NCBI GenBank assembly: GCA_021775575.1 | Contig: JAJFHO010000015.1 | Location: 1 to 51,003 of the forward strand | From: Hyphomicrobiales bacterium | GTDB taxonomy: Bacteria > Pseudomonadota > Alphaproteobacteria > Rhizobiales > Methyloligellaceae | DNA length: 51,003 nt | Direction of reading: 5' to 3' | Shown: in pieces, positions 1 through 51,003 of the stretch | How the letters are laid out: every line of letters starts with the position of its first letter | Position numbering within the stretch: position 1 is the first letter of the stretch | Notes under the pieces: model-generated | The model's database searches: none | The model's input: the letters and a program-made list of their open reading frames with translations, nothing else | Told to the model about the DNA's origin: nothing | Made by a program: the position numbers and the translations under genes

Positions 1-355
1 GGTTGCGATCAATGTCGCGGTGGAGCAACTCGACCAGAAGCCATGCCTCGACCTGAGCCGGGGACCGGTCATGCATCTCGAGCTGATGGGTGACCCGTTC
101 GCCTTCTTCCTTGAACTGGAGCACCATTTCCGGCAGCCGCAATTCCAGAACCAGGCCGGGGGCGATTTCCTGTGTTACCAGCGCATGACCGTCCGCTTCC
201 CAGCCCAGGCTGGCATGGGTATCATCGGCCGCCGGCTCTATATAACTGCGTGCCGTCCGTGCCAGCCACTGAGCGCCATTATGGGCAAGATGGCGCGCCT
301 TTCCTAATTCGCGCGGGTGAATATCGCCCACCGGTTGCCAGTCAATCGAAGTCAT
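1..355 (-). CDS. Hypothetical protein, C-terminus cut by window edge
   Basis: An open frame starts at ATG 355 and runs off the left edge, giving 118 codons that begin MTSIDWQPVGDIHPREL. A good ribosome binding site (GAGGAGAG) lies about 8 bases upstream. The visible part is soluble, with no membrane segment or signal peptide, and mixes acidic and His-rich stretches (HLAHNGAQWLARTAR near residue 22). I do not recognise the family. An open frame on the other strand at 20-307 has no ribosome binding site and is taken as its shadow. It points the same way as the OsmC-like gene that starts at 1018, so the two may be co-transcribed. Coding is supported by the binding site and codon pattern; function is unknown. 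Confidence 0.6.
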   Translation of the reverse strand, partial: MTSIDWQPVGDIHPRELGKARHLAHNGAQWLARTARSYIEPAADDTHASLGWEADGHALVTQEIAPGLVLELRLPEMVLQFKEEGERVTHQLEMHDRSPAQVEAWLLVELLHRDIDRN

Positions 356-430
356 CGCAATGCTCTCCTCGCAATAATGTCAACAGCTCCGGCCTACCTT
401 GAGAGAGGCGGCCCGCCTGGGAAAATAAAT

Positions 431-1018
431 TCACTTCCGCTCGTTATCCACTCGCGCCATCTCCAGCGCGACCGGAACATGCCGAACGAGATCGTCAAGG
501 ATCGGACAGTGCGCATCGACGACCTGCTGCAGCTTCTCAATTTTTGCGTCGCTTGCGCCGCTGTCGATATGGACGGTGCCTTTTATGGACTGAAAGCCGG
601 CCGGCACTGCTTCGCCGGTGCCGAGAAACCCGTTCAGATCCTGGGTTCCCTCGAGTTCCACCGAAACACCGCGCAGATCGACATCCATGGCGTCCGCATA
701 TAGCCGCCAGGTCATTTCCTGGCAGGCGGCAAGGGCGGCCAGCAACAGCTCGCTGGGCTTCGGTCCGGCATTGGATCCGCCAAAGCCGGGGGGCTGATCG
801 GATGTGATCTCGAAATCCCTGATGCGAATCCGGCTGCGGAAGCCGGATTGGCTTTCGCTCGAGATACGCACCTTGATCGGGTTTACCGATGTGCCATCCT
901 CCAGCGCGGCGCGGGTTCTTTCATAGAGCGGCTTCATCGACCCGGCGGCGGAACGGTCCTGCTCTTTTGCCCCGGCCCCGGTATCGGCGCGCGTATTATC
1001 CAGTTTTTCATGTTCCAT
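431..1018 (-). CDS. OsmC/Ohr family protein
   Basis: OsmC-fold proteins are thiol-dependent peroxidases or related small-molecule binding proteins. The 195-residue product shows the family pattern: a Gly/Pro-rich turn GPKPSELLLAALAAC with a cysteine near residue 99 at the start of the long central helix, and a second cysteine near 171 in VDAHCPILDDL, matching the two active-site cysteines of the family. The frame stays open 15 codons further upstream to 1063, but the ATG at 1018 is preferred because the extra residues (MAERQSPKRLTRCYF) look non-conserved. Residues 1-45 are a polar, probably disordered extension. It sits upstream of the unknown gene at the left edge. Whether it acts on organic hydroperoxides cannot be told from sequence. 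Confidence 0.82.
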   Translation of the reverse strand: MEHEKLDNTRADTGAGAKEQDRSAAGSMKPLYERTRAALEDGTSVNPIKVRISSESQSGFRSRIRIRDFEITSDQPPGFGGSNAGPKPSELLLAALAACQEMTWRLYADAMDVDLRGVSVELEGTQDLNGFLGTGEAVPAGFQSIKGTVHIDSGASDAKIEKLQQVVDAHCPILDDLVRHVPVALEMARVDNERK

Positions 1019-1206
1019 GAAATAGCATCTCGTCAATCGCTTTGGGCTTTGTCTCTCGGCCATCGCCCCGCAAAAAAGCTCGGAGACGGCGCAGTCGCCA
1101 ATGCTAGCGCCACCGGCGCAAATTCAGAAAGGCTGATCAACGACCTTACTAGTATGATACACCCGGAACAAAGCGCTATTCGATAAACCATATCCCTGAA
1201 AAGACG

Positions 1207-1947
1207 ATGCCTATTGACTGGACACAGCTTCTTGCCCTGGGGGCCATCGCATTGGTTGCGGCGGTTGTGCGCGGCTATTCGGGGTTCGGTTTTTCGGCCA
1301 TCGTGATTGCCGGCGCTTCACTGTTTATCGCGCCGGCTGCTCTCGTCCCGGCGCTGTTCATGCTCGAGATTGTCGCCAGCATCCATATGCTGCCGGGGGT
1401 GCGCCACCAGATCGACTATCCGAATTTCTGGCCGATGGCCGCAGCGTGTCTTGTCGGGTTGCCCGCCGGCCAGTTTTTCCTCGTCCATCTGCCGGCGGAC
1501 ACGATACGTATTTTTCTGTCGCTTGCGATCCTGCTGTCGACGGCGCTGCTCTGGCGTGGCTATAGTTTTGGAGCCGGGCTGACCCGCCCGCTCGCCGGCG
1601 CAACTGGCTTTGTGATCGGATTTGGCAGTGGCATGGCCTCTGTCGGCGGGCTCATGGCGATGGTCGTCTTCTTGGGCATCAACTACCCGGCAGCGCAAAC
1701 CCGCGCCATGTTCGTCGCCATTTTCCTGGTCATGTATATCTATGGCGTCGGCGTTTCCGCCCTCAACGGCCTGATTACCGAGACAACATTCTGGATCGCG
1801 CTGGCGATGCTGTTGCCTCTGTTCGCCGGCATTCTTCTCGGCCAAAAACAATATCTCTCCGCCACCCAGGAGAGTTTCCGGAAATTCGGTTTTGTCCTGC
1901 TTGCGGTGCTGGCATCGATTGGTATCGCGCGCGTTGTGCTGAGCTAG
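1207..1947 (+). CDS. TauE/SafE family sulfite/organosulfonate-type permease
   Basis: A 246-residue polytopic inner-membrane protein with about eight hydrophobic segments in two similar halves, as in the TauE/SafE (DUF81) family. The family signature is visible in both halves: RGYSGFGFSAIVIAGASLF near residue 23 and GFGSGMASVGGLMAMVVFL near 140. Members are thought to export sulfite, sulfoacetate or other small anions, but most substrates are unproven. The ATG at 1207 starts directly before the first membrane segment. The gene converges on folC, 25 bases away, and has no functional partner nearby, so the substrate cannot be inferred from context. Confidence 0.85.
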   Translation: MPIDWTQLLALGAIALVAAVVRGYSGFGFSAIVIAGASLFIAPAALVPALFMLEIVASIHMLPGVRHQIDYPNFWPMAAACLVGLPAGQFFLVHLPADTIRIFLSLAILLSTALLWRGYSFGAGLTRPLAGATGFVIGFGSGMASVGGLMAMVVFLGINYPAAQTRAMFVAIFLVMYIYGVGVSALNGLITETTFWIALAMLLPLFAGILLGQKQYLSATQESFRKFGFVLLAVLASIGIARVVLS

Positions 1948-1972
1948 AACCCTTTCGGGCCTTATCCGGCGA

Positions 1973-3301
1973 TCAAGCCGCCGTCGCCGCATCCTGCAGG
2001 CGCAACACGTCACCAGCCAGATACAGTGAGCCGCAGATCAGCACGCGAACCGGCTCGCTGGCGAAATCGCGGCTCAGCGCGAGCGCCTCGTTCACATTTT
2101 CAGCCGATGTTGCGTTGAGCCCCTGCTGCCGCGCGATGGCTGCAAGCTGCTCGCGATCATGCCCGGTCTCGCGCCCGGGTATCGGCACGGTCACGACCCA
2201 TTCCGCCAGGCCCGCGAAGGGCGCGAAAAAACCGCCCGCATCCTTGGTTTCCATCATGCCGCAGATCAGATGCAGAGGGCGCGGCACCATCTCCTCCAGT
2301 TCGGCCATGGAGCGGGCGAGCGCTTCCCCGGCGGCCGGGTTGTGGCCGCCGTCGAGCAGGAGTTCGGTGCCTGGAGCGATATGAGCGTCGAGCGCGCCGC
2401 CATTCAGCCGCTGCAGCCGCGCCGGCCAGGTGGCGCTTAAAAGCCCGCCTGCAAGGGCGGTTTCGCTGGCGCGCGCTCCCAGCAACGCATACGCCGCCGC
2501 TATCGCCGCACCGGCGTTGTCGATCTGATGACGGCCGAGGAGCCGCGGCAGCGGCAAATCGACCAGCGCCTCGCCGGTTTGGAAGACCAGCCGTCCATGC
2601 TGCTCAAAGGCGTCCCAGTCGCTGCCCTGCACGATTAGCGGCGCCCCGACGCTCTCCGCCTTGTCCTCGATTGCGTCCAGCGCCTCGCGGTCCTGCCGCG
2701 CGACGATGCAGGGCACTCCCGGTTTGAGAATGCCCGCCTTCTCGCCCGCGATTTCGCGCAACGTGTCGCCGAGATAATGGCTATGGTCGAGTGATACCGG
2801 CATGATGATCGTCAGCGCGGGCCGGTCGATGACGTTGGTCGCGTCAAGCCGTCCGCCAAGCCCCGTTTCCAGCAGAAGATAGTCCGCCTGATGCTCCGCA
2901 TAGGCCAGAAACGCGGCCGCGGTGGTGATTTCAAAAAAGGTTATAGGTTCCCCGGCATTGGCCTCTTCGACGCGCAACAGAAGCTCGGTGAGCAACGGTT
3001 CGGAGATATGGCGCGTGCCGGAGGGGCCTGCGAGCGAAATCCGCTCGTTAAAGGTAATGAGATGCGGCGAGGTAAAGACATGCGCGCTCTTGTTCAGGGA
3101 TTCGATAATCGCCTTGAGAAAGGCAATCACCGATCCTTTGCCGTTGGTCCCGGAAACATGCACCGTCGGCGGCAATCTGTCCTGCGGCCGGCCGAGGGCT
3201 TCGAGCAGCCGCTCGACGCGGTCGAGTTCCAGAGAAATCTCCTCCGGGTACAGTTTTTCCAGCCGGCGCAATATCCCGGCGCTGCCTTGTTCGATTGTCA
3301 T
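1973..3301 (-). CDS. folC: Bifunctional folylpolyglutamate/dihydrofolate synthase
   Basis: FolC adds glutamate to dihydropteroate and then extends the polyglutamate tail of folates, using ATP, in the cytosol. The 442-residue length is normal. The P-loop VSGTNGKGSV is at residues 49-58, the Mur-ligase type motif LLLETGLGGRLDATNV at 142-157, and SLDHSHYLGDT at 170-180. The C-terminal Mur-like domain contains LLLDGGHNPAAGEAL. It lies 29 bases downstream of accD on the same strand, and accD-folC after trpFBA is a common alphaproteobacterial arrangement. Polyglutamylated folates also serve tetrahydrofolate-linked C1 metabolism, which fits a methylotroph, but this gene is universal. Confidence 0.95.
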   Translation of the reverse strand: MTIEQGSAGILRRLEKLYPEEISLELDRVERLLEALGRPQDRLPPTVHVSGTNGKGSVIAFLKAIIESLNKSAHVFTSPHLITFNERISLAGPSGTRHISEPLLTELLLRVEEANAGEPITFFEITTAAAFLAYAEHQADYLLLETGLGGRLDATNVIDRPALTIIMPVSLDHSHYLGDTLREIAGEKAGILKPGVPCIVARQDREALDAIEDKAESVGAPLIVQGSDWDAFEQHGRLVFQTGEALVDLPLPRLLGRHQIDNAGAAIAAAYALLGARASETALAGGLLSATWPARLQRLNGGALDAHIAPGTELLLDGGHNPAAGEALARSMAELEEMVPRPLHLICGMMETKDAGGFFAPFAGLAEWVVTVPIPGRETGHDREQLAAIARQQGLNATSAENVNEALALSRDFASEPVRVLICGSLYLAGDVLRLQDAATAA

Positions 3302-3330
3302 CTTTTTTGCTTTGCTGGCGTCCTGGAAGG

Positions 3331-4377
3331 TCAGGAGGCGCTGGAAGGAGAGGGTTGCTCGTCCGCCGCTGCGTTCTCGTCGGGACCGGCGGCGGCGGCG
3401 TCCGCGTCATCGCCCTCATTTCGGCGCAGCGCGTCCTGTTCCGCCTCGAGCCCGGGGGTATCGGCTGTGTCCAGCGCTTCGTCCGCGCCCTCATCGGGGC
3501 CATCGGTCATGGCCACCTTTTTCATCCGCTTGCTCATCAGCATCGAGCAGATCCGGCTGAGCGTCTCGCGCAGGCGATGGCGGTGCACAACGATATCGAC
3601 CATGCCGTGCTCAAGCAGATATTCGGAACGCTGAAAGCCTTCGGGCAGCTTCTCCCGAATGGTTTGCTCGATAACGCGCGGACCCGCAAAACCGATCAGC
3701 GCGCCGGGCTCGGCGATGTGCACGTCGCCCAGCATCGCATAAGACGCGGTGACGCCACCGGTGGTGGGGTGGGTGAGAACGACGATATAGGGCAGACCCG
3801 CGTCGCGCAGGTCCTGCACGGCAACCGTCGTGCGCGGCATCTGCATGAGCGACATGATCCCCTCCTGCATGCGCGCGCCGCCCGACGCGGCGAACATGAC
3901 GAAGGGGGTCTTGCGCCGTACCGCGGTGCGCATGGCGGTAATGATCGCCTCGCCGGCAGCCATTCCGAGCGAGCCGCCCATGAAGGAGAAATCCTGCACC
4001 GCGGCAACCACATCAAGGCCGTCCAGCGTGCCGGTGGCGGCGAGGATCGCGTCCTGCATGTCGGTCTTGGAGCGGGCGTCCTTGAGCCGGTCGGTGTAGC
4101 GTTTCTCGTCGCGGAATTTGAGCGGATCGCTTGCCACCTCGGGAAGGGTTATCGCCTCGTATTTTCCATCGTCGAAGAAGAAGCCGAGACGCGCCTTCGC
4201 CGTCATGCGCATATGATAGTCGCTGCCCGGCACGACGAACTGGTTCGCCTCCAGATCCTTGTGGTAAATCATCTGCCCCGACTCGGGGCATTTGACCCAG
4301 AGATTGTCCGGCGTCTCGCGCTTCGGATTGAGAATCCGCTGAATCTTGGGGCGGACGATGTTGTTGATCCAGTTCAC
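3331..4377 (-). CDS. accD: Acetyl-CoA carboxylase carboxyltransferase subunit beta
   Basis: AccD pairs with AccA to move the carboxyl group from biotinyl-AccB to acetyl-CoA, the first step of fatty acid synthesis. The 348-residue protein has the crotonase-like core: [12 protein letters not shown] near 133, [16 protein letters not shown] near 164, and [22 protein letters not shown] near 204. The start codon is GTG. In E. coli the N-terminus has a four-cysteine zinc ribbon; here only one cysteine (near residue 30, WVKCPESGQ) remains, a loss I recall from Rhizobium AccD as well. The last 60 residues are an acidic, Ala/Asp/Pro-rich tail, longer than usual and probably disordered. It lies between trpA and folC. 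Confidence 0.95.
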
Positions 4378-4428
4378 GGGCGTCTCGCTTTGCTTCCTTC
4401 GCGTATAAAGTCTGGCCGCGACTTGCGG

Positions 4429-5264
4429 CTATTTCACGGCGGCGCTCTGGGGCTCGCGCAGGGCGGCGGCAAGCCTTTCGACAAGCCCGGCAACCTTTTC
4501 CGTGGTTCCCCCGGCGCCCTTGCCGTCGCCATCCAGATTGTCCCGAATAATCTCGACCAGAGCGGATCCGACGACGACACCGTCGGCGCCGTCCGCGATG
4601 GTGCGCGCCTGCTCCGGCGTCTTCACGCCAAAACCGACCGCGACCGGCAAATCCGTTTGGCCCTTGATCCGCGCCACCTGGGCATGTACTTCGCTGGCGT
4701 CCGGCGCCTTGGTGCCGGTGATGCCCGCGATCGAAACATAATAGACAAAGCCCGATGTATTGCGCAGCACGGCGGGCAGGCGCTTTGCATCGGTCGTCGG
4801 CGTGGCCAGGCGGATAAAATTCAGTCCCGCCGCGAGCGCCGGAATGCACAATTCGTCATCCTCCTCCGGCGGCACGTCCACGACAATGAGCCCGTCCACT
4901 CCGGCCTCGACGCAATCCTTGATGAAGGCGTCGACGGGATAAACATAGATCGGATTATAATAACCCATCAGCACCAGCGGCGTGTCCTGATCGCCGGCGC
5001 GGAACTCGCGCACCATCGCAAGCGTCTTCTTCATGGTCTGCCCGGCCTTGAGCGCGCGTTGCGACGAGGCCTGGATGGCCGGGCCGTCGGCCATCGGGTC
5101 GGAGAAGGGCATCCCCATCTCGATAACGTCGGCGCCGGCTCTGGGCAGCGCCTTGAGGAGCTGAAGCGACGTGTCATAGTCCGGGTCGCCGGCGGTCGTG
5201 AAGGTGACGAGCCCCGCGCGGCCTTCAGCCTTCAGCGCCGCGAAGCGCTTGTCGATACGGGTGG

Positions 5265-5268
<4 letters not shown>
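4429..5268 (-). CDS. trpA: Tryptophan synthase alpha subunit
   Basis: TrpA cleaves indole-3-glycerol phosphate to indole and glyceraldehyde 3-phosphate and passes indole through a tunnel to TrpB. The 279-residue TIM barrel has the catalytic Glu50 and Asp61 in [18 protein letters not shown], plus the phosphate-binding [11 protein letters not shown] and [15 protein letters not shown] motifs. The start at 5268 ([13 protein letters not shown]) is chosen because its ATG overlaps the trpB stop as ATGA, typical of translational coupling. The frame stays open upstream inside trpB, but that stretch is an Arg-rich shadow. It is followed by accD 51 bases downstream. Confidence 0.96.
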
Positions 5269-6500
<1,232 letters not shown>

Positions 6501-6513
6501 CGTCTGTAACTGC

Positions 6514-7164
6514 TTACTTCTTTGCCTTTGCCGCCGCGATGAAACGCCGGATCAATGCGGGGTCCTTCTCGCCCGGCGCGCGTTCGACCCCTGAGGATAC
6601 GTCCACCACGCCGGCGCCCGTCAATTCGGCCGCGGTCCGCACGTTATCAGGATCGAGGCCGCCCGAAAGCATGAATTTACCGCTCTTCTTAACACCGGCC
6701 AGGGTTTGCCAGTCAAATGGAACGCCGTTTCCGCCGGGAAGCGCTAGAGCCTCGCCTTCCGGCGCCTTGGCGTCGTAGAGAATGATATCGGCGGCGGCGC
6801 GATATTCCTCGCCGGCCTCGACATCGTCACGCGTCGCGACCTTGATCGCCTTCATTACCGGGCGCCCGGTCCGCTCGCGGATTTCCGCCACCCGTTCGGG
6901 CGGCTCGCTGCCATGCAGCTGGATCATGTCCGGGTTCACGGCCTGCGACACCGCATCGATCTGCGAATCGTCCGGGTCGACGAGCAACGCCACCGACAGC
7001 GCCCGCCCGCGCGCCCGCGCCGCCAGTTTCTGCGCGGTCTCGATGTCGACATTGCGCGGGCTCGGGCCATAGAAGACGAGGCCGATATAGACAGCGCCCG
7101 CGTCAAGCGCGGCATCGAGGGCCTGCATGCTTCGCAAGCCGCATATCTTGACCTTAACGCTCAT
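6514..7164 (-). CDS. trpF: Phosphoribosylanthranilate isomerase
   Basis: TrpF carries out the Amadori rearrangement of phosphoribosylanthranilate to CdRP in tryptophan synthesis. The 216-residue TIM barrel starts [12 protein letters not shown], with the catalytic cysteine at residue 8. The general acid Asp of the family lies in the central [10 protein letters not shown] stretch, and the substrate-phosphate motifs [10 protein letters not shown] and VDVSSGVE are present. It opens the trpF-trpB-trpA run and is preceded by about 95 noncoding bases after the lapA-like gene. No trp leader peptide with clustered Trp codons was seen upstream. Confidence 0.95.
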
Positions 7165-7260
7165 GCTGCTTTCATTTTTAGAGGCTCATGGGCCACGCCG
7201 GTTCCAGGGCGCGCGTCAAACTAGAAAATCGGGGCCGCGAAGTCCATTGCCGGCGCCCGG

Positions 7261-7617
7261 TCAGTCGGCCGGCGAACCTTGCGGCAATTGCGGCTGCCTG
7301 GCGGTTTCAAGTTGCCGCGTCAACTGGTCGGCCTCGCGGCGCAAATAGGCGGCTTCCTGGCTGCGGCGGCGCGCGGTGCGGCGCCAGCGTCTCTGCCCGA
7401 ACCAGGTTGCCGCTCCGCCCAGCAACAGTCCGCCGATAACGCCGCCAAGCACAAAAAGAAAAAGCGGCGCCTCAAGCGCCAGGGCCGGCGTCCCGGGTTC
7501 GAACGGGTCCAGGATCAGGCGCACCGGATGGCGGTTGGCGACGGCCAGCGCGATCAACAGCAGGCCTGCTGGAAAAACCAGTAGCAACCAGATGGCTCGT
7601 CTAAGCACGACAAACAC
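7261..7617 (-). CDS. LapA-domain (DUF1049) inner-membrane protein
   Basis: A 118-residue protein with two hydrophobic segments (residues 8-27 and 49-70) followed by a basic, heptad-rich cytosolic tail (RRWRRTARRRSQEAAYLRREADQ), the usual plan of LapA/YciS-like proteins that help organise lipopolysaccharide assembly. Initiation is at GTG 7617. Its place between ihfB and trpF is seen in many alphaproteobacteria. The tail is predicted helical and ends in a Gln/Pro-rich stretch. The exact role in this lineage is not established. Confidence 0.8.
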   Translation of the reverse strand: MFVVLRRAIWLLLVFPAGLLLIALAVANRHPVRLILDPFEPGTPALALEAPLFLFVLGGVIGGLLLGGAATWFGQRRWRRTARRRSQEAAYLRREADQLTRQLETARQPQLPQGSPAD

Positions 7618-7646
7618 CGTTTACACTCGGTTAGTTGGCATCCGGC

Positions 7647-7943
7647 CTAGTCGCCGCTGTCATGGTCCCGGTTCAGGCGTTCCCTTAGCTCCTTGCCCGT
7701 CTTGAAGAAGGGAACGAATTTCTCCTCAACGAACACGGTCTCGCCGGTCCGCGGATTTCGGCCCTGCCGGGCCGCCCTGTGCTTCACGGTAAATGCTCCA
7801 AAGCCCCGCAACTCTACCCGGTCGCCGCGCGCCAACGAGGCTATAATCTCATCGAGAATAACATTTACGATGCGCTCGACATCCCGCTGGTACAGATGCG
7901 GATTGGCTCCAGCCACCTTCTGTATAAGCTCTGACTTTATCAT
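7647..7943 (-). CDS. ihfB: Integration host factor subunit beta
   Basis: IHF-beta forms a heterodimer with IHF-alpha and bends DNA sharply at specific sites. The 98-residue product begins [19 protein letters not shown], the standard alphaproteobacterial start, and contains the beta-arm motif [31 protein letters not shown] seven codons upstream at 7964 would add MGGAGPG, which is not expected for the family; a GGGAGG element lies 13 bases before the chosen ATG. The gene lies between sppA and the lapA-like gene, downstream of rpsA. Confidence 0.94.
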
Positions 7944-8009
7944 GCCGGGCCCCGCGCCTCCCACTCACTTCGCCGATCTCTCTGATGTTATTGGTCTTGT
8001 TGGCATTTC

Positions 8010-8981
8010 TCAATCCCCTGAAGGGTGCCAAAGCGCAACGAGGCCGTCAAGCTGTACCGCGCGCAAAGCGTCAACGGGAGCAAGAACCGTTTCCGCCGAA
8101 ATTGCCGGAATCCCAGTGATGCCGACCAGTGCCGCCACCGCGAAACGCAACCAGCCGCCATTGCCGGTGTCCTGCTCCTTCCAGTCGACGACGTCCAATC
8201 CCGTGGCGATATCGCGCTCTTTCTCGAGCCAGGCGATCGCATCCTTCTCCGCGCCAATCTGGTCGATCAGCTTGTACTGAAGCGCCTGGCGGCCTGAATA
8301 AATGCGCCCGTCGGTAAGCCCGGGGATGGATTCCGGATCCAGTTTTCGGCGTTCGCCAACAACCTCAAGAAACCATTTCTTGGCGTCGGCGACCATTTCG
8401 TCGATCAGTTCGCGGCCCGCCTCGTCAAAGGGTTGAAAGGGCGAGGGCGTCGCCTTGAGCGGCCCGCTTTTTACTTCTTCCATCTTGATGCCGAGCTTCT
8501 TGAGCAACTCGGTCACTTCCGCCCATTGCAAAATAATGCCGACCGATCCGGTGATCGAATTGCCGCGCGCGACAATGTGATCACTGCCAATACCGGCCAG
8601 ATAGGCCGCCGAAGTCGCAACTGTTCCAAAAACGGCGACAACCGGTTTCTTGGCCGCAACGGCGCGAATCGACTCAAACAGGGCCTCGCCGCCGGTTGCG
8701 GTGCCTCCGGGGCTGTTGATGCGCAGGACCAGCGCCTTGACCTGCCTGGTCTTGGCGATTTTGGCGAGCAGCTCCTGTTGCTCACGGTCGTCGCTGATGA
8801 TGCCGGAAATGGTCACCCGGGCGATGTGCTGCTTGAAACCGGCACTGGCCGCGAAATCAGCCGTGCCAAAAACAGCCAGGGCAACCAAGCCAATCGCCGC
8901 AACAATCGCCAGCAGACGCCACAGCGACAGCCGGCGCTTCAGGCGCCGGCGGTCAACGAGATTTTCTGCCTGCAGAGACAC
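8010..8981 (-). CDS. sppA: Signal peptide peptidase SppA
   Basis: SppA is an inner-membrane serine protease that degrades leftover signal peptides. The 323-residue protein is the short form with one N-terminal membrane segment (about residues 20-40) and a periplasmic protease domain. The Ser-Lys dyad can be placed at Ser124 in VATSAAYLAG and Lys176 in KSGPLKATPSPF; the SPGGTATGG loop (90-98) and NSITGSVGII (141-150) are conserved. The likely start is GTG 8981. It lies between rpsA and ihfB, the usual alphaproteobacterial order. The last 30 residues are hydrophobic and variable. Confidence 0.92.
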   Translation of the reverse strand: MSLQAENLVDRRRLKRRLSLWRLLAIVAAIGLVALAVFGTADFAASAGFKQHIARVTISGIISDDREQQELLAKIAKTRQVKALVLRINSPGGTATGGEALFESIRAVAAKKPVVAVFGTVATSAAYLAGIGSDHIVARGNSITGSVGIILQWAEVTELLKKLGIKMEEVKSGPLKATPSPFQPFDEAGRELIDEMVADAKKWFLEVVGERRKLDPESIPGLTDGRIYSGRQALQYKLIDQIGAEKDAIAWLEKERDIATGLDVVDWKEQDTGNGGWLRFAVAALVGITGIPAISAETVLAPVDALRAVQLDGLVALWHPSGD

Positions 8982-9020
8982 GTGATCCGCTCCCGCGAAC
9001 GAAGATGCTCAGGCCCGGCT

Positions 9021-10910
9021 CTATGTGTCGGAAGCCTCCGCGGCTTCCTCCGCGTCGGCTTTGCCGTCGCCGGCCTCGCTCGTGCTTTTCTCTTCAGCTT
9101 CGCCGGATTCGTCAGACGCTTTGGCTTTCTTGGTAGCGGCCGCCTTTTTCGCTTTGGCCGGTTTTGCCTCGGCCTCCGCTTCTACTTCTACTTCTACTTC
9201 TTCATCTCCGTCCTTCGCCTTGTCGAGCGCGGCGCCCAGGATATCGCCGAGAGATGCGCCGCTGTCGGTCGAGCCATACTGCTTGACGGCGGCTTTCTCT
9301 TCGGCGATCTCGAGAGCCTTGATCGAGACCGAGACCTTGCGGGTCGCCTTGTCGATCTGGGTGATGGCGGCATCGATCTTCTCGCCTGCGGCGAACCGGT
9401 CGGTGCGCTGATCTGAACGCTCGCGCGCGAGATCGGAACGGCGAATGAAGCTGCTCATGCCGCTGTCGGCCAGCTTTACCTCAAGGCCGTTTTCTTTCAC
9501 GCCTGTAATCTCGCAAGTGACGCGCGCGCCCTTCCTCAAATCGCTGGCGCTGTCCATCGGATCGCCGCCAAGTTGTTTGACTCCGAGGCTGATGCGTTCC
9601 TTCTCGGCGTCGGCTTCCAGCACGACCGCCTTGACGATATCGCCCTTCTTGTAATCCTTGAGCGCTTCCTCGCCGGACCGGTTCCAGTCCAGATCCGAGA
9701 GATGGACCATGCCGTCGACACCGGAGTCGAGGCCGATGAACAGGCCGAACTCGGTGATGTTGCGGACCGCCCCCTCGACTTCGGTTCCCTTGCTGTGGCT
9801 CGCCACGAAAGCCGACCACGGATTTTCCTGGGTCTGCTTCAGCCCGAGCGAAATCCGGCGCTTCTGAGGATCGACCTCCAGCACCTGAACCTCGACTTCC
9901 TGACTTGTGGAAACGATTTTGCCGGGATGGATGTTCTTTTTCGTCCAGCTCATCTCCGATACGTGAATGAGCCCCTCGACACCCGATTCAAGCTCAACAA
10001 AGGCGCCATAGTCGGTGATGTTCGTCACCGTGCCCTTGATGCGCGTATCGACCGGGTACTTTGCCTCGATGCCGTCCCAGGGGTCGGACTCGAGCTGTTT
10101 CATGCCGAGGCTGATGCGCTGGGTTTCGGAATTGATGCGAACGATCTGCACTTTCACCGTGTCGCCGACATTGAGAATTTCGCTCGGATGGTTGACCCGG
10201 CGCCAGGCCATGTCGGTCACATGCAGGAGGCCGTCGATGCCGCCAAGGTCGATGAAGGCGCCATAGTCGGTGATATTCTTCACAACGCCTTCAGTCACCT
10301 GTCCCTCTTCGAGCCTGGCGACGATCTCGCTGCGCTGTTCGGCCCGGGTTTCCTCCAGCACCGAGCGCCGCGATACGACGATATTGCCGCGCCGGCGGTC
10401 CATCTTGAGAATCTGAAATGGCTGCGGTGTGTTCATTAAGGGCCCGATGTCGCGGACCGGGCGGATATCGACCTGGCTGCCTGGAAGGAAGGCAACCGCG
10501 CCGTCGAGATCGACGGTGAAACCGCCCTTGACCCGGTTGAAGATGACTCCTTCAACCTTTTCGTCGGCGTTGAATTTCTCTTCCAGCCGGACCCAGCTTT
10601 CCTCGCGGCGTGCCTTTTCCCGGGAGAGCATCGCCTCGCCCATCGCATTCTCGACGCGTTCGAGATAAACCTCGACGTCATCGCCAATCGAAACGGCGGT
10701 ATCGGACCCCGGCAAACCGAACTCCTTTAGCGGGACACGGCCTTCGGTCTTCAGTCCGACGTCAATGACCGCGAGATCTTTTTCGATCGCGACCACCTTG
10801 CCCTTGATTACCGATCCCTCTTGAAGGGACTCCGCCCCCATGGTCTCTTCGAGTAATGCCGCGAAATCTTCCCGCGTCGGGTTGAGTTCGCTGGTTTGCG
10901 TTTGATTCAT
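9021..10910 (-). CDS. rpsA: 30S ribosomal protein S1
   Basis: S1 binds mRNA on the small subunit and helps start translation of structured messages. The 629-residue protein has six S1 (OB-fold) repeats; the repeated module GTVTNITDYGAFVELESGVE with VQVLEVDPQKRRISLGLKQ is easy to see several times. The start at ATG 10910 (MNQTQTSELNPTREDFAALL) follows a GGGAG element five bases away, so upstream in-frame Mets are not used. About 70 C-terminal residues form an acidic then Lys/Ala-rich low-complexity tail, making the protein longer than the roughly 560 residues usual in the group. cmk lies about 190 bases upstream, the conserved cmk-rpsA order. Confidence 0.97.
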   Translation of the reverse strand: MNQTQTSELNPTREDFAALLEETMGAESLQEGSVIKGKVVAIEKDLAVIDVGLKTEGRVPLKEFGLPGSDTAVSIGDDVEVYLERVENAMGEAMLSREKARREESWVRLEEKFNADEKVEGVIFNRVKGGFTVDLDGAVAFLPGSQVDIRPVRDIGPLMNTPQPFQILKMDRRRGNIVVSRRSVLEETRAEQRSEIVARLEEGQVTEGVVKNITDYGAFIDLGGIDGLLHVTDMAWRRVNHPSEILNVGDTVKVQIVRINSETQRISLGMKQLESDPWDGIEAKYPVDTRIKGTVTNITDYGAFVELESGVEGLIHVSEMSWTKKNIHPGKIVSTSQEVEVQVLEVDPQKRRISLGLKQTQENPWSAFVASHSKGTEVEGAVRNITEFGLFIGLDSGVDGMVHLSDLDWNRSGEEALKDYKKGDIVKAVVLEADAEKERISLGVKQLGGDPMDSASDLRKGARVTCEITGVKENGLEVKLADSGMSSFIRRSDLARERSDQRTDRFAAGEKIDAAITQIDKATRKVSVSIKALEIAEEKAAVKQYGSTDSGASLGDILGAALDKAKDGDEEVEVEVEAEAEAKPAKAKKAAATKKAKASDESGEAEEKSTSEAGDGKADAEEAAEASDT

Positions 10911-11103
10911 CAATGCTCCCGTCATCAGACATTTCCGCACGTCCCGCTGTCGGGCGGGAGGCGGCGCCTTCTTTCATAGTTGCCATATGACTGCGGCGAA
11001 AGCGGGGGCGAACCGCCGATGCCGCGTCATTCTTCCGTTATTAAGGTCTTTCGGCCGATTTTGGCCTGCCGGGGTTGCGCTTAATGTGAAAACCGCACCC
11101 TTC

Positions 11104-11727
11104 CTAACCGCTAACAGCGTCGATCAGTTCAACGGCAGCCTTAAACGCCGCTTCTATACCCAAATACGTGGTGTCGAGCAAGTGCGCGTCGTCGGCCGGT
11201 TTGAGGGGAGACTGGCTCCTGTTGCGGTCACGCTCGTCTCGGTCGCGGACATCGGCGAGCACTTCATCGAAGTTTTGGCCGTTATCCGCCTCGGCCAGCT
11301 CGGCATGGCGGCGGCGCGCGCGCTCCTCCGGCGAAGCGGTCACGAACAATTTTACGTCGGCGTCGGGGCATACCACGGTGCCGATATCGCGGCCGTCGAG
11401 AATGGCCCCGCCCGGAGTTGCGGCGATAGCGCGCTGATAGTTCAGCAGGGCCTGGCGGACGTCCGGATGGGTGGAAACGACCGATGCCGCGGCGCCGGTC
11501 TCCGCGGTGCGCAGCACGGGGTCATCCAGTGTTTCACGGTCGAGATTTCGCGCCGCGCGGGCCGCCGCCGCGCTATCGGCAGGATCGTTTCCCGCGGCAA
11601 GCACGTCGCGGGCGACCGCCCTGTAAAGCGCGCCGGTGTCGAGGTGGACAAGGCCGTATTCCTCCGCGAGGCGCCGGCCGAGCGTTCCCTTGCCGGACGC
11701 CGCCGGACCGTCGAGCGCGATGATCAT
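11104..11727 (-). CDS. cmk: Cytidylate kinase
   Basis: Cmk phosphorylates CMP and dCMP with ATP. The 207-residue protein begins [21 protein letters not shown] with the P-loop at residues 7-15, followed by the [11 protein letters not shown] substrate segment and the [18 protein letters not shown] core. The LID-like RARRRHAEL region is present. Its ATG overlaps the aroA stop as ATGA, so aroA and cmk are translationally coupled. rpsA follows downstream after a 190-base gap that probably carries its own promoter. Confidence 0.96.
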
Positions 11728-13055
11728 GCGCGTGTTTCCTCCGCCGCTCCGATATCGGCCCCGAGACCCACCATCAGGTCACCGAAACCGGTAAAGCTCG
11801 TCGCGATAATGGAGGCGTCGTCTATCGTGACAGGCGCGTCGCTCCCCAGACCCATGACAAGAAAAGCCATGGCGATCCGGTGGTCCAGATGGGTCGAGAC
11901 GGTTGCGCCGCCCGGCACCGTCGCGGCGCCGTTGACGATGAGCGTGTCGCCTTCGATCCTGTGATCGACGCCGCAGGCGGCCAGCCCCGCCGCGGTCGTG
12001 GCCAGCCGGTCGCTTTCCTTGACGCGGAGTTCGCCAAGACCCTCCATCCGCGTTTCGCCTTTCGCAAAGGCGGCGACGACGGCGAGAACGGGATATTCGT
12101 CGATCATTGACGGAGCCCTCGCCGCCGGTACGCTCACGCCGCTCAGCTCTCCCGCGGTAATGCTGATGTCGGCGACCGCTTCGCCACTCTCCTGGCGTTC
12201 ATTGTCGTAGCGGATGCCGGCGCCCATTTCCTCAAGCGTCTTGAAAAACCCGGTACGTGTCGGATTGACAAGAATATCGCGAAGCGTGACGTGCGATCCT
12301 GGAACGATCAACGCGGCGGCGATCACAAAGGCAGCGGAACTGGGATCGCCGGGGACCGCGATATCGCGTCCGCTCAACTCGGCGTCGCCCGCGACCGCGA
12401 TCGAGCGCCGGCCGCCTTCTTCTTCAATCGTGATTTCCGCGCCGAAGTGGCGCAGCATCCGTTCGGTATGGTCGCGGGTTGCCTGGCGTTCCACCACCGT
12501 GGTTTTGCCCGGCGCGTGCAGTCCGGCGAACAGGATGGCGGATTTCACCTGTGCCGAGGGCACCGGCAATTCATACTCGATGGGGATCAGGTTGGAGGTT
12601 CCCTCCAGCGTCAGCGGGAGCGTCTCGCGATCTTCCTGGATATTCAGTCCCATTTGCCGGAGCGGGGTCAGCACACGCCCCATCGGCCGGCTGCGCAGCG
12701 AGGCGTCGCCGGTAAATCCGGCGGTGAAGGGATGTCCCGAGACGATGCCCATCATCAGCCGGGCGCCGGTTCCCGAGTTGCCGAAATCGAGCTCGGTGTC
12801 CGGTTTGGCAAGTCCGCCGACGCCGCGGCCATGCACGCTCCAGACGCCATCGCGGCATTTGACGGCGGCCCCCATTGCCGCCAGAGCCCGGCCTGTGGCG
12901 AGCACGTCGTCGGCCTCCAGGAGCCCGGTGATATGGGTCACGCCGGTTGCCAGCGCGCCGAGCATCAGCGCGCGGTGCGAAATGGATTTGTCACCCGGAA
13001 CCCGGAGTGTGCCGGCAAGCGAGGATGATTTTCGAGCGGAGAGCATTTCGGACAT
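11724..13055 (-). CDS. aroA: 3-phosphoshikimate 1-carboxyvinyltransferase (EPSP synthase), class II type
   Basis: AroA joins phosphoenolpyruvate to shikimate 3-phosphate in the aromatic amino acid pathway. The 443-residue protein has PGDKSISHR at 20-28, [11 protein letters not shown] near 193, [10 protein letters not shown] and LRVKESDRL. The wording [11 protein letters not shown] and [15 protein letters not shown] resembles class II enzymes of the Agrobacterium CP4 group rather than the E. coli class. In the PEP-site loop it reads FGNSGTGAR, with glycine at the position that is alanine in CP4. Either Met1 (13055) or Met4 (13046) could be the start. It heads the leftward run and is divergent from the TIGR02300 gene. 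Confidence 0.96.
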
Positions 13056-13194
13056 TCAGAGCGTGTGCAAAGGTGTTGACAGGGCGTTTTGGCCAAGTTG
13101 ACGCCGCGCGGATGCGGCGGGTTGCATTGAGCCGATTGGGCATTCCGGTGTCAACGGCCATGTCATTGCATTTCAAAAACAGCAGGATTTGGTT

Positions 13195-13237
13195 TTGACA
13201 GCGCGCCTTCCCCGTGGCAAGGGGGGGCCGCTGTCAA
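13195..13237. promoter_or_regulatory. Inverted repeat in leader of the TIGR02300 gene
   Basis: The nine bases TTGACAGCG (13195-13203) are exactly complementary to CGCTGTCAA (13229-13237). The 25-base loop can pair further (CCCC against a run of seven G). It lies 20 bases before the start codon at 13257. It could be an operator, a leader hairpin, or a terminator for leftward readthrough; TTGACA on its left arm also resembles a -35 box. The structure is seen in the sequence; its role is not known. Confidence 0.4.
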
Positions 13238-13256
13238 TTGGATTCAGGGTGATTTT

Positions 13257-13673
13257 ATGTCGAAAGCTGAACGCGGAACCAAGCGGCTTTGCGGCGAATG
13301 CGGTGCCAAATATTACGATCTGTGTCGTGATCCGATCACCTGTCCGCTATGCGAGGCTGTATTCGTTCCGGAAGTACGGGTCACCAGAGCGAGAGCGCCG
13401 GTGGCCCAAAAGACGCCTGTCAAACCGCCCGAACCCGCTCCCGAGCCGGAGAAAGTCGCTAGCGACGGTCCCGAAATTGTAAGTCTGGACGAAGTCAAGG
13501 CCGACGAGGATAGCGGTAACGACCCCGATGTCGATGATGTGGTCATCGATCTCGACGACGATGACGACTCCGACGACGACGACGATACTTTCCTGGCCGA
13601 CGATGACGACGACGACGACTCCAGCGTCGCGGTGATAATCCCGGGCAGCGTCAAGCCGGGACCGGAGGGTTGA
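13257..13673 (+). CDS. TIGR02300 family (FYDLN acid) protein with zinc-ribbon-like cysteines
   Basis: A 138-residue protein whose N-terminus (RGTKRLCGECGAKYYDLCRDP) matches the alphaproteobacterial TIGR02300/FYDLN family of unknown function. Cys12, Cys15, Cys29 and Cys32 are spaced as a zinc ribbon, with an extra Cys23. After a Pro/Glu linker the last 60 residues are extremely acidic, with runs of Asp broken by Ser, Val and Ile. No membrane segment is seen. Its position divergent from aroA and just before a tRNA-Ala gene is a conserved alphaproteobacterial arrangement. The acidic tail suggests a disordered, possibly nucleic-acid-mimicking region, but that is inference only. Confidence 0.85.
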   Translation: MSKAERGTKRLCGECGAKYYDLCRDPITCPLCEAVFVPEVRVTRARAPVAQKTPVKPPEPAPEPEKVASDGPEIVSLDEVKADEDSGNDPDVDDVVIDLDDDDDSDDDDDTFLADDDDDDDSSVAVIIPGSVKPGPEG

Positions 13674-13722
13674 GTCCGGCTTGGCGGCGCGCGCGCACCG
13701 TCGCCGGCAAGTTTTCCTTGAT

Positions 13723-13738
13723 CCGCCCGTTGGGGCGG
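13723..13738 (+). terminator. Short GC hairpin, possible terminator after the TIGR02300 gene
   Basis: CCGCCC (13723-13728) and GGGCGG (13733-13738) form a six-pair stem with a four-base GTTG loop, 50 bases after the stop codon at 13673 and before the tRNA-Ala gene. It is followed by CTTAACTAAAC rather than a clean T run, so intrinsic termination would be weak. Confidence 0.3.
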
Positions 13739-13786
13739 CTTAACTAAACATTCGCCGGGCGCGGGCCGCGCGCTCATGCGGAATGT

Positions 13787-13862
13787 GGGGCCATAGCTCA
13801 GTTGGGAGAGCGCGTGAATGGCATTCACGAGGTCGTCGGTTCGATCCCGTCTGGCTCCACCA
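13787..13862 (+). tRNA. tRNA-Ala (anticodon GGC)
   Basis: A 76-base cloverleaf with encoded CCA. The acceptor arms GGGGCCA and TGGCTCC pair with one G-T wobble. The D arm reads GCTCAGTTGGGAGAGC. The anticodon stem CGTGA/TCACG encloses loop ATGGCAT with anticodon GGC, and the T arm contains GGTTCGATCC. It lies between the TIGR02300 gene and hsp20, and an alanine tRNA at this place is typical of the group. Confidence 0.95.
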
Positions 13863-13896
13863 CTTTCCCCCATCCTGCCGGTGTTGCGCTCTTCGG

Positions 13897-13926
13897 CTTG
13901 AAAGCGGCGTACCGTTTTCCCATATT
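13897..13926 (+). promoter_or_regulatory. RpoH (sigma-32) type promoter of hsp20
   Basis: CTTGAAA at 13897-13903 and CCCATATT at 13919-13926 are separated by 15 bases, matching the heat-shock sigma consensus (CTTGAAA and CCCCATNT). Transcription would begin near 13933 and give a leader of about 110 bases ending in a ROSE-like hairpin before hsp20. The distance to the tRNA-Ala end (34 bases) leaves room for an independent promoter. Confidence 0.65.
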
Positions 13927-13933
13927 ACCGGTG

Positions 13934-14044
13934 GTCAAGTATTTCAGCGCCGCATGCGGGCTGAAGGTTGGGGCGATGCGCTTTTTGCGGTCGCCGCCGG
14001 CAAATTCGCAAGACGGTCGCAGTCGCTTGAAAAGGACTATGCCG
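13934..14044 (+). promoter_or_regulatory. ROSE-type RNA thermometer in hsp20 leader
   Basis: The last hairpin (14021-14038) pairs AGUCGCUU with AAGGACU around a GAA loop. It buries the Shine-Dalgarno AAGGA and leaves one unpaired G opposite it. This is the UYGCU/AGGA arrangement that defines ROSE elements: UCGCU is at 14023-14027. Two further hairpins precede it: TTCAGC/GCTGAA (13943-13965) and GGCGAT/GTCGCC (13972-13995). Leader length (about 110 bases), hairpin number and gene context (small heat-shock protein in a Rhizobiales-like genome) all fit the known class. Melting on heat shock would free the binding site. Confidence 0.72.
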
Positions 14045-14473
14045 ATGTCTCGAACGTCACTGCTCAACAGCCCCCTTTTGCTGGGTTTCGATGAAATCGA
14101 ACGCGTTCTCGACCGCGTTACAAAGGGCGCGGGGGACGGCTACCCGCCTTACAACATCGAGAGGATCGCCGAAGACGGCAATGACGGCGAAATGCTGCGC
14201 ATTACCCTTGCCGTCGCCGGTTTTACCCAGGATCAGCTCGACGTCGCGGTGGAAGACAATCAGCTGACAATCCGCGGCAAGCAGGATGAGGAGAATAACC
14301 GTGTCTACCTGCATCGCGGCATCGCGGCGCGGCAGTTTCAGAAGTCCTTCGTTTTGGCGGACGGGATCAAGGTTCGCAGCGCCGATCTCTCGAATGGGCT
14401 GCTGTCGGTCGAACTGGTGCGACCGGAGCCCGAACGTCAGATTCGCAAAGTGGAGATCAGACAGAGCGAATAG
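14045..14473 (+). CDS. Hsp20/alpha-crystallin family small heat-shock protein
   Basis: Small heat-shock proteins hold unfolding proteins in soluble complexes for refolding by Hsp70 and Hsp100. The 142-residue product starts MSRTSLLNSPLLLGFDEIERVL and carries the alpha-crystallin domain: YPPYNIERI near 35, LRITLAVAGFTQDQLDVAVEDNQL in the centre, and LSNGLLSVEL near the end. The ATG at 14045 is chosen over the one at 14039 because the AAGGA at 14032-14036 is 8 bases from it. Control appears doubly heat-dependent (RpoH-like promoter and ROSE hairpin). The DUF1150 gene follows 102 bases downstream, the usual alphaproteobacterial pair. Confidence 0.93.
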   Translation: MSRTSLLNSPLLLGFDEIERVLDRVTKGAGDGYPPYNIERIAEDGNDGEMLRITLAVAGFTQDQLDVAVEDNQLTIRGKQDEENNRVYLHRGIAARQFQKSFVLADGIKVRSADLSNGLLSVELVRPEPERQIRKVEIRQSE

Positions 14474-14575
14474 TGCCGCCGCCGGACAGGCAAGGCCCAA
14501 TCCGTACTACCCAGAGAATGCACTGGCCGAAATGGCGGTCGCAGGATCTGCCGGCCATCATTGGAGGTAAGAGTT

Positions 14576-14866
14576 ATGACCAACAAAGAAAACAATAAAT
14601 TGGAAACTCCTGAAATCGGCGATAGTGCCGGGGTCATGAGCGCGATCGAATTCGCGCGTCTCGGCGATGGGCAGGTCGCTTATATTCGCCAGCTCAAATC
14701 AGGAGAGGCAACTCGGTTATTTCCTACCCTCGCGGGTATTCCCGACGATATCGATCTCTTCGCCCTCCTGTCGGCGGACGGGACGCCGCTGTCGCTGAGA
14801 GACAGCCGCAATTCGATTATCGCGGATGCCATGGAAAATGATCTGAAGACGGTCAGCGTGCACTAG
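14576..14866 (+). CDS. DUF1150 family protein
   Basis: A 96-residue cytosolic protein (MTNKENNKLETPEIGDSAG) of a family common in alphaproteobacteria and often found directly after hsp20. The start at 14576 follows a strong GGAGGT site at 14563-14568; an upstream in-frame start at 14561 would remove it. The centre AYIRQLKSGEATRLFP and the C-terminal LFALLSADGTPLSLRDSR are the recognisable family parts. No function is known. Its TAG stop lies inside the CTAG that flanks the miniature element at 14863-15026, so the element joins the gene exactly at its last codon. Confidence 0.85.
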   Translation: MTNKENNKLETPEIGDSAGVMSAIEFARLGDGQVAYIRQLKSGEATRLFPTLAGIPDDIDLFALLSADGTPLSLRDSRNSIIADAMENDLKTVSVH

Positions 14867-15026
14867 GTTGAGGACTCATAAATATCATGCAATTCCACGT
14901 GGTGGACTTCGCCACTGCCTGCGTTATAAGAACTTGAAAATCATGAAGATTTCCCGCGTTCTTCTGCCTTGTCAGAGACAAAATCCACTGCGTGGAATGG
15001 ACGATATTTATGAGTCCTCAACCTAG
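14863..15026. mobile_element. MITE-like miniature transposable element with long inverted termini
   Basis: A 164-base segment flanked by CTAG on both sides (14863-14866 and 15023-15026). The inner ends are exact inverted repeats of 21 bases: 14866-14886 begins GGTTGAGGACTCATAAATAT, and its complement occupies 15003-15023. Weaker inverted similarity continues to about 45 bases (TTCCACGTGGTGGA against TTCCACGCAGTGGA). No open frame is present. Long inverted termini, small size and a CTAG target duplication fit a non-autonomous derivative of a DDE insertion sequence; IS5-like elements favour such YTAR targets, but the family is not identified. Confidence 0.72.
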
Positions 15027-15129
15027 AGCAGGTTCGACGATTTCTGAATCGCCGATCATGCTCTATCTGTTTGTCTTAACGCGCTTTCCGGCCGGAAAAC
15101 CGCCCATACTTTTCCTGAAAGCGCTCTAG
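15023..15129. repeat. Rhizobiales-type palindromic intergenic unit
   Basis: A 107-base noncoding unit bounded by CTAGAGC (15023-15029) and GCTCTAG (15123-15129). Read on the minus strand it contains GCGCTTTCAGGAAAAGT, CGGTTTTCCGG and AGCGCGTTAAGACAAACAG followed by AGAGCATGATC, a wording I recall from dispersed palindromic elements in Rhizobiales genomes. Internal inverted segments (TTTCCGG/CCGGAAA) would fold into hairpins in RNA. It fills the convergent gap between DUF1150 and ptsN, where it might serve as a bidirectional terminator or mRNA-end stabiliser; this is inference. Confidence 0.65.
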
Positions 15130-15174
15130 GTCATGACCCGGTGCAGGGCGCCGGCCGTACCGCGCCGGTTGTTT

Positions 15175-15639
15175 TCAAGCGGCGTGTGACGCCGCGGTCT
15201 CTGTCAAAAGCGCGTAGAGCGCGCCGCCATCCTTTGACGTGCGAAGTTTGTCGATCGATGCCGGCTCGCGCAACAGCCGCGAAATGCGCGCCAGTGCCTT
15301 GAGATGATCAGCGCCCGCACTTTCCGGCGCCAGTAGCAAAAAGACAAGATCCACGGGCTCGCCGTCGACGGATTCGAAATTCACCGGTTGCTCGAGGCGC
15401 GCAAACAGGCCGACGATATGGGCCAGGCCGCTCAGCTTGCCGTGGGGGATGGCTACACCGCGTCCCACGCCGGTCGAGCCGAGCCGTTCGCGCTGCAGCA
15501 GCGTGTCGAAGATGTCGCGCTCCGGCAGATCCGTGAGGCGCGCCGCATGCGCCGATAGCGTCTGCAGAATCTGCTTCTTGCTGTTCGCGGAGAGCGTGGC
15601 GATTACCCCGTCCGCGCTGATGAGATCACCGAGATCCAT
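15175..15639 (-). CDS. ptsN: PTS IIA-like nitrogen regulatory protein PtsN
   Basis: PtsN (EIIA-Ntr) receives phosphate from NPr and adjusts potassium, nitrogen and carbon responses in the cytosol. The 154-residue protein has the phosphorylated His66 in GVGRGVAIPHGKL and the C-terminal VFLLLAPESAGADHLKALARISRLL signature. The start MDLGDLISADGVIATL is typical. It lies 66 bases downstream of hpf and completes the conserved rpoN-hpf-ptsN order. Its end faces the palindromic unit. Confidence 0.94.
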   Translation of the reverse strand: MDLGDLISADGVIATLSANSKKQILQTLSAHAARLTDLPERDIFDTLLQRERLGSTGVGRGVAIPHGKLSGLAHIVGLFARLEQPVNFESVDGEPVDLVFLLLAPESAGADHLKALARISRLLREPASIDKLRTSKDGGALYALLTETAASHAA

Positions 15640-15705
15640 GATCCGCCTGACACCTCACTGTTAATAGTAGCCGATAATACATTCGAGCAAAACTCCGCCT
15701 AACGT

Positions 15706-16296
15706 TCAATCTTCCGAAGTCAGCTCGCCGCCGGGATCAATCCAGCCGATATTGCCGTCGGAACGTCTATAGACGACATTTATCCGCCCGTGGCTCGCAT
15801 TCTGGAAGACGACGAATGGCATATCTGACAAGTCCAGCTGCATAACCGCGTCACTCACAGGCAACTCGCGAATGACCGTTTTGGTCTCCGCGACAATGAC
15901 AGGATTTTCGTCGTCCTGTTCCTCCTGCTCTTCCTCCCCCGTCTGGATGACGTAGTAGGGAACCTGCATGTCCGCGTCCATCGCCGCGGGTTGTGTATGG
16001 TGCCGTTTCAGGCGGCGTTTATACCGGCGCAACCTCTTGTCGAGCCGCTCCAGCGCAAGATCGGCGCTCGCATAGGCATCGGCCGCTTCACCCCGGGTCT
16101 GCAGGCTGAGCCCGGTACGCAGCTGAATCGAACAGTCCGTTCGAAACGCGCCATGCTCCTTTTCGATCCGTACATGACCTGACTGGCTCTTGCCGACATA
16201 TTTTTCCAGCGTGTTTTCGATTCTCTCAACCACGTAAGATCGCAATGCCTCTCCGACGTCCAGGTTCTTGCCGGTAACTTGCAGTGTCATTGTCAT
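15706..16296 (-). CDS. hpf: Long-form ribosome hibernation promoting factor
   Basis: Long HPF binds idle 70S ribosomes and pairs them into inactive 100S dimers. The 196-residue protein begins MTMTLQVTGKNLDVGEALRS; residues 1-100 form the ribosome-binding fold, a Glu-rich linker follows, and the C-terminal 55 residues (VIRELPVSDAVMQLDLSDMP) form the dimerisation domain. Methionines at 16296 and 16290 are both possible; the frame is open to 16395 but the extra residues are not family-like. A TTGACA box on the minus strand lies about 200 bases upstream. It is downstream of rpoN, as in most Proteobacteria. Confidence 0.93.
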   Translation of the reverse strand: MTMTLQVTGKNLDVGEALRSYVVERIENTLEKYVGKSQSGHVRIEKEHGAFRTDCSIQLRTGLSLQTRGEAADAYASADLALERLDKRLRRYKRRLKRHHTQPAAMDADMQVPYYVIQTGEEEQEEQDDENPVIVAETKTVIRELPVSDAVMQLDLSDMPFVVFQNASHGRINVVYRRSDGNIGWIDPGGELTSED

Positions 16297-16583
16297 GTCC
16301 GGGAATCTGGAGGGGCCAACGTCTGCCGCCGCCTTTTCAGGGGGCCTGGTATGCCACTCAATCGGATCTTGGGCTACCTCCTGCGTCCAACGCAATACTG
16401 AGCCTCTGTCCTTCGGCCTTCAGCCGTGGGAGCGGACCCTAGACCAGGTGAAACAGTGCTGTCAATTTGAAACGCCTATTTTGTGAGCCTGCCATGCACA
16501 GCTTGTCAACAGGCTTGGATAACACGGAATTTTTGGCTGAACCCTGCCGATTATTTGTAGCGGAAATATGTCCGCCGTCAGCG

Positions 16584-18140
16584 TCAGGTCTGTGAGGACG
16601 CCGCCATTTTCTTTACCCGCCGCCGCTGGACCGAGGAGGGAATTCGCATCGACTCGCGGTATTTCGCGACCGTCCGGCGCGCGATATCGATTCCCTCCGC
16701 CTGCAGCAGATCGACGATTTTGTCATCTGAAAGAACCTTCGCCGGCGCTTCGTTGTCGATGAGCTGTTTGATCCGATGGCGGACTGACTCGGAGGAGTGG
16801 GCCTCGCCGATTCCCGATGACGACGCGATCGCCGAGGTGAAGAAATATTTGAGCTCGAATATGCCGCGGCTCGTGGCCATATATTTGTTGCTGGTGACCC
16901 GGCTTACCGTCGATTCGTGCATCGAGATTGCATCGGCGACGGTTTTGAGATTGAGCGGGCGCAGATATTGAACACCGCTTGTCAGGAATCCATCCTGCTG
17001 GCGGACGATCTCCTTGGCGACCTTGAGAATGGTGCGGGCGCGCTGGTCCAGGCTCTTGACGAGCCAGTTGGCGGTCTGCAGACAGTCGCTCAGATATGTC
17101 TTGTCTTCATCCGACGTCGCGGTCTTCCTTACCGTCGCATAATAGCCCTGGTTCACCAGCACTTTCGGCAGCGTGTCGTTGTTGAGTTCGACGTGCCACG
17201 CGCCATCGGGGCGCTGGCGCACGAACACATCCGGCACGACCGCCTGAACCGCGGTGCGGCCGAATGTCAGTCCGGGCTTGGGATTGAGCGATTTGATCTC
17301 GGCGATCATGTCGGCCAGATCTTCATCATCCGTCCCGCATGCGCGCTTCAGTCCGGAGAAGTCGTGTGCCGCGATCAGATGCAAATTGTTTATCAGCGTT
17401 TCGATCGCGGGATCGAAACGGTTGCGGTCTTTAAGCTGGATGGTCAGGCATTCGGCAAGATCGCGGGCGAAGACGCCGGCGGGCTCCAGTCCCTGCAACA
17501 CCGCCAGCGTCTCCTGGACCAGTTCCAGTGGCGCGCCGAGGCGTTCGGCGATGGCTTGCAGGTCGCCGCGCATATATCCGTCTTCGTCGACCATGTCGGT
17601 CAGATGATGCCCGACAAGCCGTTGCACCGGATCTTCCAGCGCCAGATGCGCCTGCTCGGTGAGATGATCGTGCAGGCTGATCTCCTCCGCGACATAGGCC
17701 TCCAGATTGGACTCGCCGCGCTCGCCCGATATAGAGCGGGAGGAGCTGACGTTCCAGGGGCCGTCGCCGAGCGGACCGGCTTGCGGTTCGCCAGACTCGG
17801 GAAATACATTCTCGGCTTCCGTGTCGTAAGCGCTGCCAGGGTCGTTTTCCACGCGGTTCTTGGAGAGGTCGAGCCACTCGTCGTCGGCGACTGTCCCGTC
17901 GCCCGCCCCGTCGCCATCCGCGCCCTTGGCCGGCTCGCGGTCCGCTTCGTTGCTCTCGCTGTCGCCGCCGTCGCGTTCCGGATCGTCCTCCTCCAGCAGC
18001 GGGTTGCGTTCCAGCTCGCCTTCGACATAGGCCGTAAGTTCGAGATTTGAGAGTTGCAGCAGCTTGATGGCCTGCTGCAATTGCGGGGTCATGACCAGGC
18101 CTTGGCCCTGTCTCAGCTCAAGTCGGGAGGTGAGCGCCAT
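16584..18140 (-). CDS. rpoN: RNA polymerase sigma-54 factor
   Basis: RpoN directs polymerase to -24/-12 promoters and needs an AAA+ activator. The 518-residue protein starts MALTSRLELRQGQGLVMTPQLQQAIKLLQ, the Gln/Leu-rich activator-interacting region, followed by a long acidic region II (about 60-130). The core-binding domain and HTH (MHESTVSRVTSNKYMATSRG) come next, and the C-terminal RpoN box reads ARRTVAKYRESMRIP. lptB is 18 bases upstream, and the lptB-rpoN-hpf-ptsN run is conserved. No -24/-12 site was found with confidence in this window. Confidence 0.97.
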   Translation of the reverse strand: MALTSRLELRQGQGLVMTPQLQQAIKLLQLSNLELTAYVEGELERNPLLEEDDPERDGGDSESNEADREPAKGADGDGAGDGTVADDEWLDLSKNRVENDPGSAYDTEAENVFPESGEPQAGPLGDGPWNVSSSRSISGERGESNLEAYVAEEISLHDHLTEQAHLALEDPVQRLVGHHLTDMVDEDGYMRGDLQAIAERLGAPLELVQETLAVLQGLEPAGVFARDLAECLTIQLKDRNRFDPAIETLINNLHLIAAHDFSGLKRACGTDDEDLADMIAEIKSLNPKPGLTFGRTAVQAVVPDVFVRQRPDGAWHVELNNDTLPKVLVNQGYYATVRKTATSDEDKTYLSDCLQTANWLVKSLDQRARTILKVAKEIVRQQDGFLTSGVQYLRPLNLKTVADAISMHESTVSRVTSNKYMATSRGIFELKYFFTSAIASSSGIGEAHSSESVRHRIKQLIDNEAPAKVLSDDKIVDLLQAEGIDIARRTVAKYRESMRIPSSVQRRRVKKMAASSQT

Positions 18141-18158
18141 GATTTCTGCCGATCGGTC

Positions 18159-19055
18159 CTAGAGGCTGAATTCGTCGCCGAGATAGACGCGCCGCACATC
18201 CTCGTTGGCGATGATTTCCTCGGGCGTGCCCTCGGTCAGCACCTCGCCGTCATAGATAATGTATGCACGGTCGATGAGCTCAAGCGTTTCGCGGACATTA
18301 TGGTCGGTAATCAGCACGCCGATTCCACGGCTTGTGAGATGGCGTACCAGGGTGCGGATGTCTCCAATTGCAATCGGGTCAATGCCCGCGAAGGGTTCGT
18401 CCAGCAGCATGTAGGAGGGATTGGACGCCAGCGCACGGGCAATTTCCACGCGGCGGCGTTCGCCGCCGGAAAGAGCGATGGACGGCGATTTGCGCAGCCT
18501 TTCTATGTTGAACTCCTCCAACAAGTTGTCCAGTTGCCTTTCTCGTTCCTTTTTGTCCGGCTCGACCACTTCAAGCACGGCGCGAATATTCTCCTCGACG
18601 CTCAGCCCCCGGAAAATCGAGGCCTCTTGCGGCAGATAGCCGATGCCGAGCCGGGCGCGGCGGTACATCGGCAGCCGGGTCACGTCATTCCCGTCGATCT
18701 CGATGCGCCCTTCATCGGCCGGGATCAGCCCGGTGATCATGTAAAAGACAGTGGTCTTGCCGGCGCCGTTTGGCCCCAGAAGACCAACTGCCTGACCGCG
18801 CTCGAGCGACAAAGACACACCGCGCACGACAGGACGCTTCTTGAAACTCTTGACAACGGAACTGACCGTCAGACGGCCTACCGACGCAACCGGCTCGTTC
18901 GCCGGCTCTTGCCCGTATTGCTGCGCATGGTCCCCCTCGCCGCCAAAGGTCGGGGGTGATACGCGGCGACCGGCAAATGACAATAGCTTGCTCACGAAGC
19001 CACTTGCTCCCAGTTGAAGCTCTGGCCAGTTAAGATTCGATGAAATCCAGACCAT
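18159..19055 (-). CDS. lptB: LPS export ABC transporter ATP-binding protein
   Basis: LptB is the ATPase that drives LptFG to pull lipopolysaccharide from the inner membrane. The ATPase core has Walker A GPNGAGKTT, signature LSGGERRRVEIARAL, Walker B YMLLDEPFAGIDP and the switch His in TDHNVRETL. At 298 residues it has about 55 more at the N-terminus than E. coli LptB. The ATG at 19055 has no clear ribosome site; a GTG at 18995 behind GGGAG would give 278 residues and is a serious alternative. It follows the fused lptC-lptA gene and precedes rpoN. Confidence 0.93.
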   Translation of the reverse strand: MVWISSNLNWPELQLGASGFVSKLLSFAGRRVSPPTFGGEGDHAQQYGQEPANEPVASVGRLTVSSVVKSFKKRPVVRGVSLSLERGQAVGLLGPNGAGKTTVFYMITGLIPADEGRIEIDGNDVTRLPMYRRARLGIGYLPQEASIFRGLSVEENIRAVLEVVEPDKKERERQLDNLLEEFNIERLRKSPSIALSGGERRRVEIARALASNPSYMLLDEPFAGIDPIAIGDIRTLVRHLTSRGIGVLITDHNVRETLELIDRAYIIYDGEVLTEGTPEEIIANEDVRRVYLGDEFSL

Positions 19056-19101
19056 TATTCTTATCGACGTAACGGCGTAACGGCAGCCGAACGGCAGGCG
19101 G

Positions 19102-20772
19102 TCATTGGGCGGGCGCTTTTTCCGTTTCCTTTTTCTTGAACTGCCTCGGCATGAACAGTCCTTGTACGCGTTTGCCTGATTCTACACTGCTATTATTCTC
19201 GAACCGGCTGCGTCCTGTCTTGAGATCGACAACCAGCTTGTCACCCTTTATCACATTCCCGCCCTCCGATAACACGACATTGCCGCCGATTGTCACCGTT
19301 TGTTTGGTGGATTCGAAGAGCGCCCAGTCACTGGTGACGGTCTGCTTTTTCGCAGTCGTGATGACGACCGGGCCCTGGGCCCGGACCTGAGTGATTTGGG
19401 TGCCCTTACCCTGTGCACCGGTCTCGCCGCCATAATATAAGCGCAAGGACCTCGATCGCAGCTTCATGCCACCCTGCTCGGTCTGGACGTCGCCGTCGAA
19501 AGTCGCCGTCTTTTTCCGGTCATCGACGATAAGGGAATTGGCTTCGATATCGATGGGCTGGCCGCGGGTGCTGGACAGGTCGAGCTGACTGGCGCCCGTT
19601 GCCGCCGCCGGGCTGGCCCGCGGCTCCTCCTTGTCCGGGGTTCGGGGCGCGAAATGCCCCTTCACCCGTCCAGGAGGCGGAAAGCGCGTGATACCTGTTG
19701 CAAGATCGGTTATCAGGCGGGGCGCCTTCAGAGTGTTTTCCGCCTGGGTGAGGGTCACATCCTGGTCGAGCGTGAGCTGCTGCTTGCCCGCGTCATAGGT
19801 CAGTTTCTGAGAGGCCGCGCGGCGGCCATCCGCCGCCACCACCAGAACATCTCCAATCGCCTCTATCTGGCGGAGTTTCGTCCCGCCCTGTCCGGCCTCC
19901 TGATCGCCTGCTTTTTTCTCGTAATAAAGCTTCATCTCCCTCGACACCATGCGTGACCCGGCCTGATCGGTGGTCACGCCGCCGGTGAAATGGGCCAGCT
20001 TCACGGCATCCAGGATCTTCAGTTGCGGTGCGGCGATGTCGATCGGCTCAGTGCTGCTGAACGACATCATACTGGGTTTCGCTGCCGTCCCGGATTGAGC
20101 GTTTGGCTTCTTCGCCGGCGGTTCGGTCCGAACGCGCACGTCTTCGCGGAAGGTGACTTCGCGGGCGCTCATGTTGATATGCATCTTGTTCGAAACCAGC
20201 GTGCCGGTGGGAAAATTCACCTCGACCGGCTCCGGGCTAACGATGGTCTGCGTCTTCATGTCGATATCGGCGCGGGTCAGACGCGACGTCATTCCCGAGC
20301 TTGTGCCGACTTTTATATCGCCGCTCAGAACGAGAAATTCCTTCGTCGTGTCGAAGACGCCGGCCGGCGAGGTCAGCCGGGTCCAGCCCTGAGTGGCATT
20401 ATCGACTTCGGCGCGCACCGCTGACAGGTGGACAATTGACGGGTTGGCGATCTCCTGCTCGGCATAATCAGCGGTAACGACATAACTGCCTTTCTTGCCG
20501 GTTACCCCTTCCAGCCTCGGGTCGATCATGCGAAGCCGGTCTTTGTTGATCTCGATGCGCGATACGCTGGCCTCCATGTCTCCGATCGATATGGTGAAAT
20601 TGGAGCTCAGGAAATAAAACGCCATGATGGCGAGCGCGCCGACCGGCAGGACAATGCGCAGAATCCGGACCAGCCGGGTGTGCCGATGCGCGCTGCGAAG
20701 GGCGCGTTCGCGCTCAGCCGACGCGGTCGCCGGCGCCAGCGGGGCAAAAGAATGATCAGCCTCAACCGCCAT
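19102..20772 (-). CDS. Fused LptC-LptA lipopolysaccharide transport protein
   Basis: One 556-residue frame replaces the separate lptC and lptA genes expected here. Numbering from the open frame's first codon, residues 35-60 (LVRILRIVLPVGALAIMAFYFL) are an inner-membrane anchor, and about 60-218 form an LptC-like (DUF1239) periplasmic domain. After a Pro/Lys linker come two OstA/LptA-like beta-jellyroll modules, about 240-380 and 405-550, the second containing IDIEANSLIVDDRKKTATFDGDV. A membrane-anchored LptC with two LptA units attached could form part of the periplasmic bridge in one chain. The ATG at 20772 is chosen; the frame also opens at a TTG two codons earlier. lptB lies 46 bases downstream. 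Confidence 0.85.
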   Translation of the reverse strand: MAVEADHSFAPLAPATASAERERALRSAHRHTRLVRILRIVLPVGALAIMAFYFLSSNFTISIGDMEASVSRIEINKDRLRMIDPRLEGVTGKKGSYVVTADYAEQEIANPSIVHLSAVRAEVDNATQGWTRLTSPAGVFDTTKEFLVLSGDIKVGTSSGMTSRLTRADIDMKTQTIVSPEPVEVNFPTGTLVSNKMHINMSAREVTFREDVRVRTEPPAKKPNAQSGTAAKPSMMSFSSTEPIDIAAPQLKILDAVKLAHFTGGVTTDQAGSRMVSREMKLYYEKKAGDQEAGQGGTKLRQIEAIGDVLVVAADGRRAASQKLTYDAGKQQLTLDQDVTLTQAENTLKAPRLITDLATGITRFPPPGRVKGHFAPRTPDKEEPRASPAAATGASQLDLSSTRGQPIDIEANSLIVDDRKKTATFDGDVQTEQGGMKLRSRSLRLYYGGETGAQGKGTQITQVRAQGPVVITTAKKQTVTSDWALFESTKQTVTIGGNVVLSEGGNVIKGDKLVVDLKTGRSRFENNSSVESGKRVQGLFMPRQFKKKETEKAPAQ

Positions 20773-20895
20773 TATCAACAGGCCCTATTGTCCGGTGTTT
20801 GCCGCGAGCGGTGTTAAACCCTTATCACGCAAGCGACTATCGGCGTCAAATTTGATCAGATTGCGGCTGTCGCGGCGCCAGCAGAGGGCTCCGAG

Positions 20896-21507
20896 TCAAT
20901 GGGAGAAGATGTCTTCTTCCGCCCAGCCGGAAAGGTCGAGCAGCGCGCGGAATGGCAGAAAACCGAAGCTTGCGCGCGCCAGCGCTATCCGGCCCTCGCG
21001 CTCGAGCATGGCATCGAGCTTGTCCTTGATCCGGTGCAGATGCAGCACATCGGACGCGGCATATTGGAGCTGCGCGGACGACAGGTCCGCCGCCCCCCAG
21101 TCGGAGGATTGCTGCTGTTTGGAAAGCTCGACGCCGGCCAGATCCTTGCACAAATCCTTCAGTCCGTGCCGGTCGGTAAAAGTACGCGTCAGCCGGGACG
21201 CGATTTTGGTGCAATAGACGGGCTCCGCCATGATGCCCAGATAGTGGTAAAGCACGGCCAGATCGAAGCGCGCGAAATGGAAAATCTTCAGCACGTCCCT
21301 GTCGCCAAGCAGGGCCTTGAGGTTCGGCGCTTCATAGGCGCCCGCGGCAAGCTGCACGAGATGCGCGGTTCCGTCTCCGGCGGAGAGCTGGACCAGGCAC
21401 AGCCGGTCGCGCAGCGGATTGAGCCCGAGCGTTTCGGTGTCGATTGCAACCGAAGCACCGAAATCGAGCCCGGAAGGAAGGTCGCCTTGATAGAATTCTA
21501 CAGTCAT
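20896..21507 (-). CDS. rnd: Ribonuclease D (short form)
   Basis: RNase D trims tRNA and other RNA 3' ends. The 203-residue protein has only the DEDD exonuclease domain: VAIDTETLGLNPLRDRLCLVQL (ExoI, Asp and Glu), IFHFARFDLAVLYHYLG (ExoII) and LQYAASDVLHLHRIKDKL (ExoIII, Tyr and Asp). The HRDC domain of E. coli RNase D is absent, which is usual for alphaproteobacteria. The start at 21507 (MTVEFYQGDLPSG) is chosen over an upstream in-frame Met because the frame otherwise runs into the tRNA-Leu gene. It lies upstream of the lptC-lptA fusion. Confidence 0.9.
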   Translation of the reverse strand: MTVEFYQGDLPSGLDFGASVAIDTETLGLNPLRDRLCLVQLSAGDGTAHLVQLAAGAYEAPNLKALLGDRDVLKIFHFARFDLAVLYHYLGIMAEPVYCTKIASRLTRTFTDRHGLKDLCKDLAGVELSKQQQSSDWGAADLSSAQLQYAASDVLHLHRIKDKLDAMLEREGRIALARASFGFLPFRALLDLSGWAEEDIFSH

Positions 21508-21556
21508 TGGCCGGTTGTTTGCTCCGTGCGGCGGACCCCGCACATGACGGGAAGGC

Positions 21557-21643
<87 letters not shown>

Positions 21644-21778
21644 CGGGTATGAACCCGATTGGCATGAGTTAAGACCGCTGGCCGTTCTTGTCAATCGGCG
21701 CTCATCGCCCTTCACAGGAACCCTCGCGCGGTGTAATCCTCAACTGTAGGCACATGGCGGCAATCGGGGGATGGAAAT

Positions 21779-22753
21779 ATGGCGATCCGTCTGGACAGTT
21801 CCAGCCTGGTGACAATCTATGGCGGTTCCGGATTCGTCGGCCGCCACGTGGTGCAGGCATTGGCCCGAACCGGATGCCGTTTGCGGATTGCCGTGCGGCG
21901 GCCGGACCTGGCGGGACATCTGCAGCCGCTTGGAAGCGTCGGCCAGATTCACGCGGTGCAGGCCAATTTGCGCTATCCCGATTCGGTCGACCGGGCGGCG
22001 GCGGGGGCCGACGCTCTCGTCAATCTGGTCGGCATTCTTTACGAGGGCGGCAAGCAGCGTTTCGACAAGGTTCATGAGTTGGGCGCCGGCTCGGTCGCGC
22101 GCGCGGCGAAAAGCAACGGCGTCTCCACGCTGGTCCACGTCTCGGCAATCGGCGCCGACGCCAAATCGCCGGCCCATTATGCGCGCTCCAAGGCGGCCGG
22201 AGAGAAGGCGGTGATGAAAGCGGTTCCCGGCGCCACGATTGTGCGCCCGTCGGTGGTTTTCGGGCCCGAGGACCAGTTCTTCAACCGCTTTGCCGCGCTG
22301 GCGCGGATGGCGCCGGTGCTGCCGCTGATCGGCGGCGGCAAAACCAAGTTTCAGCCGGTCTATGTCGGCGATGTCGCCAAGACTGTCGTTGCCGCGCTCC
22401 AGGGCCGGTGCAAGCCCGGCGCCATCTATGAAATCGGCGGGCCCGAGATCGTGACGCTGCGCGACATTTTCAAAAAGGTTCTGCACCATTCCGGGCGCCG
22501 CAGGATATTCGTGCCGGTGCCGTTCTGGGCGGCCCGGATGGAGGCGTTTTTTCTACAGATGCTGCCCAATCCGATTCTGACGGTCGATCAGGTGCGGCTG
22601 CTTGAGCAGGACAATCTGGTGAGCCCCATGGCCTATCGCGAGAAGCGCACGCTGAAGGGGCTCGGCATCGATCCCATCCCCGCTGACGCCGTGATCGGCG
22701 AATATCTGGAGCGGTTTCGCGCTCGCGGCGAGTTCGCCGCGATGGGCGGCTAG
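21779..22753 (+). CDS. NDUFA9-like (complex I assembly-type) atypical SDR protein
   Basis: A 324-residue atypical short-chain dehydrogenase. The N-terminal nucleotide site reads VTIYGGSGFVGRHVVQALAR (about 11-30), and the body contains LVHVSAIGADAKSPAHYARSK and GGPEIVTLRDI. This wording matches the complex I NDUFA9 subunit family, whose bacterial members resemble the accessory NADPH-binding subunit of complex I. The catalytic Tyr-x3-Lys is present as YARSK. In many Rhizobiales it lies next to uppP; here a TPR-sulfotransferase gene lies between them. No nuo genes are in the window. Confidence 0.85.
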   Translation: MAIRLDSSSLVTIYGGSGFVGRHVVQALARTGCRLRIAVRRPDLAGHLQPLGSVGQIHAVQANLRYPDSVDRAAAGADALVNLVGILYEGGKQRFDKVHELGAGSVARAAKSNGVSTLVHVSAIGADAKSPAHYARSKAAGEKAVMKAVPGATIVRPSVVFGPEDQFFNRFAALARMAPVLPLIGGGKTKFQPVYVGDVAKTVVAALQGRCKPGAIYEIGGPEIVTLRDIFKKVLHHSGRRRIFVPVPFWAARMEAFFLQMLPNPILTVDQVRLLEQDNLVSPMAYREKRTLKGLGIDPIPADAVIGEYLERFRARGEFAAMGG

Positions 22754-22798
22754 GGCCAATCGAATTTCAGATAGGCTGAGACCGCCTGGCCCGCGCCA

Positions 22799-24868
22799 TT
22801 ACGTCGGTTGGTCTGAATAGCCAAAGGCTTCGATGAAGGGCTGCAGTTCGCCGAGAACGGGTTCGATCTCCCTTTGATATCTTTTCCAGCGATATTTGGC
22901 GCGCTGATAGATCGGCTCCGTGACCGACTGGTAACTCGGCGTATTGATTACGCCTCTGGCTTTCGCATGTTCGATATGCCCAAGGACCGCCTCGTCCCAG
23001 CCGACGCCGAGAAACTCCAGCAGGCCACGAACTTCCGTGTCGAAGTCGCCCACCAGCGCCTCATACTTCACCATGTGGAATTTCACCGGTAACAATTCAG
23101 TGCAGTTTTGCCACAAACCCATGACCCGCGCATAGCAGTGAGCGGCGTCTTCAAGGGTGAAGAAATTCGCCATTGCGTCGTTGATTTTATAAGCCTGCAT
23201 GAAATTGCTGAGTATGACGTCGCAGGGGTGGCGCATCGCCAGAATGATTCCGGCATTGGGGAACAGGCGCAGTATCAACGGGATATGTCGGATATTGAGA
23301 GGGTATTTATCGACCAGCAATGTGCCGGGCTGGCGCGTGATGCTGCGCTCTACATTGGCGAAATAGCGCATCCGCAAATCACTGACAGCCTCGACGGTGA
23401 GCTCGCCCAATATTGAGGGATAGGCTCCATGAGCCTCCGCGATATGCGCCACGACATGGTCGAGCGCCGCCTGCTCCTCCATGACCTGTATGACCGGGTG
23501 GGCGTCCAGGATCTGGTCGAGCAGCGTCGTTCCCGAGCGCGGAAACCCGACGATGAAGGATGGTGTCTCGCCGGCGTCGTCGCCGGCCCATTGTTTCCAC
23601 TCCCCGCCGGCGCTCAGCGCTTTGCCGATTTCCTCGACCTCTTCCAGGAACGCCGCCTTGCTATACCGCGCCGCGGATTCCGATTGAGCCTGCAGATCGT
23701 TGGCCGCGCGGAAGCAATCGAAGGCTCTGGTGCAATCGCCCTCCCGGTCATGAAGCTTGCCAAGCTCACTGTGAATTTGGGCGCCGATATTGCCGGGCGC
23801 ACCGCGCTTGGCCAATGGCGTCAGGGTTTCGATCGCGCCTTGCCTGTCGCCTTTTCGTTTTTGAATGACAGCCCAGGACAACAGGGCGGCCGGATCGTCC
23901 GGCACGAGTTCGCGCGCGCGCTGCGTATGCTCAAGAGCTTTGTCGAGATCGTTGAGGCGTTCATGCAGCATGCCCAGACTTGCGTGGGACGCCGCAAGGC
24001 CGGGGTCGGCATCGAGCGCGCACTCGAAGGCGGCGGCGGCATCTTCAAACGCGTCGAGCTCGATGAGAGCCGTACCAAGGTTATGGTGCGCCAGCGCGAA
24101 TCCGGGGTTGATTTTCACGGCCAGCGCCAAGCTGGCGGCGGCTTCCTCCAGCCTGCCGAGGCCGGTCAAGACCCGGCCCAGATTGCAGAGCGCCTCGACA
24201 TGCGATGGCATGATCTTCACCGCCGCCCGGTAGGCGGCAACCGCCGCTTCGCTCTCGCCAGCCGCCTGCAGTACGTTGGCGAGACCGAAATGTCCCTCCG
24301 CATGGTCCGGCTTGACCTTGATCGACTGACGGTAGGCGGCGATCGCCTCCTCGTTCCTGCCAAGTTCCAGCAGAGCGTTGCCCAGATTGCTGTGAATGTC
24401 GGGCTGAAGCGGCATCAGCTTCAGGGCCTGCCGGTAGCTCGAAATGGCGCCTTCGGGTTTGCCCATATCCTTGAGCAGGATGCCAAGATTGATGTGCGCT
24501 TCGGCAAAATCCGGTTTGAGTTTTATCGCCTGGCGGTAGCTTGCCGCGGCGCTGCCCAATTTGCCCAAAGCTTTGAAGGTGTTGCCCAGATTGTAGTGCG
24601 CATCGACATAGTCGGGATTGACTTTCAGCGCCTGCCGGTAGCTGGCAATGGCCTTTTTGGGCTTTCCCTGGCCCGATTGCGCCGCGCCGAGCACATTGTA
24701 GGCAACGAGCGTGGCTGGAAATTCCGCGATCAGCCGGCGGGCCCTGGTCTCCGCCTGTTTCAGATTGCCGGCGGCATAGAGCGAGACCAGCTCACGGATA
24801 TCGGCGTCATTTGCCTGGATGCCAGTGTTGAAGCCCGCCCCGGCCCGGGCCGATCTGCCTTTGCGCAT
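22799..24868 (-). CDS. TPR-repeat sulfotransferase family protein
   Basis: A 689-residue two-part protein. About residues 25-390 are some ten tetratricopeptide repeats with the recurring pattern AHINLGILLKDMGKPEGAIS. The C-terminal 250 residues form a sulfotransferase domain whose PAPS 5'-phosphosulfate loop is GFPRSGTTLLDQIL at 441-454. A second PAPS-contact region is plausibly LAMRHPCDVILSNF. There is no signal peptide, so it should act in the cytosol. The acceptor is unknown; TPR-sulfotransferases are commonly thought to modify peptides or glycans. The gene converges on the NDUFA9-like gene and is followed upstream by uppP on the same strand. Confidence 0.88.
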   Translation of the reverse strand: MRKGRSARAGAGFNTGIQANDADIRELVSLYAAGNLKQAETRARRLIAEFPATLVAYNVLGAAQSGQGKPKKAIASYRQALKVNPDYVDAHYNLGNTFKALGKLGSAAASYRQAIKLKPDFAEAHINLGILLKDMGKPEGAISSYRQALKLMPLQPDIHSNLGNALLELGRNEEAIAAYRQSIKVKPDHAEGHFGLANVLQAAGESEAAVAAYRAAVKIMPSHVEALCNLGRVLTGLGRLEEAAASLALAVKINPGFALAHHNLGTALIELDAFEDAAAAFECALDADPGLAASHASLGMLHERLNDLDKALEHTQRARELVPDDPAALLSWAVIQKRKGDRQGAIETLTPLAKRGAPGNIGAQIHSELGKLHDREGDCTRAFDCFRAANDLQAQSESAARYSKAAFLEEVEEIGKALSAGGEWKQWAGDDAGETPSFIVGFPRSGTTLLDQILDAHPVIQVMEEQAALDHVVAHIAEAHGAYPSILGELTVEAVSDLRMRYFANVERSITRQPGTLLVDKYPLNIRHIPLILRLFPNAGIILAMRHPCDVILSNFMQAYKINDAMANFFTLEDAAHCYARVMGLWQNCTELLPVKFHMVKYEALVGDFDTEVRGLLEFLGVGWDEAVLGHIEHAKARGVINTPSYQSVTEPIYQRAKYRWKRYQREIEPVLGELQPFIEAFGYSDQPT

Positions 24869-24927
24869 CGCTCACCGTTACTGTCCTGCCGCCGCCTCTT
24901 CATACTATTCCCCAAATCCCGCATGAC

Positions 24928-25725
24928 CTAAAGATATGCCAGCACCAGCAGAAAACCCGCCAGGAAAAAACGGTAGATCACGAAGGGCGTGAAACTCACG
25001 CGCCGGATAACCGCCATCAGGAAAGCGATCGCCAGCAGCGCCGAGATAAAGGTCAACCCGGCGGCCCACAGCGCGTCGGCCGGAATGCCCTGACCTGAAT
25101 CGGAGAAATCCTTCACCGTCAAAATACCGGCGCCCGCTATCGCCGGGATACCGAGCAGAAACGAGAAACGCGCGGCTTCAGCGCGTTCGAAGCCGAGAAA
25201 CCTGGCCGCGGTAATGGTGACGCCGGACCGGCTTGTGCCCGGTATCAGCGCCAGCGCCTGCGCCAGGCCGATGATGATCGCCGCCTTCAGCGTCATTTGC
25301 TCCATCGTCTTGACGCGCGAGCCGATCTTGTCGGCGACCAGCAGCAGCAATCCGAAGACGAGGGCATTCCAGGCTACGATCTCAATGCCCCTTATCGTGT
25401 CGAGAAGGCCGGTCGCCTTGAGCAGAAGCCCGACCAGAACGGCCGGTATCGTCCCCAGCGCGATGAACAGGGCGAGACGTCCGTCGTCGGTCATCCGGAG
25501 GCGCAGAAGGTTCATCGCGCCTATGGCGAGCCTCAGCACGTCGCGCCAGAAATAAACCAGGACGGCGAACAGCGAGCCGACATGGACCATGACGTCCGTC
25601 GCCAATCCCTGGTCGGGCCAACCGGTCATGGCGGGGATGAGAATGAGATGGCCGGAGGATGAAATCGGCAGGAATTCGCTGATGCCTTGCACGACAGCGA
25701 GCACGATAATCTGCTCAATTGACAT
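24928..25725 (-). CDS. uppP: Undecaprenyl-diphosphatase
   Basis: UppP (BacA) hydrolyses undecaprenyl diphosphate to recycle the lipid carrier for peptidoglycan and other glycans. The 265-residue integral membrane protein has both signature motifs: QGISEFLPISSSGHLIL near 13-29 and PGTSRSGVTITAARFLG in the second half. The start at 25725 (MSIEQIIVLAVVQG) follows a GGAGG site 7 bases away; the longer upstream frame is an Arg-rich shadow. It is upstream of the TPR-sulfotransferase on the same strand and divergent from the GST gene. Confidence 0.95.
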   Translation of the reverse strand: MSIEQIIVLAVVQGISEFLPISSSGHLILIPAMTGWPDQGLATDVMVHVGSLFAVLVYFWRDVLRLAIGAMNLLRLRMTDDGRLALFIALGTIPAVLVGLLLKATGLLDTIRGIEIVAWNALVFGLLLLVADKIGSRVKTMEQMTLKAAIIIGLAQALALIPGTSRSGVTITAARFLGFERAEAARFSFLLGIPAIAGAGILTVKDFSDSGQGIPADALWAAGLTFISALLAIAFLMAVIRRVSFTPFVIYRFFLAGFLLVLAYL

Positions 25726-25847
25726 TGTCCGCCTCCATGCGGCGCATGCGTGAAAATCTTGTCGCCGCCCCCGAGCGGTTCTATACCGGACCAAGGCTCT
25801 GAGGCCAAAGCCCGAATTGCGGCACAGGTTGAATCATTTAACCGCTC

Positions 25848-26543
25848 ATGTTCACATTGATCCATTATCCGCTTTGCCCCTTCTCGCGCTCAATTCGCCT
25901 GGCGTTGGCCGAGTGCGAAGTGGATGTGCGTTTCGAGCAGGAAAAACCGTGGGACTGGAACGCCGGTTTTCTGGAGATCAATCCCGCGGGCATTCTCCCC
26001 GTCCTCAAGGTCTCGGCGGGGACGGCGATTTGCGGCGTTTACGCAATTTCGGAATATCTGGCCGATACCGGACTGGACGAGGCCGGCGACGCGCGCGCTT
26101 TCGCCTTCTTCCCCGGCGACGAGACCGAGCGCGCCGAAATACGCCGTCTGGTCGACTGGTTTCATAACAAGTTCGATTCCGAGGTCAGCAGCTATCTGAT
26201 CGGAGAAAAGCTTCACCGGCGTTTCGACGCCGGCACCGGCGGCGCGCCGGATATGGAACTCGTCCGGGCCGGGCAGGCCAATCTGCGCTACCATCTGAGC
26301 TATATCGAGCATTTGATGGAGGCCCGTAACTGGCTGGCCGGGGAACATTTGAGTTTCGCCGATTTCGCGGCCGCCGCGCATCTGTCATGTATCGACTATC
26401 TCGGCGACGTGCCCTGGAGCGAGGCCGAGGGCGCCAAGGGATGGTATGCCCGGATCAAGTCGCGACCATCCTTTCGCACGCTGCTGACGGACCGCGTGCC
26501 CGGGCTCAGGCCGCCGGACGAATATGCCGACCCGGATTTTTGA
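25848..26543 (+). CDS. Glutathione S-transferase family protein
   Basis: A 231-residue protein with an N-terminal thioredoxin-like domain (MFTLIHYPLCPFSRSIRLAL; the Cys-x2-Ser is at the active-site position, and NPAGILPVLKV carries the cis-Pro). An all-helical C-terminal domain contains NWLAGEHLSFADFAAAAHL, the N-capping motif of GST folds. It is close to queG: their frames overlap by up to 20 bases depending on the queG start, so they are likely co-transcribed. This GST-queG pairing is seen in other alphaproteobacteria. The substrate is unknown. Confidence 0.88.
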   Translation: MFTLIHYPLCPFSRSIRLALAECEVDVRFEQEKPWDWNAGFLEINPAGILPVLKVSAGTAICGVYAISEYLADTGLDEAGDARAFAFFPGDETERAEIRRLVDWFHNKFDSEVSSYLIGEKLHRRFDAGTGGAPDMELVRAGQANLRYHLSYIEHLMEARNWLAGEHLSFADFAAAAHLSCIDYLGDVPWSEAEGAKGWYARIKSRPSFRTLLTDRVPGLRPPDEYADPDF

Positions 26544-26562
26544 TCATGGCCGCGCGGCGACC

Positions 26563-27693
26563 ATGAGCACTTTGAAGGCTCAAATACGCGAGCGGGCGGC
26601 GGCGGCCGGCTTCGACGTTGTGCGGTTCACCGCGCCGGGGGCAATCCCGGCGGCCGGCGAGCGTCTTTCGGCATTCCTCGCCGCCGGCCGGCATGGCGAC
26701 ATGGATTGGATGGAGCGAACGGCCGAACGGCGCGCGGCGCCCGGCGTCCTGTGGCCGGAGGCGCGTTCCGTTGTCGTTCTGGGCCTTAACTATGGTCCGG
26801 GCTCCGATCCGCTGGCGACTCTCGCCAAGCGCTCCCGCGCCACTATTTCCGTCTATGCCCGGGGCAAGGATTATCACGACGTCGTCAAGAAAAAGCTCAA
26901 GCAGGTTGCCGGGTGGCTGCACCGGGAGAGCGGCTGCGAGGTCAAGGTTTTTGTCGATACCGCGCCCGTCATGGAGAAGCCGCTGGCTGAAGCCGCCGGG
27001 CTGGGATGGCAGGGCAAACACACCAACCTCGTCTCGCGCGACTTTGGCTCATGGCTGTTTCTGGGGAGCATTTTTACCACCCAGTCAATCGCCCCGGACG
27101 AGCGCGAGGCCGACCATTGCGGTCAATGCCGGAGCTGCCTCGATATTTGCCCGACCAATGCCTTTCCGAAGCCCTATGAGCTGGACGCGCGGCGTTGTAT
27201 CTCTTATCTCACTATCGAGCATAAGGGGCATATCGCGCTGGAGTTCAGGGAGGCGATGGGCAACCGGATTTTCGGTTGCGACGATTGTCTTGCCGTTTGC
27301 CCGTGGAACAAGTTCGCGCATAGGTCACGGGAGGCGAAACTGGCGTGGCGAGCGGATATGGTGGATCCTCCGCTCGATGAATTGCTGGCGCTGGACGATG
27401 CGGCATTCCGCGCGAGGTTCGCTGGAACGCCGATAAAGCGGACCGGGCGCGACAGGTTTATTCGCAATGTGCTGATTGCGGCAGGTAATTCGACGAACAC
27501 GGAGCTGATTGAAAAAGTGAAGCATCATCTTGATGACGGGTCACCTCTGGTGCGGGCGATGGCGGTCTGGGCGCTCTCGCGGCTGATGCCGGCGCCGAGC
27601 TTCGGCGCCCTGCGGGAGATAGCTGCCGCTGGAGAAAATGATGACGGTGTCCTGGGGGAATGGAACCGCGGCCGGGAGCGGGCCCATGCCTGA
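26563..27693 (+). CDS. queG: Epoxyqueuosine reductase
   Basis: QueG reduces epoxyqueuosine to queuosine at tRNA wobble position 34 using a cobalamin cofactor and two [4Fe-4S] clusters. In the 376-residue protein the candidate catalytic acid is Asp132 in KVFVDTAPVMEKPLAE. Cluster cysteines lie in CGQCRSCLDICP (186-197) and CDDCLAVCP (239-247). A short HEAT-like C-terminal region (SPLVRAMAVWALSRL) follows, as in other members. The start at 26563 is chosen; an ATG at 26524 inside the GST gene would add 13 residues. Its last codons overlap the next gene. Confidence 0.95.
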   Translation: MSTLKAQIRERAAAAGFDVVRFTAPGAIPAAGERLSAFLAAGRHGDMDWMERTAERRAAPGVLWPEARSVVVLGLNYGPGSDPLATLAKRSRATISVYARGKDYHDVVKKKLKQVAGWLHRESGCEVKVFVDTAPVMEKPLAEAAGLGWQGKHTNLVSRDFGSWLFLGSIFTTQSIAPDEREADHCGQCRSCLDICPTNAFPKPYELDARRCISYLTIEHKGHIALEFREAMGNRIFGCDDCLAVCPWNKFAHRSREAKLAWRADMVDPPLDELLALDDAAFRARFAGTPIKRTGRDRFIRNVLIAAGNSTNTELIEKVKHHLDDGSPLVRAMAVWALSRLMPAPSFGALREIAAAGENDDGVLGEWNRGRERAHA

Positions 27694-28552
27694 ATTATTC
27701 TGTTTCGGATTCGGATATAGCGCACGGGCCCTGGCGCGGCGTCTCCTCGCCAAGGAGTGGCGGGTCTCGGGCACAGTCCGGTCGCGCGAAGGTGTCGCCG
27801 CGCTGGCCGCGGAAGGGTTTGACGCATTTGTCTTCGATGGCCGGAAGGCCGACGCGCGGGTCGCGGAGGCTGTTGCCGGCGCGACCCATCTGCTGTTGTC
27901 CGCGCCGCCCGATGACCAAGGCGATCCGCTCCTCCTGCATCACCGTTCCGATCTCGAACAGGCGCCGGAACTCCGATGGATCGGCTATCTCTCCACGGTC
28001 GGCGTCTATGGCAATCACGACGGCGTATGGATTGACGAGGACGCGGTTTTGAAGGCAACCCAGAAACGCGGCAGGCAGCGGGCGGTGGCGGAGCAGGCAT
28101 GGCTGGATTTCGGCGCTGCGTGCGGCAAAGCCGTTCAGCTGTTCCGGCTCGCCGGCATCTATGGTCCGGGGCGCAGCGCTATCGACAAATTGCAGGCCGG
28201 CAACGCCCGGCGCATCATCAAGCCGGGGCAGGTCTTCAACCGCATTCATGTCGAGGATATAGCGCGCGTGCTTGAAGCGTCGATCGCGCAGCCCTCGCCG
28301 GGCGCGGTCTACAATGTCGCCGACGACGAACCGGCGCCGCCGCAAGATCTGGTGGCCTTTAGCGCGGAGCTGCTCGGCGTGGCGCCGCCGCCCGAAATGC
28401 CGTTCGACACCGCCGATTTAAGCCCCATGGCCCGAAGCTTCTATGGCGAAAACAAGCGTGTCTCCAACGCCAGGATCAAGCAGGAACTTGGCGTGAGGCT
28501 GGCCTATCCGACCTATCGCGACGGGCTGCGCGCGATTATGGCCATGTCTTAA
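27686..28552 (+). CDS. NAD(P)-binding epimerase/reductase, YeeZ-like SDR
   Basis: A 288-residue Rossmann protein with the dinucleotide site MPELFCFGFGYSARALARRL at its N-terminus (G-x-G-Y-x3-L, the variant of YeeZ-like extended SDRs), IGYLSTVGVYGNHDG around the active-site region and FRLAGIYGPGRSA. The usual catalytic Tyr-x3-Lys is not obvious, so catalysis is uncertain. The ATG overlaps the end of queG by eight bases behind GGGAG, showing tight coupling. No substrate can be inferred. Confidence 0.83.
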   Translation: MPELFCFGFGYSARALARRLLAKEWRVSGTVRSREGVAALAAEGFDAFVFDGRKADARVAEAVAGATHLLLSAPPDDQGDPLLLHHRSDLEQAPELRWIGYLSTVGVYGNHDGVWIDEDAVLKATQKRGRQRAVAEQAWLDFGAACGKAVQLFRLAGIYGPGRSAIDKLQAGNARRIIKPGQVFNRIHVEDIARVLEASIAQPSPGAVYNVADDEPAPPQDLVAFSAELLGVAPPPEMPFDTADLSPMARSFYGENKRVSNARIKQELGVRLAYPTYRDGLRAIMAMS

Positions 28553-28736
28553 CGCCGGCCCGCAAACGCCACGAAACACCGCAAAATACGCCAATGCACG
28601 ATAATCAGCCGCGTATTGGCGGGATATGAACGATCGTGCGAATGGCGGCTGTTTCATGCTGACCGCCGCCCCCGGCGCCGTTTCATCGAACATTTACCTG
28701 CCTGTTATATAACGGTTGCCAATCAGGAGTTCGACG

Positions 28737-29015
28737 ATGCGCGATGTAACTGAAAGACGGTCAGATAGGCGCCGCAGCGTTTTCTTGCGCGCGCAGGTTT
28801 TGTGGCCGGGGCTTGCAGATGCGATGGAGTGCTCGATTCAGGATGCGAGCCGGTCGGGCTGCCAAATCATGTCGGAAGACATCGATCAGATGCCAGCGCG
28901 GATTTGCCTGACCTTCTGCGGGTTGGGCGAAACATTCGAAGGCGAGATTATCTGGCGACGGGGCAATACGGCCGGCGTGCAGTTTCTGCCCGAGAAGTCG
29001 CAGGCGCCGGCCTGA
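28737..29015 (+). CDS. Stand-alone PilZ domain protein
   Basis: PilZ domains bind cyclic di-GMP. The 92-residue protein keeps both ligand motifs: the Arg-rich ERRSDRRRSVFLRAQV at the N-terminus (R-x3-R) and IQDASRSGCQI (D-x-S-x2-G) in the first strand. The start at 28737 has AGGAG 8 bases upstream; the longer frame begins with a TTG at 28716 and would remove it. There is no partner domain, so it may act as an adaptor. No GGDEF or EAL gene is present nearby. Confidence 0.85.
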   Translation: MRDVTERRSDRRRSVFLRAQVLWPGLADAMECSIQDASRSGCQIMSEDIDQMPARICLTFCGLGETFEGEIIWRRGNTAGVQFLPEKSQAPA

Positions 29016-29233
29016 GTCCGGCATCCCGGCCACCAAAACGACTTTCCGAACCGTAACCAGGGCCGATCGCTCGGGCCGACACCGGGACGTGGAATCATAA
29101 ACACGCGGCCAGAGACCGATTGAAGCCAGCTTTGCAAAGGCAAGATAGCCGGCGGCGAGCTTTTCCTACCGCGCTGCAACGCGGCTGCTGCCGGCGATGC
29201 CCTCCGGAGCAGGCCAGCCAGTCCGCGCGGCCG

Positions 29234-32200
29234 TCAGTACACCCTCAGGGTCGTATCCTTTCGGCCGAAAAGGGCAGGTTTCTGGCTGCCGCCGGTGGCG
29301 CGCTTCACCGCGGCGCCGACCTGCCGGGAGACGAAGGGAAGCAGCTCGCCGCCCGTCACCGCGCCGTCATTGTTGCCCTCGCCGGTCGTGTCGGCAAGAC
29401 CGCGCAGGCCTGCCACCAGCGCATCGGTAAAAGCGCTGCGCGGGCGCTTCGGGTCCGCGAAAGCAGGTTCAGTCCCGGTTGCCGCGGTCATCACGACCCA
29501 GCCCGCGGGCATGAGTTTGCCGAGCGGACGGATCACCGGATAGGCGATGACCGATTTGGCTGCCGGCGGGGAGCCCTTCGTCGGCTGAGCGCCAAATTTT
29601 CCGGCAAAGGACGTATCGAGATAGACGTGCAGGCGTTTCACGCCGAGCACGGCCAGATTGTAATACAGGACCGACAGCCGGTAACCGGTCTCGATCGGTT
29701 TCTTTGGATCGGCGTCCCTGGGCAGAAGCACGACGTCCTTGCCGTCGTCCACCGGCATCGCACGGCCGGAATAGTAGATGATGAGTTCCGACGCCGGCGC
29801 GCTGGCAAGCGCCCTCTGCAGGCGTCCGGCGGGCGCCCCCTGTTTGCCAAGCAGGGCAATGTAATCCTTCAGCCGGCCATTGCGCAGCGGAATGATCCGC
29901 TTGCCGGACAGCAGCATATCGTCTTTGAGGAATTTCACGAATGCGGCGGCGCCCCCGATGGCGTGACGGCTGTTGGGTATCGCCTTGCTCGAATAGCGGG
30001 CGCTGGCGATGACGACCGCAAGCGGGCGCTGCGTCTCCAGCAGCTTCTTGTAGTCGCCGACAGGATCGGCCGGGGCCTTGGTCTCTGGCTTGCCGGGCGC
30101 CGGAGGCTTCGGTGGTGTTCCCGTGCCGGGCGGTGGCGGCGCCGGTTGCCCGCTTCCCGGCGGGGGCGGCGGTGTTCCGGTATCGGGCGGGGGCGGAGGC
30201 GTGCCGGTATCCGGCGGCTGTTGGTCCTCGGCAGGAGGAGGTGAGCCGTCTGGCGGTTGCTCCCCGGCAGGAGGAGGTGTGCCCTCTGGCGGTTGCTTGC
30301 CCTCCGCTGGTGGCTGTTCACCTTCAGCAGGGGGTTGCTCGCCCCCGGCGGGTGGGCCGTCCGGCGGGAGTTCAATCTCTTCTGTTGGAGCCGGCGGTGG
30401 CTCAGGTGCATGCGGCGCATCCGGCCCCATAACGTCGCCGCAATAGGCAGGGGGCTTGAACTGAACATATCCCTCGCAGTGATCCCTCAACAGCGCGTTA
30501 CACTCGTCCTCGCTACGCCCGGGCTGGGATTCCATGCCCGGAGCTGCTCTGCCGGCCATGCAATCGGCAACCACTTCTTCATAAGGCAAAACTCCTTGTT
30601 CCAGACACGAGCCGTTTGTCGAATAGGTCTTGTTCCCCCCGTGGTCCTGGCAGTCACGGCAATTACCACTCTGGAAGCCATGTCCCTGTCCTTCGGGACA
30701 TGTGAAATCCAGACATTGAGCCCCTGTCACAGGTGTGAAGTAATAATCCTGGCCTTCTGGACAAGGATTGCCGCAGCTTCCGTCATCAAGCACGGCGCCT
30801 GACAATGGATTGCATTCGCCTGTGGCCGTGCAGATACCGTTAACCGCAGAATATCCCTGCGGACAAATCGGATGGCAGCGCCCGTTTATCGACAAGAGAC
30901 CTTCAGGGCAGCTATCAACGCATATACCACCTTCGGTGACAAACGAGCCTTCAGAGCATTGAGGAACGCAACTGTCACCCTGCCGAACCAGTCCGTCGGG
31001 GCAGGTGGCAAGGCACTGCCCATTTACATTTTCATGATCTGATCCGCAATTGAGTGTGCATTGTCCATTCAGCTCCGGAGCGTCACTGGTGCATTCACTT
31101 GCTACGAGACAATTGATACCATCGGCTCTGAACTGACCCTCAGGGCAGTTCTCCACGCACTGGCCCTCGCTGACGCTGCCACCGTAGTTAACGCATCCGC
31201 TTGCCCAGACACACCTTTTCCCGCCCAGATTGACCATTCCTTCAGGACAGCTGTCCGGACAGCATGAGCCACCATAAAAAATACATTTGCCGACGAACCC
31301 TAGATAGGGGATTGGGCATTGCTCGACGCACGCGCCGTTCAGCTCGAATTGCCCCTCCGGACAGCTCGCGGCACAGCTGCCGTCTTCCAGCGTGACCTGG
31401 CCGCCGGGACAGACCAGGGGCGGGTTCGGCGTTGGCGGCGGCGGAGCAGGCGGTGCCGCTGGTGGAATTGGTGTATCACCGCCGGGTGGACCGGGCTTTA
31501 GCGGGCTGTCCGGTGGTTGGCGAACACTGCCGCCGGGGCGAACAGTCTGGCACTGCGACAAATTCGGATTCTGCGCGCAGATGCTTGGGACCAGTCCAGC
31601 CCCCTCGGGCGGTCCGGTCAGGTCCGGTTGGGTTAACTTGCCGCAACCGGGATATTTCGGGTTGGCAGAGCAAATCTTGTCGCTCGCCGGCGGTGGCGTA
31701 TTCTCCGGCGGCGAGGGTTGTTCGCCGTCACCGCATTTCGGGCTCGCCGGGTTCGCCTTGCAAAAGGCAGCATTTTCCAGCTCCTGCTTGTCGCTGGGTC
31801 TGGTTTCGGGCGGAGCTTCCTTGGCGGGGGGCGCTTTTTCCTTCGTGACATCAGTGGGGACCGGGACAGTTTTCTGTTCAGGCGAAACTTTCTTCTTTGC
31901 GGGCGATGGCGATGCTTTTTTCACAGGAGGTGGTGATGTTTTCTTCGCAGGCGGTGCGGCTTTCTTCTTCACAGGTGGCGGCGCGGCCTTCTTCCTTGCC
32001 GGCGGCGGTGCGGACTTCTTTATCGTGCGCGGTGGTGCGGCTTTCTTCTTCGCAAGCGGTGGAGTGGCCTTCTTCCTCGAACTGGTCGGCGATGATTTCT
32101 TTTTCGAATCTTTCGATCTCTGGGTGAGGCGTATCAGCTTCTGGACACGCGCCAGCGCGCGGCGCTGGATCAGAGAGTCCTGGGCTGTGAGACCGGCAGT

Positions 32201-32392
32201 TTGCGGCGGAGCCGGCTGCGAAGGCTCGCCGGCTAGCGTCGGCTGGCTGCGTTGCGTGGCCAATAATGCCGCTGCGATAACCACATAAAATACAACAGCT
32301 AACGCATACCATCTCGCCATGCAGGACCGGGTCCTCGACGCCATTCTCCCCCCAAACGGTTCGGGTTGAATTCCCGAAACCCTTTTAGACAT
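29234..32392 (-). CDS. Membrane-anchored Cys-rich protein with caspase-like (C14) pseudoprotease domain
   Basis: A 1052-residue protein of unusual build. Residues 25-46 (ARWYALAVVFYVVIAAALLA) form one membrane anchor, so the rest is probably periplasmic. About 92-195 is a Lys/Pro/Ala tract with repeated KKKAAPP units. At 211-220, 241-250 and 272-281 are three C-x2-NP-x4-C units (CKANPASPKC, CSANPKYPGC, CAQNPNLSQC). About 328-650 is a cysteine-rich region with repeated CPEGQF-like units resembling EGF-like modules, and about 655-778 is a Pro-rich linker. From 785 it reads like a caspase-fold domain: LAVVIASARYSSKAIPNS, then YYSGRAM (873-879) and HVYLDTSFAG (922-931). Active family members have His in YSGHG and Cys in D-x-C; here they are Arg877 and Ser928, so it is probably inactive. 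ATG 32392 follows GGGGAG. Confidence 0.82.
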   Translation of the reverse strand: MSKRVSGIQPEPFGGRMASRTRSCMARWYALAVVFYVVIAAALLATQRSQPTLAGEPSQPAPPQTAGLTAQDSLIQRRALARVQKLIRLTQRSKDSKKKSSPTSSRKKATPPLAKKKAAPPRTIKKSAPPPARKKAAPPPVKKKAAPPAKKTSPPPVKKASPSPAKKKVSPEQKTVPVPTDVTKEKAPPAKEAPPETRPSDKQELENAAFCKANPASPKCGDGEQPSPPENTPPPASDKICSANPKYPGCGKLTQPDLTGPPEGAGLVPSICAQNPNLSQCQTVRPGGSVRQPPDSPLKPGPPGGDTPIPPAAPPAPPPPTPNPPLVCPGGQVTLEDGSCAASCPEGQFELNGACVEQCPIPYLGFVGKCIFYGGSCCPDSCPEGMVNLGGKRCVWASGCVNYGGSVSEGQCVENCPEGQFRADGINCLVASECTSDAPELNGQCTLNCGSDHENVNGQCLATCPDGLVRQGDSCVPQCSEGSFVTEGGICVDSCPEGLLSINGRCHPICPQGYSAVNGICTATGECNPLSGAVLDDGSCGNPCPEGQDYYFTPVTGAQCLDFTCPEGQGHGFQSGNCRDCQDHGGNKTYSTNGSCLEQGVLPYEEVVADCMAGRAAPGMESQPGRSEDECNALLRDHCEGYVQFKPPAYCGDVMGPDAPHAPEPPPAPTEEIELPPDGPPAGGEQPPAEGEQPPAEGKQPPEGTPPPAGEQPPDGSPPPAEDQQPPDTGTPPPPPDTGTPPPPPGSGQPAPPPPGTGTPPKPPAPGKPETKAPADPVGDYKKLLETQRPLAVVIASARYSSKAIPNSRHAIGGAAAFVKFLKDDMLLSGKRIIPLRNGRLKDYIALLGKQGAPAGRLQRALASAPASELIIYYSGRAMPVDDGKDVVLLPRDADPKKPIETGYRLSVLYYNLAVLGVKRLHVYLDTSFAGKFGAQPTKGSPPAAKSVIAYPVIRPLGKLMPAGWVVMTAATGTEPAFADPKRPRSAFTDALVAGLRGLADTTGEGNNDGAVTGGELLPFVSRQVGAAVKRATGGSQKPALFGRKDTTLRVY

Positions 32393-32840
32393 GATCTCCC
32401 CGGTATCGCAGCTTAACAGAAAAAACCTATACGGAACGTCTTACTACGGATGAATTGTCCGGAGCACTCAGCCCGCGGTGGCGTTTTCAGGATCAATCAA
32501 AGATAGCGTGAGCCATCCGGGATACAGTCCCTGGGGACTGTCACCGTCAGTTCGCCCGGCAGGAGAAAGGCCAGGGTCTTGCCATGAAGATCCTGGGCGA
32601 GGGCGCTGTTGACGCCGCGCCCAGCAGGCGAATATTCGCCTGCGCCGCTATGTCGGCCGCAACCTGGCCTATGGCGCGGCGGCCGAACGGGCAGGGGGAA
32701 ACGGCGCTGCGCCAAGGGCACGGCGACCTACGTCTAATACTGCTTCGACGATGGACGCTCCGAAACGGTGCTTTTCTGAATGCCGCCGGATGCTCGAACA
32801 ACATCTCAAGTCCCCATGATGCGGCCAAGGCGAAGCGGCT
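32393..32840. other. 448-bp intergenic region without a convincing gene
   Basis: Several short frames exist on both strands, but none has a ribosome site, a recognisable motif or a plausible composition. One rightward frame resembles a broken small gene: a fragment reading RLRRYVGRNLAYGAAAERAG, and another frame with AKGTATYV then a stop and YCFDDGRSETVLF. This may be a decayed gene, but evidence is thin. The region also has a 20-base perfect palindrome (32624-32643) and an 8-base stem around TG (32524-32541). The leftward promoter of the caspase-like gene should lie in 32393-32460. Confidence 0.5.
32624..32643. repeat. 20-bp perfect palindrome
   Basis: GCAGGCGAATATTCGCCTGC reads identically on both strands. 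It lies in the noncoding gap between the caspase-like gene and the biotin carboxylase gene, about 230 bases before the caspase-like start. It could be a binding site for a dimeric regulator. No second copy was noticed in the window. Confidence 0.5.
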
Positions 32841-34211
32841 TCAGGCCACTCCCGCGGATTTGTAGCTTCCTTCCTCCACATAGCGCGTCGTTGGCGGCCC
32901 GCTGCGAAAGACCGGGTCAAGGAGCACCTGCTTCAGGAAGGCCTGATTGGTCGATACGCCGTCGATACCGATTGCGTCGAGGGCTGCACCCATCCGCTCG
33001 ATTGCATCGCTGCGATCAAGCCCTCGGACGATGACCTTGGCGATCATCGGATCGTAATAGGGCGTGATCCGGTCCCCCTCCCGCAGGCCGTGATCTATGC
33101 GCAGGGCGTCATTTTCCGCCGGCAGCCGGAAGCGTGAAAGCTCGCCGGGCGAGGGCAGAAAGTTCTTCTCAGGCCTTTCCGCGTATAGCCGGCATTCAAT
33201 GGCGTGGCCGCGGCCGGAGATTTGATCCTGCTCCGGCGGCGTGAAATCTCCCGACGCAAGGGCGATCTGCGCGCGCACCAGATCGATGCCGGTGATCATC
33301 TCGGTCGCCGCGTGCTCGACCTGAATGCGCGTGTTCATTTCCAGAAAAAAGAACTCTTGCCTGTCCCGGTCGTAGATGAATTCGACAGTGCCGGCGCCGC
33401 GATACTTCGCGTGGGCGACGAGCGCAAGCGCCGCCTCATGCATGGCCTGACGGGTCTGGGTGGGAACGCCGGGCGCGGGCGCCTCTTCGATGATCTTCTG
33501 AAAACGCCGCTGCACCGAGCAATCCCGGTCGAGGAAATGGACGCCGCCGCCGTCGCCGAATCCGAATATCTGAACCTCGATATGGCGCGCCCGGGCGATG
33601 AAATGCTCCAGATAGATGGTGCCGTCCCCGAAGCTGCGCTCGGCCAGCGACTGCGTCGACGCCACGCTGCTTTGCAAGGCCTCCGGCGTCTCCGCCAGCC
33701 GCATGCCGATGCCGCCGCCGCCGGCCGCAGCCTTCACCAGCAGCGGGTAGCCGACCTTTTCCGCTGCCTCTTCCAGACCGGCCGTTTCGCCGGGGCGCAA
33801 GCGCGGACTTCCCGGCAGCACGGGAACGCCGGAGGCCTTGGCAATATCGCGCGCCCGCTCCTTGTCGCCCATATCCTCGATTGTGCCGGGCCGCGCGCCA
33901 ATCCAGATGCGGCCGGTCCTCTCCACGGCTTCAGCGAAGCGCGCATTCTCCGCCAGGAAGCCGTAGCCTGGATGTACCGCGTCCGCGCCGGAGGCTTGCA
34001 GGGCGGAAAGGATCGCATCCTGATTGAGATAGGACTTCGCCGCCGGGGCCGGCCCGATCGGGAACGCCGCATCGGCTTGCGCCACATGCAGCGCGCCGGC
34101 GTCCGCCTCCGAATAGACGGCTGCGGTTTCGACACCTGTGTCGCGGCAGCTGCGGATGATGCGGCAGGCAATCTCGCCGCGGTTGGCGATCAGGACTTTG
34201 CGGATGCTCAT
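32841..34211 (-). CDS. Acyl-CoA carboxylase biotin carboxylase subunit
   Basis: Biotin carboxylases charge biotin with bicarbonate using ATP. The 456-residue protein is an AccC-type subunit without a fused biotinyl domain. It starts MSIRKVLIANRGEIACRIIRS, has the ATP-grasp glycine loop KAAAGGGGIGMR, HIEVQIFGFGDG and the catalytic EMNTRIQVEHAATEMI. The start at 34211 lies 4 bases after the stop of the carboxyltransferase gene; the long upstream frame inside that gene is a shadow. It is the last gene of the accessory carboxylase operon. The substrate is set by the carboxyltransferases, not by this subunit. Confidence 0.92.
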   Translation of the reverse strand: MSIRKVLIANRGEIACRIIRSCRDTGVETAAVYSEADAGALHVAQADAAFPIGPAPAAKSYLNQDAILSALQASGADAVHPGYGFLAENARFAEAVERTGRIWIGARPGTIEDMGDKERARDIAKASGVPVLPGSPRLRPGETAGLEEAAEKVGYPLLVKAAAGGGGIGMRLAETPEALQSSVASTQSLAERSFGDGTIYLEHFIARARHIEVQIFGFGDGGGVHFLDRDCSVQRRFQKIIEEAPAPGVPTQTRQAMHEAALALVAHAKYRGAGTVEFIYDRDRQEFFFLEMNTRIQVEHAATEMITGIDLVRAQIALASGDFTPPEQDQISGRGHAIECRLYAERPEKNFLPSPGELSRFRLPAENDALRIDHGLREGDRITPYYDPMIAKVIVRGLDRSDAIERMGAALDAIGIDGVSTNQAFLKQVLLDPVFRSGPPTTRYVEEGSYKSAGVA

Positions 34212-34215
34212 GGAT

Positions 34216-35811
34216 TTAGGGCGCGACGCCCGCCTTGGCGCGGGGGCCGAGCCCGATCCGCAGCCGGTCCTCGGCCAATGCGATATAGTCGCAAAGGATG
34301 GGGCGGGTCTCACGCGGATCGATGATCTCCTCAACGGCAAGCGCCTCGGCGGTGCGGAAGGGAGAGGCGTAGGCCCTGAGTTCGGCCTCCAGTTCCTTCT
34401 CGCGTGCTTTCGGATCCTCCGCCGCTTCGATTTCGCGGCGGAAGGCCGCCGCAACGCCGCCCTCGACGGGCAGCGAGCCCCATTCGCCGCTCGGCCAGGC
34501 GAGCTTCAAATCGATGTCATTCTTGTTGCAGGTGGCCATGCCGGCCATGCCGTAGCATTTGCGGATGACCATGGTCAGCGTCGGCACCTTCAGCTGCGCG
34601 GCCATATACACCGCGCGCATGCCTTCGCGCAGCGTGCCGTCCTGCTCCGCTTTCAGCCCGACCATGAAGCCCGGCACGTCGACAAGGAACACCAGCGGAA
34701 TGTGGAAGGTGTCGCAGAGCTCCATGAAGTGAATTTGCTTGCGCGCCGCATCGGCGTCCATGGCGCCGCCATAAATCTTCGGGTTGTTGGCGACGATGCC
34801 CACGGGCCGCCCGCCGAGGCGCGCCAGCATGGTGATGATCGCGCGCCCGTAGGTCGGCCTGATCTCGAAGGACAAGTCCTTGTCGACAACCAGTTCGACA
34901 AGCTTTTTCATGTCATAGGGGCGGGTGCGCTGCTCGGGCACTATGTCCAAAAGCCCCTCCTCGCGGCGGTCCACCGGGTCGTCGGCGGGGAGTCTGGGCG
35001 GCAGCTCCCAGACATTTTGCGGCATGAAGCTCAGGAAACGCCTGATCTGGGCCAGGGCGTCGTGCTCGGTTTCCGCCACATTGTGGATCGAACCCGCCTT
35101 GGTGACGGCGACCGCCGGTCCGCCCAGCTCTTCCTTTGAGATCGTCTGGCCAAGCGAGCGCTTCACCACCGGGGGCCCGGCGGCGAAGATCTGGCTTGTG
35201 CCGTCCACCATGACCGAGAAATGGGACAGGATGGCGCGCCCGGCCGGTCCGCCGGCAGCCGTGCCGAGCACGGCAGACGCAACGGGAACCTCGCCCAAAA
35301 GTTCGACGGAGCGCTCGAAACCGTCGACACCGGGAAAGGTGACAAAGCCCCGCCGCTTCGCCGAGGTCACGCTCCCCCCGGCGCCGTCGATGAGATTGAC
35401 CAGAGGCATTTTATAGTGGTGCGCGAGGTCCTCGATATAGCCGCCCTGTCCGCCCTTGCGCCGCTGCGCTCCGAAACTGGTGCCGCCGCGTATGGTGAAA
35501 TCCTCACCGCCAATAGCGACCGGCCGTCCGTCGATGCGCGCCGTCCCGGCCACATAGGTGGAAGGCGTGACCCCTTTCAGTTTCAGCGCCTCGTCATAGT
35601 CGCCGGTGCCAGCGAGCGTGCCGACCTCGCGGAAACTGCCCGCATCGGTGATCCGCTCGATGCGCTCGCGAACGGTAAGCCGGCCGGCCTTGTGCTGCCG
35701 GGCAATATTGTCCGGCCCGCCCATGTCGGCGGCGAAGCCGCGCCGCTGCTCGAGTTCGTCGATCTGCGCGGCCCAGAAGCCGCCGCCTTTTTCTAGCTTT
35801 CGATCAGGCAC
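34216..35811 (-). CDS. Acyl-CoA carboxylase carboxyltransferase subunit (first)
   Basis: A 531-residue carboxyltransferase of the PccB/MccB superfamily with two crotonase-like halves. It shows IGGEDFTIRGGTSFGAQRRKG, the CoA-binding LIDGAGGSVTSAKRRGF, GTAAGGPAGRAIL and, in the second half, VFLVDVPGFMVGLKAEQDG and IRKCYGMAGMATCNK. These transfer the carboxyl group from biotin to an acyl-CoA. Start GTG 35811 lies within the end of the biotinyl carrier gene (19-base overlap). It differs clearly from the second carboxyltransferase, so they are not recent duplicates. The residue pattern does not let me choose propionyl-, methylcrotonyl- or another acyl-CoA. Confidence 0.9.
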   Translation of the reverse strand: MPDRKLEKGGGFWAAQIDELEQRRGFAADMGGPDNIARQHKAGRLTVRERIERITDAGSFREVGTLAGTGDYDEALKLKGVTPSTYVAGTARIDGRPVAIGGEDFTIRGGTSFGAQRRKGGQGGYIEDLAHHYKMPLVNLIDGAGGSVTSAKRRGFVTFPGVDGFERSVELLGEVPVASAVLGTAAGGPAGRAILSHFSVMVDGTSQIFAAGPPVVKRSLGQTISKEELGGPAVAVTKAGSIHNVAETEHDALAQIRRFLSFMPQNVWELPPRLPADDPVDRREEGLLDIVPEQRTRPYDMKKLVELVVDKDLSFEIRPTYGRAIITMLARLGGRPVGIVANNPKIYGGAMDADAARKQIHFMELCDTFHIPLVFLVDVPGFMVGLKAEQDGTLREGMRAVYMAAQLKVPTLTMVIRKCYGMAGMATCNKNDIDLKLAWPSGEWGSLPVEGGVAAAFRREIEAAEDPKAREKELEAELRAYASPFRTAEALAVEEIIDPRETRPILCDYIALAEDRLRIGLGPRAKAGVAP

Positions 35812-36014
35812 AGGACTTGGTCCTCTTCCACGGACTCCTCCGGCTTGACCTTGATCGCGGCAAGGGTTCCCGCGACCGGCGCTTCGACCGGGATTTCCAT
35901 TTTCATAGATTCCAGGATCATGATCAGCTCGCCTTCGGCAACGGCGTCGCCCTCGGCCTTTTCGATTTTCCAGACGGAGCCGATGACCTCCGACGTGACT
36001 TGCGTTGTCGCCAT
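35793..36014 (-). CDS. Stand-alone biotinyl carrier protein
   Basis: A 73-residue protein that is almost entirely a biotinyl/lipoyl domain. The biotin site is Lys38 in ILESMKMEIPVEAPVAG (the MKM motif). It begins MATTQVTSEVIGSVWKIEKA after a good AAGGGAG site. It lacks the Pro/Ala-rich N-terminus of AccB, so it looks like the carrier of an acyl-CoA carboxylase rather than the fatty-acid enzyme. It lies between the two carboxyltransferase genes and overlaps the downstream one. Confidence 0.92.
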   Translation of the reverse strand: MATTQVTSEVIGSVWKIEKAEGDAVAEGELIMILESMKMEIPVEAPVAGTLAAIKVKPEESVEEDQVLCLIES

Positions 36015-36053
36015 AAGCGTTTCTCCCTTGTGTCCTTCTCCGCTATGCGGCGG

Positions 36054-37592
36054 CTAATAGGTTGTCGGCCAGCCCGCCATGCGGTGCTCGCCGATGCCGC
36101 CCGACATGCGCAATTCGTGAATCTCGAGTTGTTGAATGAGATAGCGGCGCGTATCGGCGGGCGAGATCACCGCCTGCACGGCGAAGATTTCCGCCAGTCC
36201 ATAGGCGCTGCTGTCTTTCTCCATCCGATCGCGGATCTCCTGCTTGTCAGCCTCTGAAACCTGCTGGCCCCAGGTCACGATTTCCGTGGCGAAATGAGCA
36301 TCCATGAAGGAGACTTCGGCGGTCGGCCATGCGGCGACATCGTCCGAATTCCGCCCGCCGCCCATATTCAGATAAGCCTGCCCATAGCTCTTGCGCATGA
36401 TCACGGAAAGCTTCGGCATGGTGCACATTTGCAGCGCCTGCATGAAATTCATGATCTTGCCGGGCGCTTTCTGCTTCTCGCCCTCGATGCCGATGACGAA
36501 GCCCGGCGTGTCGACGAGCAGGATGAGGGGCAAGTTGAAGGAGTCGCACAGAACCGTGAAGCGGGTCGCCTTCTCGCAGCCGGCAACGTCGAGCGCGCCG
36601 GCCTTGCCCATCGGGTTCGACGCAATGAAACCGACGGAGCGCCCGCCGAGCCGGGCCAGGCCCGTCACCGCCGTGCGCCCGAATCTCGGTTTGAACTCGA
36701 AGAAACTGTCCGTGTCGGCGAGGCATTGAATGATCTTGCGGACGTCATAGCCGCGCTTGCGGCTCTCGGGCAGGATGTCGAGGATACGTTTTGCCCCGTC
36801 GTCGCTGCCGGCGGGAACGGGTGCGCGCGGCGGCACCTCGTTGCAATGGGAGGGCATATAGCTCATGAACCGCTTGATTTCGTCGAGGGCCTCCTCGTCG
36901 CTCTCCGCGACCCGGTCGACGAGGCCGGAAACCTCGCTGTGGAGTTTCCAGCCGCCCAGATCCTCCGCCTCCACCTTCTGCCCGATGGCGAAGGAGGCCA
37001 GTCCCGGGCTCGCCACCGCCATGATCGCGCCCTTGCGCATGACCGCGAAATCGGCAAGGCAGGTATACCAGGCGGAGGATCCGTAACATTGGCCGAGCAC
37101 GGCCGCCGCCCAGGGCGTCCGGCGGGTGCGGATATATTGCTGCGGGTCGTTCCCCAGATTGGTGCCCATTCCCTTCGCGCCCATATTGTCGGGCATCCGG
37201 GCGCCCGACGATTCCCCGAAAAAGACCAGTGGAAACCCACGCTCGGTGGCGACCCGCTTGACGTGACCGATCTTCTTCATATTGGTGGCGCTCGATGACG
37301 CGCCCTTGGTGGTGAAGTCGTTGGAGACGACGCCCACCATGCGCCCGTCCAGCTTGGCGAAGCCGGCGACCTTGCCGTCGGCAGGGGTCCTGTCGCGGTC
37401 TTCCGGCACGATGGAGGACACCGCCAGCAGCCCCGTTTCGACCCAGCTCCCGGGATCGATAAGGGCGTCGATCCGTGAGCGCGCATTCAACACCCCTTGA
37501 GCGTCGCGCCGGGCGAGCCGGTCGGGCCCGCCCATCGCCCGCGCCTTTTCCTCGCGGGCCTTGAGTTCATCGAGCTCGTCGTCGAAGCTCAT
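36054..37592 (-). CDS. Acyl-CoA carboxylase carboxyltransferase subunit (second)
   Basis: A 512-residue carboxyltransferase with the two-lobe crotonase fold: VSNDFTTKGASSSATNMKK, FGESSGARMPDNMGAKGMG, SPGLASFAIGQKVEAEDLGG in the first lobe and LILLVDTPGFVIGIEGEKQ with IMRKSYGQAYLNMGGGRNS in the second. The Ser-Ser-Gly loop replaces the Gly-Ala-Gly-Gly of the first carboxyltransferase, so the substrate pocket probably differs. Its ATG overlaps the stop of the CoA-transferase gene as ATGA. Two unlike carboxyltransferases flanking one carrier suggest either a mixed complex or two enzymes sharing a carrier and carboxylase. Confidence 0.9.
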   Translation of the reverse strand: MSFDDELDELKAREEKARAMGGPDRLARRDAQGVLNARSRIDALIDPGSWVETGLLAVSSIVPEDRDRTPADGKVAGFAKLDGRMVGVVSNDFTTKGASSSATNMKKIGHVKRVATERGFPLVFFGESSGARMPDNMGAKGMGTNLGNDPQQYIRTRRTPWAAAVLGQCYGSSAWYTCLADFAVMRKGAIMAVASPGLASFAIGQKVEAEDLGGWKLHSEVSGLVDRVAESDEEALDEIKRFMSYMPSHCNEVPPRAPVPAGSDDGAKRILDILPESRKRGYDVRKIIQCLADTDSFFEFKPRFGRTAVTGLARLGGRSVGFIASNPMGKAGALDVAGCEKATRFTVLCDSFNLPLILLVDTPGFVIGIEGEKQKAPGKIMNFMQALQMCTMPKLSVIMRKSYGQAYLNMGGGRNSDDVAAWPTAEVSFMDAHFATEIVTWGQQVSEADKQEIRDRMEKDSSAYGLAEIFAVQAVISPADTRRYLIQQLEIHELRMSGGIGEHRMAGWPTTY

Positions 37593-38839
37593 GATGCATC
37601 TCCGCATTCCGGCAGACCGGGACCGGCAACGATGCCGGCGCGCGCCAGCGTTTCAATTTCCGGGTCCCCGAGATCGAGTTCCCCTTGCAGGACGTCGTGC
37701 GTGTCGGCGCCGATATCGCGGCCGGCCCAGCGGATGGCGCCGGGCGTTTCAGACAATTTCGGGACGATGCCGGGCACGGTAACGGGTCCGAGGACAGGGT
37801 CTTCCACATCGACTAGCATGTCGCGATGGCGGTAATGCGGGTCGGCGAAGATATCCTCCACCGTGTAAATCGGGGCCGCCGGCACCTTGGATTCGTGAAG
37901 GGCGGCGTCGAGGTCGGCCATGTCCAATGAGCGTGTCCAGGCCTCCACGGCCTCGTCGCAGGCGGCCATGTTTTCCGCCCGCGCCACGGCCGTGGCGAAG
38001 CGGGCGTCGCCGGTCAATTCAGGCCGCCCCATGAGCCCGGCCAGGCGGGCGAACACCGCGTCGGAGGCCGCGGCGATGACGATATTGCCGCCCTCGCGGG
38101 TGGGGTAGATGGAGTTTGGCGCGTTGCCCGGCAGGTGCGCTCCGGCCCGTTCGGCGACGATGCCCAGTTGCTGATAGGTGGGAATGTGCGGTTCCATGAA
38201 ACTGAAGGAGCCCTCATAAAGCGCTGAGTCGATGATTTGCCCGCGCCCGGTCCGGCTTCGCTCCAGAACCGCCATGACGGTTCCGAAGGCCGCATACAAT
38301 CCGGCGATATAGTCGGTCAGCGAGGTGGCCGCGCGCGGTGGGGGGCGGTCGGGGTCGCCGGTAATTTCCCTCAATCCGCTGATCGCCTCGCAGACGACGC
38401 CGTAACCGCCGCGCTCGCTATAGGGGCCGTCCTGTCCGAAACCGCTGATCCGCACCATCACCAGGCCCGGATTGACCGCGCTGAGCGCGTCATAGCCGAG
38501 CCCCCATTTCTCCAGCGTGCCGGGACGGAAATTCTCCACGACGATGTCTGACGCTTCACACAGTCGCCGCACCAGGGCACGGCCCTCATCCGTGCGCAGG
38601 TTGATCGAGGCAATACGCTTGCCCCGCTGCATTGAGGCATTGTAGAGGGAGCGCCCCTTGTGACGGTGGCTGAAGGAGCGTACGGCATCGCCTTCCGCCT
38701 GCTCCACCTTGATGACGTCGGCCCCAAAATCCGCCAGCAGGCGCGCGCAGAAGGGCCCCGCGACCGTCGAGCCGAGCTCGATGGCGCGCAGCCCGGCGAG
38801 CGGGCCGGTCGGCTTCGGTTCGTTTCGCGCATCGACCAT
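37589..38839 (-). CDS. Family III (CaiB/BaiF) CoA-transferase
   Basis: Family III enzymes move CoA between carboxylic acids through an aspartyl-CoA anhydride. The 416-residue protein has the N-terminal PLAGLRAIELGSTVAGPFCAR, the CoA-site RGKRIASINLRTDEGRALV, and SLTDYIAGLYAAFG, whose Asp is the expected nucleophile. The start at 38839 is favoured because AGGTG lies six bases upstream; ATG 38845 and GTG 38848 are also in frame. It is coupled by ATGA to the second carboxyltransferase and starts right after the GntR gene. It may activate the acid that the carboxylase then uses. Confidence 0.9.
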   Translation of the reverse strand: MVDARNEPKPTGPLAGLRAIELGSTVAGPFCARLLADFGADVIKVEQAEGDAVRSFSHRHKGRSLYNASMQRGKRIASINLRTDEGRALVRRLCEASDIVVENFRPGTLEKWGLGYDALSAVNPGLVMVRISGFGQDGPYSERGGYGVVCEAISGLREITGDPDRPPPRAATSLTDYIAGLYAAFGTVMAVLERSRTGRGQIIDSALYEGSFSFMEPHIPTYQQLGIVAERAGAHLPGNAPNSIYPTREGGNIVIAAASDAVFARLAGLMGRPELTGDARFATAVARAENMAACDEAVEAWTRSLDMADLDAALHESKVPAAPIYTVEDIFADPHYRHRDMLVDVEDPVLGPVTVPGIVPKLSETPGAIRWAGRDIGADTHDVLQGELDLGDPEIETLARAGIVAGPGLPECGDAS

Positions 38840-38848
38840 TGCCATCAC

Positions 38849-39535
38849 CTACATCAGATATTTCTGGTAATTCTGGAACCAGTCGCGGGCACTGCGGATA
38901 TTGGCCCGCTTCAGCCGTTCCGCCTCTTCAGCTTCGCCGGCCCGCATCGCGGCCAGAATTTCCTGGTGCTGGCGCATGCCTTCCTGCGCCCGGCCAGGCA
39001 GCAGGACGAGGCGGCGGATCAACATTTGCGTGCGGTCGTAAAGGCTGTCCAGAAGATCGCTCAGGACCGCATTATCCGCAGCCGCTATACATTGCTGCCG
39101 AAATTTGTGGACGGCCTCCTCATAGGCGTCGAAGTCGTTCTCCGCGAGGGTTGCGTTCATGGACGGCCCGAACAACTCCGTCAGTTCGTCCCAGGTCCCC
39201 GGCGGTGCCTTTTCCGTCGCCAGACGCACCATCTGCGCTTCCAGAGCCTCGCGGACCTCGAACAACTCGGTGATCTTGTCGGCTTCCAGACGCGTGACGA
39301 CCGCCCCGCGATTGGGGATGCGTTCGATCAGGCCGCGCTCTTCCAAAATGCCGAACGTATCGCGGATACGAGCGCGCGAGACGCCGAATTCGGTGGCGAG
39401 GTCCTGCTCGCGCAGCGGCACGCCTGGAGGCAGGACGTGGTTGGCGATGCGCCGCCGCAATTCGCCAAGCACGCGGTCGGTTCCGCCCCTGGCGCCGGCG
39501 GAGCGCGTCGCTTTGCTCTGTGAACTCTCCGCCAT
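38849..39535 (-). CDS. GntR family transcriptional regulator with FCD domain
   Basis: A 228-residue regulator with an N-terminal winged HTH (LREQDLATEFGVSRARIRDTFGILEERGLI, about residues 40-75) and a helical FCD ligand domain containing the Asp/His metal-site pattern (LFEVREALEAQMVRLA, AVHKFRQQCI, GMRQHQEILAAMRAG). Such regulators sense small organic acids. The start at 39535 has GGGAG seven bases upstream; ATG 39538 is adjacent. It is first in the operon with the CoA-transferase and carboxylase genes, so it probably controls them through the palindrome at 39588-39604. Confidence 0.88.
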   Translation of the reverse strand: MAESSQSKATRSAGARGGTDRVLGELRRRIANHVLPPGVPLREQDLATEFGVSRARIRDTFGILEERGLIERIPNRGAVVTRLEADKITELFEVREALEAQMVRLATEKAPPGTWDELTELFGPSMNATLAENDFDAYEEAVHKFRQQCIAAADNAVLSDLLDSLYDRTQMLIRRLVLLPGRAQEGMRQHQEILAAMRAGEAEEAERLKRANIRSARDWFQNYQKYLM

Positions 39536-39587
39536 CATAGCGCTCCCGCCCTGCAAAGAGGGAAAGCGTGAAACGTGGCGGCAATAT

Positions 39588-39604
39588 TGTCAACAATTTT
39601 GACA
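39588..39604. promoter_or_regulatory. Candidate GntR operator
   Basis: TGTCAA (39588-39593) and TTGACA (39599-39604) are exact inverted halves separated by five bases. The overlapping TTGTCAACAA also fits the T-x-GT-x2-AC-x-A pattern of FadR-type regulators. It lies in the divergent gap between gntR and recQ, 50 bases upstream of the gntR start, and contains TTGACA boxes on both strands, so a bound repressor would block transcription. Confidence 0.5.
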
Positions 39605-39715
39605 GCAATTTTCAAACGGCCACAAAACCGAGGCGCGCAAACATCTGCCATGCTCCCGGTAGCGGCGATCAACTGCGTGTATGCCGGCTGCGTGCGACTC
39701 GCATAGAGTGTCCCC

Positions 39716-41515
39716 ATGAGCCAGACCGCCGCACAGATCCTCCATGACATATTCGGCTATGGCGCGTTCCGCCCCGGACAGGAGGAGATCGTGGAGCGGC
39801 TCGTATCGGGAAAAAATACGCTCGCCGTCATGCCGACGGGGGCGGGCAAGTCGCTGTGCTACCAGATCCCGGCGCTGCTTTTGGACCGGCTCACCGTGGT
39901 CGTGTCGCCCCTCGTGGCGCTGATGGACGATCAGGTCGCCGGCTTGCGCGCCAACGGTGTCGCCGCGGTGAGCGTTCATTCGGGTCTTACGCGCGAGGCG
40001 CAGGTGGCGAACTGGCGCGCCGTCGCGGCGGGGAGTTGCAAGCTGCTCTATCTCTCGCCGGAACGTCTCATGGGCGAGCGCATGCTCGATGCCATCGCGC
40101 GCCTCGACCCCGCCCTCCTTGTCGTCGACGAGGCCCATTGCATCTCCAAATGGGGGATGAGTTTCCGGCCGGAATATGAGCGGCTCTCGGGCCTTCGCGA
40201 GCGCTTCCCGCATGCCGCGATCGCGGCCTTCACGGCCACGGCGGACAAGGCGACGCGGAGCGACATCGCGCAGAAGCTGTTCCGCGGCGAGGGCCGCACC
40301 ATCGTCCAGGGCTTCGACCGGCCCAACCTCAGGCTCGGCGTGTTGCCCAAGCGAGACTGGAAGGCGCAGCTTCTTGCGTTTCTTGAAGACAAGCGCGAGG
40401 AGGCCGGCATCGTCTATTGCCTGTCGCGCAAGTTCACCGAGGAGGTGGCGGAATTCCTGAACGCCTCAGGCGTCAACGCCATTGCCTATCATGCGGGGCG
40501 GGACGCCGACACGCGCAGGGTGAACCAGAATCGTTTCATGAGCGAGAACGCGGTCACCATGGTGGCGACCATCGCCTTCGGCATGGGCGTGGACAAGCCC
40601 GACATCCGCTATGTGTGCCATCTCAACCTGCCGGGCTCCATGGAGGCCTATTATCAGGAGATCGGCCGCGCCGGACGCGACGGTCTGCCTGCCGAAACCC
40701 TCCTGCTCTACGGCCTCGACGATTTGCGCCTGCGCCGCCAGTTCATCGAGCAGGACGGCGAGGACGAGGCGCACAAGCTGCGCGAGCACAAGCGGCTCGA
40801 CGCGCTGCTTGCCTATTGCGACGCCTCGGCGTGCAGGCGTACGGCGCTGCTCTCCTATTTTGACGAAGAGACGAGTGCATGCGGCAATTGCGACAACTGC
40901 CTCGATCCGCCAACGATGGTGGACGGCACGCGTGAGGCGAGGGCGCTGTTCACGGCCATCAAGGACACCGGCCAGATGTTCGGTGGAGCGCACGTCATCG
41001 ATGTACTGCGCGGCGCCGGCACACAGAAAATCTCAGACCGCGGTCACGACCGGCTGCCGGCCTATGGCGCGGGCGAGGAACATGGCAAAGAATATTGGCG
41101 GGCCTTTATCCGCCAGGCGGTCGCCGGCAATTATCTCACCATCAACATCCAGAAATATGGCGCGCTTCAGATTGCGCGTAGCGGCCATGCCGTTCTTGCC
41201 GGTGAGGAAGAGTTTGCGCTTCGCGAAATCGACATATCGAAACCCGCCCGCAAGGCAAGGAAGCGCAAAGCCGACACGCTTCCCGTGGCCGAGGGCGACC
41301 AGGATCTCCTCGCCGCCCTCAAGAAGCTCAGGCTTGAGCTTGCCCGAGAGAAAAATGTGCCGGCTTATGTGGTGTTCCCGGACGCGACATTGATCGAAAT
41401 GGCGCGCGAACGCCCGGCAACGCTGGAACAGATGGCAGCCATCAACGGCGTCGGACCGCGTAAGCTGGAAGCGTTCGGCGAGACCTTTCTGGAAGCGGTC
41501 GCGGCGCGGCGTTGA
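39716..41515 (+). CDS. recQ: ATP-dependent DNA helicase RecQ
   Basis: RecQ unwinds DNA 3' to 5' in recombination and repair. The 599-residue protein has all expected parts: Walker A PTGAGKSLCYQIPAL near 40-54, the DEAH box VVDEAHCISKWG near 136-147, motif VI ending in QEIGRAGRDG, a zinc site CDASACRRTALLSYF to CGNCDNC, a winged-helix domain and a C-terminal HRDC domain (about 525-597). The aromatic-rich loop reads WGMSFRPEY where E. coli has WGHDFRPEY; similar changes occur in other alphaproteobacteria as far as I recall. It is divergent from gntR and followed after 15 bases by an MFS gene. Confidence 0.95.
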   Translation: MSQTAAQILHDIFGYGAFRPGQEEIVERLVSGKNTLAVMPTGAGKSLCYQIPALLLDRLTVVVSPLVALMDDQVAGLRANGVAAVSVHSGLTREAQVANWRAVAAGSCKLLYLSPERLMGERMLDAIARLDPALLVVDEAHCISKWGMSFRPEYERLSGLRERFPHAAIAAFTATADKATRSDIAQKLFRGEGRTIVQGFDRPNLRLGVLPKRDWKAQLLAFLEDKREEAGIVYCLSRKFTEEVAEFLNASGVNAIAYHAGRDADTRRVNQNRFMSENAVTMVATIAFGMGVDKPDIRYVCHLNLPGSMEAYYQEIGRAGRDGLPAETLLLYGLDDLRLRRQFIEQDGEDEAHKLREHKRLDALLAYCDASACRRTALLSYFDEETSACGNCDNCLDPPTMVDGTREARALFTAIKDTGQMFGGAHVIDVLRGAGTQKISDRGHDRLPAYGAGEEHGKEYWRAFIRQAVAGNYLTINIQKYGALQIARSGHAVLAGEEEFALREIDISKPARKARKRKADTLPVAEGDQDLLAALKKLRLELAREKNVPAYVVFPDATLIEMARERPATLEQMAAINGVGPRKLEAFGETFLEAVAARR

Positions 41516-41530
41516 GGAGGAAATCTGGTT

Positions 41531-42766
41531 ATGTCGGATAGACATGGTGTGGACGCAGCCGCCCCTGTTTGGCGCAGCCCGCTATTCGTGCTCGCGATGG
41601 CGTCGCTGATCGTCTTCACCTCCTTCGGCATCCGCCAGAGCTTCGGCCTGTTCATGCGCCCGATCACCATGGATTTGGGCTGGGGGCGCGAGACGCTGTC
41701 GCTGGCGCTGGCGACCCAGAACCTGTTGATTGGCGTGGCGGCTCCCTTCGCCGGCGCCTTGGCGGACCGCTGGGGGGCGCCCCGTACGGTGGCGCTCGGC
41801 GGTGTCATATTCGCGTTCGGCATTCTGGTGATGAGCCAGTCAACGGCGCCCGCATGGATGTTCACCGGCACCGGTCTCCTGGCCGGCATCGGACTCGGCG
41901 CCTGCGGCTTGCCGCTGATTTTGGCCGTGGTCAGCCAGGTCGCGCCCGAAGGCAAACGGACCCTCTGGCTCGGTATTGCCACGGCCTGCGCCACGGGCGG
42001 CCAGCTATCGATTGTGCCGGTCAGCCAAGCTCTGCTCACGGGCTACGACTGGGTGGTGGCGCTGCTGGCATTATCTGTTCTGGCCGGCCTGATTGTACCG
42101 ATGGCCTTTTCCATGTCCGGCGCTATTACGCGGGAAACCGGCAAGGACACCGACATGGCCCTCGGTCAAGCGTTGCGGGAGGCTGCCCGGCACCGGGGCT
42201 TCCTGCTGCTGACGACAGGCTTCTATGTCTGCGGGTTCCAGGTTGCCTTCATCGCCGTTCACCTGCCGGCCTATCTCGCGGATCAGGGAACTGGCCCGGC
42301 TCTGGGGGCGATGGCGCTGATGCTGATCGCGCTGTTCAATATGATCGGCAGCTGGACATCGGGCTGGCTCGCCGGGTGGGTTTCGAAGAAATACCTGCTC
42401 AGCACCATCTATGTGGTGCGGTCCCTGGTCATTTCGGCATTTATCGTATTGCCGGTCACGCCGGTAACGGTGGTGCTGTTTGCCGGCATGATCGGTCTGT
42501 TTTGGCTCAGTACCGTGCCGCCGACATCAGGGCTGGTAGCCCAGATTTTCGGTGTCCGTTACATGGGTGTGCTTTATGGCATCGTCTATCTGAGCCATCA
42601 GCTCGGCAGCTTCACCGGCGTCTGGCTCGGCGGCCGCATCTACGATGCCGCCGGCAATTACGACGCTATCTGGTGGGGCGCCATCGTCCTCGGCTTCGTT
42701 AGCGCAATGCTGCACTTGCCGATCAACGACGTCCCGGTCGATCGTCTCGCCAAGGCCACCGCCTGA
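41531..42766 (+). CDS. Major facilitator superfamily permease
   Basis: A 411-residue protein with about 12 hydrophobic segments. The loop after the second segment holds ALADRWGAPRTVALGG, the G-x3-D-R family motif in slightly altered form. N-terminal SFGIRQSFGLFMRPITMDLGW resembles monocarboxylate or oxalate/formate-like MFS carriers. The start follows a GAGGAGG element about 10 bases away. It lies 15 bases after recQ and converges on the pentapeptide gene. Substrate unknown; a small organic acid is a reasonable guess given the nearby carboxylase operon. Confidence 0.87.
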   Translation: MSDRHGVDAAAPVWRSPLFVLAMASLIVFTSFGIRQSFGLFMRPITMDLGWGRETLSLALATQNLLIGVAAPFAGALADRWGAPRTVALGGVIFAFGILVMSQSTAPAWMFTGTGLLAGIGLGACGLPLILAVVSQVAPEGKRTLWLGIATACATGGQLSIVPVSQALLTGYDWVVALLALSVLAGLIVPMAFSMSGAITRETGKDTDMALGQALREAARHRGFLLLTTGFYVCGFQVAFIAVHLPAYLADQGTGPALGAMALMLIALFNMIGSWTSGWLAGWVSKKYLLSTIYVVRSLVISAFIVLPVTPVTVVLFAGMIGLFWLSTVPPTSGLVAQIFGVRYMGVLYGIVYLSHQLGSFTGVWLGGRIYDAAGNYDAIWWGAIVLGFVSAMLHLPINDVPVDRLAKATA

Positions 42767-42791
42767 ACGGCCGGTCTCGGCGCGATACAGG

Positions 42792-43604
42792 TCATTGCCT
42801 GACGGCGCGCGCCAGGTTGCGGGCGCTCTCAAGCGTCGAGGTTTCGGCACCGACCAATTGCCCGAGCCGTGCGGAGGTAACGTCGGCATTGGCGAAATTG
42901 GCGCCGGCGACTGTCGCGCCGGTCATATCGGCGCCGGCAAGTTCGGCCGAGGTAAGATTGGCGTTCGACAGGTTTGCGCCTCTGAGCGACGCGAACTCGA
43001 AACTCGCGCGCGACAGGTTTGCGCCGCTGAGGTCGGCGCCTTCCAGATCGGCAGAGCGCAGGACGCCGCGCATCAATCCCATCGACTGATTGCGCATGTC
43101 CGCGCCGAGATCGGCATCGACCAGTCTGGCCTTGCGTAAACTCGCCCTGGTCAGATCGCCGGCAATGCGCGCGCCCGTCAGATCGGCGCCGTCCAGGATT
43201 GCGCCGCGCATCTGGGCCTGGAACAGGCTCGCCTTTACCAGCGTTGCCTCCGTCATATCGGCGGCAAGAAGCCAGGCCTGATCAAGCACCGCGCCGGTCA
43301 GGTCGCTGCGGGCAAGATTTGTCTTGTTCAAACGGGCCGAACGCAGGATCGCCTGGCCCAGATCCAGTCCCGAAAGGTCAAGTCCGGACAATCGCGTGGC
43401 GGTGAAGTCCGCCGGCGTGCCGCGTGCCTTCGCGGCGGCGAGGACGGCCTCGACCTCCGCCCGCGACATTTCGGCTTGCGACATTTCCGGCGAATTGAGA
43501 TCGACGCCGCGCATCGGATCCTGCGCGCGCGCGGGCAACGCACTTGCGAGAATGGCGCCGACAATCGCCGCGGTCAGAAGGCGGCGTTGCCTTGCAACCC
43601 TCAT
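42792..43604 (-). CDS. Exported pentapeptide-repeat protein coupled to pqqE
   Basis: A 270-residue protein with a signal peptide (RRLLTAAIVGAILASALPARAQ, cleavage likely near residue 28), so it should be periplasmic. From about residue 75 to 255 it is a run of A(D/N)Lxx pentapeptides, for example ADLEGADLSGANLSRASF and ANLSNANLTSAELAGAD, which fold as a right-handed square beta-helix. Its ATG overlaps the pqqE stop as ATGA, so it is translated with PQQ synthesis genes. A role in quinoprotein function or maturation in the periplasm is a context-based guess. No enzymatic motif is present. Confidence 0.85.
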   Translation of the reverse strand: MRVARQRRLLTAAIVGAILASALPARAQDPMRGVDLNSPEMSQAEMSRAEVEAVLAAAKARGTPADFTATRLSGLDLSGLDLGQAILRSARLNKTNLARSDLTGAVLDQAWLLAADMTEATLVKASLFQAQMRGAILDGADLTGARIAGDLTRASLRKARLVDADLGADMRNQSMGLMRGVLRSADLEGADLSGANLSRASFEFASLRGANLSNANLTSAELAGADMTGATVAGANFANADVTSARLGQLVGAETSTLESARNLARAVRQ

Positions 43605-44707
43605 GCAACCGGCTCGCCCTGCGATCCGATCCTGCGGTATATAAGTTCACCGGAGCCGGTTTCGCTGGCGCGCGTCGCCATCCGCCGCAATGCGTCATGG
43701 TTCGGCGACTTGATACAGGCCGGGTCGGTGGCGGCCGCGTCTCCGGTAAGGGCAAGAGCCTGACAGCGGCAGCCACCGAAATCGAGATCCTTGCGCGGGC
43801 AGCTCCGGCAGGGCTCCTGCATCCATTCGGTGCCGCGGAAGCGCTCGAAAGCGTCGGAGTTATTCCAGATTTCCGCGAGCGGCCTGTCTGTCGCCCTGTC
43901 GAAATTCAGCGACGTTATCGTCTGGGCGGCGTGGCAGGGCAGCACGGTGCCGTCGGGCATAATCGCCATCGCATCATTGCCCCATCCACCCATGCAGGGC
44001 TTGGGATATTCGGCGTAATAGTCCGGCGTCACGAAGTCGATATTCAGGATTCCCGTCAGCCGCTCGCGCGCATCCTCCACGAAGACGGCCTGCCGCGCGA
44101 CTTCCTCCGGACCGGGCAGCAGTGCGGTTCTGTTGAGATAGGCCCAGCCGTAATATTGCACATTGGCGATCTCCAGCCGGTCGGCATCGAGCTCAAGGGC
44201 AAGATCGACGAATTGCTCGACCTGATCGAAATTGCACCGGTGAATGGGAGCATTGACGGTCAGCGGCAAGCCGGCGTCACGCACCCATCGGGCGGCCCGC
44301 AGCTTCTTCTCATGGGCGCCCTTGTAATGGCTGATGAGTTCGGTTGTCTCCGGGTTTGTGCCCTGGAAGCTGATCTGCACATGATCGAGACCGGCGGCGG
44401 CCAGGTCGGCGATGCGCTGCTCGCTCAACGTCACTGCGGCGGTAATCAGATTTGTATAGACGCCGCGCTCGGCGAGACATGCCACCAGCGCTTCGAGGTC
44501 CTGGCGCAGCGCCGGCTCTCCGCCCGAGAGATGGACCTGCAGAATACCGAGGTCGGCGGCTTGCGTGAACACCTCAAGCCAGCTGTCCGTGTCCAGTTCC
44601 GCGTCCGACTTGAGCAGGTCGACCGGGTTGGAGCAGTAGGGGCATTGCAGCGGGCAACGATGCGTCAGCTCCGCGAGCATTCCCAATGGCGGGCCCGGGG
44701 CCGGCAT
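43601..44707 (-). CDS. pqqE: PqqA peptide cyclase (radical SAM)
   Basis: PqqE forms the carbon-carbon bond between Glu and Tyr of the PqqA peptide, the first step of PQQ synthesis, using PqqD as carrier. The 368-residue protein has the radical SAM cluster motif CPLQCPYCSN (Cys18, Cys22, Cys25). The C-terminal SPASM cysteines appear as LPCHAAQT, CRSCPRKDLDFGGCRC and CIKSPNHD for two auxiliary clusters. It starts 3 bases after the pqqD stop and ends overlapping the pentapeptide gene. Confidence 0.96.
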   Translation of the reverse strand: MPAPGPPLGMLAELTHRCPLQCPYCSNPVDLLKSDAELDTDSWLEVFTQAADLGILQVHLSGGEPALRQDLEALVACLAERGVYTNLITAAVTLSEQRIADLAAAGLDHVQISFQGTNPETTELISHYKGAHEKKLRAARWVRDAGLPLTVNAPIHRCNFDQVEQFVDLALELDADRLEIANVQYYGWAYLNRTALLPGPEEVARQAVFVEDARERLTGILNIDFVTPDYYAEYPKPCMGGWGNDAMAIMPDGTVLPCHAAQTITSLNFDRATDRPLAEIWNNSDAFERFRGTEWMQEPCRSCPRKDLDFGGCRCQALALTGDAAATDPACIKSPNHDALRRMATRASETGSGELIYRRIGSQGEPVA

Positions 44708-44710
44708 TGC

Positions 44711-45016
44711 TCAAATCTCCGCTTTGTCCATACACACGACGAGCCGCTTGTCGGCCCATTCCTGCAGGAAGGTGGTTACGTCCTGTCTGATTTCGTCTTC
44801 CGGCGCGGCGTAGTCATTTGCCAGATCGCTCACGATCGCGTCGGTTGTGGCCCTGCCGTCGCAGCGTTTGAGAATGTCGACGCTGATCTCGTCGGGCCAC
44901 ATCACCCTTTCCGGCGCGAGCAGAGCCCAGCACTGGCGTAATTCGTCAAACTGCAATCTTACGTAGCGAGGCAGCGCCGGCTGCGAATGGGGTTCGATGA
45001 TCGCGCGTTCGCGCAT
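44711..45016 (-). CDS. pqqD: PQQ biosynthesis peptide chaperone PqqD
   Basis: PqqD is a RiPP-recognition protein that holds PqqA and presents it to PqqE. The 101-residue product matches the family: PRYVRLQFDELRQCWALLAPERV, ILKRCDGRATTDAIVSDLA and a C-terminal LQEWADKRLVV helix. It stands between pqqC (12 bases upstream) and pqqE (3 bases downstream) on one strand. It is a separate protein, unlike the pqqC/D fusion of Methylorubrum. Confidence 0.95.
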   Translation of the reverse strand: MRERAIIEPHSQPALPRYVRLQFDELRQCWALLAPERVMWPDEISVDILKRCDGRATTDAIVSDLANDYAAPEDEIRQDVTTFLQEWADKRLVVCMDKAEI

Positions 45017-45028
45017 GGGGTTGTCCCG

Positions 45029-45784
45029 TCATTCATCCTGGGGCTGAAAGGCGCCGGGGGGAATATGTCCCGGCTCGACATAGGCGTGGTGCAGGGCGTC
45101 GAGCTGCGCCCAGAGGATGTCGCATTTCGTGATCAGGACATTGATAACCGATTGCTGCTTGTCCGGCGTATCGGCCCACGTCTTGACATAATCGAGCGCG
45201 AATTCCGCATCGCGCGGCGCCTGGTGGAGCCGGGGTGTGAAATAGGCCAGCGTATCCTCGGTAATGTAATCATAGCGCGCCAGCATCGCCGGCACGCGCT
45301 CGCCGATAGCGACCGGCGAGAACATCTCGGTGAGCGAAGAGGCGACCGCGACAAGCAACGAGGAATTGGTGACCACGTCGAGATAAGCATTGACCGCGAA
45401 GCGGGTCGCGGGGAGCGCCAGGCTCTTGGTCTTGACCACGTCGGGATCGAGACCGAGGCTCGCGGCCAGCTGTAGCCAGCGGGCAACGCCGCCTTCGCTG
45501 TCGTCGTCGCCGTCATGGTCGATTATCCGTTTGCGCCACTCGCGGCGAAAGGCAGGGTCGTCCGACTTGCTGATAACGATGGCGTCTTTCCTCGGAATGA
45601 TCGCTTGATAACAGTACCGGTTGAGCGCCCAAGCCTGCATTTGCCCTTTGGTCAGATCGCCGGCATTCATCAATTTGTGGAACGGGTGATGGATATGATA
45701 GCGCTCCGCACCAACATCACGCAGCGTCTCTTCGAGTTTGTCCGGGCTCATCAATTCGTTTTGCATCGGCGCATCCTGCTTCAT
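45029..45784 (-). CDS. pqqC: Pyrroloquinoline-quinone synthase PqqC
   Basis: PqqC catalyses the final ring closure and eight-electron oxidation to PQQ without metal cofactor. The 251-residue all-helical protein has the family wording RYHIHHPFHKLMNAGDLTKG, LNRYCYQAIIPRKDAIVISK and YITEDTLAYFTPRLHQAPRDA, which contains active-site His and Tyr residues. The start at 45784 overlaps the pqqB stop as ATGA; the frame is open further upstream inside pqqB but this is a shadow. It is followed by pqqD. Confidence 0.96.
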   Translation of the reverse strand: MKQDAPMQNELMSPDKLEETLRDVGAERYHIHHPFHKLMNAGDLTKGQMQAWALNRYCYQAIIPRKDAIVISKSDDPAFRREWRKRIIDHDGDDDSEGGVARWLQLAASLGLDPDVVKTKSLALPATRFAVNAYLDVVTNSSLLVAVASSLTEMFSPVAIGERVPAMLARYDYITEDTLAYFTPRLHQAPRDAEFALDYVKTWADTPDKQQSVINVLITKCDILWAQLDALHHAYVEPGHIPPGAFQPQDE

Positions 45785-46752
45785 AATTCTATCTCCATTC
45801 CATCGTGGGAAACTTCCCAACTCGCCTGCCTGACGGTCTGCTCGGCTTCCGAACCCGGCGCGAGAATGGGGTTCGTGTTGTTGATATGGATGAAAATGCG
45901 GCGCGCGATATCGATGCCGGACAAGGCTTCCAATGACCCTGCCGGACCCGAGATGGCAATGTGGCCCATGCGCGCGCCGGTCTTCTCGCCGACGCCGGCC
46001 TCCTGCATTTCGCTGTCGGTAAACACTGTCCCGTCGAACAGCAGGCAGGATGCGCCGGCAAGCCTCTCACGAAGATCGTCCTCAACCGCCGCGCAGCCGG
46101 GAATATAAAACAGGGCTTTGCCGCGCTGTCCGCTCGGTGAAATCCGGACTCCGATGGTGTCGCCGGGCGCAGTGCCGAAATTATCGTCTGCGGCGGATTC
46201 GTCCTCCAGAAACAGGGCGACCTTGCCGGGCACGATGAAGGTCTCCACACTTAGCCCCAGGGGGCCGTCGGGCCCTTCGACTTCAACCGGACCCTCCAGG
46301 GGTACTTCCCGGCGGGTGACAACATCTGGAGCCAGCACGCCGAATATCGAATTTCCGGCAAGTGTCTTCAGGACACAGTCCGTTGCGTACAAGGTGAAGG
46401 GTTGGCGTTCGCGCAGCGACAACAGTCCTGCGATATGGTCGACATCCGCATTGGTCAGCATTACCGCCGCGATTGGCGAATGGCGCAGCGGCCCGCCGGC
46501 GCCGGGCTGCAATGGCGGATTGGCGGCGATCTGCTGACGAATATCGGGGGAGGCATTCAGCACAAGCCAACTCTCCCCGTCCGCGCTCACCGCGATACTC
46601 GACTGGGTCCGGGGAAGATAGCCGGGCGTTCTCCCGCGAACGGCCCGGCTCAGCGGTGCGTTACAGTTCCACTGAGGAAAACCTCCCCCAGCGGCGGAAC
46701 CGAGAACTCTAACTTTCAAAGAGAATGATCGTGTGGCCCGAGAGCCGGTCAC
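45781..46752 (-). CDS. pqqB: PQQ biosynthesis protein PqqB
   Basis: PqqB is a metallo-beta-lactamase-fold hydroxylase acting on the diamino acid intermediate from PqqA. The 323-residue frame contains KVRVLGSAAGGGFPQWNCNAP near the N-terminus and the metal site LTNADVDHIAGL near residue 100. The GTG at 46752, just 3 bases after the pqqA stop, is taken as start, but a TTG at 46719 would place the family start (L/M-KVRVLGSAAGGG) exactly. Either choice gives a complete protein. It overlaps pqqC by four bases. Confidence 0.95.
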   Translation of the reverse strand: MTGSRATRSFSLKVRVLGSAAGGGFPQWNCNAPLSRAVRGRTPGYLPRTQSSIAVSADGESWLVLNASPDIRQQIAANPPLQPGAGGPLRHSPIAAVMLTNADVDHIAGLLSLRERQPFTLYATDCVLKTLAGNSIFGVLAPDVVTRREVPLEGPVEVEGPDGPLGLSVETFIVPGKVALFLEDESAADDNFGTAPGDTIGVRISPSGQRGKALFYIPGCAAVEDDLRERLAGASCLLFDGTVFTDSEMQEAGVGEKTGARMGHIAISGPAGSLEALSGIDIARRIFIHINNTNPILAPGSEAEQTVRQASWEVSHDGMEIEL

Positions 46753-46755
46753 GCT

Positions 46756-46860
46756 TTACTTCTTGGAGCGGTCGCAGGTGCCGAGTTCGGCTGGCAGATA
46801 CCGGGTAACTTCAAAACCGGCTTCATCGCTCGTCATTTGGGGTTTGTTCCAAGTTTTCAT
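46756..46860 (-). CDS. pqqA: PQQ precursor peptide PqqA
   Basis: A 34-codon gene for the peptide from which PQQ is cut. It begins MKTWNKPQMTSDEAG and continues FEVTRYLPAELGTCDRSKK. The Glu and Tyr that become PQQ are Glu17 and Tyr21, spaced E-x3-Y as required. A GGAGG site lies 6 to 7 bases before ATG 46860. It is the first gene of the operon and is only 3 bases from pqqB. A sigma-70 type promoter is placed at 46893-46921. Confidence 0.97.
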   Translation of the reverse strand: MKTWNKPQMTSDEAGFEVTRYLPAELGTCDRSKK

Positions 46861-46892
46861 GGCTTCCTCCAGAATTTCCAACTATGCCGACA

Positions 46893-46921
46893 ATAGTACG
46901 GAGACCTCTTGCGTCCGTCAA
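46893..46921 (-). promoter_or_regulatory. Sigma-70 type promoter of the pqq operon
   Basis: On the minus strand TTGACG (46921-46916) and TACTAT (46898-46893) are separated by exactly 17 bases. Transcription would start near 46886, giving a leader of about 26 bases that includes the pqqA ribosome site. This is the best-spaced promoter seen in the window. Confidence 0.65.
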
Positions 46922-46984
46922 AACATAGTTTTCGATTATTATCTCTCTCTTATTTTTGCGACGGGCTGGAAAGTGCTCCAGTTG

Positions 46985-47998
46985 TTATTCCCATTCAAGT
47001 ATGGTGAAGGCCGCCGCCACGTTTCTGGCGTGAAATTCCTCGCTTAGCAGCCAGTCATCGGTTTTATCGATGACAATGTCCCGCGCCGCGTCGGCCAGCG
47101 TCCGTCCCTCGTCGATATAGCGCCGCACGGATTGGGCGAGCCGGCTCAGATAGTGCAATTGCGCGCTCGCCGCCTCCGGCCATGGCAGCGATACGGGACC
47201 GTGACCGGGCACGACCCGTGCGGCATCTTCCGCCATCAGCGTCTTCATCACCTCCAGCCAGCCGGCGATATTGCCGTCGATGACCGGGATGTGGCGGACG
47301 AACAGCAAATCGCCCAGCCACAATGTGCGCGTCTGGATATCGAAAACCGTCAGGTCGTTGTCCGTATGGGCGGTGGGATGGGCGGTCAGGCGCAATTCCC
47401 TCCCGCCCAGATCGAGCGTCAGACTGTCCCTGACGGCCCGCGTGGGCGGAATAATCCGGGTGCCGTGGAATGCCTGTTCGCCGAGCAGGCCCTTGTTGGA
47501 CTGAAGATAGTGCGTGCCTCTCGCCGCCAGCGCCCGGGCCAGCTTGTGGTGGCCGATGAATTCCACATCGTCACCGTAAAGGGCCACGTTTCCAAACAGA
47601 TGATCGGGATGCATGTGGGTATTGATGACATAGCGGACCGGAAGACCGGTGACCCGCCGGATCGCCGCTTTGAGCGCGTGGCCCACTGCTGCGCTGCCGC
47701 CGGTATCGATCACCGCGACCGCGTCCCGGCCCACGACGAAACCGATATTTGAAATATGCCCCCGGTTCTCTGGCGAAACGGTCTCATAGCGTCCCTGAGA
47801 CACATAAAAGCCCGGGGCGATCTCCGTCACGGCAAGTGCGGGCAGCGCGGTCCGGTCTGCGGCGCAGGCTATGGCGAGGCCCTGTCCGCATGATGGTGGC
47901 GAACCCGGCCCCGGCAGAATGGCGCCGGCGAGGCCGATGAGAGTAAAAGCCGCTGCGAACCGGCTCAATTTTATGACGACCCTCCGAGCGCGCGGCAC
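46985..47998 (-). CDS. Quinoprotein-associated exported metallo-beta-lactamase-fold hydrolase
   Basis: A 337-residue exported protein with the zinc motif THMHPDH (127-133) and further metal ligands in TAHTDNDLTVF and VVPGHGPVS. It resembles the 'quinoprotein relay system zinc metallohydrolase 2' proteins found near PQQ-dependent dehydrogenases. The GTG at 47998 is chosen because GAGGGAG lies six bases upstream and it gives a clean signal peptide (RARRVVIKLSRFAAAFTLIGLAG); the frame continues to a TTG at 48061. It is on the pqq strand, 124 bases upstream of pqqA, and divergent from xoxF. The substrate is unknown. Confidence 0.85.
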   Translation of the reverse strand: MPRARRVVIKLSRFAAAFTLIGLAGAILPGPGSPPSCGQGLAIACAADRTALPALAVTEIAPGFYVSQGRYETVSPENRGHISNIGFVVGRDAVAVIDTGGSAAVGHALKAAIRRVTGLPVRYVINTHMHPDHLFGNVALYGDDVEFIGHHKLARALAARGTHYLQSNKGLLGEQAFHGTRIIPPTRAVRDSLTLDLGGRELRLTAHPTAHTDNDLTVFDIQTRTLWLGDLLFVRHIPVIDGNIAGWLEVMKTLMAEDAARVVPGHGPVSLPWPEAASAQLHYLSRLAQSVRRYIDEGRTLADAARDIVIDKTDDWLLSEEFHARNVAAAFTILEWE

Positions 47999-48217
47999 CC
48001 TGAACTCCCTCGATGCGGCATGAGTATGTGATCGGGAACTATATTTTTTGCCTGTTTGCAAGCCGGGTTTTCCTCTCGCGGCAGGGCTAAAGTGCGATCT
48101 ATTATTATTTTATTATCAATATTTTAAACGTTTCTGCTGCCTTCGGGATTTAGTTAATATAAATAATTACGTCCAGCAATGCGAGTTCTTCCTCAAATTC
48201 GCCATTTATCGGTTCTA

Positions 48218-48265
48218 ACTTAGGTAACAATGCGGCTGCAGACTTAGGTAACAATGCAGCTTCAG
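48218..48265. repeat. 24-bp tandem direct repeat, two copies
   Basis: 48218-48241 and 48242-48265 are adjacent copies that match at 22 of 24 bases; the core ACTTAGGTAACAATGC is followed by GGCTGCAG or AGCTTCAG. It is about 150-195 bases upstream of the xoxF start. Paired direct repeats on the DNA helix are typical binding sites for activators. An alternative is a remnant of an insertion-sequence end, since some IS families carry internal direct repeats of this kind. Confidence 0.6.
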
Positions 48266-48338
48266 ATAGAACTGGTTAAAGGTGAGTATATGACCTATAT
48301 TTTCTCATCGCGTCGTAACGGCAGAGGAAATCAGACAA

Positions 48339-48368
48339 TTGCCGAATAATATTGTGAAAACGCAATAT
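48339..48368 (+). promoter_or_regulatory. Possible xoxF promoter overlapped by an inverted repeat
   Basis: TTGCCG (48339-48344) and CAATAT (48363-48368), 18 bases apart, are weak -35 and -10 candidates. They overlap an exact inverted repeat, ATATTG (48349-48354) and CAATAT (48363-48368), with an eight-base spacer. A start near 48375 would leave a leader of about 39 bases before the xoxF ATG. The inverted repeat could be a repressor site. Confidence 0.35.
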
Positions 48369-48413
48369 AGGAGACTGCAGTTAAGGTCGAACAGTAGAGG
48401 AGGAGTAAGTCTC

Positions 48414-50204
48414 ATGAAAAAAATATTGCGCGTGTTGACCGTGGCAGCGGTGAGCGTGCTTGGTGTCTCTGGCCTGGCCATGGCCAACGACGATCTCATG
48501 AAACAAATGAGCGACTCGTCGAACTGGGCCATTCAGACCGGCGATTATGCCAACCAGCGCTATTCCAAGCTCGCTGATATCAATGCCGACAATGTCGGCA
48601 GTCTGAAAGTGGCCTGGACATTTTCAACCGGCGTGTTGCGCGGCCATGAGGGTTCTCCTCTGGTCATCGGGAACATGATGTATATCCATACGCCGTTCCC
48701 GAACAATGTTTTCGCGCTGGATTTGGACAATGACGGCGTGATCGTATGGAGTTACGAGCCCAAGCAGGACCCGGACACAATTCCGGTGATGTGCTGCGAC
48801 ACGGTCCACCGTGGCCTGGCTTATGCCGATGGCAAGGTTTTCCTGCATCAGGCAGACACCAAGGTCGTGGCTCTCGACGCCAAGACGGGTAAGGAAGTCT
48901 GGTCGGCCGTGAATGGCGATCCCAAAAAGGGTGAAACCAATACGGCGACGGTCATGCCGGTCAAAGACAAGATCATCGTCGGTATTTCCGGTGGTGAGTT
49001 CGGCGTTCGCGGTCATGTCACCGCCTATGCCATTGCCGATGGCAAACGCCTCTGGCGCGCCTATTCCATGGGACCGGATTCGGACATTCTGCTCGACCCT
49101 GCCAAGACCACTCATCTTGGGAAACCGGTCGGCAAGGACTCCGGCACGAACACCTGGAAGGGTGATCAGTGGAAGATCGGTGGCGGAACGACCTGGGGCT
49201 GGTATTCCTATGATCCAGCCACCAACCTCATCTTTTACGGTTCGGGCAATCCGTCGACCTGGAACCCTGCGCAACGCCCAGGCGACAATCGCTGGTCGAT
49301 GACTATCTTCGCCCGCGATGCCGACACCGGCGTGGCCAAATGGGTCTACCAAATGACGCCCCATGACGAATGGGATTATGACGGTATCAACGAAATGATC
49401 CTGGCCGACATCAAGGTTGGTGGAAAAGATCGCAAGGTGGTCGTGCATTTCGACCGTAACGGTTTTGGTTATACGCTGGACCGGAATACGGGAGAGCTTC
49501 TCGTCGCCGAGAAGTTTGATCCTGCAGTCAACTGGGCAACCCATGTCGACATGAAGACCGGCCGTCCGAAGGTCGTCGACAAATATTCTACCGAGCATGG
49601 TGGTCCGGACGTCAATACGACAAATATCTGCCCGGCGGCTCTTGGCTCCAAGGACCAGCAGCCTGCGGCTTTCTCGCCTAAGACGGGCCTGTTCTACGTG
49701 CCGACGAACCATGTCTGCATGGACTATGAGCCCTTCAAGGTGAGCTACACCGCAGGTCAGCCCTATGTCGGCGCGACCTTGTCGATGTATCCGCCCAAGG
49801 GTGAGAGCCATATGGGCAACTTCATTGCCTGGGACGCGGGCACCGGCAAGATCAAGTGGTCCAATAAGGAGCGCTTCTCGGTCTGGTCCGGCGCGCTGGC
49901 GACCGCTGGCGACGTCGTGTTCTACGGCACGCTCGAAGGCTACCTCAAGGCGGTCGATGCCAAGACGGGTAAGGAGCTTTACAAGTTCAAGACTCCGTCC
50001 GGCATTATCGGCAACGTGATGACCTACAAGCATGGCGGCAAGCAATATGTCGCCATTCTGTCGGGCATTGGCGGCTGGGCCGGCATTGGCCTGGCGGCTG
50101 GTCTCACCGACCCGCAAGCGGGACTCGGTGCCGTGGGTGGCTATGCAGCTCTGCATAACTACACCCGGCTCGGTGGACAGCTGACGGTATTCTCACTGCC
50201 GTAG
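48414..50204 (+). CDS. xoxF: Lanthanide-dependent PQQ methanol dehydrogenase XoxF
   Basis: XoxF oxidises methanol (to formaldehyde or formate) in the periplasm with PQQ and a lanthanide. The 596-residue protein has a signal peptide ([21 protein letters not shown], cut near 24). The vicinal disulfide is Cys127-Cys128 (VMCCDTV). Likely metal ligands are Glu195 (GGEFGVRG), Asn279 (SGNPSTW) and the Asp321-Tyr-Asp323 pair in [13 protein letters not shown]. Asp323 replaces the Ala of calcium-type MxaF and marks lanthanide use. Several tryptophan-docking repeats are visible. The ATG at 48414 follows GAGGAGGAG. xoxG and xoxJ follow. The sequence looks like clade 5, but clade assignment needs a tree. 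Confidence 0.96.
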
Positions 50205-50240
50205 GCGCTTCGCTCAGAGGTCATTCAGGCCATGCGATTT

Positions 50241-50280
50241 GGGCCCGGCGCGGGTGTGCAACCGACCCCGCGCCGGGCCC
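50241..50280. terminator. Strong GC hairpin between xoxF and xoxG
   Basis: GGGCCCGGCGCGGG (50241-50254) is exactly complementary to CCCGCGCCGGGCCC (50267-50280), a 14-pair perfect stem with a 12-base loop, 36 bases after the xoxF stop and 80 before xoxG. The sequence after it (TTGAATATTCG) is not a T run. It may act as an attenuator or protect the 3' end of the xoxF message, which would lower xoxG relative to xoxF. Confidence 0.6.
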
Positions 50281-50359
50281 TTGAATATTCGTGCCGCCGA
50301 TTTCAAAACCGGATCGACAAAATTGATCAGAATGCGGGCAACCGCTACCGGAGACTGTG

Positions 50360-50860
50360 ATGCAACGGAAAAAGTTAGCTGTAGCCGTCCTGCTCGCGGC
50401 GATGACCGCAATGCCGGCTTTCGCCGCGGAAGAGAAACATCAAGAAGACGGCAAATATCTCACCAAGGATGACGTGCCCACATACAATGTGAAGGAAGAC
50501 GGCACTGTCGACTGGTACACCTATAGCGGATTTCGCCGCTACCATTCCGAATGCCATGTTTGCCACGGGCCCGATGGTCTGGGCAGCAGCTATGCGCCGG
50601 CGCTGGCGGATACGATGAAGACCACCGAATATGCGGACTTCCTCTATATCGTTGCTGCCGGGCGCGAAAAGATAACGGCATCGCAAGTCAGCAAGATGCC
50701 GGGTTTCGGCGATAATAAGAACGTCTCCTGTTATATGGATGACATCTATGTCTACCTGATGGCCCGGGCGGACGGTGCCATTCCCCGTGGCCGGCCCAAG
50801 AAACGCGACGCCAAACCCGCTACCGCGAAGGCTTATGAAGAAGAATGCTACGAGGGTTGA
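50360..50860 (+). CDS. xoxG: Methanol-metabolism-related cytochrome c (XoxG-like electron acceptor)
   Basis: This cytochrome is the likely electron acceptor of XoxF. The 166-residue protein has a signal peptide (RKKLAVAVLLAAMTAMPAFA), the haem motif CHVCH at 65-69 and a likely axial Met113 in KMPGFGDNKN. Two more cysteines, Cys124 and Cys163, bring the total to four, as in the four-cysteine methanol-related cytochromes (TIGR03874). The ATG at 50360 is preferred; a GTG lies one codon upstream. The C-terminus (PRGRPKKRDAKPATAK) is basic. Its end overlaps xoxJ by 26 bases. Confidence 0.92.
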   Translation: MQRKKLAVAVLLAAMTAMPAFAAEEKHQEDGKYLTKDDVPTYNVKEDGTVDWYTYSGFRRYHSECHVCHGPDGLGSSYAPALADTMKTTEYADFLYIVAAGREKITASQVSKMPGFGDNKNVSCYMDDIYVYLMARADGAIPRGRPKKRDAKPATAKAYEEECYEG

Positions 50861-51003
50861 TCGCCTTGCCGGGCGCTGCGTCCGGGCGATAGCCCTATCC
50901 TGCATCGTCGTGCTGGCTGTTGGGGCGCCGCGTGCGCCCGCGCAGACCTCCGACCTCGTTCAGCGCTCGGCGCTCAGGGTCTGCGCGGACCCGGAGCGCC
51001 GAG
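50835..51003 (+). CDS. xoxJ: XoxJ-type periplasmic binding protein, N-terminal part
   Basis: The frame starts at ATG 50835, inside the end of xoxG, and runs off the right edge after 56 codons. It encodes a signal peptide (RCVRAIALSCIVVLAVGAPRA) and then RSALRVCADPERR, the usual mature start of quinoprotein-dehydrogenase-associated substrate-binding proteins (ALRVCADP). In xoxF operons this third gene is xoxJ, proposed to help XoxF activation. The assignment is supported by position and the short conserved motif; most of the protein is outside the window. Confidence 0.82.
   Translation, partial: MKKNATRVDRLAGRCVRAIALSCIVVLAVGAPRAPAQTSDLVQRSALRVCADPERR

Follow-up and report, generated by a model that had tools for sequence, protein, structure and literature searches.

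The protein encoded at positions 29234–32392 of the window (the whole analyzed stretch of DNA, 51,003 nucleotides) is rather likely to be an exported pseudo-orthocaspase that serves as a non-catalytic binder or regulator. Its ORF lies on the minus strand, has an intact frame and starts with ATG (1052 aa). Alternative starts at Met17 or Met25 are possible, the former aligning with the ATG-start Met of a second copy found in the same genome. The features of the gene are as follows.

29234..32392 (-): whole gene, 1052 aa (ORF and translation)
32258..32311 (-): hydrophobic segment, residues 28–45, signal peptide or membrane anchor (sequence)
31865..32110 (-): Lys/Pro/Ala-rich tract, residues 95–176, K 28%, P 23%, A 16% (composition)
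30398..31417 (-): Cys-rich furin-like region, residues 326–665, 38 Cys, CPEG-type units repeated (Pfam, composition)
30038..30397 (-): Pro-rich linker, residues 666–785, without Cys (sequence composition)
29237..30037 (-): predicted pseudo-caspase domain, residues 786–1052, 0 Cys (NCBIfam, AlphaFold model, Foldseek, VIA-align)
29762..29764 (-): Arg877 at the position of the catalytic His (alignment of relatives)
29615..29617 (-): Asp926, retained acid two residues before the lost Cys (domain rows)
29609..29611 (-): Ser928 at the position of the catalytic Cys (alignment of relatives)

The earlier note on this sequence had proposed a caspase plan for the C-terminal domain, and structure prediction together with a fold search bore this out. 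The AlphaFold2 model of the domain, built from an alignment of 23 rows of relatives with a mean column identity of 53%, had a mean pLDDT of 91 and a pTM of 0.92. According to the Foldseek analysis, 98 PDB entries matched it at E ≤ 0.001, and the best 50 of the 98 matches were all caspase, paracaspase, or metacaspase entries. The best solved structural matches were MALT1 and caspases (Z 21–22); the alignment with MALT1 in VIA-align gave Z 22.4 over 214 residues, with an rmsd of 2.7 and 14% identity. The model indicates that residues 786–1052 have a caspase fold. As for sequence profiles, NCBIfam lists a single model for the protein, the caspase model NF047832, which matched residues 792–1024 (E 8e-11, 41.9 bits) far under the curated cut-off of 140, a value reached by neither of the scores obtained (41.9 and 46.5 bits). 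No Pfam caspase domain was found in the protein at E 0.1. With regard to caspases (peptidase C14), the domain has the fold and lacks the His-Cys dyad.

The substituted residues, R877 in IIYYSGRAMP and S928 in VYLDTSFAGK, had been numbered correctly, and both align with the dyad positions, Arg877 replacing the catalytic His and Ser928 the catalytic Cys. Since the domain contains no Cys and has His only at positions 810 and 922, the dyad is not located elsewhere in it, a possibility that the earlier note had raised; having no Cys, the domain cannot be a cysteine protease. The proposed pseudoenzyme, with a caspase fold and both dyad residues lost, is supported by the model, the alignment, and the rows of the window clade. 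In this clade, the two positions are occupied by R/S in the window protein, R/S in the copy on contig C121 of the same genome, R/A in G023 and G024:C39, and Q/S in G024:C60. Homologues of the clade thus share the losses, both dyad residues being gone in 5/5 clade rows. A caspase-type domain with a substituted dyad defines a pseudo-orthocaspase, and the window domain, for which proteolytic inactivity is predicted, has this composition.

Among the 53 domain rows compared, 17 carry His and Cys, 27 keep His without Cys, and nine are without both. The matched domain segment contains no Cys in 36/36 Cys-less rows and one (15 rows) or two (2 rows) in the His-Cys rows. An acidic residue two positions before the Cys site is present throughout: in 36/36 Cys-less rows (32 Glu, 4 Asp) and in 17/17 His-Cys rows (15 Asp, 2 Glu). 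We take this residue to be the S1-pocket acid in active relatives (metacaspases, MALT1). Since the dyad is lost yet this acid is kept, the chemistry, judging by sequence, is gone, yet the presumed recognition pocket survives in part. In addition, comparison of the window domain with the C121 copy gave a dN/dS of 0.12 (260 codons, 27.0 synonymous and 10.0 non-synonymous changes), which does not look like decay.

The Cys-rich region, previously described as EGF-like, scores as furin-like instead: it passes the gathering cut-off of PF00757 (35.7 bits against 26.8, E 1e-8), which is the sole Pfam entry for the window protein, and no EGF family is listed by Pfam for residues 326–665. The 38 Cys of this region suggest an oxidising compartment. 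The membrane anchor of the earlier note was confirmed as a hydrophobic segment only, since residues 28–45 may be a cleaved signal peptide rather than an anchor; AxA-like cleavage sites were seen by eye in relatives L070 and L071. The Lys/Pro/Ala tract and the Cys-less Pro-rich linker were found as described. The predicted architecture, which joins an export segment, these two parts, the furin-like region and the pseudo-caspase, is unusual.

Parts of an apparent second copy were found on two other contigs of the genome (G000).

L073 (G000:C121) 4610–5389: second copy, caspase part (sequence match)
L171 (G000:C8) 469–3009: second copy, N-terminal part (sequence match)

Contig C121 ends within the caspase domain (protein 97% identical, DNA 95%), and contig C8 ends within the corresponding N-terminal part (847 aa, open-ended). 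The C8 part resembles the window protein in the first 60 columns (42/60 alike) and in the Pro-rich linker block (51/60), whereas in the central Cys-rich blocks only 15–18 of 60 columns are alike. In the simplest reading, the two parts appear to belong to one second gene, split by the assembly, that shares the ends of the window gene but has another Cys-rich rod; a strain mixture is another possible source of this copy (contamination estimate 4.45%). The conserved ends and diversified middle suggest that outward contacts vary while the head that they feed is common to both copies. The C121 caspase part faces polysaccharide-synthesis-like genes (L073 399–4509), which by eye encode a membrane protein with a glycosyltransferase look and an HlyD/Alg44-like protein.

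A relative of the domain is present in 24/30 genomes of the host family, while the N-terminal half, searched with a partial query, was found in 4/30 (G000, G019, G023, and weakly G024, E 2.6e-4). Two of these copies look broken: that of G019 has in-frame stops within the domain match, and that of G023 is split over two frames. The window-clade profile was applied to 397 genomes sampled from the order and 387 sampled from the class; it gave five clade places (G000, G023, G024) at 322–495 bits and none other above 122 bits, with six first-look candidates scored per genome, so that weaker places may be missed. The window clade therefore looks rare and local, and its role would not be general to the family. 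The next matches at class level were mostly dyad-bearing (18 domain rows from L132–L153, 16 His-Cys and two Cys-less, L135 and L153). A single-domain scan of genome contigs gave only one distant Elusimicrobia locus (L033), and a plasmid search with the domain of a sister paralogue (L003, not the window domain) gave four records with <60% identity.

Both full trees set the window clade apart from a 31-row Cys-less clade. Domain pieces <180 aa were left out of the trees and counts, as were rows with a gap at the dyad column in the second tree; matches were dropped at ≤90 bits (first tree, upstream counts) or ≤70 bits (second tree). Two independent losses of Cys are not claimed, because a single origin was not rejected once the long-branched rows L072, L135, and L146 were omitted (p-AU 0.096). 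Among the relatives, L071 (9275–13996) and L028 (3–893) contain an extra lysozyme-inhibitor-like (LprI) C-terminal domain, just under the Pfam cut-off in both (E 8e-4 and 5e-4, respectively), and L031 and L055 contain a peptidoglycan-binding domain above the cut-off; both domains are envelope types.

Most relatives in the family belong to the 31-row clade (some rows are from other families), a sister clade with Glu two positions before the Cys site and with His kept in 27/31 rows and replaced by Leu or Tyr in four. The N-terminal parts of these proteins are Cys-rich and peptidoglycan-binding-like. Upstream of the sister genes, on the same strand and in varying combination, genes encoding class II cytochrome c (PF01322) and diheme cytochrome c (PF00034) were found; the row also includes an intact-dyad caspase, a second pseudo-caspase with DUF4384, or both, as well as a DUF4384-type protein bearing CXXCH motifs. 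Within the family, 23 sister genes were examined with their flanks, one genome each; L110 and L116 start at a contig end and are not assessable, and a 24th genome (G004), where the gene is in two frames with only ~170 bases upstream, was left out. A homologue of a row gene was located upstream in 21/21 assessable genes and carried CXXCH (heme) motifs in 19/21, counts that are not independent, as the genomes share ancestry; in L074 and L113, the DUF4384 protein is represented by a C-terminal fragment alone. The row covers four genera (g1, g3, g4, g6) and is kept although the diheme proteins are only 55–69% identical between genera (five sampled loci). In family f11, a class II cytochrome was found upstream in 3/3 genes, against 0/3 in other families (L080, L084, L085). 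The SSHG-motif branch has none (0/3; L123, L128, L129; 1.6–5.5 kb upstream examined), and no row-gene homologue was detected near the 17 His-Cys ORFs of the 16 loci L086–L101, of which L100 alone has a CXXCH-bearing ORF within 5 kb.

In the genome under study, the row is represented by two loci.

L105 (G000:C250) 2–6876, minus: row in this genome (cytochromes, caspase, Y/S pseudo-caspase with DUF4384)
L074 (G000:C146) 2–2748, plus: probable continuation of the row (sister pseudo-caspase)

Contig C250 encodes class II and diheme cytochromes, an intact-dyad caspase, a Y/S pseudo-caspase, and a cytochrome-like protein whose gene is cut by the contig end. The genome has no second match of the diheme kind. 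The caspase contains the motifs FSYAGHGSQE and VADSCHSGT and matches PF00656 (E 1e-16) and the PADLOC caspase model (E 1e-17). Since C146 starts with a DUF4384-protein-like fragment followed by the sister pseudo-caspase, the row probably continues from C250 to C146. The second pseudo-caspases have lost both residues in 8/8 cases inspected by motif, and seven further loci contain a pair of adjacent pseudo-caspases. The window gene itself is outside the cytochrome c row, which is context and not part of the finding. A caspase-profile search of the genome gave 15 matches at E ≤ 1. In Bradyrhizobium diazoefficiens, the caspase family protein bll3611 is mentioned among the genes changed in an nnrR mutant (PMC6710368).

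The window gene is located between carboxylase genes and the QueG region. The upstream gene on the same strand encodes a biotin-carboxylase-like protein, and the intergenic gap, in which an EACC1 gene was sought, contains no complete ORF of at least 100 aa. Pfam annotation and locus clustering gave no functional lead from the neighbours, and the clustering found none in common with relatives L070 and L071. PADLOC models showed no match with the window protein. A promoter scan yielded about as many hits as chance predicts (1 against 1.2 expected); terminator-like sites numbered 10 against 4.9 expected, 7/10 of them within the window gene on the opposite strand and one on its own strand, 116 bases past the stop. 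At positions 22799–24868 (minus), the window encodes an ordinary TPR-sulfotransferase protein.

If the protein is a binder or regulator, its N-terminal hydrophobic segment would direct export, its Cys-rich region would form disulfides as it folds, either in the periplasm or beyond it, and the Pro-rich linker would keep the C-terminal domain at a distance from the Cys-rich rod. The dead domain would bind either basic-residue peptides, proposed as ligands in view of the retained S1 acid, or active caspases in the same envelope, the latter version being modelled on the binding of caspase-8 by FLIP(L). The intact-dyad caspase encoded in the genome (FSYAGHG / ADSCHSG) was counted in favour of this explanation; the lack of a conserved neighbour of the window gene and the rarity of the clade were counted against it. 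It is rather unlikely that the protein is a FLIP(L)-like regulator whose domain adjusts the activation of an active periplasmic caspase by pairing with it. FLIP(L) shows the same replacement of His by Arg (Arg315/Tyr360, PMC7586951), but the match could be due to chance. In this genome, the gene for an HC caspase adjoins that for a Y/S pseudo-caspase, yet no active caspase is near the window gene; the seven further loci with adjacent pseudo-caspases also speak for pairing, although neither neighbour is active in them.

We also consider it doubtful that the pseudo-caspase does no more than stably cap the Cys-rich rod of a structural surface or envelope protein (adhesin or matrix). The long low-complexity and Cys-rich parts vary between the two copies, which speaks for this reading, and the C-terminal part of the second copy adjoins the polysaccharide-synthesis-like genes recognised by eye; however, the domain is far better conserved between the copies than the rod (97% versus patches), which a mere cap would not need. 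A decaying gene without function, as the broken look of the copies in G019 (internal stops) and G023 (two frames) could suggest, is very unlikely given the intact 1052-codon frame, the dN/dS of 0.12, and the two copies kept. It is hardly credible that the domain is still a protease with Ser928 as a nucleophile: Ser does occupy the Cys position, but it is replaced by Ala in clade members L070 and L071, and the general-base His is Arg. Beyond the binder or regulator explanation, a wider and distinctly improbable scheme may be proposed, in which the window protein would be an arm, facing outward and with a variable stalk, of an envelope caspase system whose core is the cytochrome c / active caspase / pseudo-caspase row of this genome, and the periplasmic redox state, read by c-type cytochromes, would gate the caspase via dead partners. 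If true, the scheme would represent a bacterial counterpart of cytochrome c-controlled caspases.

A 2012 paper reported dyad-less caspase homologues from Alphaproteobacteria and gave the dyad as kept in 75% (PMC3501461), and pseudo-orthocaspases were described in 2019 as abundant in Alphaproteobacteria (582 sequences, 561 from Rhizobiales; PMC6426788). In the parts considered here, both papers leave the role of these numerous proteins open. The probably exported design, the Cys-less domain keeping the presumed S1 acid, the two copies with unlike stalks, and the sister clade linked, in four genera of one family, to genes for c-type cytochromes are handles that make the question of bacterial pseudo-caspase function testable. 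Bacterial pseudo-caspases are already known; the rod architecture is unusual and, like the R/S and R/A dyads and the cytochrome c / pseudo-caspase row, had no recognised description in the open-access literature searched, as judged mainly by titles and abstract starts.

The window domain shares with the bacterial pseudo-orthocaspases a p20-type caspase domain without the His-Cys dyad. The dyads given as common in Rhizobiales are YS, YA, FS, QC, and HA, whereas the window clade has R/S and R/A; the architectures described include TPR, trypsin, DUF4384, or no identifiable domain, with no mention of a Cys-rich rod in the consulted parts of that paper (PMC6426788). From the EACC1-type caspases of NF047832, as outlined in PMC7159879, the window domain is separated by its score far under the cut-off, and an EACC1 partner was not seen among upstream ORFs of at least 100 aa. 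The pseudo-caspases of the sister row come from the same bacterial family and likewise have a Cys-less domain and a Cys-rich N-terminus, in their case also peptidoglycan-binding-like; they differ in the mostly kept His (27/31), in Glu two positions before the Cys site, and in forming a separate clade, although a common origin was not rejected (AU p 0.096). As for human FLIP(L), the parallel is suggestive only: it is also a dead caspase domain with the catalytic His changed to Arg, but according to the consulted parts of PMC7586951 its Cys is replaced by Tyr and not Ser, and it has death-effector domains and forms heterodimers with caspase-8.
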